64,000 nt of DNA from Tetragenococcus koreensis (GTDB taxonomy: Bacteria; Bacillota; Bacilli; Lactobacillales; Enterococcaceae). The notes beneath the pieces are model-generated. The model saw only the letters and a program-made list of their open reading frames with translations, searched no databases and was not told where the DNA came from. The DNA is taken from assembly GCF_003795145.1 (NCBI RefSeq), contig NZ_CP027786.1:1116001-1180000 (forward strand). The letters run 5' to 3'. A program made the translations under genes and the position numbers. This document shows positions 1-64,000 of the stretch, piece after piece. Within the stretch, counting starts at the first letter, position 1, and the number at the start of each line of letters is the position of its first letter.

Positions 1-252
1 CAATTTGCGACTTCTTAGAGGATCGTGATTAAACAAGTTCCCTTGATCATAAGGGCTAATATGCACATTAAATAGATAGGCTTCTCCATCACGAAAACGG
101 ACAAATCCATCCTTTAAATTAATTCTGCCATTTCTAATCGATTTAATTTCTGTTCCTTTTAGGGCAAGCCCAGCTTCTACAGTTTCAAGAATCGTATAAT
201 CATGTCTTGCTTTTCTATTTTGCGCAACTAGGTTTCCATTTCCTTTTGGCAT
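1..252 (-). CDS. smpB: SsrA-binding protein SmpB (partial, C-terminus outside window)
   Basis: SmpB binds tmRNA (SsrA) and delivers it to stalled ribosomes for trans-translation. The first 84 residues are visible; the frame runs open off the left edge of the window. The family hallmarks are clear: start [19 protein letters not shown], then [18 protein letters not shown] and [15 protein letters not shown]. The ATG at 252 is preceded by a GAGGAGG ribosome site. It lies 23 bp downstream of rnr, the normal Firmicutes pairing, since RNase R degrades mRNAs released by tmRNA. The remaining 65-75 residues, including the tmRNA-binding tail, cannot be seen. Confidence 0.95.
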
Positions 253-275
253 GGACCTGGCCTCCTCACTTTAAA

Positions 276-2609
276 CTATCTTTTTTTCTTTGTACCTTTT
301 GGGGCGCCTTTATAAAAAGGCTGCTTCTTTTTATTTTTCCCCTTTTTTCCATTTTTATCCTTTTTTTTCGCCGGTATGTCTTCCTGATTCTTTCTCCGTT
401 GCTTACGGTTTTGTTGCTTTTTTTGTTGAGGCGGTGCAACTTCTTGTGCATCTACTAATTCAAAATCTACTTCGCGTGTTTCAGGATCTGCTTTGGTCAC
501 ACGTACTTTTACCTGTTGGCCGATCTTAAATGTTTGATTCGTTCGTTCGCCAACGAGTGCAAGTTGGCTTTCAACAAATTGAAAATAATCATTTTGTAAC
601 TCACTCACGTGAATTAGACCTTCAATCGTATTTGGCAATTCAACAAAAAAACCAAATTTAACTACAGAACTGATCACACCGTCAAATTCTTCATCAATAT
701 GATCTTGCATATATTCTGCTTTTTTCATTGAATCAACATCGCGTTCACAGTCAACCGCACGTCGTTCCATGTCAGAACTATGTTGTGCAATATCAGGAAT
801 CTCTTTAGCCCACTTCGATTGGTTGGCTTTTGATGTATCTTTACTATAGGAACGAATTAAACGATGGACCAATAAATCAGGATAACGACGGATCGGAGAA
901 GTAAAATGAGTATAATATTCTGCTGCTAATCCGTAATGTCCTACATTTTCCTCTGAATAACGCGCCTGTTGCATGCTTCTTAGCAGCATTGTGTTAATAA
1001 CCATACTTTCTGGTTTTTCTGCTGCCCTTTCTACTACTTCTTGTAGGTCTTTAGGGCTAATTGTGCCTTTTTTACTCTTAACAAGAATACCTAATGTTGC
1101 CGCAAAATCAAAGAATTGTTGTATTTTTTCTTCTTTAGGTTCTTCGTGGATCCGATAAATAAATGGTAAATTTAGTTGCTGATAGTGCTTTGCGATTGTT
1201 TCATTAGCACAAAGCATAAATGATTCAATAATCCGTTCACCAATTCCTCTTTGTCTTAAAACAATATCTAGTGGATGACCACTTTCATCTACAACTACTT
1301 GGGCTTCATTGTCTTCAAAAGTTAGAGCCCCGCGTTTAGTACGCATAGCTTCTAAACACTCATGCAGTTCTTTCATTGCTTGAAACATTGGCACTAAATC
1401 TTGGTATTGGGCCATTGTTTTCGGATTTTCATCTTCTAAAATTTCATTTATCGCAGTATAGGTCATTCGTTCATTCGTTTGGATGACACTTGGAAAAATA
1501 TCAGAAGAAACTACATTTCCCTGAGCATCAACTTCCATTTCACAACTCATCGCTAGACGAGGTACTTTAGGATTTAACGAACAGATCCCATTAGACAAGC
1601 GTTGCGGTAACATAGGAACAACGCGGTCAGTTAGGTAAACACTCGTTCCACGTTCCAAAGCTTCTTTATCTAATGGACTATTTTCTGTTACATAATAAGA
1701 AACGTCAGCAATATGCACAGCCAAAAAGAAATGGCCGTTGTCTAGTTTTTTTACTGAGACTGCATCATCTAAATCCTTAGCTTCTTCACCATCAATCGTT
1801 ACAATCATCTGATCTTGCCGATTTTTTCGATCGGGATAATCGTCAGGATGAATCGAATCAGGGACTTGATTGGCTTGTTCAAGTACTTCTTCAGAAAATT
1901 CAGTTGGAACATGATGGGCTGCTAAAACTGATAAAATATCCATTCCAGGTTCATCTTTATGCCCAATAACATTTTTTACCATCCCTTCTAAGCTATCAGC
2001 GTAGCCTTTTTCAGGATAATGAGTAATTTCTGCAATCACGATGTTTCCATCTACTGGACGGAGCCCTACGGCCGAGATCAGTACTTTAAATCCAGCTAAT
2101 TTTTTTTCTTTAGGAATAATCACGCCATACAAATCTGTATCCGCAATTTCTTCTTCGGAAAATAGCTGAAATTCGCCAACAACTTGCGTGGTATTTCTTT
2201 GCCGTATTTCTACAATCTGACCTTCAGCTCCCAATCCATCAGCAGGATCTGCCGGTTTTATGATATCAACTGCTACCAAATCACCGTCCATTGCGTAACC
2301 TGTATGTTCTTTTCCGATATATACGTCGTCTTCTTCCGGATCAATCGTCACAAAACCAAATCCTCGCTCATTTGCACGAAAAGTTCCTTCAAGTAGCACT
2401 TGCTTAGTCGGAAGTTTTACTTTCCCTTTTTTATTGAAAACGACCAGTTCTTCTCTTTCCATTGTTGCTATAGTTTGTACTAATGCTTTAAAATCGTCAC
2501 TTTTTGCAAGTCCCAAATTTTCTGCGATTTCTTCCATCGAGAAACTTTTTTTGGAACTATTTTCCATAAAGTGTAAGACTTTCGTTTTTATTGTCTCTTT
2601 CATATTCAT
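276..2609 (-). CDS. rnr: Ribonuclease R
   Basis: A processive 3'-5' exoribonuclease that degrades structured RNA and works with tmRNA. The 777 residues show the full RNase R layout: N-terminal winged-helix region (about 10-65), cold-shock RNA-binding domains (about 70-220, with RGFGFVTID near 82-90), RNB catalytic domain (about 255-585, with metal-binding Asp in EAKDLDDAVSV at 279-282), S1 domain (about 630-710) and a Lys-rich tail after 725. The first ATG overlaps the esterase stop; a second ATG at 2603 has a better-spaced GAGGA site and may be the true start. The order est-rnr-smpB suggests one transcript with secG upstream. Confidence 0.96.
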   Translation of the reverse strand: MNMKETIKTKVLHFMENSSKKSFSMEEIAENLGLAKSDDFKALVQTIATMEREELVVFNKKGKVKLPTKQVLLEGTFRANERGFGFVTIDPEEDDVYIGKEHTGYAMDGDLVAVDIIKPADPADGLGAEGQIVEIRQRNTTQVVGEFQLFSEEEIADTDLYGVIIPKEKKLAGFKVLISAVGLRPVDGNIVIAEITHYPEKGYADSLEGMVKNVIGHKDEPGMDILSVLAAHHVPTEFSEEVLEQANQVPDSIHPDDYPDRKNRQDQMIVTIDGEEAKDLDDAVSVKKLDNGHFFLAVHIADVSYYVTENSPLDKEALERGTSVYLTDRVVPMLPQRLSNGICSLNPKVPRLAMSCEMEVDAQGNVVSSDIFPSVIQTNERMTYTAINEILEDENPKTMAQYQDLVPMFQAMKELHECLEAMRTKRGALTFEDNEAQVVVDESGHPLDIVLRQRGIGERIIESFMLCANETIAKHYQQLNLPFIYRIHEEPKEEKIQQFFDFAATLGILVKSKKGTISPKDLQEVVERAAEKPESMVINTMLLRSMQQARYSEENVGHYGLAAEYYTHFTSPIRRYPDLLVHRLIRSYSKDTSKANQSKWAKEIPDIAQHSSDMERRAVDCERDVDSMKKAEYMQDHIDEEFDGVISSVVKFGFFVELPNTIEGLIHVSELQNDYFQFVESQLALVGERTNQTFKIGQQVKVRVTKADPETREVDFELVDAQEVAPPQQKKQQNRKQRRKNQEDIPAKKKDKNGKKGKNKKKQPFYKGAPKGTKKKR

Positions 2610-3361
2610 TCCTCATTCCAAGGCAAACTTTCCAGATAAGCTAATACATCCTTTTCAAACTGCTTTCTTTCCGGTCCAACAGTCACTACGTGATCACTTT
2701 CTGGATACCATTGCAGCGTTGTTTTTGTTTGTTCTAACGCTTGCATCGTTTTAAAAACAGTTGAAGCATCAATCATTTGATCTTGACCAGCTTGGGCCAA
2801 AAAGACAGGAATCCTAATTGTGCTTACCTTTTCACTAACACTTTCTGAAAAGTTTTCTATTTCCTTTAATTGTACTTTTGAATTTTTGGCAATACTTGCC
2901 AATTTTCCTTTTAAATTTTCTTCGGACAAGTTTGTATAACTTAAAACTTTTTTTGCATAACGATAAAAGTTTTCTGGGACATGGGTGTGGGTTTTAAATA
3001 TCGGTGAGCAAAAGCACCCACCTCCGATAACCGCAGGATCTTTTTGGATCAATGCCCCCATCGCCATTATGCCACCCATTGATAACCCAAGTACAGCCAG
3101 TTGTTTATAACCTTTCTCTTTTAAACGTTCAATTGCAGCTTGAGTATTTTGAAACCAAAGATCAACTTTTTGATCTAAAATATCCTGGGGCTCCATTGTT
3201 CCATGTCCACTAAACATAGGAGCGTAAACAGTATAATTGGCTTTTTCCAAAAAGCGAGAAAGCATATGAACATCGTTGGGGCTGCCCGAATATGCATGTA
3301 ATAAAATAACCGCTTTTTTCCCGTGTTCTTCTAGTAATGGTTTAGGTAAATTTATTTGCAA
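2606..3361 (-). CDS. Carboxylesterase, alpha/beta hydrolase (Est30-like)
   Basis: A 251-residue serine hydrolase of the short carboxylesterase family found between secG and rnr in many Firmicutes. Visible features are the oxyanion segment LLHAYSGSP (about 20-28), the nucleophile elbow GLSMGG with Ser94, an acidic residue region AGQDQMID near 190-197, and the catalytic His in SDHVVT near the C-terminus. Length fits the family (about 245-250). The natural substrate of these enzymes is unknown; they cleave short acyl esters. Its 3' end overlaps the first rnr ATG by four bases, implying translational coupling. Confidence 0.88.
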   Translation of the reverse strand: MQINLPKPLLEEHGKKAVILLHAYSGSPNDVHMLSRFLEKANYTVYAPMFSGHGTMEPQDILDQKVDLWFQNTQAAIERLKEKGYKQLAVLGLSMGGIMAMGALIQKDPAVIGGGCFCSPIFKTHTHVPENFYRYAKKVLSYTNLSEENLKGKLASIAKNSKVQLKEIENFSESVSEKVSTIRIPVFLAQAGQDQMIDASTVFKTMQALEQTKTTLQWYPESDHVVTVGPERKQFEKDVLAYLESLPWNEE

Positions 3362-3393
3362 TGTCTAACACCTCTTAGCTTTCATTCTACCAT

Positions 3394-3428
3394 AAAAAAA
3401 GAGTTTGAGAACAATACTCAAACTCTTT
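3394..3428 (-). terminator. Intrinsic terminator after secG
   Basis: Perfect 12-bp stem AAAGAGTTTGAG / CTCAAACTCTTT with a 7-nt loop, followed on the minus strand by a run of seven T. It lies just downstream of secG, so part of the secG transcript should stop before the esterase gene. Confidence 0.85.
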
Positions 3429-3440
3429 GCTAGCTATTTC

Positions 3441-3677
3441 CTATTGAGAAGATAACAACACTAAAACAAATAACAAAATCATCCAGATTGTACCTAGTAT
3501 TGCTGTTGAACGTTTCATAACTGCTTCAAATCCTCTTGCCTTTTGTTTACCAAAAAGATTATCTGCACCGCCAGTAAAAGCACTAGCTGCACTATTTTGT
3601 TTACTCGGTTGGAGCATGATTGTAATGACCAAAATGACCGAAAGCACAATTACTGCGCTTAATATTAAATTATACAA
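3441..3677 (-). CDS. secG: Protein-export membrane protein SecG
   Basis: SecG is the small accessory subunit of the SecYEG translocon. Two membrane segments are visible: the first near the N-terminus (LILSAVIVLSVILVITIML) and the second at the C-terminus (TAILGTIWMILLFVLVLL), joined by a polar loop with the typical LQPSK and GGADNLFGKQKARG motifs. An upstream in-frame ATG at 3698 would give 85 residues, but I prefer the TTG at 3677: AGGTG lies 8 bases before it, and the product LYNLILS... of 78 residues matches the usual SecG N-terminus and length. The gene is normally next to eno; here an IS element separates them. Confidence 0.93.
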   Translation of the reverse strand: MYNLILSAVIVLSVILVITIMLQPSKQNSAASAFTGGADNLFGKQKARGFEAVMKRSTAILGTIWMILLFVLVLLSSQ

Positions 3678-3685
3678 ACTCTTGA

Positions 3686-3690
3686 CACCT
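3686..3690 (-). promoter_or_regulatory. Ribosome binding site deciding the TTG start of secG
   Basis: AGGTG lies inside the would-be N-terminal extension, 8 bases before TTG at 3677. The ATG at 3698 has no comparable site before it. Confidence 0.6.
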
Positions 3691-3751
3691 GCCTTCATCT
3701 GTTATCGTCTAGTACACTTTAGCATAATTTTTACTGAATGGCTAGTCTTGC

Positions 3752-3760
3752 GAATAATTG
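3752..3760 (+). repeat. Target-site duplication, left copy (GAATAATTG)
   Basis: The 9-bp GAATAATTG directly abuts the left end of the IS element and recurs exactly at 5400-5408 beyond the right end. I recall 9 bp as the usual duplication length of the ISLre2 family. It shows the element arrived by transposition and that its edges are intact. Confidence 0.85.
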
Positions 3761-3782
3761 GTATGTGTCAAATTTTTTGAGG
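3761..3782 (+). repeat. IS left inverted repeat
   Basis: GTATGTGTCAAATTTTTTGA plus GG; 18/22 match with the complement of 5378-5399. It ends exactly at the 9-bp target duplication. Confidence 0.82.
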
Positions 3783-3880
3783 TCGAATAAAAAATGACCT
3801 TTGGGACAGACACTTTTGTATTTTTTTACCTCACGTTCGTTCGGTTAGACCTCATGATATCTAACAAAAACAAGTTTTTA

Positions 3881-5298
3881 TTAGATATAATTCGGTGTCG
3901 TTATTAATTGCTCCAACCCTTTGGCGAATTGGCCTAAGGGCGCACTTTTGGCTTTTCCTTCGCCGATTTGCCCCTTCAAGGCCCCTTCATGCGTTTGAAA
4001 GTTAGGCTTTTTCTGTACCCAACGTTTCATGGCTTTCCAACGCTTTTCCTGGGCGACCACGTCGTTAGGAAGAGCTTCATATTGGTTCAACCAACCATCA
4101 AATTCTTGGTTTCTTAAACTATCAATGACACGAATCATGGCCTGCGCGCCCGTTTTTGTCCACAACCGTCCTTGGCGCTTCATCCGGTAGGTCATCTTCC
4201 GATGGGTGCTTTCGATTGTGCCAATACAAGCTTTGGAATCCATGATCCCTCGGGCTTTCCGAGGTTTTAAATACGGCCAATTTCTTTGAAGATAATGATG
4301 GAGTAAGCGTAATTGTTCCAAGGTTTCAGCTTCCTTTTCTTCGATCAAACTTTCCGAGGTATCTAAGACAAGCTGGACCTCTGGCCAATGATAATGTTGA
4401 ATCGCCTGGATCATCCGATTTTGAAGTTGTGGGACAAAAGACAGGCGTTCTTTGATTTTCCGATGGACATGATACCGATCACGAAAGTGTTCATGACGTA
4501 AACAGCCTAAGGAAAGTTCATCAAACACGGCTTTTTCATAGCCTGAACCCCATCACTATTGGAAACGACAACGGTATTTGTTAGATCATAATGCGCTTGA
4601 ATATAGTTCATTATTTCTTTTTGCGCTTGTTGTCGGTTAAGATGACTGACAAAGTGCGGGGCGATCATTTCCGTGCGATTCCCGACTTTCTGGCTCCCTT
4701 CACATACTTGAAAACGATGGATTTCTAGCGACTGCTTCTTCTGACCGCCAATCTTCACTCCGTCGCCTTCTAAATATAAATAGGGCACTTTTTTCTTAGA
4801 AATGATCCCGTCGTAGCGACTTTCATGAGTACTTCGCGTCTGAATCAGTTCCCCGGTTTTGACCACCAGTTGTTGCACATTTTGGTGGCTCATACGCCAA
4901 GAAGTCAAACAATCAATCGCTTGGGAAACGTGACGATAGACCATGATGGACCCCAATTGAGAAACGTTGCGTAGCACAAGAGAACTATAACGGAAGCTCT
5001 TTCGAATCCCTAGAAATTCATCCAAAGGATAACGAATTTCATTGGCTTGATTTTTCATTCGGCGGCGAACATAGGTCACGGTGCCAAATAAAAAAGTCAC
5101 CGTTCGTTCACTTTTACGATCCACTTGAAAGCCTTCCTTCTTGCATTGGGTCGAAACTTCTTCATCGAGAATTTGAAAAGCAAGTTGTGTTATCGTCGCT
5201 AGGAGTTGGGCAAAAAAGACCATCATGGCTTTTTCCCTTGCTAAAAAATTCGTTTCCTTCTTCATTACTTCAACTAAATCTGTTACAATAGATTCCAT
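3881..5298 (-). pseudogene. ISLre2/UPF0236 transposase, frameshifted
   Basis: The DDE-type transposase of the IS. Two overlapping frames cover it: residues 1-263 from 5298 down, and the rest from about 4530 to the stop at 3881. Restoring one base gives a single 472-residue protein, the family's usual size. The break maps to a run of four C at 4548-4551 (GGGG in the coding strand). A fifth G would restore NSDGGSGYEKAVFDEL, matching the acidic motif region where the family has SDGG. The first part ends in an aberrant MKKPCLMNFP tail. I see no frameshift-stimulating structure, so this is a decayed copy or a homopolymer miscall. Confidence 0.88.
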
Positions 5299-5377
5299 AA
5301 GAAACCGCCTTTATTCATTAGTGCCTGTAAGCCCAATGAATAGAGTAACGGTTTCTTTTTTATTCGTCTAGGGATAA

Positions 5378-5399
5378 CCTCAATAAATTTTACACTTAG
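5378..5399 (-). repeat. IS right inverted repeat
   Basis: Read on the minus strand: CTAAGTGTAAAATTTATTGA plus GG; 18/22 match to the left end. It is followed immediately by the second GAATAATTG copy. Confidence 0.82.
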
Positions 5400-5408
5400 G
5401 AATAATTG
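5400..5408 (+). repeat. Target-site duplication, right copy (GAATAATTG)
   Basis: Exact second copy of the 9-bp sequence at 3752-3760, directly outside the right IS end. Confidence 0.85.
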
Positions 5409-5474
5409 AAATTAACTATTTTCATTAGACTAGTTTTCTTTATCATTTTGCCAAAATAATTCCTTTCCTTATAC

Positions 5475-5524
5475 AAAAAAATCGGACGATTCACATTTGT
5501 TCAACAAATATGAAATCGTCCGAT
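5475..5524 (-). terminator. Intrinsic terminator after eno
   Basis: An 11-bp stem (AATCGTCCGAT with its complement at 5481-5491) and a longer loop containing TTTGTTGAACAAA, followed on the minus strand by seven T. It ends the glycolytic transcript before the IS. Confidence 0.87.
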
Positions 5525-5587
5525 TCTAATTTTTTGCTCATTTATTCAAACTGATATTTGAATCAGTTTCTTTTCTTGATTAACAAA

Positions 5588-6916
<1,329 letters not shown>

Positions 6917-6918
6917 TT

Positions 6919-6942
6919 ATCATAAGGGTTAACCCTTATGAT
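6919..6942. repeat. 24-bp perfect palindrome between tpiA and eno
   Basis: The half-site ATCATAAGGGTT is followed directly by its exact complement, with no central spacer. No T-run follows on either strand, so it is not a standard terminator. It lies about 30 bp before the eno start. It could be an operator, an mRNA-processing hairpin or a stability element; nothing in the sequence decides between these. Confidence 0.6.
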
Positions 6943-7001
6943 TACTTTTATTTTAAAAGACTTTTCTTCGTACTGCAAATTAAACCGGTCTAAAGGTTGC
7001 T

Positions 7002-7775
<774 letters not shown>

Positions 7776-7798
7776 TTAACCTAACTGAAAGTTAAAAT

Positions 7799-8989
7799 TT
7801 ATTTATCATTAATAGCCGCTAGACCAGGCAAAGTCTTACCTTCTAACAATTCAAGACTTGCGCCACCACCAGTTGAGATATGCGTGAATTTATCAGCAAA
7901 ACCTAAACTTTCAGCAGCTGCAGCAGAATCTCCGCCACCGATGATTGTTGTTGCGTCTTTCAAACTAGCAATTGCTTCACAAACACCGATCGTTCCTTTA
8001 GCAAAGTTGGACATTTCAAATACGCCCATTGGTCCGTTCCAAACCACGGTTTTTGCGTCTTTTAAAATACCGCTAAATAGTTCAACTGTTTTGGGTCCAA
8101 TGTCTAAGCCCATTTGGTCTTCTGGAATCGATCCTTCATGAACTTCTGTCGGCACATCATTCGAAAATTCCTTGGCAGTTACTGAATCAACTGGTAAAAC
8201 TAACTTGTCACCAGCTTTTTCAATTAAAGATTTAGCTAATTCAACTTTATCTTCTTCAACCATTGAATTCCCGATTTCTTCACCTTTAGCTTTATAGAAT
8301 GTGTACGTCATTCCGCCACCGATTAGAATTTTATCAGCTTTTGCAATTAAGTTTTCGATAACACCAATCTTATCTGAAACTTTTGCACCACCTAAAATAG
8401 CAATCATTGGACGTTTAGGATTATCAACTGCTTCACCGATAAACTTAATTTCTTTTTCCATCAAGAAGCCGGCAACAGTTGGAATTCCTGTAGAAGCAAT
8501 CCCCACATTTGATGCATGTGAACGATGAGCTGTCCCAAATGCATCATTAACAAATACATCGCCTAAAGAAGCCCAGTATTTGCCAAGTTCAGGATCATTT
8601 TTGCTTTCTTTTTTGCCGTCGATGTCTTCAAAACGAGTATTTTCAAAAACCACGATTTCGCCATCTTGCATGTCATCGATCGCTTTCTCTAATTCTTTAC
8701 CGCGCGTTTCAGGAACAAATGTTACATCTCTGTCCACAAGTTCACCTAAGCGTTTAGCAACTGGAGCTAAGGATTTTCCTTCTTTATCTTCTTCGGTTTT
8801 TACACGGCCTAAATGGGAAAACAAAATAGCTTTGCCGCCATGTTGTGCTACATACTTAATTGTCGGAAGCGCCGCTTTGATCCGAGTATCATCTGTAATG
8901 TCACCGTCTTTTACCGGCACATTAAAATCCACCCTTACCAACACTTTTTTCCCCTTTAAATCAATATCTTCAACTGTTTTTTTAGCCAT
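7799..8989 (-). CDS. pgk: Phosphoglycerate kinase
   Basis: Makes ATP and 3-phosphoglycerate from 1,3-bisphosphoglycerate. The 396 residues carry the N-domain substrate motif [12 protein letters not shown], the basic-patch SHLGR and NDAFGTAHR, and the C-domain nucleotide motifs [27 protein letters not shown] and [14 protein letters not shown] sits close before the ATG. A strong hairpin with a T-run separates it from gap upstream, so pgk and the genes after it may be made at lower level than gap. Confidence 0.98.
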
Positions 8990-9018
8990 GGTTCTACCTC
9001 CTAAGTATCGTTTTCTTT

Positions 9019-9054
9019 AAAAAAAGCGGAGAAGCGCGTCGCTTCCCCGCTTTT
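9019..9054 (-). terminator. Terminator-like hairpin between gap and pgk
   Basis: On the minus strand, a stem of GCGGGGAAGCG with CGCTTCTCCGC around a 3-nt loop is followed by seven T. It stands inside the operon, 50-85 bp after gap. It probably acts as partial termination or as an mRNA-stabilising 3' end for gap. Confidence 0.75.
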
Positions 9055-9103
9055 ATTCCCTAAATTCAAATGAATATTATTAGCAAGTGAATTTATTTAC
9101 GGA

Positions 9104-10105
9104 TTACAAAGTTGCTGCAAAATATTCTAACGTACGAACCATGTTTGAAGTAAAGCCATATTCGTTATCGTACCAAGCAACAGCTTTAACCAATTGTTCT
9201 CCGCTTTCGCCTTCCATGATAGCAGTTTGAGTTGCATCAAAGATAGAACCAGCAGCATAACCAATGGTGTCAGATGAAACAATTTCGTCTTCAGTGTAAG
9301 CAAATGCGTCTGATGAAGCTTCCTTCATAGCTGCGTTTACTTCATCAACTGATACGTTTTTGTTCAATACGCTGTATAGGTTAGTGATAGAACCACTAAC
9401 TGTTGGTACGCGCAAAGCAGTACCATCAACTCGTCCGTTGATTTCTGGAATAACCTTACCAACCGCTTTAGCTGCGCCTGTTGATGCAGGAATAATGTTA
9501 GCAGCTCCGGCACGGTTTTTACGTCCACCAGGAGAGTCTTGTAATTTTTGAGTAGAAGTATAAGAGTGAACAGTTGTCATCAAAGCACGATCAATACCAA
9601 ATTTGTCATTTAACACTTTAATAACAGGTGCTAAACAGTTTGTTGTACATGATGCAGCTGAAATAATTTCGTCTTTTGCTGTAACTGTTTCATGGTTTAC
9701 ACCATAAACAATTAATTTCGTTTCTTTTGATTTTGCTGGGCCTGAAAGCAACACTTTTTTCGCACCTGCATCGATATGAGCATGAGCGTCTGCTGCATCA
9801 GTAAAGAATCCAGTACATTCTAGTACTAAGTCAACGCCAAGTTCTCCCCAAGGCAATTTGCTAGGATCTTTTTCGTCATATGCTTTGATTTCTTTGCCGT
9901 CTACAACTAACGCATCGCCTTTAACTTCTACGCTGTATGGGAAACGACCTTGAGCTGTATCATATTTCAAAAGATAAGCCAAATCTTCGTTATCTGTTAA
10001 ATCGTTAACTGCGATAACTTCTAATTCATCGCTTGCTTCTAAAATACGACGTAAAGCTAAACGACCAATACGTCCAAAACCATTAATAGCTACTTTTGTT
10101 GACAT
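9104..10105 (-). CDS. gap: Glyceraldehyde-3-phosphate dehydrogenase (type I, NAD)
   Basis: Oxidises glyceraldehyde 3-phosphate to 1,3-bisphosphoglycerate with reduction of NAD. The 333 residues include the Rossmann motif INGFGRIGR (8-16), an Asp after the second strand (VNDLTD, favouring NAD), the catalytic Cys153 in SAASCTTNC, His180 in TTVHSYT, and the C-terminal [15 protein letters not shown]. It is the first intact gene of the glycolytic cluster. Its usual upstream repressor gene, cggR, is reduced to a fragment ending 38 bp before its start. The expected sugar-responsive repression of gap may therefore be lost. Confidence 0.98.
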
Positions 10106-10143
10106 AATGTGATTTCCTCCTTATGAAAACCAAAAAATTTATT

Positions 10144-10431
10144 TTAAAGGGTTACCCCTTTTAAAATCTCGTTTGATGCGGCTTCATCAGTGATGAGCCA
10201 CGTTTGTTGCGGCGCATTTTTTAAATACGCCCGAATTGCTTTTGCCTTGCTTTTTCCGCCGGCAACAGCAAATATATAAGGAATGCTCCTTATATCTTTT
10301 AATTGTAGACCAACCCGGGGAATTTTGTAAACTATTTTGCCGTCTTCATCGAAAAAATAGCCAAAAGACTCAGCCACTGCGTTCTTTTTTTTCAGCATAA
10401 GAATTTCTTCTTCCGTCATTTTGCGGCGGGC
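10144..10431 (-). pseudogene. cggR: C-terminal remnant of the glycolytic repressor CggR
   Basis: CggR is a SorC-family repressor of about 340 residues that senses fructose-1,6-bisphosphate and controls gap operons in Firmicutes. Only the last 90-95 residues remain: RRKMTEEEILMLKKKNAVAE, the effector-domain FGYFFDEDGKIVYKIP, VGLQLKDIRSIPY, FAVAGGKSKAKAI, and WLITDEAASNEILKG. The DNA-binding N-terminus and most of the sugar-binding domain (about 245 residues) are absent. The fragment runs straight into truncated rpoN in another frame, a deletion scar. An internal ATG at 10419 could start a 91-residue peptide, but no function is expected. Confidence 0.85.
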
Positions 10432-11389
10432 GTTCTTTATTTAAAAAGAATTCTGTTTGATGTTGGACAATTGCTTTGCCTACACGAAAGATTGTATCAC
10501 CGCGCTGCTGCATAGTTTTTTTAAGCCACTCATAATCTTGCTGCTTATCTTTTAAATACTTGATCACTTCTGGATCTTGGCTTTCCCTCATTCGTTCAAA
10601 ATAATTTGATTGAAACTTAATTTCAGGCATACTTTTTCGATTGGATGAAACTTTGATTTTTTGGTCATCAATTTTTACTGTTAAATCAGGAATAATAAAT
10701 AACCCTTCAGTAGATCCATAAACAGCTCCCGGAGTTGGTGTCAAATTTTGTATGTAATCAAAAATCTCTTGCACATCACTAAGAGAAACATCAAAATACT
10801 TCGCAATTTTTTCCCATTTGCGATCTACCAATTCTTCAAATTTTTCTTCTAGAACAACATACGCTAAATGCGGGGCAGCGTTATCCCGCTCAGTTTGCAA
10901 CATCAAACATTCTTGCAAATCGCGGGCACCCACTCCTGCTGGATCTAATTGTTGAATTAAGGTTAAAGCGTCTAACAACTGAATAGCAGATCCCCCTGTT
11001 TTTTCCGCAGCTTCTTCTAACGAGATTTTTAAAAAGCCATTCAAATCGATATATTCAACTAGATATAATACCAGCTTACGCAAATAAGTATCCCGGTAAT
11101 TTAAATGCACCTGGTCAATCAAATGTTCAAATAAAGAAATAGAATTATCAGGAATTTGGCTGAGATAATCCATCTCTTCGCCAGAAGATTTACGAGGTTT
11201 GGTATGGTTAGCTGAATATGTTGGCTGTACAACTTCCAATAAAGGATTTTCTAAAGCTCTATTATCTATAAAATCAGCTAAATCTTCTGTGTTGTATTGC
11301 AAAATTTGGATTGATTGTTGCAACTGTTGCGTCATTGCTAATTTCTGAGTTTGTTTTTGTTGTTGTGAGAATTGCTGTTCAAATTTCAT
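10370..11389 (-). pseudogene. rpoN: RNA polymerase sigma-54 factor, C-terminally truncated
   Basis: Sigma-54 directs transcription of activator-dependent promoters, typically mannose-class PTS operons in this group. The 339 residues keep the Gln-rich activator-interaction region (MKFEQQFSQQQKQTQKLAM, about 1-50) and the core-binding domain (about 95-290, QQLDPAGVGARDLQECL, LTPTPGAVY). After EFFLNKERP the homology stops and the frame reads a foreign tail (PQNDGRRNSYAEKKERSG) that is out-of-frame cggR sequence. The helix-turn-helix and the RpoN box (ARRTVAKYR-type) that contact promoter DNA are missing, about 100 residues. It is probably non-functional, or at most a core-binding fragment. Confidence 0.88.
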
Positions 11390-11447
11390 TTTAAATTACC
11401 CCTTGTTTTTTTTCTTAAAATTCGCTAAACTATGTAAGGTAGCTTTG

Positions 11448-11519
11448 GCACCCTTAGTGTAGTGGATATCACACAAGATTCCGGTTCTTGAGACAGGGGT
11501 TCGATTCCCTTAGGGTGCG
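11448..11519 (+). tRNA. tRNA-Arg (anticodon CCG)
   Basis: A 72-nt cloverleaf. The acceptor GCACCCT pairs with AGGGTGC and is followed by discriminator G. The anticodon stem CAAGA/TCTTG encloses loop TTCCGGT with anticodon CCG, reading CGG. The T-arm AGGGG-TTCGATT-CCCTT is canonical, and the D-arm carries AGTGGATA. CCA is not encoded. It lies divergent from truncated rpoN and is followed by a terminator at 11575. Confidence 0.93.
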
Positions 11520-11574
11520 TTCATGTAACTGATTACAGTATACTTTATACAACGTAAAATAGCAAAATAGCTCT

Positions 11575-11625
11575 GCACAAATGTTTTTAGCTTATTATAG
11601 CTAAAAAAAAGTTTGTGCATTTTTT
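11575..11625 (+). terminator. Terminator downstream of tRNA-Arg
   Basis: Stem GCACAAA / TTTGTGC with an inner stem TTTTTAGCT / AGCTAAAAA, followed by ATTTTTTG on the plus strand. Confidence 0.8.
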
Positions 11626-11759
11626 GTATTTTTCAAGCATTATTTCGTAGGTTTGTGCGTTTTTTGTGGGTTAAATTAAGCAAACTTTTATTGACTTACG
11701 GCTCTTTTTAAATTCAATACTGAGTTAATTACTATGTCAGAACCAATCGATTGAACGAT

Positions 11760-11789
11760 AAAAAAACCTATCCGGTCAAAGATAAGGTT
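11760..11789 (-). terminator. Second minus-strand terminator-like hairpin
   Basis: Minus strand AACCTTATC ... GATAGGTT, loop about 8 nt, followed by TTTTTAT. It lies 65 bp beyond the main rpoE terminator, so it may be a backup terminator or the end of a short RNA between the two. Confidence 0.5.
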
Positions 11790-11855
11790 AAGTGATTAAA
11801 ACTTACTATAAAGTTAACAGTTCATACTTTTTAATGAAAAATAGCAAATAACATA

Positions 11856-11905
11856 AAAAGTTCCGAGTAGAGAGTAGACAATTGTACTCTCACTCGGAAC
11901 TTTTT
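11856..11905. terminator. Terminator after rpoE
   Basis: A long stem AAAAAGTTCCGAGT / ACTCGGAACTTTTT with an inner AGTA/TACT pair and central CAATTG. It can work on both strands; the nearest gene end is rpoE on the minus strand. Confidence 0.85.
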
Positions 11906-11962
11906 AGCATGTAAAATTTTAATCTCTACTACTCTAGAGGCATTTTATCACTAATCAATAAG

Positions 11963-12562
11963 TTAAAATTGTTCCTCTTCTTCATCGTCGTCATCTTCGT
12001 CCACTTCATCATCATCAACGACTGTCAGATCCTCTTCGATGTTGCCTGGTAATTCTTCTTCATCATCCGTATTGTCAGCGCCGATTTCTTGTAAGTCTGA
12101 ATTGTATTCAGCGATTTCTTCGTCATCATCATCGTCATCAAATAGTTCATCATCTTCAACAGCCGCCAAATCCGTATCCTCAGGGTCATCATCGTTATAA
12201 TCGATAACATCTTCATCGCCACTGTTAAAGGCATTTACTTTTTTGCGTTTGCGACGACGTGTTACGTCTTCATCTTCAAGACCATGAGTTACTTCTTCAT
12301 TGATCGAATCAATCGCGTACCATGAACGCAATCCCCAACTATTTTCACCTAATGAAATAAAACTTCCATCTGTGTTCAAATCCGTATAAAACTGTGCTAG
12401 AGAAGCTCGTATTTTACTATCAGGTATATCCAAATATTCTTGAATATCATTGACTAAGTCAGAAAAATCCATTACTTCGCCTTTTTGTTCTAAAATCGCA
12501 TGGGCTACTTCGATCATCGATAGATCACTTTTATTTACATTTTCAAATACATTAATTTTCAA
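11963..12562 (-). CDS. rpoE: RNA polymerase delta subunit
   Basis: RpoE (delta) binds core RNA polymerase in Gram-positives, speeds recycling and lowers non-specific RNA binding. The structured N-terminal domain ([22 protein letters not shown] to about residue 90, with [10 protein letters not shown]) precedes a Lys/Arg patch (RRRKRKK) and a very acidic disordered tail ([20 protein letters not shown]). A GTG at 12571 is in frame, but AAAGGA abuts it. Spacing favours TTG at 12562, which gives the usual KINVFEN start and 199 residues. It is followed by a strong terminator. The tail is longer than in Bacillus (about 173 residues in total there). Confidence 0.95.
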
Positions 12563-12572
12563 ACAGGACACG

Positions 12573-12578
12573 TCCTTT
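12573..12578 (-). promoter_or_regulatory. Ribosome binding site deciding the TTG start of rpoE
   Basis: AAAGGA is only one base from the in-frame GTG but 10 bases from TTG at 12562, favouring the TTG start. Confidence 0.5.
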
Positions 12579-12646
12579 CAAATCTAAATTCCATCATACA
12601 AAATTGTCATAAAAAAAGCAATTTTTTCTAAGAATTTTTCAAAAAA

Positions 12647-13084
12647 CTAAGCAGAAAATTCTAGTAACAAGTGATAACTACCGATCTTTTGATCTGGCAT
12701 AGATAAATCATATGCAATTGTAATTTTTCCTGCTGTTGGTTGGTCAGTTAAACTGAAATGCAAGTCTTTGGTATAAGTGCTGAAAAAAATAGTACCATAA
12801 GGCGTTTTATAACTTGTTTCAAATTTTTGACCATAAACGAATTTTAAACGCGTGCGCATTTCTCCTGTACGAACCAATTGAATAGCTCCATCAGGAAAAA
12901 TTTTCATTGTAACAGATACTGGCTCTGAGTTATCCTCTTGTTCTTCTTTATAACGAATATAAAGCGTCTCTCCCATTTTAATCACTTGGCCTTTGACGTC
13001 AAACAAAAACTTTTCCCATTCATCATTTTGATTAACTTCTGTTTTTAAATGGATGGATACAGGAACACCTTTTGTTAAATCCAT
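12647..13084 (-). CDS. DUF1934 family beta-barrel protein (YwiB-like)
   Basis: A 145-residue protein of the DUF1934 family, lipocalin-like in fold but of unknown function. It is commonly next to rpoE in Firmicutes, as here. Visible conserved parts are GVPVSIHLKTEV at the N-terminus, ETLYIRYKEE, VTMKIFPDGAIQLVRTGE, TPYGTIFFSTYTKDL and the final YDLSM-Q-GSYHLLLEF. The start at 13084 is chosen because AGGAGAG lies 8 bases upstream; a longer in-frame start at 13111 has no ribosome site. No signal peptide, so it is cytoplasmic. Confidence 0.85.
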   Translation of the reverse strand: MDLTKGVPVSIHLKTEVNQNDEWEKFLFDVKGQVIKMGETLYIRYKEEQEDNSEPVSVTMKIFPDGAIQLVRTGEMRTRLKFVYGQKFETSYKTPYGTIFFSTYTKDLHFSLTDQPTAGKITIAYDLSMPDQKIGSYHLLLEFSA

Positions 13085-13115
13085 GCTTTTCTCTCCTCGC
13101 TTTTGCAACAAATCA

Positions 13116-13140
13116 GCAAGTACTATTCAATAGTACTTGC
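13116..13140. repeat. 25-bp dyad upstream of the DUF1934 gene
   Basis: GCAAGTACTATT and its exact complement flank a single central C. It lies 32 bp before the DUF1934 start in the divergent region with lipL. No T-run follows on the minus strand, so an operator is more likely than a terminator. Confidence 0.5.
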
Positions 13141-13286
13141 CCTCTCTTCCTCCATTTTTCACATTTTTTATTATTTGTCAATTAACTCACTCTCCAACTA
13201 AATAACGAACAAAAGTCGCACAAATCGTTTTCTGAACGCTTCTTGTGGTATATAATAAGGACATTACATAGAAAAGGACGTACGAA

Positions 13287-14102
13287 ATGGAGACAATACT
13301 ACTTGATCAAAAAGTTTTCACTAAAGAAACTGCCATGATACCTTTTGCTTTAACGGATGTTTTAACGGAAACTGCAGGTGAAACAAACACCAACTTGCTG
13401 CACTTTTGGCAATTTGAGCAAACATTTATTTTAGGAATGAAAGATACACGCGTTGATCATTTATCCGCAGGAATAGATGTTATTAAAGACAACGGTTATG
13501 ATCCAGTGATTCGAAACGCAGGTGGTTTAGGCGTTATTTCTGACCAAGGTGTATTAAATATCTCCTGGATCTTTCCTAAAGAACAAATTTCAATCGATCA
13601 AGCATACGAAAAAATGGTGACACTCATTCAAAAAGCGATTCCGGAATTGGATATCAAAGCTTATGAAATCAGTCATTCTTATTGCCCAGGTAAATTTGAC
13701 CTGAGTGTAGAAGGTAAAAAAATCGCAGGAATTGCCCAACGTCGAGTAAAAGAAGGAACCGCAGTAATGATGTATTTAAGCGTTTTTGGCAATCAGAACA
13801 AGCGAAGTGAGATTGTACAGGAATTTTATCAAAAAAGCCTAGCAGAAAACTACGGTAAAAATGGTTATCCCGATGTTTGGCCTTCTTCTATGACCACTCT
13901 TTCAGAGGTTTTACATAGACCCCTTACCATCCAAGAGACAAAACGTCGCTTCCTACAAGCCTTAAAGATTGACGAGCCGGCGCAAAATGCACTAAATTGG
14001 ATAGAAGAAAATGAACAAGCTAACCAATTTGAGAAAAAAATGAAAAGTATGCAACAACGAAATAAACAATTAGAGGAGATTAATCATGTCCGTATCTTAT
14101 AA
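13287..14102 (+). CDS. lipL: Octanoyl-[GcvH]:protein N-octanoyltransferase LipL / lipoate-protein ligase family
   Basis: LipL moves octanoyl or lipoyl groups from GcvH to the E2 subunits of 2-oxo acid dehydrogenases. The 271-residue protein has the biotin/lipoyl transferase fold: RNAGGLGVISDQGVLNIS near 76-93, and the LipL-type active site SYCPGKFDLSVEGKKIAG with Cys133 where the family's acyl-thioester cysteine lies. The start has AAAAGGAC upstream and TATAAT at 13251. Its 3' end overlaps ywfO by 17 bp, so the two genes are co-translated. A plain lipoate ligase is an alternative, but the catalytic Cys favours LipL. Confidence 0.82.
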   Translation: METILLDQKVFTKETAMIPFALTDVLTETAGETNTNLLHFWQFEQTFILGMKDTRVDHLSAGIDVIKDNGYDPVIRNAGGLGVISDQGVLNISWIFPKEQISIDQAYEKMVTLIQKAIPELDIKAYEISHSYCPGKFDLSVEGKKIAGIAQRRVKEGTAVMMYLSVFGNQNKRSEIVQEFYQKSLAENYGKNGYPDVWPSSMTTLSEVLHRPLTIQETKRRFLQALKIDEPAQNALNWIEENEQANQFEKKMKSMQQRNKQLEEINHVRIL

Positions 14103-15444
14103 ATATCAGACACTGCCGATCGAAAAAGTGTTTCGCGATCCGGTACACAATTATATCCACATTGATCATCAAGTAATCCTTGATTTAATTAATTCAAAAG
14201 AAGTACAACGTTTGCGTCGAATCAAACAATTGGGAACTTCTTCTTTTACCTTTCATGGTGCCGAACACAGTCGTTTTTCGCATTCTTTAGGTGTTTATGA
14301 AATCACTCGTCGGATTTGTAATATATTTCAACAAAATTATTCAATTGAAAAAATTGGCGAAGATGGCTGGGATGATTCGCAGAGGCTAATTGCTTTATGC
14401 GCAGCACTTTTACATGATGTTGGACATGGCCCTTATTCGCATACCTTTGAACATATTTTCCATACTGATCACGAAGAAATCACAGTGGCAATTATTACAT
14501 CACCTGAAACAGAAGTCTACCAAATATTGAACCGTGTTGAAGCTGGCTTTCCAGAAAAAGTTGCCAGCATTATCACTAAAACTTATCCTAACCCACAAGT
14601 AGTACAAATGATTTCTAGCCAAATCGATGCCGATCGGATGGATTATTTATTACGTGATGCTTATTTTACCGGGACCAAATATGGTACTTTTGATTTAACT
14701 AGGATTCTACGAGTAATTCGTCCTTACAAAAATGGGATTGCCTTTGCTATGAACGGTATGCATGCAGTGGAAGATTATATCGTATCAAGGTACCAAATGT
14801 ATGTTCAAGTTTACTTTCACCCTAGTTCAAGAGGAATGGAAGTCGTTTTAGAACATCTATTGAATCGTGCACATGACCTTTTCCCAAAAGAAGCGCCAAT
14901 GTTCCAAAGTAATGCGCAGTTGCTAGTGCCTTTTTTCAAAGAAAATTTTTCATTAAACGACTATTTACGCTTGGACGATGGTGTATTGAATACAGCGTTT
15001 AATCTTTGGACGGAATTAAATGACTCAATTTTAAGCGATCTGGCGAACCGTTTCTTAAATCGTAAACCACTAAAATCTTGTCGTTTTGAACCAGGCACAC
15101 AGGGTCAATTAATTGATACGATGAAACAAATTGTAGAAAAAGCTGGCTTTAACCCCGAGTATTATACTGCTCTTAACTCCAGTTATGATCTGCCTTATGA
15201 TTTTTACCAACCGAAGCTAGAAAAACATCGGACACAAATTGAATTACAGCAAAATGATGGCACCTTAGTTGAATTGTCACAAATTAGTCATTTAGTTGCC
15301 GCATTAGCTGGACAAGAGCAAGGCGATCATCGTTTTTATTTTCCTAAAGAAATGATTGACCCAAGATTACAAAATGACTCTGATCTGTTTGGCGAAACGT
15401 ACCGTTTATTTGCCTCGCACATTTACAACGGCGCGTTGATTTAA
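14086..15444 (+). CDS. ywfO: HD-domain phosphohydrolase, YwfO-like (putative dNTP triphosphohydrolase)
   Basis: A 452-residue HD-superfamily metal-dependent phosphohydrolase. Metal ligands are visible: His66 in HSRFSHSLG, His110-Asp111 in LLHDVGHGPYSHTFEH, and Asp181 in SQIDADRMDYLLRDAYFTG. The Enterococcus faecalis homologue EF1143 is, as I recall, a tetrameric dNTPase, so nucleotide-pool control is the likely role. The gene begins inside lipL. A bidirectional terminator follows directly after its stop. Confidence 0.85.
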   Translation: MSVSYKYQTLPIEKVFRDPVHNYIHIDHQVILDLINSKEVQRLRRIKQLGTSSFTFHGAEHSRFSHSLGVYEITRRICNIFQQNYSIEKIGEDGWDDSQRLIALCAALLHDVGHGPYSHTFEHIFHTDHEEITVAIITSPETEVYQILNRVEAGFPEKVASIITKTYPNPQVVQMISSQIDADRMDYLLRDAYFTGTKYGTFDLTRILRVIRPYKNGIAFAMNGMHAVEDYIVSRYQMYVQVYFHPSSRGMEVVLEHLLNRAHDLFPKEAPMFQSNAQLLVPFFKENFSLNDYLRLDDGVLNTAFNLWTELNDSILSDLANRFLNRKPLKSCRFEPGTQGQLIDTMKQIVEKAGFNPEYYTALNSSYDLPYDFYQPKLEKHRTQIELQQNDGTLVELSQISHLVAALAGQEQGDHRFYFPKEMIDPRLQNDSDLFGETYRLFASHIYNGALI

Positions 15445-15486
15445 AAAAATTGGGTCCCAGCTTAATAGCAGGACCCAATTTTTTTA
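15443..15486. terminator. Bidirectional terminator between ywfO and the Nudix gene
   Basis: Stem AAAAAATTGGGTCC / GGACCCAATTTTTT with a 13-nt loop; A and T runs on both sides allow use by the two convergent genes. Confidence 0.88.
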
Positions 15487-15487
15487 A

Positions 15488-15934
15488 TTATAAATTATGT
15501 TTCATCCATTTTTGCATTGCCCAACGATGACTGCCTCTTTTTAATAAAAGCATGGCATCATCAGGAGTAACCCAGTGAAGTTGATTATTTTTTTCGGTAG
15601 GTTCAGCAACTTTTTCCCACTGATCTGCAACGTAAAAATAGCCCGGATGTGCAAAATATGTATCACGATGACTAGAGTAAAAATATTCTTTGGCTTCGCC
15701 TAAATAAGCGCCAATTTCCACACTGAAGCCGACTTCCTCTAACATTTCCCGAGCAATCGTTTCAGCATGCGTTTCATCTTTTTCAATCTCGCCACCTGGT
15801 AAAAAGAAAGCGCCATTAGGGGCTTGTACTAAAATGACCTCTTTTTTTTCATTACGGTGAATCACAATATACGCTCCATAACGAGCTTGATAATTCTTTC
15901 CTTCTTCTTTCTTGCCAAAAACAGCTTCTTTCAT
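15488..15934 (-). CDS. Nudix hydrolase
   Basis: A 148-residue pyrophosphohydrolase of the Nudix superfamily. The Nudix box is complete: G48, E54, R62-E63, E66-E67, within GGEIEKDETHAETIAREMLEEVGF read in two parts. Substrate cannot be told from sequence; relatives include ADP-ribose and 8-oxo-dGTP hydrolases. The start at 15934 is chosen because GGAGG lies 6 bases before that ATG; an upstream in-frame ATG at 15991 lacks one. It is convergent with ywfO. Confidence 0.85.
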   Translation of the reverse strand: MKEAVFGKKEEGKNYQARYGAYIVIHRNEKKEVILVQAPNGAFFLPGGEIEKDETHAETIAREMLEEVGFSVEIGAYLGEAKEYFYSSHRDTYFAHPGYFYVADQWEKVAEPTEKNNQLHWVTPDDAMLLLKRGSHRWAMQKWMKHNL

Positions 15935-16040
15935 CGTGTCCTCCATTATAGGTTTTCTTTGCATTTTACTTGATTTCACAAAAAGAAACAAGGTTTATTC
16001 TTCTTTTTTTATTATATTGTTTAAGTTTAAAAATACAATA

Positions 16041-16049
16041 TGTTATAAT
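16041..16049 (+). promoter_or_regulatory. Extended -10 promoter of the glyoxalase gene
   Basis: TG-T-TATAAT (extended -10) lies 34 bases before the preferred ATG, in a strongly AT-rich stretch. No clear -35 hexamer, as is common for extended -10 promoters. Confidence 0.6.
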
Positions 16050-16082
16050 ACAACCATCTAAATTGAAAGGATGATAAAAACA

Positions 16083-16457
16083 ATGAGAATGGCACATACA
16101 TGCGTACGTGTAAAGAATCTAAACGAGTCAATTGAATTTTATGAAAATGCTTTTGGCTTTGTAGAGTCTAGCCGCAAAGATTTTCCAGAGGCAGAATTTA
16201 CACTAGTTTATTTATCTTTACCAAATGATAACTATGAGCTAGAGTTGACCTACAATTACGATCATGCAGCTTATGATTTAGGCGATGGCTATGGTCATAT
16301 CGCTATTGCGACTGAAGACGTCCAAGCACTACATGATAAACACGCAGCGGATGGCTTTGACGTAACAGATCTAAAAGGCCTTCCTGGAGTTCCTCCTTCT
16401 TATTATTTCATTAAAGACCCTGATGGTTATAAGATTGAAGTCATTAAAGAAGATTAA
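16083..16457 (+). CDS. gloA: Lactoylglutathione lyase / glyoxalase I (VOC family)
   Basis: Isomerises the hemithioacetal of methylglyoxal and a thiol, a detoxification step useful next to active glycolysis. It is a two-module VOC protein of about 124 residues. Expected metal ligands are His5 (MAHTC), Glu in YELELTYNY, His in GYGHIAIA and Glu in YKIEVIKE at the C-terminus. The ATG at 16083 is preferred because the AAAGG site overlaps the upstream ATG at 16071. It is followed by a long palindromic element at 16463-16618. Confidence 0.88.
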   Translation: MRMAHTCVRVKNLNESIEFYENAFGFVESSRKDFPEAEFTLVYLSLPNDNYELELTYNYDHAAYDLGDGYGHIAIATEDVQALHDKHAADGFDVTDLKGLPGVPPSYYFIKDPDGYKIEVIKED

Positions 16458-16462
16458 TCATA

Positions 16463-16618
16463 GGGGGCTGTGACATAAGTTCCTTTGATAATAAAATACC
16501 CGAACTATATTTGATGAGCTTTCCTAATTGTCGTGAATTTGCGACGAGTAACCGCAGGAGCAAACTCTCTTATAGTTCGGGCATTTTTGTCTTATCTGTA
16601 CTTATGTCACAGCGCCTT
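16463..16618 (+). repeat. Palindromic 3'-end element A (single-core copy)
   Basis: A 156-bp intergenic element. The outer arms GCTGTGACATAAGT (16467-16480) and ACTTATGTCACAGC (16600-16613) are exact complements. An inner 11-bp stem CCCGAACTATA / TATAGTTCGGG (16499-16509, 16571-16581) encloses a core with GCGACGAGTAACCGCAGGAG (16541-16560). The right arm is followed by GCC and five T, so read after gloA it can act as a large terminator. A related element at 30431-30735 has the same arms, inner stem and core, in the same sense relative to its upstream gene. Function unknown; a structured 3' RNA or a miniature mobile element are both possible. Confidence 0.75.
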
Positions 16619-16619
16619 T

Positions 16620-17648
16620 TTATTCGTCAAAAAAATCTAAGATTGTTTGATAGACGAGATCTTGATTGATCTCATGAATCACTTCGTGTTTCATATCAGG
16701 AAAATCTAGCATTTCAACATTTTGGTAGCCAATTTGAAGTAAGGTTCTCTTGGTGTCAAGTAATCCTTTCTTTCCGCCTGTAATTGCTACATCCTCTGCT
16801 CCAGTGACACTCAAAATCGGCAACTCAGGATTTTGACAAGTAAATAAACCGACATCTTTCAGTCGGCGAACGCTTTCCCAGATCGTCGTAACACCAATGT
16901 TGTTATAACCAGGAAGCATTCGCGGATCACGCAATGCCTTTTCCACTTGTACTTCATCATTTGTCAGCCAGGTTTTATCTGTCGAACCAAAATTTGATAA
17001 TTTTTTCAACACCCAAGAATAGCTTTGCTTCCCTGCTAATAGATCAGCAAAAAGGGCAAGTACTACACCATATTTTGCTTTTTTCTCATATTGAGCAGTG
17101 CCTGTCATTAATAATTTAGCAATGTTGAGATCATTTTTTTGTAAATACAAACGTGCTAAAACTGAACCGTAAGAATGACCATACAGATAAACTGACAAAT
17201 CAGGAAAACGATCGTTGATAAACTGAGTAATCTTAAGTTGATCATTAAGCATCCGTTTCACGCTGGGCATCTGTCCTAAAGGGTTTTTGTTATCCACCGA
17301 ATCACCATGACCGCGATTATCACTTAGAACAACTGCAAAACCATTTTCCGCTAAAAATGAAGCGAAATGCTGATATCTCAGTCGATGTTCCAATATCCCA
17401 TGAACCACTTGTACAACGGCTTTTATGTTTCGATTTTTTGGTTGAAATACCGTCAGGGCCAAAGGCAGTCCATCATCAGCAATCAGATAAACATCTTCTT
17501 GCATGATTTGCTCCAAAGAACTGGGAACAGTCTTTTCTGGCACAGTTTCTTTTAATACAATTGTTTCTGGTTGATTTCTAAACAATAAATAACTAACCAA
17601 ACCCAAACCAAGTAAATCACGTCTAACAATGGTTTTTTTCTTTTTCAA
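16620..17648 (-). CDS. Alpha/beta hydrolase, monoacylglycerol lipase/lysophospholipase type
   Basis: A 342-residue serine hydrolase with an N-terminal basic-hydrophobic segment (MKKKKTIVRRDLLGLGLVSY then LLF) that may anchor it in the membrane. Family motifs are VVHGILEH (oxyanion region, about 82-88), SDNRGHGDS (109-117), the nucleophile elbow YGHSYGS with Ser159, the acid region TGAEDVAI, and His in DMKHEVIHE near the end. It resembles the MGL/PldB group acting on lysolipids or monoglycerides. The substrate is inferred. It is convergent with gloA across element A. Confidence 0.82.
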   Translation of the reverse strand: MKKKKTIVRRDLLGLGLVSYLLFRNQPETIVLKETVPEKTVPSSLEQIMQEDVYLIADDGLPLALTVFQPKNRNIKAVVQVVHGILEHRLRYQHFASFLAENGFAVVLSDNRGHGDSVDNKNPLGQMPSVKRMLNDQLKITQFINDRFPDLSVYLYGHSYGSVLARLYLQKNDLNIAKLLMTGTAQYEKKAKYGVVLALFADLLAGKQSYSWVLKKLSNFGSTDKTWLTNDEVQVEKALRDPRMLPGYNNIGVTTIWESVRRLKDVGLFTCQNPELPILSVTGAEDVAITGGKKGLLDTKRTLLQIGYQNVEMLDFPDMKHEVIHEINQDLVYQTILDFFDE

Positions 17649-17787
17649 AGCACTCTCCCCTTTTTTATAACGCTTCTACAAAAACGATTTATTTAACTTT
17701 CCATAGTGATCGCAAATGATTTTAAATCCTTACTACTAAATTATAACATACCAACTTCTGCCTTTTTACGCTATTTCTTGCAACAAT

Positions 17788-17822
17788 AAAAAAGCTCCAG
17801 ACGAATGTCCAGAGCCCTTTTT
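17788..17822 (-). terminator. Terminator after trxA
   Basis: Minus strand GCTCTGGAC-ATTC-GTCTGGAGC (with two G-T pairs) followed by six T. Confidence 0.82.
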
Positions 17823-17835
17823 AACTAAATTTATT

Positions 17836-18150
17836 TTACATGTGAGAAGAAATCATGGCTTCTAATTGGTCTTTTGTTTGAACACCAATCGCTTTATCAA
17901 CGACTTCGCCATCTTTTTTTAGAATCAATGTTGGAATACTCATAATACCAAAACTAGCAGGTACATCTGGATTTTCATCCACATCAATTTTGACTACGCG
18001 AAATTCATCTTCGTCGTATTCTCCTTCAACTTGTTCTAAAATAGGTGCTTGCATTCTACAAGGACCACACCATGTTGCCCAAAAATCAATCATTACTAAA
18101 CCTTTTTCTGTTTCCACATTAAAATTTTTATCTGTCACTGTTTGTGTCAT
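17836..18150 (-). CDS. trxA: Thioredoxin
   Basis: A small disulfide reductase for cytoplasmic proteins. The 104 residues include the active site WCGPC (Cys28, Cys31), the preceding DFWATWC, the cis-Pro loop SIPTLIL and the C-terminal GVQTKDQLEAMI. It lies downstream of mutS2 with a separate ribosome site (GGAGG) and a terminator behind it. This gene order (zapA-cvpA-mutS2-trxA) is usual for Firmicutes. Confidence 0.97.
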   Translation of the reverse strand: MTQTVTDKNFNVETEKGLVMIDFWATWCGPCRMQAPILEQVEGEYDEDEFRVVKIDVDENPDVPASFGIMSIPTLILKKDGEVVDKAIGVQTKDQLEAMISSHM

Positions 18151-18229
18151 TTTTTTGAAACCTCCAATTTAATAGACAAAGTATAGCACCTTCATCTATA
18201 CTTGCAAACTAACTTGCTTATCTAACTTT

Positions 18230-20605
18230 TTATTTAAATTTAACTTCAGTTGCTCCATTTCCCCCTTGATTTGCCGGAGCAAATTCAAAGCTTTTCACAC
18301 TGCGATGGTTTTTCAGATAATCCAGCACGCCTTTTCGTAAAGCGCCTGTTCCTTTTCCATGGACGATAGTCACTTGCGGATAACCAGCTAAAATCGCCGC
18401 GTCCAAATATTGATCAAGTTCATTTAAAGCATCTTCATAATGTTTTCCCCGTAAATCCAACTGGCTAGAAACATGTGAACCAGTAGAATTCAATGTAGAT
18501 ACATGACGTTTAGGCGTTTCTGGTTCTTTAGGCGCAACAGCCTGCAGATCTTCTTCATCCACATCCATTTTTAAAATACCTAATTGAACCTGCCATTTAT
18601 TTTTTCCTACTTTATCTAATAGATCGCCTCGTTGATTATAAGGAATCACTAAAACTTCATCGCCTGCTTTAAATTGTTTTTCTTTTTTGGCCTTTTGTAA
18701 AACTTTATTCTTTTTCAAGTGGTCTTCTGGTTGCTGCAATTGATTTAATTCACTCTTCGCCTGAATTAATTCATTTTCCTTCACATTTTTTTGACCACTT
18801 TGCTGTTGCATTTTCCGCAGATTTGAGATAATTTCATCTGATTTATCTTTTGCTTGTTCAACAATATCATTCGCTTTGTTACGGGCTTTGGCTAACTCAT
18901 TTTCTCTTTCTTCATAAAAATATTGGTAAGCCTCTTGTAGCTCCTTATGCAATTGTTCTGATTCGCTAACATAATGTCTTAATTCCAAATATTCAGTTTC
19001 AGCCATTTTACGACGGTTTTCTAAATCCGTAATCATTTCATTTAGATCTTGACTTTCACCATCCATAATTTGCTTAGCGGAATCAATAAGCGTTGATCTT
19101 AAACCTAAACGTCGCGAAATCTCAAAAGCATTACTGCGTCCTGGCACACCAATTAACAGCTTATAAGTGGGCCTTAGGGTGTCCACATCAAATTCCACAG
19201 AAGCATTTACTGTTTTAGGACGATTATAACCATAAACTTTTAGTTCAGGATAGTGTGTAGTTGCCATAACATATGCTTGTTTAGCAGCCAAATCGTCTAA
19301 AATCGCAATTGCTAAAGCCGCGCCTTCTTGTGGATCAGTTCCAGCACCTAATTCATCAAATAAAACCAAACTATTTTCATCTACTTTTTCTAATACTTCA
19401 ACAATCGTTGTCATATGAGAAGAAAAGGTTGATAAATTTTGTTCAATCGATTGTTCATCGCCAATATCTGCAAATACTTCATTAAAAATTCCCATTTGAC
19501 TATCTTCGCCAGCCGGAATGGGTAGGCCTGCTTGCCCCATTAACTGTAGTAAGCCTAATGTTTTTAGGGTAATTGTTTTTCCTCCCGTATTTGGCCCTGT
19601 AATAACTACAGCTTGATAGTCTTCACCAATCATAATATCATTGGCTACCACTTTGGATTGATCTAAAAGCGGATGCCTTGCCTCTTTAAAATACACATGA
19701 TTTTCTTGGTTAATGACTGGCACCACGGCTTTTAAGTCTTTAGCAAATCGTGCCTTAGCATTCATAAAGTCAAATTTTCCAATTACATAAGCATTATGCA
19801 AAATTTCCTTACGACTAGGCACTAGCTCTGCTGATAATTCAGCTAAAATACGAGCAACTTCATCTCTTTCAGCAATTTGATATTGCCGTAAACGATTATT
19901 TAATTCTACTACCTGTCCAGGTTCAATAAAAAGGGTTTGTCCAGAAGAGCTCTGGTCATGAACCACACCACCAAACACATTGCGGTTTTCTTGCCTTACA
20001 GGAATCACATAACGCTCATTACGCATGGTAACAAGCGCATCACTAAGATAACGGGCCTGCTTTCCATGAATAATCCCATCTAGGTTTTCCCGAATACTTT
20101 GTTCGCTGCGTGCAATGTTGCGACGAATGTTTTTTATCTCAGCAGATGCATCATCTGTGACCCGTCCGTCCTCATCAATCGCAGCCTTCAGGCGTTTTCT
20201 TAAGACCGGCAATGCTGTTAATTGTTCTTGCCAATCATATAAACGATAAAACTGAGTTTCGTCTTCTTTAAATTCTGCTAAAAAACGATCTACTTCTGCA
20301 GCTGTTGATAAAACGCGTGAAATTTGGGCTAACTCAACACCATTCAAATCAGCGCCAATTTCAATTCTTTTCATGTGAGGTTGAATATTTTCAACTTTAG
20401 GAATTGGAATTCCTCCACGCAAACGGAGAACTTTCATCGCATCATCTGTTTCTTCTAAATAAGAAGTAATCACAAGTTTATCTTTTACTGGTACTAAGCG
20501 CTGCAGTTCTTCTTTTCCCTGATCTGTTACCAGATGTTGTACAATTTGTGATTTCACTTGGTTAAATTCTAAGGTAGTTAGAATATCCTTATTTAATTCG
20601 TTCAT
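18230..20605 (-). CDS. mutS2: Endonuclease/ribosome-rescue ATPase MutS2
   Basis: MutS2 is a MutS-like ATPase with a C-terminal Smr nuclease domain. It has been linked to suppression of recombination and, in Bacillus, to rescue of collided ribosomes. From the preferred start the protein has 791 residues: a core/lever domain, an ATPase with Walker A GPNTGGKT near 336-343, Walker B LVLFDELGAGTDP, ATTHYPELK, a long coiled coil (about 500-620), a KOW-like linker, and the Smr domain with LDLRGKHYEDAL and VTIVHGKGTGALRKGV. The ATG at 20605 has AGGTG 8 bases upstream; the longer in-frame start at 20647 adds 14 non-conserved residues. Confidence 0.95.
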   Translation of the reverse strand: MNELNKDILTTLEFNQVKSQIVQHLVTDQGKEELQRLVPVKDKLVITSYLEETDDAMKVLRLRGGIPIPKVENIQPHMKRIEIGADLNGVELAQISRVLSTAAEVDRFLAEFKEDETQFYRLYDWQEQLTALPVLRKRLKAAIDEDGRVTDDASAEIKNIRRNIARSEQSIRENLDGIIHGKQARYLSDALVTMRNERYVIPVRQENRNVFGGVVHDQSSSGQTLFIEPGQVVELNNRLRQYQIAERDEVARILAELSAELVPSRKEILHNAYVIGKFDFMNAKARFAKDLKAVVPVINQENHVYFKEARHPLLDQSKVVANDIMIGEDYQAVVITGPNTGGKTITLKTLGLLQLMGQAGLPIPAGEDSQMGIFNEVFADIGDEQSIEQNLSTFSSHMTTIVEVLEKVDENSLVLFDELGAGTDPQEGAALAIAILDDLAAKQAYVMATTHYPELKVYGYNRPKTVNASVEFDVDTLRPTYKLLIGVPGRSNAFEISRRLGLRSTLIDSAKQIMDGESQDLNEMITDLENRRKMAETEYLELRHYVSESEQLHKELQEAYQYFYEERENELAKARNKANDIVEQAKDKSDEIISNLRKMQQQSGQKNVKENELIQAKSELNQLQQPEDHLKKNKVLQKAKKEKQFKAGDEVLVIPYNQRGDLLDKVGKNKWQVQLGILKMDVDEEDLQAVAPKEPETPKRHVSTLNSTGSHVSSQLDLRGKHYEDALNELDQYLDAAILAGYPQVTIVHGKGTGALRKGVLDYLKNHRSVKSFEFAPANQGGNGATEVKFK

Positions 20606-20693
20606 TTTGTTCACCTGCTTTCCCCTCATTTTCTCTATCTGCGTCAAAATAGAGCAGCTTTGCGTTCATTTGCAAAAAACTGCTCTATAATTT

Positions 20694-21236
20694 TCAAACA
20701 ATATTGGTTATCCATAATTTATCAAGCATGTTAGATAAAAATGGCGTCTTATCGACAATCAAATCAGCAGTGAAACTTCTAGTAAATATATTTTGAATGG
20801 CATCAATTGGCAACATCGTTAAAAGTTTTAAACATAATAAAATTGTTATATACATCAATACCGTATTCAGGATTCCTGCAACTAGCCAATCATCTTCAAG
20901 TACCCGCTTGAAACGAAGGTTCCTGACAAAAACCAAAACTAACTTGGTAAGTAGCCAGCCGAAAACTAACCAGCCAATAAAAGCAACGGCTGCATAATAT
21001 GCTTTATCTAGGCCAAATGACAATTCTTGACTGTAATAAACCATCTCTGTCTCCGGTGTTACAGATAAATATGGTACATATAATTCAATTTTTTCGCCCC
21101 ATTCTTCATAAACGCTCATGGCAAGAAAAAAAGAAAGGATACAACCTACAGTATATACTAGCTGTAAAGCTGTTGCTCGCCTTGCACCATTATAAAAAGA
21201 AAATAATAATAGTAAAAAGATTATAAATCCGATCAT
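20694..21236 (-). CDS. CvpA-family membrane protein
   Basis: A 180-residue integral membrane protein with about four hydrophobic segments (MIGFIIFLLLLFSF; TVGCILSFFLAMSVY; AVAFIGWLVFGWLLTKLVLVF; NTVLMYITILLCLKLL). Its place between zapA and mutS2 fits the CvpA/YshB family, named from colicin V production in E. coli but of unclear role in Firmicutes. The start overlaps closely with the end of zapA (17 bp apart), consistent with one operon. Confidence 0.85.
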   Translation of the reverse strand: MIGFIIFLLLLFSFYNGARRATALQLVYTVGCILSFFLAMSVYEEWGEKIELYVPYLSVTPETEMVYYSQELSFGLDKAYYAAVAFIGWLVFGWLLTKLVLVFVRNLRFKRVLEDDWLVAGILNTVLMYITILLCLKLLTMLPIDAIQNIFTRSFTADLIVDKTPFLSNMLDKLWITNIV

Positions 21237-21252
21237 CCAGTCTTCCTTTCTG

Positions 21253-21693
21253 CTAGCCCTGAGTTACTTTTTGTTGAATACTCTGCTTGCGGTTTTCATT
21301 TAATATTTGTTGTGCTTCTACATGGTTATTAATCTCCACGTCAGTTTTTCCTTGTTTTTCCAATACTTCTTTTGCTTCTTGCTCAATCTTTTCGATGCGT
21401 TGAACCTGGTTTTCAAGTTCCGTTACTTTAATTGCTTTTTTATGTAACGTGTCATTTTCCTCTTTTATTTTCAATAATTCTTCTTGTTTTTTTAACTGAT
21501 CTGACACCGCATTGATGGCAAGCAGAATCGCTGCTTGTTCATTCTCCATTTGCGAAGACATTTTCTTGATCTCTTTGAGCTGATCGTTGACAAGCTCAGT
21601 TACCATTTTCATGTGCTTTGGACTTTCTTTACTGATAATGGTGTAGTTCTGATTTTCAATCACCGCTTTAAAACGATTCTTCTGCTTTGCCAA
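21253..21693 (-). CDS. zapA: Cell division protein ZapA
   Basis: ZapA stabilises FtsZ protofilaments at the division site. The N-terminal globular part (RFKAVIENQNYTIISKESPKHM) matches the family, and the remainder from about residue 60 is an alpha-helical coiled coil rich in Lys/Glu/Gln (KKQEELLKIKEENDTLHKKA). At 146 residues it is longer than the typical 85-100, owing to the extended coiled coil. It is first in the zapA-cvpA-mutS2-trxA operon and divergent from rnhC. Confidence 0.88.
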   Translation of the reverse strand: MAKQKNRFKAVIENQNYTIISKESPKHMKMVTELVNDQLKEIKKMSSQMENEQAAILLAINAVSDQLKKQEELLKIKEENDTLHKKAIKVTELENQVQRIEKIEQEAKEVLEKQGKTDVEINNHVEAQQILNENRKQSIQQKVTQG

Positions 21694-21883
21694 TTCGTTC
21701 AGCCTCCCATGTTTTACAAGTATTTTCTCATTATAACACTTCTAATGTTTCTTCTTGAAAATACTTTTCTATTATAAAGGAAAATTTTAAATTTTTCCAC
21801 GTATTCATTTATTTTACTACATTTCAATTAAATACGCATTATGCTAAAATAAAGCCACTTATATTTAGAGAGGAAAATCCTTC

Positions 21884-22792
21884 ATGGGAACAACCGTCGT
21901 TAAGCTAACTACACAGAAATTAAAAGATGCTGCACTATATTATAAACCTTATACAACACCACGTAAGATTCCTTACGCCGCTTTTTTCGCTAAAAAAGAT
22001 GGGATCACTATTACCGCCTACAATTCTGGGAAAGTAATGTTTCAAGGGGATAACGAGGAGAAAGAAGCCTCGTTATGGCAAAACGGACAAGTAGATAAAC
22101 CGAAACACACAGCCAGCCTACCTGCTGATTTCGCTCAAAAAAGTATTATTGGCAGCGATGAAGTCGGTAATGGCAGTTATTTTGGTCCTTTAGTCGTTTG
22201 TGCTGTCTATGCGGATAAAACACACTTAAAACCGCTAAAACAACTAGGTGTCAAAGACTCTAAAATGCTAAGTGACACGCAAATTTTGACACTTGCTCCT
22301 AAAATAAAAGAATTAGTCCCTTATCAAAAACTAGTGGTTACGCCGCAAAAATATAATCAAATACAGCCAAAGTATAATGCTGTACACATGAAAGTCGTCT
22401 TGCATAATCAATGTATTCAACTATTATTACAAAAAATTAGTCCTAAAGTACCCGAAGCGATCTTAATTGACCAGTTTGCTAAAGAAACCACCTATCGCAA
22501 GTATTTAAAAACCGAAGAAAATCCAGTGACTCAAAACCTTTATTTTATTACTAAAGGCGAACAATACCATTTGGCTGTCGCAGCAGCTTCGATTATTTGT
22601 CGTGCAGAATTTTTGGATTCGCTCAAACAACAATCTCAAGAAGTGGGTATCGAACTCCCCTCTGGAGCAGGTTCGAAATCTGATAAGCAAGCAGCCAAAG
22701 TCATAAAAAAAGGCGGCGTTGAGTTACTAGCTCATCATGCGAAACTACACTTTAAAAATACTGAGAAGGCAAAGAAAATGGTACAAAACTAA
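21884..22792 (+). CDS. rnhC: Ribonuclease HIII
   Basis: Cleaves RNA in RNA-DNA hybrids. The 302 residues have the RNase HIII layout: an N-terminal TBP-like domain (about 1-80) and a type II RNase H domain. Catalytic residues are visible in IIGSDEVGNGSYFGPLVV (Asp92, Glu93), GVKDSKMLSD and ILIDQFA. AGAGAGG-like ribosome site and ATG at 21884. It is divergent from zapA, as in most Firmicutes, and is followed by a terminator. Confidence 0.95.
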   Translation: MGTTVVKLTTQKLKDAALYYKPYTTPRKIPYAAFFAKKDGITITAYNSGKVMFQGDNEEKEASLWQNGQVDKPKHTASLPADFAQKSIIGSDEVGNGSYFGPLVVCAVYADKTHLKPLKQLGVKDSKMLSDTQILTLAPKIKELVPYQKLVVTPQKYNQIQPKYNAVHMKVVLHNQCIQLLLQKISPKVPEAILIDQFAKETTYRKYLKTEENPVTQNLYFITKGEQYHLAVAAASIICRAEFLDSLKQQSQEVGIELPSGAGSKSDKQAAKVIKKGGVELLAHHAKLHFKNTEKAKKMVQN

Positions 22793-22884
22793 TATTGCTT
22801 GTGAAGATTGGTTAGCAAAACTAGCTAATCAAAGAAAAAATTAATTGGACGCGATCTGTCTTTTTTACTTTTTTAATAAAAAGT

Positions 22885-22929
22885 CCTTCTTCTGGCACCA
22901 ACAAATGTGAGCCAGAAGAAGGCTTTTTA
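22885..22929. terminator. Bidirectional terminator between rnhC and the CHR genes
   Basis: A 12-bp stem CCTTCTTCTGGC / GCCAGAAGAAGG with a 14-nt loop, followed by CTTTTTAT on the plus strand and by ACTTTTT on the minus strand. Confidence 0.88.
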
Positions 22930-23502
22930 TTAACCAAATTGAAAGACGATACCGATAAGAGCCGATAAAGCAATGAAAATAACTGGATGCAGGTTTTTAA
23001 ACAGCTTGTGCCTCATGGCAAAAAATAAAACAATGGCTAAAACAAGCGACTTCCAGTTAATAAACCCGAACCAGTTACCTGCAAAAAGCTGCGAACTGTC
23101 AAACAGGTCCATCCATACAACAGAAAATCCAGCTGCTGCGATAAGCGCAGTCGAAGCAGGTCTTAATCCGTAAAATACGGCATCAACATAAAAATTATTG
23201 CGAAATTTCGTTAAAAAACCACCAATGATCATAATAATGATGATGGCAGGCGAAACAAGCCCCACCGTGGCAATAATACCGCCAACAGGGCCAACAGTTA
23301 AATAGCCGACATAAGTCGCCATATTTATTCCGATTGCGCCTGGCGTTGATTCAGAAATGGCAATCATATCAGCTAGCTGACCATAGGTAAACCAGCCCGT
23401 TCGATCGGCCATGTCATATAAAAAAGGCATCGTAGCAAGCCCACCACCAACAGAAAATAATCCAGTCTTAAAAAACTCATAAAAAAGTTGTAAATAAATC
23501 AT
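22930..23502 (-). CDS. CHR-family (chromate transporter-like) protein, second half
   Basis: A 190-residue membrane protein with one CHR domain. Its N-terminus FFKTGLFSVGGGLATMPFLY matches the family signature and is repeated in the gene just upstream. Two-gene CHR systems with one domain per protein are thought to assemble as heterodimers. Substrate is uncertain: chromate and sulfate are the classic ones, but many Firmicutes members are uncharacterised. About five hydrophobic helices are visible. The start overlaps the stop of the upstream gene (ATGA). Confidence 0.85.
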   Translation of the reverse strand: MIYLQLFYEFFKTGLFSVGGGLATMPFLYDMADRTGWFTYGQLADMIAISESTPGAIGINMATYVGYLTVGPVGGIIATVGLVSPAIIIIMIIGGFLTKFRNNFYVDAVFYGLRPASTALIAAAGFSVVWMDLFDSSQLFAGNWFGFINWKSLVLAIVLFFAMRHKLFKNLHPVIFIALSALIGIVFQFG

Positions 23503-24047
23503 TCTTGATGACGGCTCCTTTCTTGCAATTTAGCAGCAACTCCGATAAAAGCAGCTAAAATAATAAATAATACGGGAGATAGGCTGGTAGAAACCGATAA
23601 TATAAAGATAAGAGCAAAAATGGCGATCCCTACTTTATCTACGATTGAATTCTGCCAAAGTTTTAATACAGCATTTAAAATCAGAACATACACGCTCACT
23701 CGAATGCCAGCAAAAGCATTTTGTATGATAGCTAATTCGGAAAAATTTCTCATAAACATAGAAATTAGTGTAATAATAATGTAGGATGGAAAAGCAAACC
23801 CCAGAGTCGCTACGATTCCTCCTAATGCGCCTTTTTGTTTCTGACCAATAAAAGTCGACGTATTAACGGCAATAATTCCTGGTGTCGTCTGTCCAATCGC
23901 AAAATAATCGACAAGCTCTTCTTCTGTCGTCCACTTTTTTGTTTCAACCACTTCTCTTTGAAGAATAGGTAGCATTGCATAACCGCCGCCAAAAGTTAAC
24001 ACCCCAATGCGACTAAAAGTAAAAAATAAATCAATGAGTATATTCAT
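23499..24047 (-). CDS. CHR-family (chromate transporter-like) protein, first half
   Basis: A 182-residue single-domain CHR protein. The motif FFTFSRIGVLTFGGGYAMLPIL is the N-terminal signature, followed by FAIGQTTPGIIAVNTSTFIG, a conserved transport segment shared with the partner (IAISESTPGAIGINMATYVG). The strong AAGGAGGAG ribosome site precedes ATG at 24047. A 24-bp inverted repeat lies 27 bp upstream at 24074-24097. It forms a two-gene operon with the second half. Confidence 0.86.
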   Translation of the reverse strand: MNILIDLFFTFSRIGVLTFGGGYAMLPILQREVVETKKWTTEEELVDYFAIGQTTPGIIAVNTSTFIGQKQKGALGGIVATLGFAFPSYIIITLISMFMRNFSELAIIQNAFAGIRVSVYVLILNAVLKLWQNSIVDKVGIAIFALIFILSVSTSLSPVLFIILAAFIGVAAKLQERSRHQE

Positions 24048-24073
24048 GGCTCTCCTCCTTAATCCCCTAATAC

Positions 24074-24097
24074 TTCATATGAAACAAACCATATGAA
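24074..24097. promoter_or_regulatory. Inverted repeat upstream of the CHR operon (candidate operator)
   Basis: TTCATATG-N8-CATATGAA, exact arms, 27 bp before the first CHR gene. The position between promoter region and start fits repressor binding. No regulator gene adjoins it. Confidence 0.45.
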
Positions 24098-24219
24098 TCG
24101 TAAAAAATTTCATCAACTGATATGTTACCATTAAGATAGTAACAAAACCAGAAAACCTCATAAACGTATAAAGTAAACGAATTACGATTATTTTAGAAAT
24201 TTAATTACATAAGTCACTC

Positions 24220-24248
24220 TTGTGTATTCGATTGATTTGGATTATAAT
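24220..24248 (+). promoter_or_regulatory. Promoter of tRNA-Gly
   Basis: TTGTGT (24220-24225), 17-bp spacer, TATAAT (24243-24248), ending 12 bp before the tRNA 5' end. Confidence 0.75.
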
Positions 24249-24260
24249 AGTTTTTGTTGT

Positions 24261-24331
24261 GCGGGTGTAGTTTAGTGGTAAAACAGAAGCTTCCCAAGCT
24301 TCCGTCGCGAGTTCGATTCTCGTCACCCGCT
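24261..24331 (+). tRNA. tRNA-Gly (anticodon CCC)
   Basis: A 71-nt cloverleaf. Acceptor GCGGGTG pairs with CACCCGC, discriminator T. The anticodon stem GAAGC/GCTTC encloses loop TTCCCAA, anticodon CCC, reading GGG. T-arm GCGAG-TTCGATT-CTCGT. CCA is not encoded. It has its own promoter and terminator. Confidence 0.94.
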
Positions 24332-24339
24332 TAGATTTG

Positions 24340-24370
24340 AAACGTTGATACAGCAACGTTTCTTTTTTTA
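24340..24370 (+). terminator. Terminator of tRNA-Gly
   Basis: AAACGTTG-ATACAG-CAACGTTT followed by CTTTTTTTAT. Confidence 0.85.
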
Positions 24371-24634
24371 TGTGCAATTTGTTTTGCAGTGTATAATGTA
24401 GTTTCTCATACAAAAAAGCCACTGTAAAAAAATAATTGTTAAATAACAAGATAGAGAATGAATCATCAAAATAACCCCTATGTTTAAAGAGATGGAGGTT
24501 GTTTTACAGATTCATTCCCCGAGATAGAAAAAATAGAAAATAAAACATTGATCGAAAACCAGAAAAACTCAGCAAGTTAAATGATCTTGTTAAATTCTAT
24601 TTTATCTTTTTATTCGTTGTAATCGTCATAATGT

Positions 24635-24674
24635 AAAAAAGGTGGAGATCAGCTAATACTGACCTCCACTTTTT
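24635..24674 (-). terminator. Terminator of the opuA operon
   Basis: Minus strand GTGGAGGTCAG-TATTAG-CTGATCTCCAC followed by CTTTTTT, 25-30 bp after the opuAC stop. Confidence 0.87.
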
Positions 24675-24698
24675 AACTTTATGACGAACTAACAGACA

Positions 24699-25583
24699 TT
24701 ATTCTGCGTCAGCTGTCCATTCGTCTACCTTATCTTGGTTGTCTTCAATCCAATTTCTAGCAGCTTCTTCTGGATCAGTACCATCTTCAATGTCTAACAT
24801 TACAGTGTTCATATCATCTTCATCCCATTCGAAGTTATCTAATATACTGTAAACTTCAGGCATGTCGTCTTCTAAACCTTCACGGACCATAGTATGAATA
24901 CTTTCAGCATCACCCATTGTTCCTTCTGGGTCATCTAGATATTTTAGATCATATCTTTCAAACATCCAGTGTGGAGACCAGCCAGTAATAACAATTGGGT
25001 CTTCATTTTGAATCGCACTACCCAATTGTGAAGTCATCGCCCCACTAGAAGATGGTGTAACTTCCCAGTCAGCTAGGTTGTCATATGTTTCAACTGTATC
25101 TTCTGCTGCTGAAACCACACCAGCACCTGGTTCAATACCAATAATTTCTTGATCAGGTACTTGATCATCTAAATCTTCGATGGAATCTACGTCCATGTAT
25201 TCAGGTACAACAAGGCCTAATTGAGCTGCATCTGGCAAATTTGGACCTAAGTCTTCTACTTCGTCACCAAATTCTTCGTATTGCGCTTCATGCGTTACAG
25301 GCAACCAAGCGGCTACCATACCATCTGATTCGCCGTTAGCGACAGCTTCCCACATTACCGCATTATCTAATGGGGTAATATTTACATTATAACCCATGTC
25401 TTCTAACACTTGACCTACAACGTTGGTTGAAGCCACTTCTGTATCCCATTCTACCATCGATAAGTTGACTTCATCACCGCCTGCGTTACCACCGCCGGCA
25501 TCGTTATCTCCTCCGCCATTACTGCATGCTGCTAATAATAGTGTTGAACTTAACGCCAATATACCTACTAACTTCTTCTTCAA
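24699..25583 (-). CDS. opuAC: Glycine betaine/choline-type ABC transporter, substrate-binding lipoprotein
   Basis: The extracytoplasmic binding subunit of an OpuA-type compatible-solute importer, 294 residues. The signal peptide ends in the lipobox LLAAC (Cys20), followed by a Gly/Asp-rich linker. Many Trp residues (VEWDTEV, AAWLPVT, GWSPHWMFERY) suit the aromatic cage that holds quaternary ammonium ligands. The mature part is extremely acidic: I count about 70 Asp/Glu and 5 Lys/Arg, a halophile-like surface. It lies 200 bp after opuAB with a hairpin in the gap, so its expression may be set apart from the other subunits. Confidence 0.93.
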   Translation of the reverse strand: MKKKLVGILALSSTLLLAACSNGGGDNDAGGGNAGGDEVNLSMVEWDTEVASTNVVGQVLEDMGYNVNITPLDNAVMWEAVANGESDGMVAAWLPVTHEAQYEEFGDEVEDLGPNLPDAAQLGLVVPEYMDVDSIEDLDDQVPDQEIIGIEPGAGVVSAAEDTVETYDNLADWEVTPSSSGAMTSQLGSAIQNEDPIVITGWSPHWMFERYDLKYLDDPEGTMGDAESIHTMVREGLEDDMPEVYSILDNFEWDEDDMNTVMLDIEDGTDPEEAARNWIEDNQDKVDEWTADAE

Positions 25584-25664
25584 ACTAAAACATCCTTTCC
25601 TTTATTTTTAAAAATTGTAAAACAATTTTTGTTATCACATTTCAAAATAGACAACAAAAGAAAT

Positions 25665-25684
25665 GCAAGATCATTCGGTCTTGC
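25665..25684. other. Hairpin between opuAB and opuAC
   Basis: GCAAGA-TCATTCGG-TCTTGC in the 200-bp gap. No strong T-run follows on the minus strand, so it is more likely a processing or attenuation site than a full terminator. Confidence 0.4.
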
Positions 25685-25783
25685 AAGTCTTTTACTTGCC
25701 TTATACTATTTTACCAACTTTCGACGTTCTTTTGTTTCTATTGAAAGTTGTCTAATACTTTAGAACTTTATGGCAGATCAATT

Positions 25784-26644
25784 TTAATCTTCACTTGAAC
25801 TGCTCCCGTTAGTATTCAAGTTTTGTGTAAAGCGGTCCATAATAATTGCTAAGATAACAATTGCTAAACCATAAACAAAACCATTACCTACTTGGGAACG
25901 TTGCACGGCGGATAGAACACCTTGTCCTAATCCAGGTGCACCGATCATTGAAGCAATAACAACCATTGATAATGCTAACATCATAGTTTGGTTGATACCA
26001 GCAAAAATATTTCCCTTAGCCAGTGGCATTTCTAATTTGAATAGTTTTTGCCAGCCGGTTCCACCAAAGGAATCGGAAGCTTCCACTAATTCGGTTGGCA
26101 CTTGACGAATACCTAGATTTGTCATCCGCACGGTTGGCGGTAATGAGAAGATCACCGAAGCAAATACTCCAGGAACCATACCGATACCAAAGAAGGCTAC
26201 AGCTGGGATCAAATAAACAAATCCTGGCATGGTTTGCATAAAGTCAAGAATTGGCGTAATGATATTTCTTGCGATTTCGCTTTTAGACATTAACACACCT
26301 GCTGGTACACCAATAATAACGGAAATCAAACTCGAAATAATAACCAGCGTAATTGTATTTAACAAGTCACCCCACAAGTCTTGGTTATAAATAAATAATA
26401 ATCCAAGAAATGTAAACGTAGGTAATTGCCATTTTTTTCCACTAAGGAAAAAGGCTAATACTGTTATTATTACAATGAAGAGTAATGGATGAATTGCTGA
26501 CAAACCAGTCGTCATCCAGTCCATTATCGTTTGTCCCAGTGATTGTAAGAATGAGAAGAAAACTGACCAATGTTCAGTTAGCCAATCAACGCCGGTATCG
26601 ACCCATTCAGACAGCGGGATTTCATTTTGTAGAAAATCAAGCAT
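25784..26644 (-). CDS. opuAB: Glycine betaine ABC transporter permease
   Basis: The 286-residue membrane subunit of the OpuA-type importer. At least five transmembrane helices are visible, including [18 protein letters not shown] and [20 protein letters not shown], and the ProW-type cytoplasmic loop ([25 protein letters not shown]) that contacts the ATPase. Unlike the fused Lactococcus protein OpuABC, the binding domain here is a separate gene. Its start overlaps opuAA by 8 bp. Confidence 0.94.
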
Positions 26645-27893
26645 CTGCGCTCACTCCTTCCTTTTCAGTTGTTGTTTCAGCTGTTTCGTCAGTTTTAGCA
26701 GTTGTTTCTTCCTTGTCAGTATCGGTCATAGCGCCAATCACGCTACCACGTACCACAACGCCTACTACCCGATCATTATCATCCACAACCGCTAATGGAG
26801 CTGCAGAGTTATAAATCATATCAAAGATATCGGTCACTAATGTGTCTTTTTGGACTTTTTGCACATTCTTATCCAATACTTCTTTGAGTGGCTTATCATT
26901 TTTACGTGCGTCCAATGCTTCTTCAGCCGTCAAACTACCATCTAAATGACGTTTGCGATCGACAGCTAGCAGCATACTGATTTCTTCTTTACGCATCCGT
27001 TGTAAAGCAACATTAGGTCCGTCTGCTTCTACATTAATAGTCAAAGCAGGTTCCATAATATTTTCAGCTGTCAAGACTTTCGAACGATCGACATCTTCGG
27101 TAAATTCGCGGACAAAATCGTTGGCTGGGTTCGTCAAGATTTCCTCTCCAGTACCAATTTGCATAATTTCGCCATCACGCATTAACGCGATTCGATCTCC
27201 GATACGCAATGCTTCATTCAAATCGTGGGTAATGAAAATGATCGTTTTTTGGACTCTTTCTTGTAAATCCATTAGGTCATCTTGCATATCCCGACGAATT
27301 AATGGGTCTAATGCAGAGAACGCTTCGTCCATCAACAAGATTTCAGGATCATTCGCCAGTGCCCGAGCTAAGCCGACACGTTGTTGCATTCCACCGGATA
27401 ATTGGTTTGGATATTGATCTTTCACTGAAAGCAAACCAGAATTATCTAAAGCATCTTCAGCTTTTTTACGTCGTTCTTCTTTTGCTACGCCGCGTACTTC
27501 TAGACCATATTCGGTATTTTCCAAAATCGTTCGTTGCGGAAAAAGTCCGAAATTTTGGAAAACCATGTTAATTTTAGTACGACGAACTTCGCGCAAGTCT
27601 TCTTTAGACATTTTTGCCACGTCTTCATCATCGATGTAAACTTCACCTGAAGTTGGTTCGATCAATCGATTAATCATCCGTACCAAAGTAGATTTCCCAC
27701 TACCAGAAAGACCCATGATTACAAAGACTTCGCCTTCATTGACATCAAAACTGACATCATGAACACCCACCGTTGCTCCGGTTTCTTTTAGGATTTCTTG
27801 TTTGGATTTTCCTGCTTTAACCTGTTCAAGCGCTTGTTGGGTTCTTCTACCAAACACTTTGGTTAAATGTTCTATTCGAACTTTTTTACTCAA
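26637..27893 (-). CDS. opuAA: Glycine betaine ABC transporter ATP-binding protein with CBS domains
   Basis: The ATPase of the importer, 418 residues. It has Walker [10 protein letters not shown] (61-69), signature [15 protein letters not shown], Walker [13 protein letters not shown] and the H-loop [11 protein letters not shown]. Two CBS motifs follow (about 280-390), the ionic-strength sensor of OpuA, and then an acidic Thr/Glu-rich tail. An N-terminal [17 protein letters not shown] segment is typical of OpuA ATPases. Upstream is a sigma-A promoter overlapped by a BusR-type operator, with busR next to it. Confidence 0.95.
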
Positions 27894-27940
27894 AAGTAAA
27901 CACTCCTTATTTTCTTAAACTCTTTCAGAAAACTCCCATG

Positions 27941-27978
27941 AAAGTGACCATACAATCGTAACATCAAGTTGTCACTTT
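27941..27978. promoter_or_regulatory. BusR-type operator
   Basis: AAAGTGAC (27941-27948) and its complement GTCACTTT (27971-27978) separated by exactly 22 bp, overlapping the opuAA promoter. GTGAC half-sites with this wide spacing fit what I recall of streptococcal BusR, a tetramer that bridges two half-sites. Confidence 0.72.
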
Positions 27979-27983
27979 GTCAA
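27955..27983 (-). promoter_or_regulatory. Sigma-A promoter of the opuA operon
   Basis: Minus strand TTGACA (27983-27978), 17-bp spacer, TACGAT (27960-27955). It is embedded in the BusR-type dyad, so repressor binding would block polymerase. Confidence 0.78.
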
Positions 27984-28017
27984 AAGAAAAAAGAAACTAT
28001 TTTTGCAACAATTTCTT

Positions 28018-28668
28018 CTAATTTATTTCATTCGGATAGAAAAGCTGGGTCATTCGTTGAACGCTTAATTCACTGCCCACAAAGTAAATCGTATTGCCTA
28101 CACTTAATTTTGCATAGGGGCCAGGTGAAAGTAATAATTCGACATCCGTTTGAATCCCCACAATTGTTGCGCCAGTTATTTGCCAAATGTTCAGGTCTGC
28201 TACACTTTCTTCTAAATGCTGGGCTTCTGCGGTCAACTTTAATTCAAAAGGAACAAAGGTCGAAATATCATGTACTTTTTTCGTTTGATTAACAAGTACA
28301 TTTAATAATTCAGAAAAACTATTTAGCTCTTGTCTTTGACGCTGAACACTATCTAATAGGTCTTGACGGATTTCTTGAATTGACTGCACATTTTTATACT
28401 TTTCAACAAATAACTGAGCATTTTCTCTAGAAGCGACATACGTTCCACTACCTTGTTGGACTTCCATAATTTCCAGATCGACCAAGACATTAATCGCCTT
28501 ACGAGCAGTTTCAGGGGAAACATTAAAATTACTTGCTAAAGTCGAACGCGCATGAATTTTTTGCCCAACTTTATAACGGTTTTCAACAATTCGTTCCGCA
28601 ATATCTACAGCAATTTGCTGATAACGCGGTAGTGTAACTCGTTTAGTAGGTTTCAATTCTTCTGCCAT
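28018..28668 (-). CDS. busR: GntR/RCK_C transcriptional repressor BusR (c-di-AMP responsive)
   Basis: BusR represses osmoprotectant uptake genes and is activated by c-di-AMP in Lactococcus and Streptococcus. The 216 residues comprise a GntR-type winged helix (about 10-78: RYQQIAVDIAERIVENRYKVG, VSPETARKAINVLVDLEI, QQGSGTYVA), a coiled linker (about 85-130) and a TrkA-C/RCK_C ligand domain (about 140-210: ISTFVPFELKLTAEAQHLEESV, IVGIQ, LLSPGPYAKLSVGNTIYFVG). It lies directly upstream of opuAA, in the same direction. The ligand is inferred from the family. Confidence 0.92.
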   Translation of the reverse strand: MAEELKPTKRVTLPRYQQIAVDIAERIVENRYKVGQKIHARSTLASNFNVSPETARKAINVLVDLEIMEVQQGSGTYVASRENAQLFVEKYKNVQSIQEIRQDLLDSVQRQRQELNSFSELLNVLVNQTKKVHDISTFVPFELKLTAEAQHLEESVADLNIWQITGATIVGIQTDVELLLSPGPYAKLSVGNTIYFVGSELSVQRMTQLFYPNEIN

Positions 28669-28828
28669 GGTTTCCTTTCTCCTAGCTACTTTTTTGGTTA
28701 ACCTCTTTAAAAAATAGTACCATAATAATTGTTAAAAAGAAAACAGCTAGCCCCTCTTTTTTCTATTCAATGAACAATTGAAAAAAAGCAGCAACTGAAT
28801 GATAATAAGGTCAAGGAGGCATAAACTT

Positions 28829-29929
28829 ATGCAAAAAATAGCCATCATTGGTAGTGGAATTATTGGTATTACTTTGGCAAACTATTTAGATACAACAAAA
28901 TACGACATCACTTTATTTGATGAAGGAAACGGTCAAGCGACTAAAGCTAGCGCAGGAATCATTTCCCCCTGGTTATCTAAACGTAGGAATAAGCGATGGT
29001 ATCGTTTAGCTAAAGACGGAGCAGCCTTTTTCCAAAAATTAGTTACTGACATGAATATTTCAAACGATATTTACGCACAAAATGGCACCATCCTTTTACG
29101 TAAAAATGGCTTGGAATCCTTAGCCACCTTAGCTGAACAACGGAAAAGAGATGCACCAGAAATTGGTGAAATCAAGCTTCTTTCTTCTAATGCAACAACC
29201 AACAAACTACCTTTATTAGCGCCACAAGAATCTTTATATATCTCCGGAGGCGCTAGGTTAGATGGGTTGCATTATCTAGATTATATGAAAAAACTAGCAG
29301 CGCAAAAACAAATTCATTTTATTAGCGAAAAAGTTACCCTTGAAAAAGAAAACGATCATTGGCAAATCAACACGCCCAACCAACAAATGTCAGCAGATCG
29401 TGTTGTATTGGCTGCTGGTCCTAATTGCAAAACGCTATTAGAACCTCTTGGTTATCAGGTAGATCTCCGTCCACAAAAAGGACAGCTTATCGTCTTTAAA
29501 ACATCTCAAGCCCAAAGTGTAAACTGGCCAGTTGCTATGTTGGATAATGAAGCGGACCTGATTCCTGCTAACAACGGGCAAGTTATTATCGGCTCAACTC
29601 ATGAAAACGAGGAACACTGGGATTTGCATCCTACGACTGCAGCATTTGAACAATTAACTACCAACAGTAAAGATTTTTTGCAGTTTCCTGAAAGTCTTTT
29701 AAAAAATTCTTTCAGCTACCGTGTAGGTACACGAGCCTATACCTCAGACTTTGCTCCATTTTTTGGTCCACTGACTGAGGAACCATCGCTTTTGGTCGCT
29801 AGCGGTTTAGGTTCTTCTGGCTTAACTACCGGGCCTTATATTGGTTACTTATTAGCAAACTATATTAATGAAGGAACCTGGCCAGATACAGACTATCAAA
29901 AACCTCTGAATACTTACATTCAAAAATAG
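28829..29929 (+). CDS. FAD-dependent oxidoreductase (DadA/glycine oxidase family)
   Basis: A 366-residue flavoprotein with the N-terminal Rossmann motif IAIIGSGIIG (4-13), GNGQATKASAGIISPW (the DAO-family segment), and C-terminal GSSGLTTGPYIGYLLA. It resembles D-amino acid dehydrogenases, glycine oxidases and related amine oxidases; substrate unknown. The start at 28829 is chosen because AAGGAGG lies 9 bases before it; an upstream in-frame ATG at 28799 lacks a site. A bidirectional terminator follows. Confidence 0.85.
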   Translation: MQKIAIIGSGIIGITLANYLDTTKYDITLFDEGNGQATKASAGIISPWLSKRRNKRWYRLAKDGAAFFQKLVTDMNISNDIYAQNGTILLRKNGLESLATLAEQRKRDAPEIGEIKLLSSNATTNKLPLLAPQESLYISGGARLDGLHYLDYMKKLAAQKQIHFISEKVTLEKENDHWQINTPNQQMSADRVVLAAGPNCKTLLEPLGYQVDLRPQKGQLIVFKTSQAQSVNWPVAMLDNEADLIPANNGQVIIGSTHENEEHWDLHPTTAAFEQLTTNSKDFLQFPESLLKNSFSYRVGTRAYTSDFAPFFGPLTEEPSLLVASGLGSSGLTTGPYIGYLLANYINEGTWPDTDYQKPLNTYIQK

Positions 29930-29937
29930 CTTTTCTT

Positions 29938-29988
29938 AAATAAAGCCGTTGGAGTCTAGTATTGGTGTAGTTTCCAACGGCTTTATTC
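29938..29988. terminator. Bidirectional terminator
   Basis: AATAAAGCCGTTGGA / TCCAACGGCTTTATT, a 15-bp stem with a 19-nt loop between the convergent FAD oxidoreductase and DUF1801 genes. Confidence 0.82.
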
Positions 29989-29991
29989 TGT

Positions 29992-30375
29992 TCATTTATC
30001 AATTGCCTTACGCCAAAAAGTAGGATAGTTCCGTTTTTCATCAAGATTAAATTGGATAATTTCGTAAAGTAGTTGGTAATTGATCGTCTCTTCCCATTTA
30101 ATTCGAAAAGTACTTTTGCCTTGTCCGTAACCACAAGCTGTGATTCTATCGGAAAATTCCTTGATACCTGCAACTTCTGGCGAAACAGTGATATGTTTTT
30201 TTGTTTTATTAAAAGAAATAATAAATGTTTCATTATAAGTGTACATTGGTTCATTCCACTTAAAAACCAACTGTAGTTGTGAGAATTTGGCTTGAACCGA
30301 ATCCATAAGTTCAGAAAATTTTTCCTTATGTTCTTCTTGATCAATTGTCGCAATATATTCTTGTAATGTCGTCAA
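29992..30375 (-). CDS. DUF1801 family protein (YdhG/frataxin-like fold)
   Basis: A 127-residue protein with the DUF1801 motifs: EYIATIDQEEHKEKFSELMDSV at the N-terminus, FKWNEPMYTYNETFIISF, KKHITVSPEV and a C-terminal RNYPTFWRKA. The Bacillus relative YdhG (Fra) has been described as a frataxin-like iron chaperone, but assignment here is by family resemblance only. It lies downstream of the repeat element and metQ on the same strand. Confidence 0.7.
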   Translation of the reverse strand: MTTLQEYIATIDQEEHKEKFSELMDSVQAKFSQLQLVFKWNEPMYTYNETFIISFNKTKKHITVSPEVAGIKEFSDRITACGYGQGKSTFRIKWEETINYQLLYEIIQFNLDEKRNYPTFWRKAIDK

Positions 30376-30430
30376 CAGTCTTCTCCTTTTTATTTCATTA
30401 CAACTAAACGCTGAAAAAATACATAAAAAT

Positions 30431-30735
30431 AGAGCTGTGACATAAGACTATTTGATAAAAATATCCGAACTACAGAGAGCTTGCTCCTGCGGTTACTCGT
30501 CGCACAAAACATTGCTCCTGCGGTTACTCGTCGCACAAAACATTGCTCCTGCGGTTACTCGTCGCACAAAACACTGCTCCTGCGGTTACTCGTCGCACAA
30601 AACACTGCTCCTGCGGTTACTCGTCGCACAAAACACTGCTCCTGCGGTTACTTGTCGCAAATCCACAATGATTAGCAAATCTCAATAAATATAGTTCGGA
30701 TTTTTTTAACTTGTTTTTACTTATGTCACAGCTCC
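30431..30735 (-). repeat. Palindromic 3'-end element B with expanded core
   Basis: A 305-bp relative of the element at 16463-16618, between metQ and the DUF1801 gene. The outer arms GAGCTGTGACATAAG (30432-30446) and CTTATGTCACAGCTC (30720-30734) are exact complements. The inner stem ATCCGAACTA / TAGTTCGGAT lies at 30463-30472 and 30692-30701. The core holds six tandem copies of a 31-bp unit. Read in the metQ direction, the distal arm is followed by TATTTTTAT, so the whole can act as a large terminator. In both elements the core faces the same way relative to the upstream gene. Confidence 0.78.
30482..30660 (-). repeat. Six tandem copies of a 31-bp unit
   Basis: The unit is TGCTCCTGCGGTTACTCGTC followed by GCACAAAACAT or GCACAAAACAC. 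Copies start at 30482, 30513, 30544, 30575, 30606 and 30637. The copies are nearly identical: the first two end in T, the next three in C, and the last has one C-to-T change and a diverged tail like the one in element A. The copies adjoin with no spacers. Frames through it are open in all registers only because no unit contains a stop; I do not treat it as coding. Confidence 0.92.
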
Positions 30736-30745
30736 ATGTGCTTTT

Positions 30746-31585
30746 TTAAAATAGCGGAATAACTGCGCCTTGGTATTCTTCATCCATATAATCTTTTACT
30801 TTGTCACTTTGCAACGCTTCAACCAAAGCTTCAGTTGCTGGCGCATCTTCATCCCCATTACGGACAGCTACAATATTAGCATAAGTTTGTGCAGCTTCAG
30901 AATCTTCCCCTTCAATAGCTAAAGCATCATCTTGAACATCAAAACCTGCTTCTAAAGCATAGTTAGCATTGATTACAGCTAAGTCCACGTCTTCCACAGT
31001 ACGAGGAATTTGAGAAGCATCTAGTTCTGTTAGTTCTAGATTTTTTGGATTTTCTTCAATGTCGTCGATCGTAGCTGTGATGTCACTATCATCTTCTAAC
31101 TTAATTAAGCCAGCTTCTTCCAGCAATAATAACGCGCGAGCGCCATTAGTAGCATCATTAGGAATGGCAATTTCAGCGCCATTTTCTACATCATCAACCG
31201 AATCTGTTTGACCAGGATATAATCCCAGTGGTTCATAGTGAATTTGAGCTGCTGGAACTAAATCTGTATCATTTTCTTCATTAAAGTTATCTAAATAAGG
31301 CTCATGTTGGAAGAAGTTTGCATCAAGATCGCCATCAGCTAACGCTTGGTTAGGTAGCACATAATCATCAAAAACTTCAACTTCTAAATCATACCCTTCA
31401 TCAGCCAGATCATCTTCTACTTGATTTAAAATCTCAGCATGAGGCGTAGAACTAGCGCCTACCGTTAATGTCTCATTTTCATCCGAGCCACTGCCTTGGT
31501 CATTACCACCTGCACAAGCTCCTAATCCAACAGCTGTCAATCCTAGTACCCCAGCATACAATGTCTTTTTCAAACTTTTCTTCAT
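30746..31585 (-). CDS. metQ: Methionine-type ABC transporter substrate-binding lipoprotein
   Basis: A 279-residue NlpA/MetQ-family binding lipoprotein. Signal peptide MKKSLKKTLYAGVLGLTAVG ends at lipobox LGACAGG. Family motifs are VGASSTPHAEILNQV, FDDYVLPNQALADGDLDANFFQHEPYL and ATNGARALLLLEEAGLI. The start at 31585 has GGAGGAG 8 bases upstream. The mature protein is strongly acidic, as for opuAC. No metN or metI gene adjoins it, so it is an orphan subunit that may serve an ABC core elsewhere. A T-box leader upstream makes amino-acid-dependent control likely; methionine fits the family. Confidence 0.9.
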   Translation of the reverse strand: MKKSLKKTLYAGVLGLTAVGLGACAGGNDQGSGSDENETLTVGASSTPHAEILNQVEDDLADEGYDLEVEVFDDYVLPNQALADGDLDANFFQHEPYLDNFNEENDTDLVPAAQIHYEPLGLYPGQTDSVDDVENGAEIAIPNDATNGARALLLLEEAGLIKLEDDSDITATIDDIEENPKNLELTELDASQIPRTVEDVDLAVINANYALEAGFDVQDDALAIEGEDSEAAQTYANIVAVRNGDEDAPATEALVEALQSDKVKDYMDEEYQGAVIPLF

Positions 31586-31644
31586 CTTCAATCTCCTCCA
31601 AAAATTTTTTTTCATTCGAACAAAAGATCCAATTTTTTTCCACT

Positions 31645-31920
31645 AAAAAAGCCCTCTTATCAGTAAAACTGATAAAAGGGCGAAAATTTCGCGGTACCAC
31701 CTTGTTTTAGAAGTTTGCACTTCTCTTAGACCATCTCAAAATTAATGAAATGATGTTCAAGTTAACGATTGAACCTTTCGAAATCATCTACATATCGATG
31801 ATTTATCCTCAGAGACCATCTTCATTTCTTACTTCATAATCTTTTTCACCAACCAAGATCTCTCTGAATAGAAGTTAGAAACTACTCTTCTCATCAACGG
31901 AATTCTCATGTGTTTTGTTG
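31645..31920 (-). ncRNA. T-box riboswitch leader of metQ
   Basis: Minus-strand leader. The conserved T-box AGGTGGTACCGCG lies at 31702-31690 and is followed by the terminator GCCCTTTTATCAG-TTTTA-CTGATAAGAGGGC and six T (31681-31645). Upstream is a long stem-I region with GATGAGAAGAGTAG and GGTCTCTGAGG elements. Candidate ATG (Met) specifier triplets lie at 31825-31823 and 31819-31817, but I cannot fold the stem to decide. An uncharged tRNA should pair with the T-box and prevent termination, raising metQ expression. Confidence 0.92.
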
Positions 31921-31926
31921 TATTGT

Positions 31927-31955
31927 AATTTACACTAGAAAGAATGAATTGTCAA
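31927..31955 (-). promoter_or_regulatory. Promoter of the T-box/metQ transcript
   Basis: TTGACA (31955-31950), 17-bp spacer, TAAATT (31932-31927) with TG before the -10. A strong consensus promoter feeding the leader. Confidence 0.82.
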
Positions 31956-32005
31956 GTGTCTGATAGTCTACCGGTCCCACATTGGTTCTCACAAATGAAA
32001 AACTT

Positions 32006-32980
32006 TCACTCTCTTATCAACGCCTGTGTCGTACACCTGAAAGAACCACCAAACATTCTAGAAACGCGGTAATCGAGCGTTTCTACTTTTATACCTTTGG
32101 CTTTAATTTGTGCAATCAAATCAGTGAACGCTTGATCGGTAACATATACCTGATCGTTGATTGGCAGGCCGTTTGTTATTAGGTTGGCAGCTTCTTTCAA
32201 CGAAACGTTGATTTTTTCCCAATCATTTAATTCTTCAGGTATGCCATCTAAGAAGGCCTCTTTGCAAACAATCATTAAGCCCTCTTTAAGCATACTAAGC
32301 GCACAATCCAGATGCAAAATCGATGGATGCAAACGAACAGGAACCACTTTATAATCAAATTGTTCCATAAGTTGTTTGAGCCAACGAATACCATTTAGAT
32401 TGCTAGCCAACCCAGAATGACCAACAAAAATAGTTTCCCCTAAAACAACAACATCGCCACCTTCAATAAACGGTCCAATTTCACTCTTTTCGCCTTCTGA
32501 TAAATCAGGTTGAGGAGCTGCAAAATAATATCCCTCATTATTTTTGGCCCATTCATTTAAAACAGGACGGATAGGAAGTATTTCTCTGCGACGATGCATA
32601 AACCGCAAATTTCCTTCAATGATAAAAGGCCCAATCGTAAAGAAAGGATCTCTGGAAAAGAAATTGCTATAGCCAACTCCTTGGCTTCTTCCATATTCTT
32701 TTTCATGTCGTGTAAGTAAACGCGGCCTTAAAACCTCAACGCCATAAGATTCAAGAAGTGACTGCATTTTTATTTTTTCTTGTTCCCAATCGCTTTGCAA
32801 CTGTTTATCAGCCTCTGCTACATCTTTTCCACCACTATTTTTTACAAACTCTTCATTTTCTTTCGTCAAAAAAGAGGTATCCATGCTATTTTCAGTATCG
32901 TTTGGAAAACAAAACTCTGACTGCGCTAAAACAACTGATTTTAATGGTGCAAATTCGCTTACAACGTTTGTTTTTCTCAT
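32006..32980 (-). CDS. Amidinotransferase / arginine deiminase-superfamily enzyme
   Basis: A guanidino-group-modifying enzyme of PF02274 type, about 324 residues. Motifs of the five-bladed propeller fold are visible: SNFFSRDPFFTIG, FIEGGDVVVLG (Glu-Gly-Gly-Asp), HLDCALSML (catalytic His), and the nucleophilic Cys in GGSFRCTTQAL 9 residues from the end. It is shorter than arginine deiminase (about 410) and closer to DDAH- or amidinotransferase-like enzymes; substrate unknown. The start is chosen at the ATG after AGGAGG; an in-frame TTG at 33001 is less likely. A metabolic link with metQ is not evident. Confidence 0.82.
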   Translation of the reverse strand: MRKTNVVSEFAPLKSVVLAQSEFCFPNDTENSMDTSFLTKENEEFVKNSGGKDVAEADKQLQSDWEQEKIKMQSLLESYGVEVLRPRLLTRHEKEYGRSQGVGYSNFFSRDPFFTIGPFIIEGNLRFMHRRREILPIRPVLNEWAKNNEGYYFAAPQPDLSEGEKSEIGPFIEGGDVVVLGETIFVGHSGLASNLNGIRWLKQLMEQFDYKVVPVRLHPSILHLDCALSMLKEGLMIVCKEAFLDGIPEELNDWEKINVSLKEAANLITNGLPINDQVYVTDQAFTDLIAQIKAKGIKVETLDYRVSRMFGGSFRCTTQALIRE

Positions 32981-33149
32981 CAAATTTCCTCCTGACTTCA
33001 ATATTCAATTATCTATTATAACGAGTATTTATGAGAATGTCGAAAATAGAATAACTCAAATATTTTATTAGTAGAGAATAAAACAGATTCTGTACAATTA
33101 AAACAATATTTTCAAGTAGTTTTTTTCTACTGTAAATTAGCACTTTCCT

Positions 33150-34103
33150 CTATGGTTTCAGTAAAACTTTTCCTATATTCTTACCTTCTTCTAAATAATC
33201 ATGTGCTTTTTTTCCGTCCGCAAGTGAAAAAATTGTCGGTTCACTAATGGCAATTTTTTCATTTAAAAAATAGGAAAATAAACGTTGGCTTCTTTGTTGT
33301 CTCTCTTCAAAGTTTATTAGATAATCCCATAGATCACCGGTTAGAATACTTTTTGAGTGTGCTAGCAGATCAATCAAGTCAACTTGTGGCGGAGTACCTC
33401 CAGCCATACCGAAAAAGATTACTTTTCCACGATTTTTCAAGAAAGAAATGTTTTGGTTTAATGTTTTCCCTACACCATCGTATACGACATCAAATTTTCC
33501 AGCTAGCTTATCGCTCCAACCTTTTTCTCGACTGGGAAAAACTTCTTTTACTCCAAAAGATAATGCCAATTTTTTCTTAGCTTTTGTTGAAGCAGAACCG
33601 TAGACAGAAATACCTTCTGAAATAAGCATTTGAGCTAAAATTTGTCCTACACCACCGCTTATGCCAGTAATAAAGACTTGGTCTCCTTCATTGGGTTTAC
33701 TAAGATCATGCGCTAAAAAATCTGCTGTCAGGCCTTGAAGCCCAACGGATACAGCCAACTGAGAAGATATTCCTTGAGGTAAATGAATAATGTTGTCTCT
33801 GGGCACCGCAACATACTCAGCATTGGCAAAGGGAACATCAACAAAAAGGACTTCTCTGCCAATGTTAAATTGACCCACGCCAGAGCCTACTTTGACAATT
33901 TTCCCGACGCCTTCATACCCATTGATATATGGTTTATTATTTTCAATATGATACTCCCCTTTTCTACGGTAGATATCAGCAAAATTCAATCCAATATATT
34001 CTGTCTTTACCAAAACCTCATCAGCTTGCAATACAGGCTCGGGTAACTCTCCGTATTCTAAAACAGCGCTAGTTCCAAAATTTTTAAAATAAAGTGCCTT
34101 CAT
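33150..34103 (-). CDS. Quinone oxidoreductase-like MDR protein (zinc-independent)
   Basis: A 317-residue medium-chain dehydrogenase/reductase of the QOR group. Features are EYIGLNFADIYRRKGEYH in the N-domain, GYEGVGKIVKVG, and the NADPH motif ITGISGGVGQILAQ with A/G-rich turn, then GMAGGTPPQVDLIDLLA. No zinc-binding Cys cluster is seen. It probably reduces quinones or enones with NADPH. It stands alone, in the direction of the amidinotransferase gene. Confidence 0.85.
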   Translation of the reverse strand: MKALYFKNFGTSAVLEYGELPEPVLQADEVLVKTEYIGLNFADIYRRKGEYHIENNKPYINGYEGVGKIVKVGSGVGQFNIGREVLFVDVPFANAEYVAVPRDNIIHLPQGISSQLAVSVGLQGLTADFLAHDLSKPNEGDQVFITGISGGVGQILAQMLISEGISVYGSASTKAKKKLALSFGVKEVFPSREKGWSDKLAGKFDVVYDGVGKTLNQNISFLKNRGKVIFFGMAGGTPPQVDLIDLLAHSKSILTGDLWDYLINFEERQQRSQRLFSYFLNEKIAISEPTIFSLADGKKAHDYLEEGKNIGKVLLKP

Positions 34104-34208
34104 TGTTACACTTCCTCTTTGTATTATTTTTTCATTCGTTTGTTTGCTAATGAAACAGCAAGTAGACTTTGTATGTAATCAACTAAGAACTTAAATTTCT
34201 TCAACTAT

Positions 34209-34246
34209 AAAAAAAGGCCGAACCCTCACTCAGTAAGGATTCAGCT
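34209..34246 (-). terminator. Terminator of the ireB-ruvX-DUF1292 operon
   Basis: Minus strand GCTGAATCCTTAC-TGA-GTGAGGGTTCGGC followed by seven T. Confidence 0.85.
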
Positions 34247-34258
34247 TAACATTTAAGT

Positions 34259-34576
34259 TTATTCTTCTTCATCAGCCATGAATGTATTAAATACTTCTTC
34301 AATCATGTCCCATTCTTTATCTGTTTCGATTTGTTCTAAATTGCCTTCTGTGCCTTCTTCATTTTCGATATAAGCATAAGCTTGCAATTCGACTTCCTCA
34401 TCTTCATCAGTTCCAGCTGGATATAATAAAACATAATTACGACCAAATTCTTCTTGGCCGTCGATAGTAAGTAAGATTTCATACAAGGTTTCATTTCCTT
34501 GTTCATCCACTAAAGTAATATGTTCATGTCCTTCATGATCATGATCATGGTCGTGATCGTGTGTATGTTCTGCCAT
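34259..34576 (-). CDS. yrzB: DUF1292 family protein (YrzB-like) with His-rich N-terminus
   Basis: A 105-residue acidic protein. The DUF1292 part ([64 protein letters not shown]) is conserved after ruvX in Firmicutes; its function is unknown. The N-terminus [16 protein letters not shown] is an unusual His-Asp repeat that could bind zinc, nickel or other divalent metals. It ends the ireB-ruvX-yrzB operon and is followed by a terminator. Confidence 0.88.
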
Positions 34577-34615
34577 TGGTTTAATTCTCCTCTTTTTCTT
34601 TTAAAAATGTGCAAT

Positions 34616-35038
34616 TTATTTTGCTACAGCGTCTAAATAGTTCTGTAGAATCACTACTGCTGCTAATTTATCAATTACTTTTTTTCGTTTTTTTCTGGAA
34701 GTATCCGCTTGTTCGACAAGCATCCGTTCAGCTTGAACCGTTGATAAACGTTCGTCTTGATAAATAACCGGCAGTTGATAGCTTTCTTCTAATTTTTTCC
34801 CATAATTCATTGATGCTTCAGCTCTAGGCCCGATTGAGTTATTCATATTTTTAGGCAGTCCAACCACAAATTGTTCCACTTCATATTGCTCAACCAATTC
34901 TTTTAATCTGGCAAAACCAAATTCGCCTTCTTCTTCATTGATTGGAATAATTTCAATGCCTTGTGCTGTCCACCCTAACGGATCACTTACAGCTACACCA
35001 ACCGTTTTTGAACCAACATCCAAACCCATAGTGCGCAT
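34616..35038 (-). CDS. ruvX: Putative pre-16S rRNA nuclease / Holliday-junction resolvase-like protein YqgF
   Basis: A 140-residue RNase H-fold protein. Its motifs are [16 protein letters not shown] (Asp6), [17 protein letters not shown] and [12 protein letters not shown]; the last Asp near 117-121 is partly conserved. E. coli YqgF trims the 5' end of 16S rRNA, and the older resolvase label comes from fold alone. It starts at the stop of ireB (overlap of one base), so it is translationally coupled. Confidence 0.94.
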
Positions 35039-35304
35039 TATAAGTTGACTCCATGGTTTTCTAAATAAAAACGTATTAAGACTTCTAATACTTCATCTCG
35101 TTCATGGCGACGAATTAAATTACGCGCGTCGCGATAACGCGGAATGTACGCCGGATCGCCTGACAACAAATACCCTACGATTTGGTTAATTGGATTGTAC
35201 CCTTTTTCTTCAAGCGCACGGTATACGATCGCAAGAGTTTCGCTAACTTCTTTTTTGCGGCTGTCATCAAAATCAAAACGTACCGTTTCGTCTTTATAAC
35301 CCAT
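35038..35304 (-). CDS. ireB: IreB family regulatory phosphoprotein
   Basis: IreB is a small substrate of the PASTA kinase IreK that tunes cephalosporin resistance in Enterococcus faecalis. The 88 residues match the family: [58 protein letters not shown] (read in parts), and [14 protein letters not shown] recall Thr4 and Thr7 as phosphosites in E. faecalis; here position 4 is Lys and Thr7 is kept, so control may differ. alaS, often found upstream of ireB, is not present here. Confidence 0.93.
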
Positions 35305-35467
35305 TCACACGACACCTCTTTCTCCTAATTGTTCACTTATTCTTTTGTATATTGTACTAAACAAATTGGGAAACTACAACTAAATCCGTTCATTTATAAA
35401 AAGTATATCTGAAAACTGTGATTATTTTGTGAATTTTGACTACTTTTTACAAATCCTTTTCTGGTTG

Positions 35468-35530
35468 AAAAAAGTCCTGATTTTCTCTTACTGATTAGCA
35501 CAAGTGCAATCAAAGAAAAGATCAAGACTT
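35468..35530 (-). terminator. Terminator after rex
   Basis: An imperfect long stem AAGTCTTGAT / ATCAGGACTT with an inner palindrome GCACTTGTGC, followed by TTTTTTC on the minus strand. Confidence 0.7.
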
Positions 35531-35534
35531 CCAT

Positions 35535-36191
35535 TTATTCTTCTTCAGATGATGGATTTAGACTTTCGTTACTGTGTAAAAAGTAAATCAACGTCTGTAA
35601 TTCATTGGTTAAATCAACATTTTGAATTAAAACATTAGCCGGTGCAGAAATACGCGCTGGCGTAAAGTTCAGAATACCTTTAATACCAGAGTCAACTAAG
35701 TCATTGACAACATCTTGTGCATTGGATGCTGGCACCGTCAAGATGGCAATTTCAATTCGTTGAATTGCAATTTGTTCAACCATATCAGACATTGGATATA
35801 CCGGAATGCCATCAACAATCCGTCCTACAATATCTGAATTAACATCAAACGCAGCACTTACACGAATGCTATTGCTTTGATGAAATTTATATTTTAACAG
35901 GGCACTACCTAAGTTCCCCACACCAACTAATGCGACATTGGTCATTTCGTCATCACTTAATGTTTTAGCAAAAAATTGCATTAAGCTTTCTACGTCATAA
36001 CCATATCCACGCTTACCTAATTCTCCAAAATAAGAAAAATCACGACGAATCGTGGCGCTATCGACTTGTACGGCCTCACTTAATTCAGTTGAGGAAACCT
36101 TTGTCTTTCCAGCATCATTTAAAATTCGCAAATAGCGATAATATAAAGGCAACCGTTTCGCAGTTGCTTTGGGAATACTATTTTCTTTCAC
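35535..36191 (-). CDS. rex: Redox-sensing transcriptional repressor Rex
   Basis: Rex senses the NADH/NAD ratio and represses fermentation and respiration genes. The 218 residues contain an N-terminal winged helix ([50 protein letters not shown] read in parts) and a Rossmann domain with [16 protein letters not shown] and the domain-swap C-terminal helix ([10 protein letters not shown]). It is divergent from an ABC-F gene, as in Bacillus (ydiF/ydiH region). Regulatory targets are likely alcohol and lactate metabolism outside this window. Confidence 0.96.
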
Positions 36192-36402
36192 TTTCTAGCC
36201 CTCCATTGTGAAAAGTTCACTTATAACACGTAGTATCATAACAGATAAAAACGAAAAAAAGCAATTTGATTGCTCAGATTACTGCAAATTTTTACAAATA
36301 CAGTTGAAAGCGCATTTTGCTCATTCTTTATAACACGGATAAATTGTGATACACTAGCGTTTATGGATACATAAAATCAATGAAAATTAAAGTGAGGGTA
36401 CT

Positions 36403-38343
36403 ATGATTTTATTACAAGCAAATCAAATTGCGCAGCAATTTGGTGCAGATACTTTATTTAAAAATATTCAATTAGAAATCAGCAGCCAAGCTCGTATCGG
36501 TTTGGTAGGTCGTAATGGCTCGGGAAAGTCAACACTGTTAAAAATCATTGCTGGCATTGATCCGCCTGACCAGGGCACGATTGCCAAGAATAAAAACGTT
36601 TCTCTAGGTTATTTAGCACAAGATACGGGTCTAGACTCTGATAAAACGGTCTGGGAAGAAATGCTCGAAGCTTTTTCTGACGTACAGCAAATAGAAAAAC
36701 GTATGCACGAACTAGAAATACAAATCAGTCAAGCCGTGCCTGAAGATGAAAACTATGAGACAATTCTGAACCAGTATGACAACTTGCAACAAGAATTCGC
36801 AGAAAAAAATGGTTATGGCTATGAAAATGAAATGCGTTCAGTTTTGCATGGTTTCCAATTTGATGAATCCTTTTACGACAAATCCATCCAAACGCTTTCT
36901 GGCGGACAAAAAACTCGTTTAGCATTAGCTAAAATGCTGTTACAAAGCCCGGATATTTTAATTTTGGATGAACCGACCAACCATTTAGATATTGAAACAC
37001 TCAGCTGGTTAGAAGGTTATCTACAAAATTATCGCGGAGCACTACTGATCGTATCACATGACCGCTATTTCTTAGATAAAGTCGTAACCGAGATTTACGA
37101 AATTAGTCGTAATAAAATGCACCACTATAAAGGAAACTATAGTCGTTACTTAGACTTAAAAAGCCAGCAACTGGCTAGTGATTGGAAAGCTTATGAAAAG
37201 CAACAAGCAGAAATTAGTAAGTTAGAAGACTTTGTTGCCAAAAATATCGTCCGTGCTTCAACCACCAAACGAGCACAAAGTCGCAGAAAGCAATTAGAGA
37301 AAATGGACCGGCTTGAACGTCCGCAAGGCAAAGAAAAAGCGCCTAATTTCCTATTTCATATAGCAAAAACTTCTGGAAATATTGTATTCCAGCTAGAAAA
37401 TGGTGCAATTGGCTATGATCACAGTGTTGTATCTGAACCAATTAACTTAGATATCAAACGACAAGAAGCTATTGCTTTAGTGGGTCCTAACGGTATCGGT
37501 AAATCCACCTTATTAAAATCCATGATTGGCGAAATCCCTTTTATTAAAGGGGAAGAGCGTTTTGGTACCAACGTTACCGTTGGCTACTACGATCAAGGTC
37601 AAGCAGAATTAAACCAAAACAAAACGATCTTAGAAGAGTTGTGGGACGAACATCCTACAACGCCTGAGGTGGATATTCGCAGAATACTAGGTAGTTTCTT
37701 GTTTTCTGGAGATGACGTTGATAAGCCAATCTCTTTGTTAAGCGGTGGAGAAAAAGCGCGTGTTGCTTTAGCTAAACTAGCCATGGATCAAAAAAACTTT
37801 TTAGTCCTAGACGAACCTACCAACCACTTAGACATTGATAATAAAGAAGTGTTAGAAAATGCTTTAATCGATTATGAAGGTACGCTCTTTTTCGTTTCTC
37901 ATGACCGTTATTTTATCAACCGTATTGCCACCAAAGTAGTTGAGCTTTCAGAAGATGGTTCTCGACTTTATCTGGGCGATTATGATTATTATTTAGAAAA
38001 GAAACAAGAAGAACAAGAACTAGCTGAATATGAAAAATCCGCGATGCCCCAAGAAAAACCGAAACCTAGTGGGAAACAAAATTTTGCTCATTCCAAAGAG
38101 CAACAAAAACAAGTACGGGCGCTTCAACGTAAAGTTACACAAGTGGAAGAAGAATTAGCCGCAGCTGATGAAAAAATAAACCAAATTAAAGAGGAAATGA
38201 CCCTACCGGAAAACTTAGACGATCATGTAAAATTAAATGAATTAGATCAATCATTGCACACAACCCAAAGTCAACAAGAAGATCTAATGGAACAATGGGA
38301 AGATTTGAGCCTGCAATTAGAAGAATTAGAAACAGGCACTTAA
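36403..38343 (+). CDS. ABC-F family ATPase (YdiF-like)
   Basis: A soluble tandem ATPase of 646 residues without membrane domain. The two cassettes show Walker A GRNGSGKST and GPNGIGKST, signatures LSGGQKTRLALAKML and LSGGEKARVALAKLA, and Walker B LILDEPTNHLDIETL and LVLDEPTNHLDIDN. A linker near 250-310 (P-site tRNA interaction region) and a C-terminal charged coiled coil (about 555-640) are visible. ABC-F proteins act on ribosomes in translation quality control or antibiotic protection; the rex-linked YdiF type is a housekeeping member. RBS GTGAGG and ATG at 36403. Confidence 0.93.
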   Translation: MILLQANQIAQQFGADTLFKNIQLEISSQARIGLVGRNGSGKSTLLKIIAGIDPPDQGTIAKNKNVSLGYLAQDTGLDSDKTVWEEMLEAFSDVQQIEKRMHELEIQISQAVPEDENYETILNQYDNLQQEFAEKNGYGYENEMRSVLHGFQFDESFYDKSIQTLSGGQKTRLALAKMLLQSPDILILDEPTNHLDIETLSWLEGYLQNYRGALLIVSHDRYFLDKVVTEIYEISRNKMHHYKGNYSRYLDLKSQQLASDWKAYEKQQAEISKLEDFVAKNIVRASTTKRAQSRRKQLEKMDRLERPQGKEKAPNFLFHIAKTSGNIVFQLENGAIGYDHSVVSEPINLDIKRQEAIALVGPNGIGKSTLLKSMIGEIPFIKGEERFGTNVTVGYYDQGQAELNQNKTILEELWDEHPTTPEVDIRRILGSFLFSGDDVDKPISLLSGGEKARVALAKLAMDQKNFLVLDEPTNHLDIDNKEVLENALIDYEGTLFFVSHDRYFINRIATKVVELSEDGSRLYLGDYDYYLEKKQEEQELAEYEKSAMPQEKPKPSGKQNFAHSKEQQKQVRALQRKVTQVEEELAAADEKINQIKEEMTLPENLDDHVKLNELDQSLHTTQSQQEDLMEQWEDLSLQLEELETGT

Positions 38344-38366
38344 AATTTCAATAACAGCACTACAAA

Positions 38367-38397
38367 AGCTTTATCAACCATAATGGTTGGTAAGGCT
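38367..38397 (+). terminator. Weak hairpin after the ABC-F gene
   Basis: AGCTTTATCAACCA-TAA-TGGTTGGTAAGGCT, a 14-bp stem with two G-T pairs, followed by TATTTAATT. A weak T-run, so only a possible terminator. Confidence 0.45.
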
Positions 38398-38467
38398 TAT
38401 TTAATTAGCATTAACGGAAAGTTTACATAACAGACATAAAAAAATTTTTTGAAACACAATAAAATTT

Positions 38468-38496
38468 TTGTATGAAAAGCTAATTTCCGCTATAAT
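38468..38496 (+). promoter_or_regulatory. Promoter of ald
   Basis: TTGTAT (38468-38473), 17-bp spacer, TATAAT (38491-38496). It overlaps the palindrome at 38495-38510. Confidence 0.72.
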
Positions 38497-38510
38497 TAAG
38501 TTAACTTAAT
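38495..38510. promoter_or_regulatory. 16-bp palindrome at the ald transcription start (candidate operator)
   Basis: ATTAAGTTAACTTAAT, a perfect palindrome covering the last bases of the -10 and the likely start site. It is well placed for a repressor, but the regulator is unknown. Confidence 0.45.
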
Positions 38511-38526
38511 AAAATGGAGTGGTCTT

Positions 38527-39639
38527 ATGAAAATCGGAATACCCAAGGAAATAAAAAACAATGAAAATCGTGTAGCATTGCCCCCTTCAGGCGTTTATGA
38601 ACTGATTCAAAGTGGACATGATGTCTCGATAGAAACCAATGCAGGTTATGGTTCTGCGTTCAAAGATGAAGCCTATGAAAAAGTGGGAGCCACAATTGTT
38701 GATACTCCTGAAGAAATCTGGGAACAGGACATGGTAATGAAGGTTAAAGAACCCTTGGAAGAAGAATATAAATACTTTCGTGAAGGATTAATTTTATTTA
38801 CCTATCTACATCTAGCAGCAAATAAACCCGTTGCCCAAGCTCTACAAAAAGCCAAAGTAACAGCGATTGCCTACGAAAATGTACAATTAGATAATGGCAC
38901 TCTCCCTCTCCTATCCCCAATGAGTGAAATTGCCGGCCGGATGGCAGCCCAAATCGGCGCTGAATTTTTAGAAAGCCCTAAAGGCGGTAAAGGAATTGTT
39001 TTAGCAGGCGTTCCTGGTGTACGTAAAGGTAATGTTGTTGTAATCGGTGGTGGCGTTGCAGGGACTAACGCAGCAAAAATTGCTCACGGTCTTGGTGCTA
39101 AAGTAACCATTTTAGATGTCAATATCAATCGATTAAAAGAACTAGATACTGAATTTAACGGACAAGTGCAAACATTGATGTCCAACAGTTTCAATATTAA
39201 AGAACAATTGAAAACAGCCGATTTAGTTGTTGGAGCAGTTCTTTTACCTGGACGTAAAGCACCAACGTTAGTTACAAGAGAAATGGTAAAAGACATGCCC
39301 GACCATTCCGTAGTTGTTGATATTGCAATTGACCAAGGTGGAATTTTTGAAACAGAAACAAAAACAACGACACACGATGACCCAACTTATGTTGAAGAAG
39401 GAGTTACTCATTACGCAGTTGCCAACATGCCCGGAGCTGTGGCACAAACGGCTACCATTGCTTTGAGTAATTCAACTTTACCTTTTGCTAAAAAGATAGT
39501 TGGTGCATCGATTGAAGAAGTATTGCAAAATGAACCTGCCTTATATCGCGGTGTTAATACCTATAAAGGATACTTAGTACATGAAGCAGTAGCTGGAGAT
39601 TTAGGAATTGAGCATACTTCGCTTGATAGCTTACTATAA
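38527..39639 (+). CDS. ald: Alanine dehydrogenase
   Basis: Catalyses reversible oxidative deamination of L-alanine to pyruvate and ammonia with NAD. The 370-residue protein is full length. Motifs are [20 protein letters not shown] at the N-terminus, VMKVKEPL with the conserved Lys, YLHLAA with substrate-binding His, the NAD motif [17 protein letters not shown], and [12 protein letters not shown]. It has its own promoter with a palindrome at the start site and a terminator behind. It links amino-acid and pyruvate metabolism. Confidence 0.96.
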
Positions 39640-39672
39640 TATAATAAAAATATATACTTCCTTTACCCTACT

Positions 39673-39714
39673 AAAAAGCCTGTGAGATGATCATTTCACA
39701 GGCTTTTTTTTTAA
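39673..39714. terminator. Terminator after ald
   Basis: AAAAAGCCTGTGA-GATGATCAT-TTCACAGGCTTTTTTTT; strong on the plus strand, usable on the minus strand by the Rgg-like gene. Confidence 0.88.
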
Positions 39715-39754
39715 GTTTTGTCGTAATTCTATGATTGTCACTGTAAATTCTTCT

Positions 39755-40579
39755 TCACTTTAACAGTTCTTCTATTTCTTCTGCCAATTGACTGTTATCA
39801 AAGAAATTAGCTACTTTTAATAAGTCCTCTAGCGATTCTCTACCTGCTTCTGTGTCTAAGTAAAGAAAAGTTATTTTTGCTTCATAATATTTAGCTAACA
39901 AGCGATAACCATCCATAGTTATTCCTGTAATTAAGTCGTTTAGTATGCTTAAAGAGGAAAGTGCGTTTGAAACATCCTTTTCTTTAATCATTCGTTCAAT
40001 ACAATTAATTAACACCGTGGCAAAAACATGGTCACTATTAGGATAGTACTTATATCTACTTTGTACTTTCAATGCTTCTTTTAGTAGTTGACCCATCAAA
40101 GGATAAGGTAGAAAGTAACAATTATTAGCAAAGAACTTTAAATCACTTAAAGTCCACGTAAGTAAATTTGAAAAATAATCAATGACTATGCTTAATTCTT
40201 GTTCATTAAGCTTTAACCCCTTTTCATAGTTCTCCAGAAGTCTATAATTAGCTAATTGAATTCTTTCTATTCCAATTGTACTTGATTCGATATGACGGAT
40301 ATATTTTTCAAATTGGGCTATTTTATTGGCATTCCATGACTTACTAATCCTATAACTATGGTACACATCAAGCTGTGGTCTGTAACCATTTTTTATCCAT
40401 TGAAATTCGTCCATCGTCATCATCAAATTCGAAAGTACTTGGTAAAATTTATCAACTGCTAATGTCCGTTCCCCACTTTCAAATTTAATGGCATTTGTTT
40501 TTGAGCAAACCTCTGTATAAACAGATTTTAAAGGAAGTCCTTTATCTAACCTAATTTTTTTAACGACTACTCCATACAT
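39755..40579 (-). CDS. Rgg/MutR-family transcriptional regulator
   Basis: A 274-residue regulator. The N-terminal helix-turn-helix (YGVVVKKIRLDKGLPLKSVY, TNAIKFESGERTLAVDKFY) is followed by an all-helical TPR-like region with the family's spacing of Tyr/Leu, as in Rgg-type peptide-responsive regulators. The start at 40579 has GGAGAG 9 bases upstream; an in-frame start at 40624 lacks one. It is divergent from an MFS transporter 94 bp away, the classic layout of an Rgg controlling an exporter. I find no short pheromone gene in the 94-bp gap or next to the pair. Confidence 0.82.
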   Translation of the reverse strand: MYGVVVKKIRLDKGLPLKSVYTEVCSKTNAIKFESGERTLAVDKFYQVLSNLMMTMDEFQWIKNGYRPQLDVYHSYRISKSWNANKIAQFEKYIRHIESSTIGIERIQLANYRLLENYEKGLKLNEQELSIVIDYFSNLLTWTLSDLKFFANNCYFLPYPLMGQLLKEALKVQSRYKYYPNSDHVFATVLINCIERMIKEKDVSNALSSLSILNDLITGITMDGYRLLAKYYEAKITFLYLDTEAGRESLEDLLKVANFFDNSQLAEEIEELLK

Positions 40580-40673
40580 AGCGGCTCTCTCCTTAAAGGG
40601 TAAATAAAAGTTTACTTTTTTCATCTATATCTGATTTTTGCTACATAATTATTTCTGCAAAGGAGAGATATTT

Positions 40674-41903
40674 ATGTTCAAATTTATCAGAAAAAATGCA
40701 AGTTTTGCTCAACTAGCGAGTATAAACTTATTTTCAAAAACTGGCGATCGGCTATTTTACACAGCCATGCTTACGTTAGCTGCTTCTTTACCAGAAGCTA
40801 ATCTTGCTGTAATGATTGTCTCTATTTCTGAAACCTTACCCGTGTTGCTGAGCTTTTTGTTAGGCAGCCTTGCTGACCGAAGAAATAACAAAATTGAACT
40901 TCTCATTAACAATTCTTTTTTTAGAACTTTCTTATACTTATTTATCGGCCTACTATTTAATTACTCAACCACATTTCCATTAGTCCTATGTATAGCCGCA
41001 CTTAATTTTGTTTCCGATCTATCAGGTAATTATTCTTCAGCTCTTGTCGCTCCCTTTTCTAAACTTTTAGTTCAGCCAAAAGATATGCAACGAGCTCAAG
41101 GCATCATAAGCATTACTGCCCAACTGGTCAACATTGTTGCTACTTTTGCTGGTTCTATTCTTCTAACGTTTTTCATTGCTGGAACAATAGCTTATATTAA
41201 CGCTATGCTCTTCTTTATTGTGGGTATAAGTTATATTTTTATACGTTCCAAATTATTAGTGGTAGAAAAAGAACTTCCTACTATCACAGAAGAAAAAACG
41301 ACCACTGAGAACATTAAAAATAATTTTAAAACTTTATATCAAGATAAGTTCATTTTGAATGATCTCTGTCAGCTTTCCCTACTTAACGGCGTCTTCGGTG
41401 GACTAACTCCCATCTTCGTTATTTTCATACAAAACGACAATGTTTCATTATTTCTATCTAGACCGCTAACAATTTCTTTACTCTCGGGTTTAATTACTAT
41501 TTTTATGATGGTAGGAAATAGTATCAGCTCCAACTTATTCAAAAATACTCCGACTTCCACTTTAAATAGTACCGCTAATTTATTTATTGGCATCGTAGGT
41601 GTTGGTTTTATTTTAAATAATTTATATATAGTACTTATTAGTTCAAGCTTTATTGCTTTACTATTAGGGATTGTTTCTCCTCGGTTCACAGCTAAAATCG
41701 TCAATAATTATCCAACAGAGCATTTAGGCGGTATTGTAACCACTGTAAATTCCTTACTAGTTTTAACGCCTCCTATAACCAGTTTTATTTTTCCACTATT
41801 TGCCAATATAGGAGAAACATTTGCTTATCTCTGTTTCCTATTTTACGGGTTACTGCTAATTCTAATAAGCTTTCTAATTTTAAAAAAAAAAGCTTTTAAA
41901 TAG
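40674..41903 (+). CDS. Major facilitator superfamily transporter
   Basis: A 409-residue membrane protein with about 12 hydrophobic segments, including FPLVLCIAALNFVSDLSG and the motif A-like loop LLGSLADRRNNKIELL (Gly-Ser-Leu-Ala-Asp-Arg-Arg). The group resembles small-molecule or macrolide-type exporters; substrate unknown. The start at 40674 is chosen from GGAGAG 7 bases upstream. It is divergent from the Rgg-like regulator, which probably controls it. Base composition is AT-rich like its regulator. Confidence 0.87.
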   Translation: MFKFIRKNASFAQLASINLFSKTGDRLFYTAMLTLAASLPEANLAVMIVSISETLPVLLSFLLGSLADRRNNKIELLINNSFFRTFLYLFIGLLFNYSTTFPLVLCIAALNFVSDLSGNYSSALVAPFSKLLVQPKDMQRAQGIISITAQLVNIVATFAGSILLTFFIAGTIAYINAMLFFIVGISYIFIRSKLLVVEKELPTITEEKTTTENIKNNFKTLYQDKFILNDLCQLSLLNGVFGGLTPIFVIFIQNDNVSLFLSRPLTISLLSGLITIFMMVGNSISSNLFKNTPTSTLNSTANLFIGIVGVGFILNNLYIVLISSSFIALLLGIVSPRFTAKIVNNYPTEHLGGIVTTVNSLLVLTPPITSFIFPLFANIGETFAYLCFLFYGLLLILISFLILKKKAFK

Positions 41904-41956
41904 GAGCATTCGGTATCAATGATCACAGTATTAATTACCTGAATACTACTTGATTA

Positions 41957-41991
41957 GAAAAAACTGTCCACCGCAAAATTGATAGACAGTT
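41957..41991 (-). terminator. Terminator after the VOC gene
   Basis: Minus strand AACTGTC-N16-GACAGTT followed by TTTTCT, between the convergent MFS and VOC genes. Confidence 0.65.
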
Positions 41992-42005
41992 GACAAACTG
42001 CTCGT

Positions 42006-42392
42006 TTATTTTAAATCAGTTGTTAATTCAATCAAGTTTCCTTCTGGGTCTTGTATTACTGCTTCATAATAACCGTCGCCAGTTGTCCGGGGCCCATTTA
42101 AAAGTGGAAAACCATCTTGGACAAACTTTTCAGCAAAAGTATCGACTGCTGTTTTGCCACCTACCGCAATAGCTATATGCGCATAACCTAAGCTTTCAGC
42201 AATACGATTTGATAAATGCTGCTTTGTCGTTAATTCAATTCGGCTTCCTTCTTCAAAGGTTAAAAAATAAGAGCTAAAACCTGTTTTTTTATTATGATAT
42301 AAATCCGTACTACTGACATTAAAATATTTTTCGTAAAATGCTTTCATTTTTTCAATATCTTTCACCCAAATAGCAATATGTTCAAGTTTCAT
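42006..42392 (-). CDS. VOC family protein (glyoxalase/dioxygenase fold)
   Basis: A 128-residue VOC protein: LEHIAIWVKDIEKMKAFYEKYF at the start, the metal-type residues His4, Glu in SRIELTTK, His in GYAHIAIAVG and Glu in GNLIELTTDL. It resembles the broad glyoxalase-like group (SMU1112c type) of unknown substrate. The start at 42392 has GGAGGAGGAG upstream; a longer in-frame start at 42419 lacks one. A 14-bp dyad lies 55-91 bp upstream. Confidence 0.82.
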   Translation of the reverse strand: MKLEHIAIWVKDIEKMKAFYEKYFNVSSTDLYHNKKTGFSSYFLTFEEGSRIELTTKQHLSNRIAESLGYAHIAIAVGGKTAVDTFAEKFVQDGFPLLNGPRTTGDGYYEAVIQDPEGNLIELTTDLK

Positions 42393-42446
42393 AAAGCTCC
42401 TCCTCCGCTTTCTTACCAAGTAAAATAAATCTCGGTAATGTTTCTT

Positions 42447-42483
42447 TTATCTTACCAAAATTTAGCGCCTTTTGGTAAGATAA
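42447..42483. repeat. 14-bp inverted repeat upstream of the VOC gene
   Basis: TTATCTTACCAAAA and its exact complement TTTTGGTAAGATAA, separated by 9 bp. A second, weaker pair with TTACC/GGTAA lies at 42413-42437. No T-run, so a candidate operator. Confidence 0.55.
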
Positions 42484-42649
42484 ATAATTTTTTTCTGGTT
42501 TCTTTTCTAAAATGAAACAATTATAGTATCTTTTTCCAGCTAACTCTTTTGTTAGTTTCCTAAGTCAGCAAGGTATTTTGGCTGAATCCGCATCGTTTTA
42601 TGCTTCTAATTTGATAGAAGTTTCTTTCGACTAGTAACAATAAAGCAAC

Positions 42650-42675
42650 AAAAAAGCGACTAAAAAGTCGCTTTA
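42650..42675 (-). terminator. Terminator of potABCD
   Basis: Minus strand AAAGCGACT-TTTT-AGTCGCTTT followed by more T, about 90 bp after the potD stop. Confidence 0.85.
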
Positions 42676-42763
42676 GATAGAGCTTTGGAAAACTCACGAT
42701 AAAAAAGTAGAACCATACTCCTTAAATTTCATTGTTTAACACCATTTTCATCGAAAATCTCCA

Positions 42764-43837
42764 TCATTTCCGATACATCTTCAGCTCCAAAAATAAATCA
42801 TTATAGATTCCCAAGTATTGTGAGCCAAGATTTTCGTAGACTTCTAAATGAGCCAATCGTTCATCAGAGGGATAAAATTGTTCGTCTTCTGTGATTTCTT
42901 TTGGTAGTAATGCCAAAGCTTTTTCATTAGGTGTTGAATAACCGATATACTCCGCATTTTGTGCTGCATTTTCAGGCTCTAACATAAAGTTGATAAATGC
43001 ATATGCGCCTTCTTTGTTTTGTGCTGTTTTAGGAATCACTAGGTTATCAAACCAGAGATTAGAACCTTCTTCGGGAATTACATAATGAATGTGCTCGTTT
43101 TCTGCCATCATATCCGCCGCTTCACCAGAAAAAGTCACCGCGACGGCACTTTCTTCATTTTCCATATACATTTTTATTTCATCAGCGACAATGGCTTTGA
43201 CATTGGGGGTGAGTTTTCTTAGCTTCATTGTAGCTTCTTGCAACTGCGACTGCTCCTTACTATTTAACGAATAGCCTAAACTGTTCAAACCTAGGCCGAT
43301 AATTTCGCGTGCACCATCAATTAACATCACGTTATTTTTTAAAGCAGGGCTCCACAAATCATCCCAAGAAGTGATCGCTCCTTCATCCACCATTTTGTCA
43401 TTATACGCAATTCCTAACGTTCCCCAAAAGTATGGCACAGAATAACGATTTTGCGAGTCAAAACTCAAGTCCAAAAATTGCGGATCGATGTTGTCTAGCC
43501 CTTTTAATTTTTCTTTCTCTAACGGCAACACTAAGTTTTGCTCGATCATTTTTTGGATCATATACTCACTAGGAATCGCGATGTCATAAGCCGTTCCGCC
43601 TTGTTGGATTTTAGTAAACATCGCTTCATTGGAATCAAAGGTATCGTAGTTAACTTTATACCCGCTTTCTTTTTCAAAACGATCAATTAACTCAGGATCA
43701 ATATAATCGCCCCAATTATAAATGTTGACTACTTTTGCACCCGACATGCCTGTAGATTTTTCTAAGGTTTGCACACCAAAAAACAGTAATAACAAAATGA
43801 AACAGATTCCTATAAAAAGTGCTTGTAATCTTTTCAT
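42764..43837 (-). CDS. potD: Spermidine/putrescine ABC transporter, binding protein
   Basis: The 357-residue extracytoplasmic binding subunit. An N-terminal membrane segment (ALFIGICFILLLLFFGV) serves as signal or anchor; no lipobox Cys is seen. Family motifs are VNIYNWGDYIDPELIDRFEKESG, YDIAIPSEYMIQKMIEQNLV, VPYFWGTLGIAYN and the end YLGIYNDLFLELKMYRK. It overlaps potC by four bases. The operon's ATPase gene is frameshifted, so uptake may be impaired. Confidence 0.93.
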   Translation of the reverse strand: MKRLQALFIGICFILLLLFFGVQTLEKSTGMSGAKVVNIYNWGDYIDPELIDRFEKESGYKVNYDTFDSNEAMFTKIQQGGTAYDIAIPSEYMIQKMIEQNLVLPLEKEKLKGLDNIDPQFLDLSFDSQNRYSVPYFWGTLGIAYNDKMVDEGAITSWDDLWSPALKNNVMLIDGAREIIGLGLNSLGYSLNSKEQSQLQEATMKLRKLTPNVKAIVADEIKMYMENEESAVAVTFSGEAADMMAENEHIHYVIPEEGSNLWFDNLVIPKTAQNKEGAYAFINFMLEPENAAQNAEYIGYSTPNEKALALLPKEITEDEQFYPSDERLAHLEVYENLGSQYLGIYNDLFLELKMYRK

Positions 43838-44673
43838 GTCAAATCAGCCTTCTTTCTTTTCAGCCGATTTTTGCGCAAACGTTTCGATCGGTTTTCCTTA
43901 CTAATAAAATAATAGCCAATAACTAAAAATAAAGAAAACAAGAAAACGAGCGTACTTAAAGCATTGATTTCTAGGTCAATTCCTTGTCTTGCTCTAGAAT
44001 AAATTTCGACTGACATGGTGGTAAACCCATTGCCGGTAACAAAAAAAGTAACCGCAAAATCATCCAAGGAATACGTAAATGCCATAAAATAACCCGCAAT
44101 TATTCCAGGCGTCAAAAAAGGCAAAATAATATCTTTCATCACCTGCCAACTATTAGCGCCTAAATCTCTGGCGGCATCTACCATCGAATCTTTCATCTCT
44201 TGTAATTTTGGCAGTACCATTAAAACGACAATAGGCACACTAAAAGCACAATGGGACAAAAGAACACTGATAAATCCTAGATGAAAGCTACGAAACCAAC
44301 TGCCAATCATAGTGAAAAAAATTAAAAAGCTCGCACCAATAATCACATCTGGTGAAACTAGTAAAACATTATTAAAGCTAAGCAAGGTATTTTTAAGCCA
44401 GCGTTTTTTATTATAATAAATGCCAATCGCACCCAAAACACCAATCATTGTCGCAATCAAAGCTGATAAAAATGCCAACAAGAAAGTGTTTAATACTATA
44501 ATTAATAGACGCGAATCAGCAAACAACGCCTGGTAATGAGCCAAAGAAAAGCCGGTAAATTGATTCATGGTGGTACCAGTATTAAAAGAGTAAAAAATTA
44601 AATAAAAAATCGGTAAATAAAGTAACAGAAAAACAATCGTTAAATATATGTGGGACCACCGAAATTTTCTCAT
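43834..44673 (-). CDS. potC: Spermidine/putrescine ABC transporter permease PotC
   Basis: A 279-residue permease with six predicted helices, starting with IYLTIVFLLLYLPIFYLIFYSF (read in parts). The cytoplasmic EAA motif is MVDAARDLGANSWQVMKDIILP, which contacts the ATPase. A basic C-terminus follows. It starts within the last codons of potB (four-base overlap). Together with PotB it forms the channel for polyamines. Confidence 0.93.
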   Translation of the reverse strand: MRKFRWSHIYLTIVFLLLYLPIFYLIFYSFNTGTTMNQFTGFSLAHYQALFADSRLLIIVLNTFLLAFLSALIATMIGVLGAIGIYYNKKRWLKNTLLSFNNVLLVSPDVIIGASFLIFFTMIGSWFRSFHLGFISVLLSHCAFSVPIVVLMVLPKLQEMKDSMVDAARDLGANSWQVMKDIILPFLTPGIIAGYFMAFTYSLDDFAVTFFVTGNGFTTMSVEIYSRARQGIDLEINALSTLVFLFSLFLVIGYYFISKENRSKRLRKNRLKRKKADLT

Positions 44674-45479
44674 TTTTTAATCCTCCTCCCTTTCTTTTCT
44701 TGAGTCAATAACATCACAATAAACATCGCGAAAATTAAAATAACACCAATTGTCGCACCCATGCCCCAATTTTGGGTAATCAAAAAGTGTTGTTCAATCG
44801 CAGTTCCTAGCGTGATGACTCGATTGCCTCCGATTAAACGCGTCAACATAAATAAAGAAAGCGATGGGATAAATACCGCTTGCACCCCACTTTTGACACC
44901 ACTTAGTGACAAAGGGAAAATCACACGACGAAAAGCTTGATAACTATTTGCTCCTAAATCCCGACTAGCACTGACAAGTGATGGGTCAATTTCTTCTAAC
45001 GCATTATAAATTGGCATAATCATAAAAGGAATTTCGATATAGGTTGCCACAACTAAAAAACTGGCGTCGGTGAATAATAGCTGAGTGGGGCCAAGCCCAA
45101 AAAATTCAAGAAAATGATTGACACTGCCATCGATACTAAAAATCCCGATAAACGCGTAAGCTTTTAAAAGTAAATTAATCCAGGTTGGCAAAATAATTAA
45201 TAGCAACCATAAGTCTTTATATTTTAACTTAGTCAAAAAGTAAGCTGTTGGGTAGCTGATTAGTAATGTAAATAAAGTAATCAAAAAAGCATACCAAATT
45301 GAATTTAAAGTCATTATCAGATATTTTCCGGAAGTGAAATACGTTTGATAATTTTCAAGCGTAAAAGCCCCTTGCATATCAAAGAAGGATTGATAAATAA
45401 TTAAAGCGACTGGCGCAATAACAAATAAAAGTAACCAAACAAAATAAGGGAATGTATAGAATTTTCTTGTCTTTGTCAT
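44670..45479 (-). CDS. potB: Spermidine/putrescine ABC transporter permease PotB
   Basis: A 269-residue permease with six hydrophobic helices, the first being FPYFVWLLLFVIAPVALII. The EAA loop is IDPSLVSASRDLGANSYQAFRRVIFP. It lies 13 bp after potA and overlaps potC. Gene order potA-B-C-D is standard for Lactobacillales. Confidence 0.93.
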   Translation of the reverse strand: MTKTRKFYTFPYFVWLLLFVIAPVALIIYQSFFDMQGAFTLENYQTYFTSGKYLIMTLNSIWYAFLITLFTLLISYPTAYFLTKLKYKDLWLLLIILPTWINLLLKAYAFIGIFSIDGSVNHFLEFFGLGPTQLLFTDASFLVVATYIEIPFMIMPIYNALEEIDPSLVSASRDLGANSYQAFRRVIFPLSLSGVKSGVQAVFIPSLSLFMLTRLIGGNRVITLGTAIEQHFLITQNWGMGATIGVILIFAMFIVMLLTQEKKGRRIKK

Positions 45480-45492
45480 TTATTCACCTACT

Positions 45493-46576
45493 TTACTCAT
45501 AACTTTCTAAACGGCTATCAAAATCTTTTTCTGTTTCATTAAAACGCATAACATGGATATCTTCGGGTTCAAAACTTAAACCCACCTGGCTGCCTTCAAC
45601 TGCCTTTTTAGTGGAGTGAACCATCCATTCGTTTCCTTGTCTATCGCTAGTTATTATTTCATAGTGTACGCCTCGAAATAACTGGGTATCCACGCTTACG
45701 CTCAACTTGCCTTGTTCAACTGAAGTTAGTTTTAAGTCCTCGGGTCGAATCACTACTTCGACCGGTTCATTTACCCGCATACCACCGTCGACACAGGTAA
45801 AACGTTCTCCTACCATTTCTACCAAATTGTCTTCTATCATAGTGCCATCAATGATATTACTTTCACCAACAAAATCGTCAACAAAATGATTAATAGGTTC
45901 ATCATAAATAGCAACTGGCGTTCCTTTTTGCATAATTTTCCCTTGGTTCATCACAAAGATTTGATCACTCATCGCCAAAGCTTCTTCTTGATCATGGGTA
46001 ACAAAAATAAAGGTGATTCCTAAACGTTTTTGCAGGTCGCGCAGTTCATACTGCATGTCTGTTCGCAGTTTTAAGTCTAAAGCTGATAAAGGTTCATCTA
46101 ATAAGAGGACTTTCGGTTTATTTACAATGGCCCGAGCAATGGCTACTCTTTGCCTTTGTCCCCCTGACATTTCGCTAATTTCGCGCATTTCATAACCTGC
46201 TAATTGCACTAAACGAAGTGCTTCATAGACAGTTTCTTTTATTTTATCTTTAGCAACTTTTTTGATTTTCAGTCCAAAAGCTACATTATCAAAGACATTC
46301 ATATGAGGAAATAAGGCATAATCTTGAAACACAGTATTTACTTGTCGGCGATTGGCAGGAACTTCATTGATTCTTTTTTCGCCAAAAAGGATGTCTCCTT
46401 GATCAACATCAGTAAAACCAGCAATTGCGCGTAAAATAGTTGTTTTACCACAACCTGACGGACCTAAAAGGGTATAAAACTTTCCCTCTTCAATATCAAA
46501 TGAAACATCTTCTAGGATCGTTTCATCAGCAACTTTTTTTAGTGATATGATTAAACGAAATAATGGGTTGACTCAC
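45493..46576 (-). pseudogene. potA: Spermidine/putrescine ABC transporter ATPase PotA, frameshifted near the N-terminus
   Basis: A GTG at 46576 after GAGGAGGG begins [14 protein letters not shown]. Translation then stops within three codons because a run of seven A (46534-46540, coding strand) shifts the frame. With six A the frame continues into [20 protein letters not shown], Walker [11 protein letters not shown]-loop [13 protein letters not shown], signature [15 protein letters not shown], Walker [24 protein letters not shown] and the TOBE domain, to a normal 360-residue PotA. No ATG/GTG/TTG lies between the shift and the Walker A. An internal GTG at 46332 would give only a truncated protein lacking Walker A. 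Confidence 0.88.
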
Positions 46577-46799
46577 TTATTTCCCTCCTCGATAAATAGC
46601 ATTCAATTTCTTGTGTTAATTAGCCTGTACAAGGATAATTTTTTTCTAGCAAAAACGCAAGCCCTTTGGATGAAAATTTTGGGACTTTATTGCTTGTTTT
46701 AAATGCTATCAGCAAAATTAGAAAATGTGTTATGATAAAGTCAAAGAAATAGTAATAATGGGCGCTGAATAAATCAACGTTTGCAAAGGAATGATAACA

Positions 46800-47795
46800 A
46801 TGGAAAATTTTTTAGCTTTTGAAGTCACGCAAGCAGAGAATGTTTTTTCTCGGGGGATCGTTAGAAAACAAAGCGATTCGTTAAAAAAAGACCATGTTCG
46901 GGTTCAAGTAGAGTATTCTGATATTAATTATAAAGATGCCTTAGCAGCTACCAAAAATGGTGGAGTCGTTAGAGATTATCCTAAAGTTATCGGAATTGAC
47001 TTAGCCGGGACTATTATTGAGTCAAACACTGACAGTTGGACAACTGGACAAAAGGTATTGATCACAGGTTACGGCTTAGGCATTAGTAATGATGGCGGGT
47101 TCAGTCAAGTTCAAGATGTGCCAGCTGAATGGCTGGTTGAAGTTCCACAAAATTTTAGTACAAAAGAAGCCATGAAATTCGGAACGGCAGGATTTACAGC
47201 AGCTTTAGCAGTAAGAGCGCTAGAAAAAGAAGATCCAGAAAAAAACGCCCCAATTCTTGTTACTGGTGCTACAGGCGGTGTGGGGAATACAGCTATTGCG
47301 CTTTTACATCAATTAGGTTATACAAACATCACTGCGATGTCGTCTAAAAAAACACAGGCAGACTGGTTAACAGGTTTAGGAGCGAGCGATATTCAAGCGC
47401 CAGCAGAAATCTTACCTGAAAAAAAATCACCCTTAGGTAAACAAAAATTTGCAGCCGTAATTGATACAGTTGGAGGAAATATTTTAGCAGGATTGCTTCC
47501 GCTCATTCAATACGGAGGTTGTGCTATTTTGTGCGGCAATGCTAGTGGCATAACTTTGGATACGACGGTCTTGCCGTTTATTCTACGTAGTATCAAAATG
47601 ATCGGCATTGATTCAGTTCAGGTAGAAATGACACAAAGAAAACAGATTTGGCAATTTTTAGCTGAACACAAAACAATCTTGGAGAAATTATCTTATCAAG
47701 AAGTTGAGTTAACTGATTTAGAAGAAACCATTGAATCGCTACTAAACGGCACCCATACTGGACGAACGATTATTGATATGGGAGTGAGCAAATGA
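46800..47795 (+). CDS. YhdH/YhfP-type quinone oxidoreductase (acryloyl-CoA reductase group)
   Basis: A 331-residue MDR protein. Features are VRVQVEYSDINYKDALAATKNG, the NADPH motif VTGATGGVGNTAIALL and CGNASGITLDTTVLPFILRS (read in parts) with the conserved FILR segment of the YhdH group. It reduces activated alkenes with NADPH. The start at 46800 is chosen over an ATG at 46791 that overlaps the AAAGGA site. Its stop overlaps the start of coaB by four bases. Confidence 0.88.
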   Translation: MENFLAFEVTQAENVFSRGIVRKQSDSLKKDHVRVQVEYSDINYKDALAATKNGGVVRDYPKVIGIDLAGTIIESNTDSWTTGQKVLITGYGLGISNDGGFSQVQDVPAEWLVEVPQNFSTKEAMKFGTAGFTAALAVRALEKEDPEKNAPILVTGATGGVGNTAIALLHQLGYTNITAMSSKKTQADWLTGLGASDIQAPAEILPEKKSPLGKQKFAAVIDTVGGNILAGLLPLIQYGGCAILCGNASGITLDTTVLPFILRSIKMIGIDSVQVEMTQRKQIWQFLAEHKTILEKLSYQEVELTDLEETIESLLNGTHTGRTIIDMGVSK

Positions 47796-48538
47796 GAGTA
47801 TTAATTACCGCAGGTGGTACCTCAGAAAAAATCGATGATGTACGTTCCATTACCAATCATTCGTCTGGGCGTTTAGGTTGCTTAATTGCAGAAGAATTCT
47901 TAAAAAATCATGCCACTGTCGATTTCGTAACGACTGCCCAAGCAAAGCATCCAGCAGAAAATAAAAAGTTGCAACTTTATGAAATTGAAGGAACGCAAGG
48001 ATTGGCGGATCAATTGCAAGAACTATTGCAAAAGACGACATACGACGCTGTGATTCATAGCATGGCGGTGAGTGATTTTACGCCTGCTCAAACCTTCTCC
48101 CAAGAAGATTTCTTAGCGTCCATCAATCATTTATTTCAAGAAAAAAAGGGCCCCTTAACTAAAGAAGATCTCACACAATTAACCGATCGCACAGAAGCGG
48201 ATGAAAAGAAAATTTCTTCTGATACCGAACAACTTTATTTAGTGTTAAAAAAGACGCCAAAAGTGATTCAACTAATTAAAAAAATCCAGCCTGAAACTTT
48301 GCTGGTAGGATTTAAATTATTAGTCGATGTTTCAAAACAAACGTTAATTACGACCGCGCAAGCAGGGATTGGAAAAAATCAGGCGGATTATATCTTAGCT
48401 AATGATCTAGCAAAAATTAAAGATAATCAGCACATTGGGTACTTGATTGACAAAAATGGCCAAATTATTGGTGAAAAGCAAACAAAAGAAAGTATTGCAC
48501 AACTAATCTTCCAAACAATCGACCGTCACAATACGTGA
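47792..48538 (+). CDS. coaB: Phosphopantothenate-cysteine ligase CoaB
   Basis: Joins 4'-phosphopantothenate and cysteine in CoA synthesis. The 248-residue stand-alone enzyme (most bacteria fuse it to CoaC) starts with VLITAGGTSEKIDDVRSITNHSSG. It has MAVSDFTP, the flexible-loop Lys-rich part and VGFKLLVDV, and a C-terminal ANDLAKI. It is the type found in streptococci and enterococci. It is followed 20 bp later by coaC with its own AGGAGG site. Confidence 0.94.
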   Translation: MRVLITAGGTSEKIDDVRSITNHSSGRLGCLIAEEFLKNHATVDFVTTAQAKHPAENKKLQLYEIEGTQGLADQLQELLQKTTYDAVIHSMAVSDFTPAQTFSQEDFLASINHLFQEKKGPLTKEDLTQLTDRTEADEKKISSDTEQLYLVLKKTPKVIQLIKKIQPETLLVGFKLLVDVSKQTLITTAQAGIGKNQADYILANDLAKIKDNQHIGYLIDKNGQIIGEKQTKESIAQLIFQTIDRHNT

Positions 48539-48558
48539 TCTTATAGGAGGTAAATAAA

Positions 48559-49113
48559 ATGACGAAACATATATTATTAGGAGTAACTGGCAGCATCTCT
48601 GCCTATAAATCTGCTGATATCGCCAATGAATTAACCAAAAAAGGCTATGCGGTAGATGTACTTATGTCAAAAAGCAGTCAAGAATTCATTACACCTTTGA
48701 CCTTACAATCTTTGACCAAACGCAGGGTACATACAGATGTCATGGACGAACCGGATCCGAGCAAGATTAATCACATCGAATTAACCAAACCGACTGATTT
48801 GTTCTTGGTTGCACCTGCAACTGCAAACATCATAGGTAAGCTTGCAACCGGCGTCGCTGACGATTTGATTGGTACAGTTGCACTGGCTTTGCCTAGTGAT
48901 CGTGCAAAATTAATCGCTCCTGCGATGAATACGAATATGTATGAACATCCGATGGTACAAAAAAATCTACAAGCCTTAAAAGAAATTGGCTATAAAGAAA
49001 TCGAACCACGGGAATCATTACTGGCCTGCGGTGACTTCGGCTCAGGTGCTCTAGCTACAGTTGACACGATTATAGAAGAAGTCGTAAATACACTTGAGGG
49101 CAAGGAGGCTTAA
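48559..49113 (+). CDS. coaC: Phosphopantothenoylcysteine decarboxylase CoaC
   Basis: Decarboxylates phosphopantothenoylcysteine to 4'-phosphopantetheine, with FMN. The 184-residue flavoprotein includes GVTGSISAYKSADI, APATANIIGKLATGVADDL (the catalytic His is in the HIELTKPTDL segment), PAMNTNMYEHP and the C-terminal substrate clamp ACGDFGSGAL. The stop lies 5 bp before panT. The two stand-alone enzymes replace the fused Dfp of other bacteria. Confidence 0.95.
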   Translation: MTKHILLGVTGSISAYKSADIANELTKKGYAVDVLMSKSSQEFITPLTLQSLTKRRVHTDVMDEPDPSKINHIELTKPTDLFLVAPATANIIGKLATGVADDLIGTVALALPSDRAKLIAPAMNTNMYEHPMVQKNLQALKEIGYKEIEPRESLLACGDFGSGALATVDTIIEEVVNTLEGKEA

Positions 49114-49117
49114 CCCT

Positions 49118-49756
49118 ATGCAGCAAAAGCAAAAAACGTTTCGACTAGTTTTAACTGCCTTTTTTCTAGCTATTCTGATATTGCTTTCTAGCGTACCTTT
49201 TCTCGGTTTTATTCCCATTGGACCTTTGAATGCGACTACCTTACATATTCCAGTAATTATCGCTTCAATCATTTTAGGTCCACGCTTGGGAGCATTTTTA
49301 GGCGCTAGTTTTGGAGTAATCAGTATGATTCGTTCAACAATTATCGTAACGCCGTTATCTTTTGTTTTCTCTCCTTTTATCGCACCTTTTGGAGCTAGTG
49401 GTTATGGCAGCTGGAAAGCAATATTGATCGCTTTGATTCCGCGAATTTTAATCGGGATTGTTCCTTATTATTTCTATCAATGGTTTGAAAAGCGGATGAA
49501 AAATCAAAAACGCGGTTTGGGACTTTTTATTGCTGGTTTATTAGGTGGAATTGTTAATACGGTAGTGGTTATGAATATGGTGTATTTCCTGTTTCAAACA
49601 GAATACGCCCAGGTTATCGGCGAAGCAGGAAACGCCGTCTATGCAGCAATTCTTTCTATTATTTTTGCCCAAGGAATCCCTGAAGCTATTGTTGCTGGTA
49701 TTGCTACAGCAGGGGTTGCCACAGTTTTATTACGTTTTTTAAAAAATCGTGTTTAA
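49118..49756 (+). CDS. panT: ECF transporter S component, pantothenate type (PanT)
   Basis: A 212-residue vitamin-binding membrane subunit for an energy-coupling-factor transporter. Six helices are seen, and the N-terminal Ala-rich contact motif region (RLVLTAFFLAILILLSSVPF) with IGPLNATTLHIPVIIASIILGPRLGAF (read in parts) matches the PanT-type S components next to coaBC in lactococci and enterococci. The start at 49118 follows AAGGAGG. The shared ECF module (ecfA1A2T) is elsewhere. Substrate is inferred from linkage to CoA genes. Confidence 0.88.
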   Translation: MQQKQKTFRLVLTAFFLAILILLSSVPFLGFIPIGPLNATTLHIPVIIASIILGPRLGAFLGASFGVISMIRSTIIVTPLSFVFSPFIAPFGASGYGSWKAILIALIPRILIGIVPYYFYQWFEKRMKNQKRGLGLFIAGLLGGIVNTVVVMNMVYFLFQTEYAQVIGEAGNAVYAAILSIIFAQGIPEAIVAGIATAGVATVLLRFLKNRV

Positions 49757-49790
49757 AAAAGAGACTGCCAAATTTTGGCAATCTCTTTTT
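49754..49790. terminator. Bidirectional terminator between panT and murB
   Basis: AAAAAAGAGACTGCCAAA / TTTTGGCAATCTCTTTTTT with one mismatch; usable on both strands by convergent panT and murB. Confidence 0.87.
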
Positions 49791-49793
49791 TCT

Positions 49794-50729
49794 TTATTTT
49801 TTACTTTCATCTGTCACTGATTCATTCGCTTCTTCACCAATGATTCGGACTTCTGTTTCTAAAGTAACATCGAATTTTTCTTTGATGACAGCTTGAATAT
49901 GACCAATTAATTCTACATAGTCTGTAGCAGTTGCGCCATCCAGATTGATAATAAAACCGGCATGTTTATTAGAAACTTGTGCACCGCCCCATTGTAATCC
50001 TTGTAATCCTGCTTCTTGAATCAATTGTCCTGTGAAATGTCCGGGAGGTCGCTTGAATACACTACCACACGATGGATACTCCAAGGGTTGTTTAGATTCA
50101 CGTAGATAAGTCAATTCATCCATACGTTCTTTGATAAAATGGTGCTGTCCGTTTTTTAAAGCAAACCGAGCATTTAAAATAATCCCATGACGAACTTGAA
50201 TGATACTATGTCGATAGCTAAAAGCCATATCTTGATTTGAAAGTGTTTGAACGGTACCATCTGGCATTAAAACATCACAAGAGTCAAAAACATCTTTTAT
50301 TTCTCCGCCGTAAGCCCCAGCGTTCATAAAGACTGCTCCACCGACACTTCCAGGGATACCGCACGCAAATTCCAGACCACTCAAAGACTTCTCAAGCGCT
50401 GCATAACTGGTATCAATTAAACGAGCTCCAGCTTGCACTTCAACTACGTTATCTGTTACTTGAATCTGATCCATCGCTAAGAGCATAATCACCACTCCGC
50501 GAATACCGCCATCTCGTACAATTAAGTTACTTGCGTTACCCAAAACTAACCAAGGGATGTCGTGATTACGACAATATAAGACCAAATTTTCCGCTTCTTC
50601 TGTTGATTCAGGAAAAGCCAAAACGTCCGCAGGCCCCCCTGTTTTAGTAAATGTATAATATTTTAAAGGTTCATCTTTTAATAAATTGATTGTAGAAAAT
50701 TGTTGTACTAGTTTTTCTTTATCCACCAA
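49794..50729 (-). CDS. murB: UDP-N-acetylenolpyruvoylglucosamine reductase
   Basis: Reduces UDP-GlcNAc-enolpyruvate to UDP-MurNAc in peptidoglycan synthesis with FAD and NADPH. The 311 residues show TFTKTGGPADVLAFP, VLGNASNLIVRDGG (FAD binding), GIPGSVGGAVFMNAGAYGGE, and the C-terminal CGSVFKRPPGHFTGQLI with the catalytic region (YPSCGSVFKRP) and Glu near the end. The type IIB form is usual for Firmicutes. It is convergent with panT. Confidence 0.96.
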   Translation of the reverse strand: MVDKEKLVQQFSTINLLKDEPLKYYTFTKTGGPADVLAFPESTEEAENLVLYCRNHDIPWLVLGNASNLIVRDGGIRGVVIMLLAMDQIQVTDNVVEVQAGARLIDTSYAALEKSLSGLEFACGIPGSVGGAVFMNAGAYGGEIKDVFDSCDVLMPDGTVQTLSNQDMAFSYRHSIIQVRHGIILNARFALKNGQHHFIKERMDELTYLRESKQPLEYPSCGSVFKRPPGHFTGQLIQEAGLQGLQWGGAQVSNKHAGFIINLDGATATDYVELIGHIQAVIKEKFDVTLETEVRIIGEEANESVTDESKK

Positions 50730-50796
50730 AAATTTCTCCTTTTTCCAAACGTCTCACCCATTCTATCACGTTCTTCACAAGCTGACTACTGATTGT

Positions 50797-51714
50797 TTAG
50801 GTCCTTCTACTTTTTTCAACTTGTTTTAACATTTCAGCGCAGATTTTATGACTAGGGTAAATATTTTCTTGGCGTAAACCAGCTACTGTTCTAGTTTGTA
50901 AGGCAGATAGAAAGGCTTGGACCATCGGATAAAAGCCACGCTTGACTAATGTATTTTCCCAATCATTAAATGTTTCCACTTGCTCTTGTGTCTTTTTTTG
51001 CGATATAAACGTTGTCAGATTGGCTAAACAATAAGATTCTTGTTCAGTAGACAATTGATAATTTTCTAGTTTGGCGCCACTTTTATTATCCATAGTCAAA
51101 AGCGCGGTAGTTTGTTTTGTTTCTAATTTGAGTATGGCCGTTTCTAAATGTTGTTTTGTTTCGCGGATATCACTAGAAAAAGTTTGAACTGGATCATCTA
51201 AAAGATAAACAGCCGTGTCGACCAAATGTAAGAACACATCAAATATCTCAAAAGACGTTAAACTATCATTGGCTATTTGGTTTTTTTGTAAAAACAGCAT
51301 GCGTTTGCCCTTCTGTGCTTTCAACTTTTCCACCATCGGAGCAAAACGACGATTAAAACCTACCATCAAAATTCGCTTTTTTTCTTTTGCTAAATCTAGT
51401 AACTCTTCTACTTCTGTAAGATTTTCACTTAAAGGCTTATCGACAAATACATCTACCTGGTTTTCTAAACATTTCTTTACTAGTTGATAATGACTAGCCG
51501 TTGCCGAATGGATAAAGCAGGCTTGAATACCTGCAGCTAATAGCTCATCTAGATTATTCATCATATGCTGCAAATGATAAATACCTTGTAGATTTTGCTG
51601 AACCTCTTTATTTCTGGTCGCAAAATAAAATTCTGCTTGATCTTGCATCTGCGTATAAACAGGTAGATAAGCTTTTTGTGCAATATCGCCTAACCCCACA
51701 ACTCCAACCTTCAT
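50797..51714 (-). CDS. Gfo/Idh/MocA family oxidoreductase
   Basis: A 305-residue NAD(P)-dependent oxidoreductase. The Rossmann motif GVVGLGDIAQKAYL lies at the start, then VFVDKPLSENLTEVEELL with the conserved EKP-like Lys, and FNRRFAPMVEKLK. Substrate is unknown; the group acts on sugars, myo-inositol and biliverdin-like compounds. The start at 51714 has GGAGAGG 5 bases upstream. It lies downstream of the small ORF region, on the opposite strand. Confidence 0.84.
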   Translation of the reverse strand: MKVGVVGLGDIAQKAYLPVYTQMQDQAEFYFATRNKEVQQNLQGIYHLQHMMNNLDELLAAGIQACFIHSATASHYQLVKKCLENQVDVFVDKPLSENLTEVEELLDLAKEKKRILMVGFNRRFAPMVEKLKAQKGKRMLFLQKNQIANDSLTSFEIFDVFLHLVDTAVYLLDDPVQTFSSDIRETKQHLETAILKLETKQTTALLTMDNKSGAKLENYQLSTEQESYCLANLTTFISQKKTQEQVETFNDWENTLVKRGFYPMVQAFLSALQTRTVAGLRQENIYPSHKICAEMLKQVEKSRRT

Positions 51715-51802
51715 CTTTTCCTCTCCTTTTTCCAAACGGATTTGCCTTTATATTACCGCATTTTTCCTTAAAATAAAATCATAATAATTAGAGGAATATC
51801 AC

Positions 51803-51892
51803 GTGAAATCTATTTTCGATAAATTACGCCCAATCGTTAAGAAAAATCTCCTAGAAACTTTTAAAGCTTTCGTTACCCTTATCTTAACCTAA
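51803..51892 (+). CDS. Possible small peptide, 29 residues
   Basis: A GTG start with AGAGG 8 bases upstream gives MKSIFDKLRPIVKKNLLETF followed by KAFVTLILT and a TAA stop. The peptide is basic and amphipathic, with a hydrophobic C-terminus. Such features occur in leaderless bacteriocins, small toxins and membrane peptides, but I recognise no family. It could equally be chance or the end of a decayed gene. Low confidence. Confidence 0.3.
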   Translation: MKSIFDKLRPIVKKNLLETFKAFVTLILT

Positions 51893-51971
51893 AGTCCATT
51901 TATTCTTGGTAAAATTACCAATTGAGTGTTAAAAAGAATAACGCAAGATGGCAAGTTCCATGTCAGATCAT

Positions 51972-52000
51972 TTGAAGAAAAGTTTGTTTGGTGCTAAAAT
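51972..52000 (+). promoter_or_regulatory. Promoter of the exonuclease gene
   Basis: TTGAAG (51972-51977), 17-bp spacer, TAAAAT (51995-52000), 75 bp before the start codon. Confidence 0.65.
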
Positions 52001-52074
52001 ACAGACGGATATCATAAGGAACGATCGTTGTTTCAGTAGAAGATGATCTATCCCTTAACAGGAGATGACAATAA

Positions 52075-52608
52075 ATGAATTTTGTCGCAATGGACTTTGA
52101 AACGGCAAACTACCAAAGACATAGTGCATGTTCTTTAGCACTTGTTATGGTCGAAAACAGCCAAATTGTAGATGAATATTATACTTTAATTAAACCCGAA
52201 ACAAAATTCTTCTGGAAAAACATCCAAATTCACGGAATTCGCCCGCAAGATGTTGCCGATGCACCAAAGTTTCCAGAAGTTTGGCAAACCATCTACCCTT
52301 ATTTTCAAGAAAATAATTTGATTGTGGTCCATAATGCCAGTTTCGATAATAGTGTTTTAGCTGGATGCTTAAACTATTATAATTTAGAACCTGCCCGCTT
52401 TTTATCGTTATGTACCGTGAAAACCAGTCGCAAACTTTATCCTGAATTTAGTAACCACCGACTGAATACAATATGTGACTTTTTGCAAATCCCGCTTGAC
52501 CATCACCATGATGCATTGGCTGATAGTCGCGCTTGTGCAAATATTTTACTAGAAGAAGAAAAACACTTCGGAACCGAACCGTTTAAAAAGTTAGTCACTG
52601 CTAAATAA
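52075..52608 (+). CDS. DEDDh 3'-5' exonuclease (DnaQ/RNase T family)
   Basis: A 177-residue exonuclease. The three Exo motifs are seen: MDFETAN (Exo I, Asp7-Glu9), HNASFDNSVL (Exo II), and HHHDALADSRACANILL (Exo III, DEDDh His). The length matches the stand-alone epsilon-like exonucleases of Firmicutes; partner and substrate are unknown. AGGAG site 9 bases before ATG. A terminator follows, then the 41-bp repeat array. Confidence 0.9.
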   Translation: MNFVAMDFETANYQRHSACSLALVMVENSQIVDEYYTLIKPETKFFWKNIQIHGIRPQDVADAPKFPEVWQTIYPYFQENNLIVVHNASFDNSVLAGCLNYYNLEPARFLSLCTVKTSRKLYPEFSNHRLNTICDFLQIPLDHHHDALADSRACANILLEEEKHFGTEPFKKLVTAK

Positions 52609-52648
52609 AAGGAAGGAACTCAACTCAGCTTGGGTTTCTTCCTTTTTT
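52607..52648 (+). terminator. Terminator after the exonuclease gene
   Basis: GGAAGGAACTCAA-CTCAGC-TTGGGTTTCTTCC followed by TTTTTTC. It starts inside the A-run after the stop codon. Confidence 0.75.
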
Positions 52649-52663
52649 CATTTATTTTTACTT

Positions 52664-52970
52664 TTGAGGAAGGATTATCTAATCCATTACTCATTATTAT
52701 ATTTTTGAGGAATAGAACAGCAATCCTTTACTCATTAACAACATTTTGAGGAACGCATCTTCTGTTTCTTACTCATTACTAAGAAACTAAGAAGAAAAAT
52801 GAGTACTTTTTAAATTTTAGCTGCATTCTTGAGTAATGGATGAGTTATTCTTTACTCATTATTACGTTTTTGAGGAATAACTTTTGATTCCTTTACTCAA
52901 TTTTGGACGCTTGAGGAAGGAATCAGCAATCCTTTACTCAATTGGTTTTCCTTCTCGAGTAAAGGATTTT
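52664..52970. repeat. Degenerate 41-bp tandem array of imperfect hairpins
   Basis: About 7.5 units with starts at 52664, 52705, 52746, about 52787, 52829, 52870, 52911 and 52952 - a constant 41-bp spacing. Each intact unit begins TTGAGGAA (or TTGAGTAA) and ends TTTACTCATT or TTTACTCAA, arms that can pair, with GGATT/AATCC-type inner pairs, followed by about 10 bp of variable sequence. The fourth unit is badly diverged; the last is a half-unit in which AATCCTTTACTC and GAGTAAAGGATT form a 12-bp stem. It lies between convergent genes. Not coding, function unknown. Confidence 0.78.
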
Positions 52971-52990
52971 AAAATAAACTCTCTCTTTTT

Positions 52991-53515
52991 TCAATCAATC
53001 ATTTTACTCATCAATAGCACATCTAGAAAGCGGCCGTCATCACCGCTAGCACCACGCGTCATCACTGCTTCGGTTTGAAAGCCAAATTTTTCGTATAGAT
53101 GGATTGCCCGCTCATTTTGTTTTTGGACTGTTAATTCTAAGCGTCTGATCTTCCCAGTTTGCTGCGACCAATCCATTAACTCTTCCAATAAGACACTGCC
53201 TAGCCCTATTCCCCAATAATCTTTTAAAAGGGAAATCCCTACTTCGCCAATATGAGACACACGCTTTTCTTCGCTTGTCCGAACTGAAGCTGACCCTACA
53301 ATTTGCTCCTCTACAACTGCAACTAAAAGCAACTGGTTGTCACTGTCATGAATGGTTTCCAGCTGGTTTTCTAATAAATGAATCGGCATGTTCTCGCCAT
53401 ATTCGTCCGCAACTAAAAATTCCGTTTGATCACCAATCGTTTTGGAAACTTCCACGATTTGTGAAGCATCTTCAGGCAGAGCTTCTCGTATCGTCACATC
53501 TATATCTTCTGCCAT
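52991..53515 (-). CDS. GNAT family N-acetyltransferase
   Basis: A 174-residue acetyltransferase with the GNAT core. Motifs are IGEVGISLLKDYWGIGLGSVLLEELMDW (read in parts; acetyl-CoA binding Q/R-x-x-G-x-G/A form as YWGIGLGS), and LTVQKQNERAIHLYEKFGF. Its target is unknown. It starts 2 bp after the tsaE stop in the pta-tsaE-GNAT cluster, which is common in Enterococcus. The 41-bp array follows its 3' end. Confidence 0.87.
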   Translation of the reverse strand: MAEDIDVTIREALPEDASQIVEVSKTIGDQTEFLVADEYGENMPIHLLENQLETIHDSDNQLLLVAVVEEQIVGSASVRTSEEKRVSHIGEVGISLLKDYWGIGLGSVLLEELMDWSQQTGKIRRLELTVQKQNERAIHLYEKFGFQTEAVMTRGASGDDGRFLDVLLMSKMID

Positions 53516-53516
53516 T

Positions 53517-53990
53517 TTAGTGCCCCCACTCTTTTTCGATTCTTATTTTAAAATCTTCTGCTCGTGGACCAAAGGCTTTTAACGTTAACTTTCGTTTATT
53601 TTCATCAATAGTATCTTTTTCAATAATTAGTTCTAAATAATCTAAAGGCGCAGCATCTTGCAGCTGTTTTCCCCATTCAATAACACAAAGGCCATCACCT
53701 TCAAAATATTCATCTAACCCTAAATCCCAAGCGCCTGATTCAACCCGGTAAACATCCATGTGATATAAAGGAAGACGTCCACTAGCGTATTCTCGGATGA
53801 TCGTGTAAGTAGGGCTTTTTATCATTTGTTCAATTCCTAGGCCTTGAGCGACTCCTTTGGTTAGGGTTGTTTTTCCAGCACCTAATTCTCCAGTTAAAAC
53901 TAAATTGTCACCAGCATTGGCTACTTCACCAATAACTGCGGCAAACTTTTCAGTTGCTTGCAAATTTTGTAAAGTGATCACCTTTCTCAC
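53517..53990 (-). CDS. tsaE: tRNA threonylcarbamoyladenosine synthesis ATPase TsaE
   Basis: An essential ATPase that drives the TsaBDE complex making t6A at position 37 of ANN-decoding tRNAs. The 157 residues include the P-loop GELGAGKTT (34-42), SPTYTIIREY (switch I), LYHMDVYRVE (switch II) and LCVIEWGKQL (Walker B). It lies after pta, separated by a terminator, and before the GNAT gene. Confidence 0.95.
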   Translation of the reverse strand: MRKVITLQNLQATEKFAAVIGEVANAGDNLVLTGELGAGKTTLTKGVAQGLGIEQMIKSPTYTIIREYASGRLPLYHMDVYRVESGAWDLGLDEYFEGDGLCVIEWGKQLQDAAPLDYLELIIEKDTIDENKRKLTLKAFGPRAEDFKIRIEKEWGH

Positions 53991-54035
53991 TTCCTTTCAA
54001 TTCATCGCTAGTATAGCTGCTTTATTAAAAAATAG

Positions 54036-54080
54036 CAAAAAAGCTGAAAAAGCTAGTTTTAACCAACCAACTTTTCCAGC
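54036..54080 (-). terminator. Terminator after pta
   Basis: Minus strand GCTGGAAAAGTT ... AACTAGCTTTTTCAGC followed by TTTTTTGC; stem imperfect but long. Confidence 0.75.
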
Positions 54081-54096
54081 GATAGAAAAACATTTT

Positions 54097-55077
54097 TTAA
54101 TCCATTACCGATTGAGCTGCAGTAATGATTGATAGTTTATAAACATCTTCTTCATTACAACCACGTGATAAATCCGAAACAGGCTTGTTCAAACCTTGTA
54201 AAATAGGCCCAATCGCTTCAAAGTTCCCTAATCGTTGAGCGATTTTATAGCCGATATTTCCTGATTGTAAATCAGGAAAAACAAAGACATTGGCTTTACC
54301 AGCGACATCTGATTCAGGTGCTTTCAATTGGGCAACTGTTTGAATGTAAGCTGAATCAAATTGCAACTCGCCATCAATTGGCAGTTCAGGTGCTAATTTT
54401 TGAGCTGCTTTGGTCGCTTCGATAGTAGCATCTGATTGAGGTCCATGAGCAGAGCCTTTGGTTGAAAAGCTCAACATAGCCACTCGTGGGTTAATATCAA
54501 ACATTTCTGCTGTTTTAGCTGATTCAATAGCAATTTCCGCTAATTCTTTGGGTTCAGGAGCAATATTGATCGCACAGTCGGAAAACAAATATTTTTCTTG
54601 TTCATTTCCGCGCATCATCAAAAACGCACCACTTGTACGGCTAACGCCTGGTTTTGTTTTAATAATTTGCAATGCAGGACGGACAGTATCGCCCGTAGCA
54701 TGGATGGCTCCAGAAACTAAGCCGTCAGTAATCCCCATATAAGTTAACATAGTGCCAAAGTAATTCTCGTCTTTTAAAATTTCTTCTGCTTGTTCTCTAG
54801 TAGCTTTTCCTTTACGACGTTCCAAGAATGCCTCTACGATTTGTTCCCAGCGCTGACAATTGTCCGGATCATAAATCGTCATGTTTGAAATGTTAATTCC
54901 CCGTGTAGACGCTGCTTCTTCAATCTCTTTACGTTTACCAATCAAGACAGGTTCAATGAGTTCTTCCCCTCGTAGACGAGCAACCGCACTCAAAATACGT
55001 GTGTCAGATGCTTCAGGGAAAGCGATTTTAATTCCTCGACGAACAATTTTAAATTTCAGGCTATCAAATAATTCCAT
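54097..55077 (-). CDS. pta: Phosphate acetyltransferase
   Basis: Interconverts acetyl-CoA and acetyl phosphate, feeding ATP formation by acetate kinase. The 326-residue protein starts MELFDSLKFKIV; motifs are KIAFPEASDTRILSAVARL, SGAIHATGDTVRPALQIIKTKPGV (read in parts), and the C-terminal DGELQFDSAYIQTVAQLKAP and GKANVFVFPDLQSGNIGYKI. The ATG at 55077 follows GGAGG; an in-frame start at 55116 lacks a site. It lies next to ung in the usual Enterococcus order. Confidence 0.95.
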   Translation of the reverse strand: MELFDSLKFKIVRRGIKIAFPEASDTRILSAVARLRGEELIEPVLIGKRKEIEEAASTRGINISNMTIYDPDNCQRWEQIVEAFLERRKGKATREQAEEILKDENYFGTMLTYMGITDGLVSGAIHATGDTVRPALQIIKTKPGVSRTSGAFLMMRGNEQEKYLFSDCAINIAPEPKELAEIAIESAKTAEMFDINPRVAMLSFSTKGSAHGPQSDATIEATKAAQKLAPELPIDGELQFDSAYIQTVAQLKAPESDVAGKANVFVFPDLQSGNIGYKIAQRLGNFEAIGPILQGLNKPVSDLSRGCNEEDVYKLSIITAAQSVMD

Positions 55078-55230
55078 GAATTTGTTACCTCCAGATTTTT
55101 TATACCTCTCTATCATACACTATAACAACGAAAAAAAACAGGGGGTCATTCTGTATTAATCAAGAAAATTATCTTTTCGCAATATACTTAATTTAACAAA
55201 CTAAACTGCTATATTCTAACTATCAAACTG

Positions 55231-55911
55231 TTATACTTTTTGCGGAAGTTGCCAATCAATTGGTGTTTTCCCTAAAGCCATGAGTGCATTATTAGCTTTA
55301 GAAAATGGTTGCGATCCAAAAAAACCACGGTTGGCTGATAATGGGCTTGGGTGAACAGATTTGATGATCACATGCTTGGCTGTATCAATCATAGAAATTT
55401 TCTTTTGCGCAGGTTTTCCCCAAAGGATAAATACGACAGGGTCTTGACGCTCGTTCAATTTTTCAATCACTTTATCGGTCAACCGTTCCCACCCTTTTCC
55501 TCGATGCGAATAAGCTTGACCTTCACGTACGGTTAAAACAGTGTTTAACAACAATACACCTTGCTCGGCCCAAGACACTAAATACCCATGATTTACAGGA
55601 GATATTCCTAAATCACTTTGTAGTTCTTTATAAATATTTTGTAAAGAAGGTGGCACTTTAACTCCGGGTTGTACAGAAAAAGATAGACCATGTGCTTGGT
55701 TGGGACCATGGTAAGGGTCCTGTCCTAAAATAACGACCTTTACTTTTTCATAGGGTGTAATTTGCAACGCTTCAAAAATATGATACATATCCGGATGAAT
55801 TTTTTGCGTGGCATATTCTTGTTTCAAAAATTCATGTAGATCCCGATAGTAAGGTTTTTGAAATTCATCAGCTAAAATATCTTGCCAACTATTTTTGATA
55901 ATCGTCTTCAT
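55231..55911 (-). CDS. ung: Uracil-DNA glycosylase
   Basis: Excises uracil from DNA at the start of base-excision repair. The 226 residues show the family-1 motifs [18 protein letters not shown] (catalytic Asp), a Leu-intercalation motif [21 protein letters not shown] (His and Leu loop), and [12 protein letters not shown]. Full length. Strong ribosome site GGAGGG upstream of ATG at 55911. Confidence 0.96.
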
Positions 55912-56144
55912 GAAAACCCTCCTTGCTCTTTTAAGAATATCTCAGAAACAGTTTGATCACAAGTCAAGTCATGAATTTTCACTAAAAAATTTTTTCTTAC
56001 TAAGAAATTTCATCAGAATATGGTAAACTGAACTTGTATAAAAAAGAGGAATGGGCAGTTTAAAAGCACTCTGTTTGCACAAAGTTTATCCTTGTAGCAA
56101 CCTTCTTAGCCCTTTTGCTGGCCCTAAATGAAAGGAATAAATAT

Positions 56145-57017
56145 ATGATTAAGCTAATTGCTTCAGACATGGATGGGACTTTGCTTGATGCCAATATGCA
56201 AATCCCAGAAAAAAATGTAGCAGCGATTAAATACGCTCAAGCACAAGGCGTTGAGTTTATGGTCGCTACCGGACGTAACCGACTTGAAGCCCTACCTTCT
56301 CTAAAAGAAGCGGGAATTGATTGCGCCATGATTACACTAAACGGCGCCCAAGTTTTTGATCAAGCGGGTAATTCTATGTTTATGGAGCCGATTGAATTAG
56401 AAACGGCAGAAAAAGTTTTAGATTTATTAGAAAAAGAAGATATTTACTATGAAATTTCTACCAATAAAGGAACTTTTTCGCAAAGTAAAGAACGACGGAT
56501 TGAAAATTTCGCTACAATGGTAGCCGAAGCTATGCCGCATTTAACACATAAAATGGCCATTGCGATGTCTGCTGCGCGCCTTGAGTTTTTACCCATTCGC
56601 TTTGTTGACAGTATCCGCGAAGTTATGGAACAAGATGACATTATCGTTTTAAAAATTATTTGCTTCCATCGAGACGGCGCTGCATTTTTAGGCCCTGCTG
56701 CTCGCGTTGTGGACGAAAGTTTTGAAGATTTATTTGTTACTTCTTCTGGACAAAATAATTTGGAAATTAATCACCGCTTGGCACAAAAAGGGATCGCAGT
56801 CGCTCATATAGCCAAGGATCGTGGTATTACTTTAGATGAAATCATGACAATTGGAGATAATTTGAATGATGTTAGTATGATTCAAACAACCGGAGTAAGT
56901 TTTGCCATGGGCAATGGCTTACCTGAAGTGAAGGAATACGCGAAATATGTCACAGATACCAATGTAGCTGGCGGTGTGGGCCAAGCCATTTATCGGGCAA
57001 TTGAAGAAAATTTATAA
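56145..57017 (+). CDS. Cof-type HAD phosphatase
   Basis: A 290-residue HAD hydrolase of the Cof/type IIB group. The motifs are DMDGTLLD (motif I, two Asp, Asp8 nucleophile), ATGRN (motif II), and GDNLNDVSMI with AMGNGLPEV (motif IV). These enzymes dephosphorylate sugar phosphates or flavin and pyridoxal compounds. The start at 56145 has GGAATAAATAT upstream; an in-frame ATG at 56115 lacks a site. A structured leader precedes it at about 56040-56110. Confidence 0.9.
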   Translation: MIKLIASDMDGTLLDANMQIPEKNVAAIKYAQAQGVEFMVATGRNRLEALPSLKEAGIDCAMITLNGAQVFDQAGNSMFMEPIELETAEKVLDLLEKEDIYYEISTNKGTFSQSKERRIENFATMVAEAMPHLTHKMAIAMSAARLEFLPIRFVDSIREVMEQDDIIVLKIICFHRDGAAFLGPAARVVDESFEDLFVTSSGQNNLEINHRLAQKGIAVAHIAKDRGITLDEIMTIGDNLNDVSMIQTTGVSFAMGNGLPEVKEYAKYVTDTNVAGGVGQAIYRAIEENL

Positions 57018-57065
57018 CATCATACTTTTACGCTAATGGGTCATCGTTTAAAGGAGGTGAGGATC

Positions 57066-57596
57066 GTGTCAGAATTTTATATTCAAGACAAGCAGTTAAG
57101 TAATATTACACGCACAATCGTAAAAGATGAGCGCGGTCACTCTCTTTTCCTACTTGTCGGACGCTGGGGAACCCAAGGCGATGCCCTTTCTTTGTATCAG
57201 ATGAACGGTGCCCTAGTCGCTAGCATCAAGCAAATTAGCTTTACTTTTGGTAGTCGCTTTGAAATCTATGAAAATTATACAAAAGTAGGAACTTTGCAAA
57301 AAATTTTTAACTGGCCAGGGGATTTCTACTATGTTAAACAATTAAACTGGAGTGTTCATGGGGATATCTACAATCATCATTACAAGATTCACCATTTTAA
57401 TAAAGAAATTATGTCTATGGACAAAGCTGCTTTTTTAACAGGGGATTATTACATATTAGAAATCCCTGATCCAGCCAATGCTCCCACTTGTATCTGCATC
57501 GCGGCTATTATGGATTATTGGCTATACAACCGTAATCGTAAAATGAAGTCTGCTCTTCGTTTTGCTAATTTTAAATTATCAAATAACTTTGATTGA
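57066..57596 (+). CDS. LURP-one/YxjI-related protein (tubby-like fold)
   Basis: A 176-residue protein. The visible family features are FYIQDKQLSNITRTIVKDERGHSLFLLVG (read in parts), DALSLYQMNGALVASIKQISFTFGSRFEIYENYTKVGTLQK (read in parts), and DYYILEIPDPANA. The LURP-one/YxjI group is of unknown function. The start GTG at 57066 follows AAAGGAGGTGAGG; an upstream in-frame ATG at 57036 has none. It lies after the HAD gene. A terminator follows. Confidence 0.78.
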   Translation: MSEFYIQDKQLSNITRTIVKDERGHSLFLLVGRWGTQGDALSLYQMNGALVASIKQISFTFGSRFEIYENYTKVGTLQKIFNWPGDFYYVKQLNWSVHGDIYNHHYKIHHFNKEIMSMDKAAFLTGDYYILEIPDPANAPTCICIAAIMDYWLYNRNRKMKSALRFANFKLSNNFD

Positions 57597-57601
57597 AAAA
57601 C

Positions 57602-57656
57602 AGGACCCAAAAAGCGATGCGCAAATGACATTTTTGCAAGTCGCTTTTTGGGTCCT
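57602..57656. terminator. Bidirectional terminator
   Basis: AGGACCCAAAAAGCGA / TCGCTTTTTGGGTCCT, a 16-bp stem, between the convergent LURP-one-like and GNAT genes. Confidence 0.85.
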
Positions 57657-57663
57657 AATCCAT

Positions 57664-58233
57664 TTAATCCAGAGAAATCGGTTTTTGCATATGGTGATAA
57701 GAATGTTGGCTAATCATTTGTTCACCCACAATTTTAAACCCATTTTTTTCATATAATTGCTGTGCTTTTTTATTCTCATGGTCAACACAAAGTCCCACAA
57801 TGGTTGCCCCACTTCTTAATGCAAACTTATCGATGCTTGTTAAAAGTTGAGAGGCGATGCCTTGTCCGCGATAAGCTTCATCTACACAAAGTAAATCCAG
57901 ATACCATTCTCCGGCAAATGATTCATGATCGGTAAACAAAGATTGTTCTGCCAGCCCGTGTTGAGCCAGAACTTTTTCTAAACTTTTATCGACCGTTTCT
58001 TCTTCACTGGCAGGATAACCAAAAGCAATCCCTGCCACTTCACCATTCACTTCACTGACTAAGCCACGTTGCCAACCGTAACGATAATGAGGATCCTCCA
58101 TAGCCTCTTCTAGTATCTCCAGTGTAATTTGATCACCGGCCTTTTCTACAAAAGGAAGCGCCATATCTTTTAAAACAATTAACACTAACTCGGCAATTTT
58201 ATACCTATCTTCTTTTGTTGCAAATCGAATCAT
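57664..58233 (-). CDS. GNAT family N-acetyltransferase
   Basis: A 189-residue acetyltransferase with the GNAT motif YLDLLCVDEAYRGQGIASQLL (acetyl-CoA loop RGQGIA) and GLCVDHENKKAQQLYEKNGF. A second GNAT in the window, different from the one at 53 kb. Target unknown. It is convergent with the LURP-one-like gene and divergent from nrdI. Confidence 0.88.
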   Translation of the reverse strand: MIRFATKEDRYKIAELVLIVLKDMALPFVEKAGDQITLEILEEAMEDPHYRYGWQRGLVSEVNGEVAGIAFGYPASEEETVDKSLEKVLAQHGLAEQSLFTDHESFAGEWYLDLLCVDEAYRGQGIASQLLTSIDKFALRSGATIVGLCVDHENKKAQQLYEKNGFKIVGEQMISQHSYHHMQKPISLD

Positions 58234-58311
58234 GAAACTACCTCTTTCTTATGATTTTATTTCCCAACGATCGTTTATTTTTGCTATACTATCTTTAGGA
58301 GGGAATACGAA

Positions 58312-58770
58312 ATGAATGTACGCTATATATCTATTTCCGGCAACACACGTTCTTTTATCCAACGTCTTCAACGTTTTGCCGAAGAAGAAAACGAAAAAAA
58401 TCCTAATGATCTTATTATACACGCCAAAGAAATTGACGACAATACTCCAGAAGAAGCAGAAACTGAACCATTTTTTGCCTTTGTTCCTACCTATCTGGAA
58501 GGCGGCAATGGGATCGATAACGGTGATCAAGAAATCTTAACCGAAAGTTTACGTGATTACATTGAATTTGAAAATAATGCAGATCACTGCTTAGGCGTTA
58601 TTGGTAGTGGCAATAAGAATTTTAATGACCAATATTGTTTGACCGCTAAGCAATATGCTGAACAATTCAATACTCCTTTTTTAGCTGATTTTGAATTACG
58701 GGGGACAAACAATGAACTTGCGACCATTTATCAATTGCTCTGTGAAAAATGGCAAGCTGCCGTTAAGTAA
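58312..58770 (+). CDS. nrdI: NrdI flavodoxin-like protein
   Basis: NrdI supplies oxidant to assemble the dimanganese-tyrosyl radical of the class Ib ribonucleotide reductase NrdF. The 152 residues have the flavodoxin fold: VRYISISGNTRSFIQRL (FMN phosphate loop), FVPTYLEGGNGIDNGDQEILTE, GVIGSGNKNFNDQYCLTAKQYAEQF (read in parts). Strong AGGAGGG ribosome site. nrdE, nrdF and nrdH are not in the window, so the gene is detached from the usual cluster; a LysR gene follows 33 bp later. Confidence 0.9.
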   Translation: MNVRYISISGNTRSFIQRLQRFAEEENEKNPNDLIIHAKEIDDNTPEEAETEPFFAFVPTYLEGGNGIDNGDQEILTESLRDYIEFENNADHCLGVIGSGNKNFNDQYCLTAKQYAEQFNTPFLADFELRGTNNELATIYQLLCEKWQAAVK

Positions 58771-58803
58771 CCAAAATTTTTTAAGTAAACGGGGGGTATA
58801 GCT

Positions 58804-59634
58804 TTGTTTCATTTATTGAAATCTTTCTTATCTGTCTATGAAACACATAATTTTACCAAAACGGCAAACAGCCTCTATTTAACACAACCAACTGTTTCTG
58901 CTCAAATTAGAAAGTTGGAAGATTATCTAAACGTAACTTTGTTTATTCGCAATGGGAAACAAGAAATTCTCCCTACAAAAGAAGCCGATTTTTTATATCC
59001 TAGAGTTTTAAAAATTCTTGAAGAGTGGAACGATGCAATTACCCATGTTAATACCCAAAAAAGTTATCGAGAAAATTGCGTTTTAGCCAGTTCTCAAACT
59101 TGTGGCGCCTATCTTATTCCAAAAATCGTGCCTATTTTGGTCAAACATTTTCCGATGGTAAATTTTAGCTTTCCGGTAATGTCGGGCGAAGAAATTGTAC
59201 AAGAATTAGAAAAAGCGAAAGTTGATTTTGGTCTGATCGAAACGCCAGAACGTAGTGAGTTAGTTGAACGCTACATAGTCGCCAAAGATGAATTGGTTTT
59301 AGCCGGCAATCCTGAATCTGACTACTGGTTGTTACCCGAAACGGATTCTCCTTTAGGTTTTATCAATGAAAATTATTTAAAATATAATAATCTTTCGCCT
59401 AATATTATTCGAACCTACAACCATGACATGGCTTTAGCGTTATTAAAACATCAGGTAGGCAAAACGATCATTTCCAAACTAGCTTTAAACTCAACTGTAC
59501 CTTACCAACGTTTAGAAGCAATCGGTGAACGAAATCTCTATTTCTTAACTCGTAAAAAAGTAGTATCAGAAAAACTGGCCGAGATTTCCACTTTTATCCA
59601 AGAACAGTTATCTCACAACGAAATACCTTTCTAA
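58804..59634 (+). CDS. LysR family transcriptional regulator
   Basis: A 276-residue regulator. The N-terminal helix-turn-helix (LLKSFLSVYETHNFTKTANSLYLTQPTVSAQIRKLEDYLNVTLF, read in parts) is followed by the two-lobe effector domain (ILVKHFPMVNFSFPVMSGEEIVQELEKAKVDFGLIETPE, read in parts). TTG start at 58804 after GGGGG. The target and inducer are unknown. Its pairing with nrdI is unusual, and a terminator ends the two genes. Confidence 0.87.
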   Translation: MFHLLKSFLSVYETHNFTKTANSLYLTQPTVSAQIRKLEDYLNVTLFIRNGKQEILPTKEADFLYPRVLKILEEWNDAITHVNTQKSYRENCVLASSQTCGAYLIPKIVPILVKHFPMVNFSFPVMSGEEIVQELEKAKVDFGLIETPERSELVERYIVAKDELVLAGNPESDYWLLPETDSPLGFINENYLKYNNLSPNIIRTYNHDMALALLKHQVGKTIISKLALNSTVPYQRLEAIGERNLYFLTRKKVVSEKLAEISTFIQEQLSHNEIPF

Positions 59635-59642
59635 AGAAAAAA

Positions 59643-59684
59643 TCTGCTTATGAGATCTTTTTAGATTTCATAAGCAGTTTTTTT
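59643..59684 (+). terminator. Terminator after the LysR gene
   Basis: CTGCTTATGA-N14-TCATAAGCAG followed by TTTTTTT. Confidence 0.86.
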
Positions 59685-59823
59685 ATCCACAATTCTTATC
59701 CCAAAAAATCGCTCAGTTAGTTATGAGGTTTCACAAAAATATTAACCCACACAAAAACAAACCGTGAGATTTCTTGTTTTAAACTGTTTCATTTTTCCTA
59801 GTTCATTTTACCTGTGAAACAAC

Positions 59824-61626
59824 TCAATCGAAAAACTCATTTTGTAAACTATACTGTTCACCTTGTAAAATATCATATTGGATTAAACGGTAATCATTGT
59901 AGATTTCTTGTTGATTTTGGTTTAATGTCAGTTCTTCATGCCATTGGTCATCATTGTCCAAATACATCCTAGGTTCAAACGCCGGCAATATTTTTTCTAA
60001 GTCTAACAAGAGTTCATAAAAAGGCGTCGTTTCTAAGCCTGCCTGTTGAAATAAATTGGGGGCAAAGTAAAAAGGACTCGTGACTTCCCCCTCTTCGTGA
60101 GTTAAGCCGCCTTCAGAATCAACCATCAAAAATTCTGTCTGATGCAGATCGGCGGTGGAATTTTGCTCCTGTAAACGATCCGAATAAATTCCTGGCAAGT
60201 GATCTCCCCAAAATACGACCAATGTTCGTTCTGGCAGCTCAGCAAGCTCTTCAGTAAAATCTTGCAATGCCTGACTACTATAGCTAATATCTTGTAAATA
60301 TCCTTCGATATTACGGTTATTTTCATCACCCGTCACTTGATAATTTACATTGTCATACTTCCCATCATATGGCATATGCGTCTGCATAGTAACCAAATGG
60401 ACAAATTGCGGCGTCTGATCTTCTTTTAACGTATCCAACACTTGTTGATAAGCTGCCTCATCAGAAATATACGGGTTATTTTCGATGGTTTGTGTATAAT
60501 CCATGCTATCTTGATCAATAAACTGGTCAAATCCTAATGTAGAATAAACGTCCTGACGCTTATACATTGAGGTGTCATATGGATGAATAGCTGTAGTATC
60601 ATACCCTCGATCTTCAGATAACGAGACCAGGGAAGGCAACTGAGCCATCTTAGGCACCAGCATTGTATAAGGAGTTGTCATCTGCGGATTTAATAACTCC
60701 ATAGAAAAACTCGTCAAGGCCTCAAATTCAATATTAGCGGTTCCGCCGCCGTAATTTTGCGAGAGCATCCTACCGCTATAAGTCTGATCAGCTACCTCAT
60801 CATATTTTTTTAACGGGTCTCCCGAAATGGATAATCCCTGCAAGTGTTCCGGATTAGAAAAACTTTCACTCATCACATAGACGATATTGGGTTGATCATC
60901 ATCTTCGCCAGGTTCAACTTCTTGTTGGTATTTTTCAGCAATATCCTCGATTGCCTCTTCGGAGTACCCGTCTGGCTCTTCCATGGCATCAACGCGTAAA
61001 TTATATAAAAAACCTCCAACAAAACCTGTATTATAGTAATTCATTTCTTGTGAATAAGGAATCCATAAGGCTGTTTTATTATATGCTTGTCTTAATAAAT
61101 TGGTTTCATTATTAAAATGACTAATATAAACCAGACCTAAAGTACTAAAACAAAGCATAATGACACGCATAATTTGTTTGTTTTTTGCTAAAAAGAAACT
61201 GCGGTACAATTGATAAATAAAAAGACCAGCGACAACAATCATTAAAATAAGAACAAATAAAAAAAGCCCTGTCCCTAAAACTTCTCTAAAAAACCCCAAT
61301 TGTGTGATCATCGTTAAATCATCTGGATAAACCGGCTCTTGGCGAAATGTCATCTTCATATAAGTAGCAAAGCCAATCATCGCAATAAAAAGACTATATA
61401 AACTAGCTCCGACGATTAACGATCCTGCAAGGCTGGCTAAAAATAAAAACAATACCAACAAAACGAGACTAGCTAAAAAGAACTTTTCTGTATGCCAAGA
61501 AAAAGCAAATTTTACTGCTAAATCAACCGATAAATCATTTTGGCACCACTGTAAAAAAAGATTACTAAAAATGATGCCACAAAAAATCAATATTCCTATA
61601 CCTAAATAACGTAATTTTTTATTCAT
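59824..61626 (-). CDS. LTA synthase family protein (phosphoglycerol transferase)
   Basis: A 600-residue membrane enzyme. Five hydrophobic helices span about residues 8-185, followed by an extracellular sulfatase-like domain with the metal and nucleophile features: NIVYVMSESFSNPE (Glu), GGGTANIEFEALTSFSM (candidate Thr nucleophile), QTHMPYDG and FWGDHLPG (Asp-His). It transfers glycerol phosphate to lipid or glycolipid to build lipoteichoic acid or a related polymer. The start at 61626 follows AAGGTG; a longer in-frame start at 61734 is less likely. Ecto-domain rich in Asp/Glu. A paralogue of LtaS is possible. Confidence 0.85.
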   Translation of the reverse strand: MNKKLRYLGIGILIFCGIIFSNLFLQWCQNDLSVDLAVKFAFSWHTEKFFLASLVLLVLFLFLASLAGSLIVGASLYSLFIAMIGFATYMKMTFRQEPVYPDDLTMITQLGFFREVLGTGLFLFVLILMIVVAGLFIYQLYRSFFLAKNKQIMRVIMLCFSTLGLVYISHFNNETNLLRQAYNKTALWIPYSQEMNYYNTGFVGGFLYNLRVDAMEEPDGYSEEAIEDIAEKYQQEVEPGEDDDQPNIVYVMSESFSNPEHLQGLSISGDPLKKYDEVADQTYSGRMLSQNYGGGTANIEFEALTSFSMELLNPQMTTPYTMLVPKMAQLPSLVSLSEDRGYDTTAIHPYDTSMYKRQDVYSTLGFDQFIDQDSMDYTQTIENNPYISDEAAYQQVLDTLKEDQTPQFVHLVTMQTHMPYDGKYDNVNYQVTGDENNRNIEGYLQDISYSSQALQDFTEELAELPERTLVVFWGDHLPGIYSDRLQEQNSTADLHQTEFLMVDSEGGLTHEEGEVTSPFYFAPNLFQQAGLETTPFYELLLDLEKILPAFEPRMYLDNDDQWHEELTLNQNQQEIYNDYRLIQYDILQGEQYSLQNEFFD

Positions 61627-61654
61627 TTTTTTCAAACACCTTACTAAAATTAGA

Positions 61655-61733
61655 AAGAGACTGGGATATTGTTTCCTTCCAACAATGAACCACCAAAATT
61701 GATCATTGCTGAAGATCTTTATCCCAGCCTCCA
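61655..61733 (-). terminator. Long hairpin between nadE and the LTA-synthase gene
   Basis: Minus strand GAGGCTGGGATA and TATCCCAGTCTC arms with an inner CAATGA/TCATTG pair and a short T-run after it (TTTCT). The outer arm GAGGCTGGGATAA resembles the outer arms GCTGTGACATAAG of the elements at 16.5 and 30.4 kb, perhaps the same broad class of 3' hairpin. Confidence 0.6.
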
Positions 61734-61764
61734 CACATTAGTTAATTATAAAATTTTACTAGAA

Positions 61765-62589
61765 TTACTTCCAGAAATCATCAAAAATGGAGATCGGCTG
61801 ATGACGTTTATGCTGCGTCTTTTCCCATAAGTTTTCAATGGTTTCTTGTGCTTTACTTGGAACGCTCTTTCCTTCTAGGTAATTATCAATTTCTTGATAA
61901 GTTACCCCTAATGCAGCTTCGTCACTAACCAATGGTTTATCTTCTTCTAGATCCGCCGTGGGCACTTTAGCATAAAGCTCTTCTGAAGCACCCAATGATT
62001 GTAATAATAGTTTTCCTTGACGTTTATCTAGACGAAATAATGGCAAAATATCCGCTGCGCCATCGCCAAATTTCGTGAAAAATCCGGTAATATTTTCGGC
62101 CGCATGATCGGTGCCAATTACAGCGCCAGAAAACTCGCCCGCAATTGCATACTGTGTGATCATACGTTGACGTGCTTTAATATTCCCTTTATTAAAATCG
62201 GAGACCGTCATACCCACTGCTCTTAAAGAAGACACTTGCGCATCCACAGCTGGTTTGATATCAACTTCGATTTGTGTATCTGGCTGTATAAATTCGATGG
62301 CCCGACTGGCATCATCCTCATCTGCTTGTACGCCATAAGGAAGACGCACAGCAATAAAATGATAGTCCGAATTTTTGGTTTCTTGGCGCATTTCTTCCAT
62401 AGCCATTTGTGTTAAACGTCCAGCTAAGGAAGAATCTTGACCACCGCTAATTCCTAACACAAAAGTTTTTAAAAATGAATTTTTATATAAGTATTCCTTT
62501 AAAAAGTCAATACTTTTCCGGATTTCTTCTTCTGGATTGATCACCGGTTGAACCCCTAGTTCATCGATGATTTTGGTTTGTAAACTCAA
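61765..62589 (-). CDS. nadE: NAD synthetase (ammonia-dependent)
   Basis: Converts nicotinate adenine dinucleotide to NAD with ammonia and ATP. The 274 residues show the P-loop [14 protein letters not shown], the [18 protein letters not shown] segment, [26 protein letters not shown] (read in parts) and [21 protein letters not shown] (read in parts). The ammonia-dependent short form lacks a glutaminase domain. It lies 69 bp after pncB, forming a niacin salvage operon with it. Confidence 0.96.
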
Positions 62590-62658
62590 AATAATTCCTC
62601 CTAGTTATATGGCTTAACTTTTTTAACAAGTATTCGCCTTAACCTACATCTGTGACAA

Positions 62659-64000
62659 TTAAATCGTCGTATTTTCAACCTCTTGACGAACTTTATTCAA
62701 AAGTCTCATCTTGTGTTCGTAACAATCAGTCGATAAATCAACTGGATAAGGTTGTGGATTTAGATCACGTTTATATTCTGCCCACAGCGAATCCAGACAT
62801 TGGTGAGAATAAGTTTTAATATCTTCTAGATCAGGCATATCATAGACTAACTTTCCTTGGTCAAAAATATCATGCAAAAGGATACGAGCGTTAAAATTAG
62901 TGACCGTTTTATTAATATAGGTATGCACTGGATGGAACATATAAATGCTGACTTGTTCATTAGGCTTTTCATCCCATAAAGTAACATAATCCCCTTGCGA
63001 TTTTCCATCTGAATTCCGCTTAATACGCCATACCTGTTTTTTCCCTGGCGTCGTCACTTTCTCAGCATTACTGGAAAGTTTGATAGTATCGATCATATCT
63101 CCTTTTTCGTCTTCAATTGAAACTAATTTATAGACTGCACCTAAGGCTGGTTGATCGTAAGCTGTGATCAAATTCGTTCCTACGCCCCACACGTCGATTT
63201 TTGCTTTTTGCATTTTCAAATTTAAAATGGTGTTTTCATCAAGGTCATTAGAAGCATAGATTTTAGCCTCAGGGAAACCTGCTTCATCTAACTGTTCTCT
63301 AACTTCTTTAGAAATATAAGCCATATCGCCGCTATCAATTCGCACACCTAGAAAATTAATTTTGTCGCCCATTTCCTTTGCAACACGAATTGCATTAGGC
63401 ACACCCAATTTTAGCGTATCATACGTATCAACTAAAAAGACGCAATCTTTGTGCGTTTTTGCGTAAGCCATAAATCCATCATAGTCATTGCCGTATGATT
63501 GAATCAACGAATGAGCGTGGGTTCCGCCATCTGGAATGCCAAATACCTTTCCAGCGCGCACGTTACTGGTGGAATCTGCCCCACCAATATAAGCTGCGCG
63601 AGCGCCCCATATAGCTGCATCTAATTCTTGCGCGCGACGTGAACCAAATTCCAGTAACGGATCGTCGCCAATCACTGACTTGATACGCGCCGCTTTAGTC
63701 GCAATTAACGTTTGAAAGTTAACCATATTCAAAATCGCTGTTTCTACTAATTGCGCTTGGGCTAACGGACCTTCTACTTGAATAATCGGTTCATTGGCAA
63801 AAACCAAGTCGCCTTCTTTAGCCGAACGTACGGTGCAAGAAAAAGTAAAATCTCTTAGATAATTCAAAAAATCTTCTGGATAATTTTCTACCGTACGTAG
63901 ATATTCAATATCTGATTCAGTAAACTGTAAATTTTTTAAATAATCAACTAGACGTTCTAATCCCGCAAATACCGCATAACCATTTTTAAACGGCATTTCT
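62659..64000 (-). CDS. pncB: Nicotinate phosphoribosyltransferase (partial, N-terminus outside window)
   Basis: Makes nicotinate mononucleotide from nicotinate and PRPP, the first step of niacin salvage. The gene runs off the right edge. The visible 445 residues from MPFKNGYAVFAGLERLVDYL onward contain the substrate part (QLVETAILNMVNFQTLIATKAARI, FGSRRAQELDAAIWGARAAYIGGA read in parts, SFIxHAHSL-like GTHAHSLIQ) and DSGD-type VRIDSGDMAYIS. The family is usually about 480-490 residues, and MPF is normally internal (about residue 40), so the true start lies beyond 64000. Confidence 0.95.
   Translation of the reverse strand, partial: EMPFKNGYAVFAGLERLVDYLKNLQFTESDIEYLRTVENYPEDFLNYLRDFTFSCTVRSAKEGDLVFANEPIIQVEGPLAQAQLVETAILNMVNFQTLIATKAARIKSVIGDDPLLEFGSRRAQELDAAIWGARAAYIGGADSTSNVRAGKVFGIPDGGTHAHSLIQSYGNDYDGFMAYAKTHKDCVFLVDTYDTLKLGVPNAIRVAKEMGDKINFLGVRIDSGDMAYISKEVREQLDEAGFPEAKIYASNDLDENTILNLKMQKAKIDVWGVGTNLITAYDQPALGAVYKLVSIEDEKGDMIDTIKLSSNAEKVTTPGKKQVWRIKRNSDGKSQGDYVTLWDEKPNEQVSIYMFHPVHTYINKTVTNFNARILLHDIFDQGKLVYDMPDLEDIKTYSHQCLDSLWAEYKRDLNPQPYPVDLSTDCYEHKMRLLNKVRQEVENTTI

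Follow-up and report, generated by a model that had tools for sequence, protein, structure and literature searches.

The window analysed here comprises 64,000 nucleotides of Tetragenococcus koreensis (contig NZ_CP027786.1). Between a metQ-type NlpA lipoprotein gene and a DUF1801 gene, nested inverted repeats surround six 31-bp units at positions 30431-30735, and a second, one-unit copy lies elsewhere in the window. The features are the following:

16464..16616, plus strand: one-unit copy, filling the gap between convergent genes
29992..30375, minus strand: DUF1801 gene, downstream, with its start codon 55 bp past the element
30431..30735, minus strand: complete six-unit element, flanked by the metQ-type gene and the DUF1801 gene
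30431..30447, minus strand: right outer arm, matching the IS1182-family terminal repeat GGGGCTGTGACATAAGT at 14 of 17 positions
30456..30472, minus strand: inner arm, 3' side in minus-strand sense, inverted repeat with covariation in the family
30482..30659, minus strand: six-unit array, with the core GCGACGAGTAACCGCAGGAG and an 11-bp linker in each 31-bp unit
30692..30708, minus strand: inner arm, 5' side in minus-strand sense, inverted repeat with covariation in the family
30719..30735, minus strand: left outer arm (minus-strand sense), matching the IS1182-family terminal repeat GGGGCTGTGACATAAGT at 16 of 17 positions
30746..31615, minus strand: metQ-type NlpA lipoprotein gene (Pfam Lipoprotein_9), its stop codon 10 bp before the element

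The outer arms (30429-30446 and 30720-30737) are 18 nt long with 94% complementarity and contain a perfect 15-bp stretch (GAGCTGTGACATAAG/CTTATGTCACAGCTC), while the inner arms (30456-30472 and 30692-30708) are 17 nt long, also with 94% complementarity. TRF reports the array at 30482-30659 with 98% matches; its six units follow each other at a spacing of exactly 31 bp, and the 20-bp core GCGACGAGTAACCGCAGGAG, read on the minus strand as is metQ, bears one substitution in one of the six. The whole element folds better than its shuffled versions, none of 100 being as good on either strand (z -4.6 and -6.3), and the Rfam 15 covariance models return 0 matches up to E 5 within 30300-30900. Inverted-repeat reading and TRF hence recover the outer stem, the inner stem and the six exact-phase repeats described in the initial annotation, with the core on the metQ sense strand, and the single-core relative that it placed at 16.46 kb is real (16464-16616).

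BLAST searches of the 2.73-Mb genome return 51 matches at E <= 0.001 with the six-unit element and 83 with the one-unit copy, these counts comprising several matches per copy, some on both strands. Thirty-one loci were read, namely 28 arm-bearing copies, so that the array at metQ is not a one-off duplication, and three loci where the core lies in a different context (98125, 1801650, and 1472286). The arm-bearing copies are dispersed, are devoid of any transposase gene, and span 120-364 bp, some of their ends having been set by hand. When a unit is defined as lying within 4 mismatches of the core, 11 copies have none, 10 have one, two have two, two have three, and one copy each has four, six, and eight; 21 of the 28 thus carry one or no unit. 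The copies thus range from 0 to 8 units. The earlier proposal that the tandem part is an expansion inside an existing element is supported. By eye, the inner segment looks flipped relative to the subterminal segments in four of the 28 copies (16464-16616 and G000:C1 46582, 134839, and 552204), which look as if they had been inverted between the inner arms. A second repeat type of the same genome exhibits outer arms of the CTGGGACA type and other inner arms (L060, L076, and L359, that is G000:C1 98125, 1801650, and 281717), with the core present in two of the three. Yet another repeat, at G000:C1 525600-525715 (L265 1-116), is 97-100% identical at 10 further places in the genome and also occurs in sister genomes.

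A covariance model derived from 14 of these copies (A1, R1) identifies the family in eight of the nine genomes of the genus, the exception being G102; its counts per genome include both strands of some copies. BLAST matches, some of them to the core only, are found in 23 of 105 genomes of the taxonomic family, this one included. Relatives at 60-80% identity are reported in 110 plasmid records, 109 of them from Enterococcus, and the 20 among the matches listed have 72% identity. On the E. faecium plasmid NZ_CP025426.1 (L250), a 72% relative of the one-unit element is located between two LacI-type regulator genes. The sister genome G100 holds nine alike copies of 161-162 bp, among which the eight of 161 nt have pairwise identities of 95.7-100% (mean 97.8%); the nine, alike but with different flanks, point to a recent burst of movement. 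The G100 copies L318-L325 combine ISSau3-like ends with an alternative core containing the inverted repeat CCTGC..GCAGG, and the flanks of the G100 copies are often, by eye, short inverted rather than direct repeats.

The outer arms are those of the IS1182 family. In the one-unit copy, the left arm matches the family terminal repeat at 17 of 17 positions and the right arm at 16 of 17. Two complete ISs of 1799 and 1795 bp in G057, a genome of another genus in the same family, carry GGGGCTGTGACATAAGT at both ends, with the arms facing each other around a 531-codon transposase gene. Their transposases are assigned to NCBIfam NF033551 IS1182 with 300 and 301 bits (cut-off 270) and also return Pfam DDE_Tnp_1, and two further G057 copies (L373 and L375) possess the same outer and inner arms without the core. 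Ends with 0-3 differences from GGGGCTGTGACATAAGT also delimit IS1182 elements read on four plasmids, one each from E. faecium, E. gilvus, L. plantarum, and L. reuteri; a matching IS1182 transposase is present in other Lactobacillales. The ends of ISSau3 are a variant of GGGGCTGTGACATAAGT with 3 and 5 differences, and its left end, GAGGCTGGGACATAAAT, is one base away from the young G100 copies. Within the genome under study, CTGTGACATAAGT occurs at 37 sites at <=1 mismatch, as compared with 2 for the control; 34 of them fall in core- or arm-bearing elements, and the remaining three are located in an arm-like repeat without core (281717) and elsewhere (801412 and 965086). In five of six sampled genomes of genus g19, GNCTGKGACAWAAGT, mostly as GGCTGGGACAAAAGT, is present 23-60 times per genome, and in the eight stretches read (L362-L369; G620, G396, G631, and G553) it forms one end of a ~190-bp composite repeat.

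The loci are positioned at gene ends. Fourteen of the 31 lie between convergent genes, as compared with 10 of 74 element-free gaps (Fisher p 0.0008), and one lies between divergent genes, as compared with 20 of 74 (Fisher p 0.006); the control gaps, of at least 60 bp, come from the same stretches, genes were defined by a simple ORF rule, and two loci overlapping short ORFs count as neither convergent nor divergent. A stop codon is found at most 20 bp away from 20 of the 28 arm-bearing copies, or from 21 of the 31 loci when the core-only ones are included. The right flank is T-rich in 18 of the 28 copies, the T-rich background being 10.6% of random 8-mers over the whole window, the left flank is A-rich in 16, and both hold in 11. 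A terminator pattern scan covering loops of 3-8 found no terminator.

The stems display compensatory changes, as the initial annotation expected of a structured 3' element. In alignment A2, whose 45 rows are paralogues and relatives, 24 of 46 pairs are changed on both sides, and the doubly changed cells amount to 80. Shuffled alignments give 41.6 +/- 6.4 such cells, none of 500 attaining the observed value, and sliding the partners yields 42 at most. This alignment omits the multi-unit copies, the flipped and truncated copies of the genome under study, and seven of the nine G100 copies, and retains three flipped-looking copies from relatives (L277, L329, and L344). For the 14 copies of the genome alone, 44 of 500 shuffles attain the nine doubly changed pairs, and none of 500 attains the covariation score or the percentage paired. 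Such covariation could also stem from template switching between the arms or from shared ancestry.

At eight sites, 37 orthologous stretches of sister species were read, these being the ones with apparently joinable flank matches, a subset of the sister genomes. Seven sites belong to the genome under study (16464 and 30431 in window coordinates; 526449, 532342, 2140332, 2141608, and 2146441 in genome coordinates), and the eighth is a G100 locus. A short terminator-like stem-loop, usually between A and T tracts, stands in the element's place in 31 of the 37 stretches. Five possess the element (30431 in G103, 2140332 in G103 and G101, 526449 in G103, and 2141608 in G100, the last without its left outer arm), and one, 16464 in G103, ends at a contig end. 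In 27 of the 31 stem-loop stretches, an automatic finder reports a hairpin at or below -8.3 kcal/mol, a value attained in 54 of 300 random window stretches; in the other four (30431 in G104, 2146441 in G099, and 526449 in G098 and G097), the finder chose another, weak hairpin and the stem-loop was called by eye. Among element-free gaps of the genome under study, the same cut-off is reached by 7 of the 10 convergent ones, 13 of the 44 tandem ones, and 3 of the 20 divergent ones, as expected if hairpins mark gene ends, and the form of the sister stem-loops suggests that they terminate transcription. For 16464 in G100 the left flank alone is confirmed, and at 30431 an intervening gene in G097, G099, and partly G098 makes only the metQ side comparable. 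All 37 comparisons are between species and not between strain pairs, and the replacement step itself was not seen.

The initial annotation, which named no described family that fits, had missed both the IS1182-family identity of the outer arms and the terminator-like hairpin that sister species hold in the element's place. We consider it very probable that the element is a non-autonomous IS1182-type MITE that takes the place of host terminators and probably does their work, an explanation that rests on the copies, their IS1182 ends, their gene-end position, the sister stem-loops, the covariation, and the difference in unit number. An IS1182-type transposase would move the element in trans, recognizing stem-loops and replacing them without target duplication; in this way the element would have come to occupy the former position of an intrinsic terminator. 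Its long stems, in many cases bordered by A and T tracts, would most likely end the transcription of the neighbouring gene or genes, while the 20-bp core in the inner loop may have grown by slippage into tandem copies, from 0 to 8 units. The hairpin-for-element pattern matches that published for IS1272, a member of the IS1182 family. Counting against this explanation, the genome under study yielded no IS with such ends when scanned with CTGTGACATAAGT at <=1 mismatch, a search that ends differing at two or more positions would escape; likewise, covariation is weaker in the genome's own copies alone, and 11 of 28 copies lack a unit.

An ordinary MITE insertion beside a terminator, followed by loss of the redundant old hairpin, would result in the same arrangement as direct replacement, and many of the flank matches between species are just 73-88% identical, so that intermediates could be lost. 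However, neither a hairpin remnant nor a target duplication was noticed by eye at the sites read, and the IS1182 family is known for hairpin replacement, according to the available parts of PMC5678879 and PMC4923244. We regard this two-step course as rather unlikely.

Judged by the repeats in which it resides, the core is a module separate from the IS1182-type arms, since the Bacillales repeats that contain it are mostly devoid of such arms. The exact 20-mer is found in at least 120 stretches of the genome collection, its hosts among the matches listed being Enterococcus, Tetragenococcus, genera that we take to belong to Bacillales, and one metagenome bin labelled Aquisalimonas. It is present in 7 of 398 sampled genomes of the class and in 1 of 398 of the phylum, the genome under study included in both cases, and its reversed control in none of either. 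Among 130 core clusters outside this genome, 27 are surrounded by inverted repeats of at least 10 and two by the pattern TGKGACA with its partner, a lower bound, as at least four more have arms that are related by eye (L152, L187 from Tetragenococcus muriaticus, L205, and L223). Core arrays outside this genome comprise 2-12 units with a spacing of 31-41 bp. The longest, of 12 units, belongs to Paenisporosarcina OV554 (L191), and the core is common to otherwise unlike repeats of Bacillales and Enterococcaceae (L113-L232 and L376-L381). Outside clusters lie between convergent genes in 23 of 97 cases, as compared with 39 of 314 (p 0.009), not counting 21 further clusters that fall within a called ORF and 24 close to an edge; they are not independent, because several come from one genome. 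A literature search found no paper on the core letters, which falls short of proving that none is in print, and no related paper on the letters of the Bacillales core-bearing repeats.

This conservation of the core over genera, its tandem gain in several lineages, and the compensatory changes in the stems would suit a structured 3' regulatory RNA or a sponge, as the initial annotation had considered, whose array is kept since the AGGAG-bearing core binds ribosomes or a protein. The strand of the core relative to the upstream gene bears on this reading in two ways: in the tandem settings of the genome under study, two ORF-overlapping loci being set apart, the core is sense in 11 of 14 and antisense in three (p 0.057), which favours a sponge or at least does not speak against it, whereas the 64 tandem settings at named loci elsewhere comprise 44 with an antisense and 20 with a sense core (p 0.004). 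Moreover, at the 14 loci between convergent genes the core is necessarily antisense to one neighbouring gene, a single 31-bp unit folds no better than shuffles, 21 of the 28 copies carry one or no unit, and the Rfam search returned no match up to E 5. An RNA or sponge function as the reason for the array is therefore distinctly unlikely, and a CsrA or ribosome sponge is considered less likely on the same evidence. A type III toxin-antitoxin RNA, suggested by the tandem units, was dropped, the copies being dispersed at gene ends. A phage origin was set aside because the one-unit element returned 0 matches in phage records and the core was found in two viral-contig stretches. That terminator hairpins evolved in place and were made alike by gene conversion, without transposition, is very improbable; sister species do have terminator-like hairpins at these sites, but copies of 120-364 bp with IS1182 ends reside at unrelated loci, and the alike G100 copies have different flanks.

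In sum, the copies very probably form an IS1182-type MITE family that occupies the position of terminator-like hairpins and has, as a separate part, a core prone to tandem expansion. This links a class of palindromes at gene ends to a transposition mechanism published, in the portions of the literature available, for a staphylococcal IS; the footprint of this mechanism is seen at several loci, where sister species still show the old hairpin. Should the copies act as terminators, the selfish element would spread with little harm, because it does the job of what it removes. The 20-bp core is set apart from the arms by its conservation across Bacilli in otherwise unlike repeats. On a bolder reading, IS1182-type MITEs would spread by capturing host terminators, whose function they then perform, while the tandem core, an independently travelling module shared between orders of Bacilli, would be a variable-number dial, a longer hairpin loop tuning readthrough into the next gene. 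The metQ site may provide an example, with six units here against one, in the opposite orientation, in the sister species G103; the dial function of the unit number is a guess, and the reading as a whole is doubtful.

The element shares with BOX a build of paired end modules and a middle module of variable number (0-8 units here). The BOX letters presumably differ from those of the element. In Streptococcus pneumoniae and S. suis, BOX has paired ends around a middle module present from 0 to many times, and the S. suis version keeps the middle module but has different ends around it; the available parts of this account mention no tie to IS1182 ends or to hairpin replacement (PMC3049150). BrickBuilt of Porphyromonas gingivalis is, like the element, a MITE holding an internal tandem array, a minisatellite whose unit number varies between strains, but its units are of 23 bp, it belongs to another phylum, and hairpin replacement is not described in the text available (PMC4596501). 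The SPRITE of S. pneumoniae is likewise dispersed, terminator-like, and enriched at gene 3' ends; however, as far as the same source is available, it is a simple hairpin with short ends and no core array, and its authors found no comparable empty site (PMC3049150). CGTC/GTAG-tagged REPs were set aside because the ends of the element are IS1182 ends, and the accessible portion of the source names no Firmicutes among the hosts of CGTC repeats (PMC3733652). A review of MITEs does not mention IS1182 in its available part.

The short, multi-copy IS1182-family derivatives reported in Methanosarcina acetivorans, MITEs of 160 and 169 bp related to ISMac2, are similar in kind. They differ in being archaeal and in having ends of 25-26 bp, and the part of the article available mentions neither a tandem core nor a terminator position (PMC3852290). 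IS1272 itself, as described in the accessible portions of PMC5678879 and PMC4923244, targets stem-loops, terminators among them, and replaces the inverted repeat without target duplication, some copies having targets that are not inverted repeats (PMC5678879). Unlike the ISs of the IS1272/IS1182 type, the element is of 120-364 bp, lacks a transposase gene, is present in many copies, and possesses a second internal stem and a core array. With these ISs it shares, within the same published scope, the family terminal repeats, a stem-loop at the unoccupied site, the absence, by eye here, of target duplication, and terminators among the probable targets.
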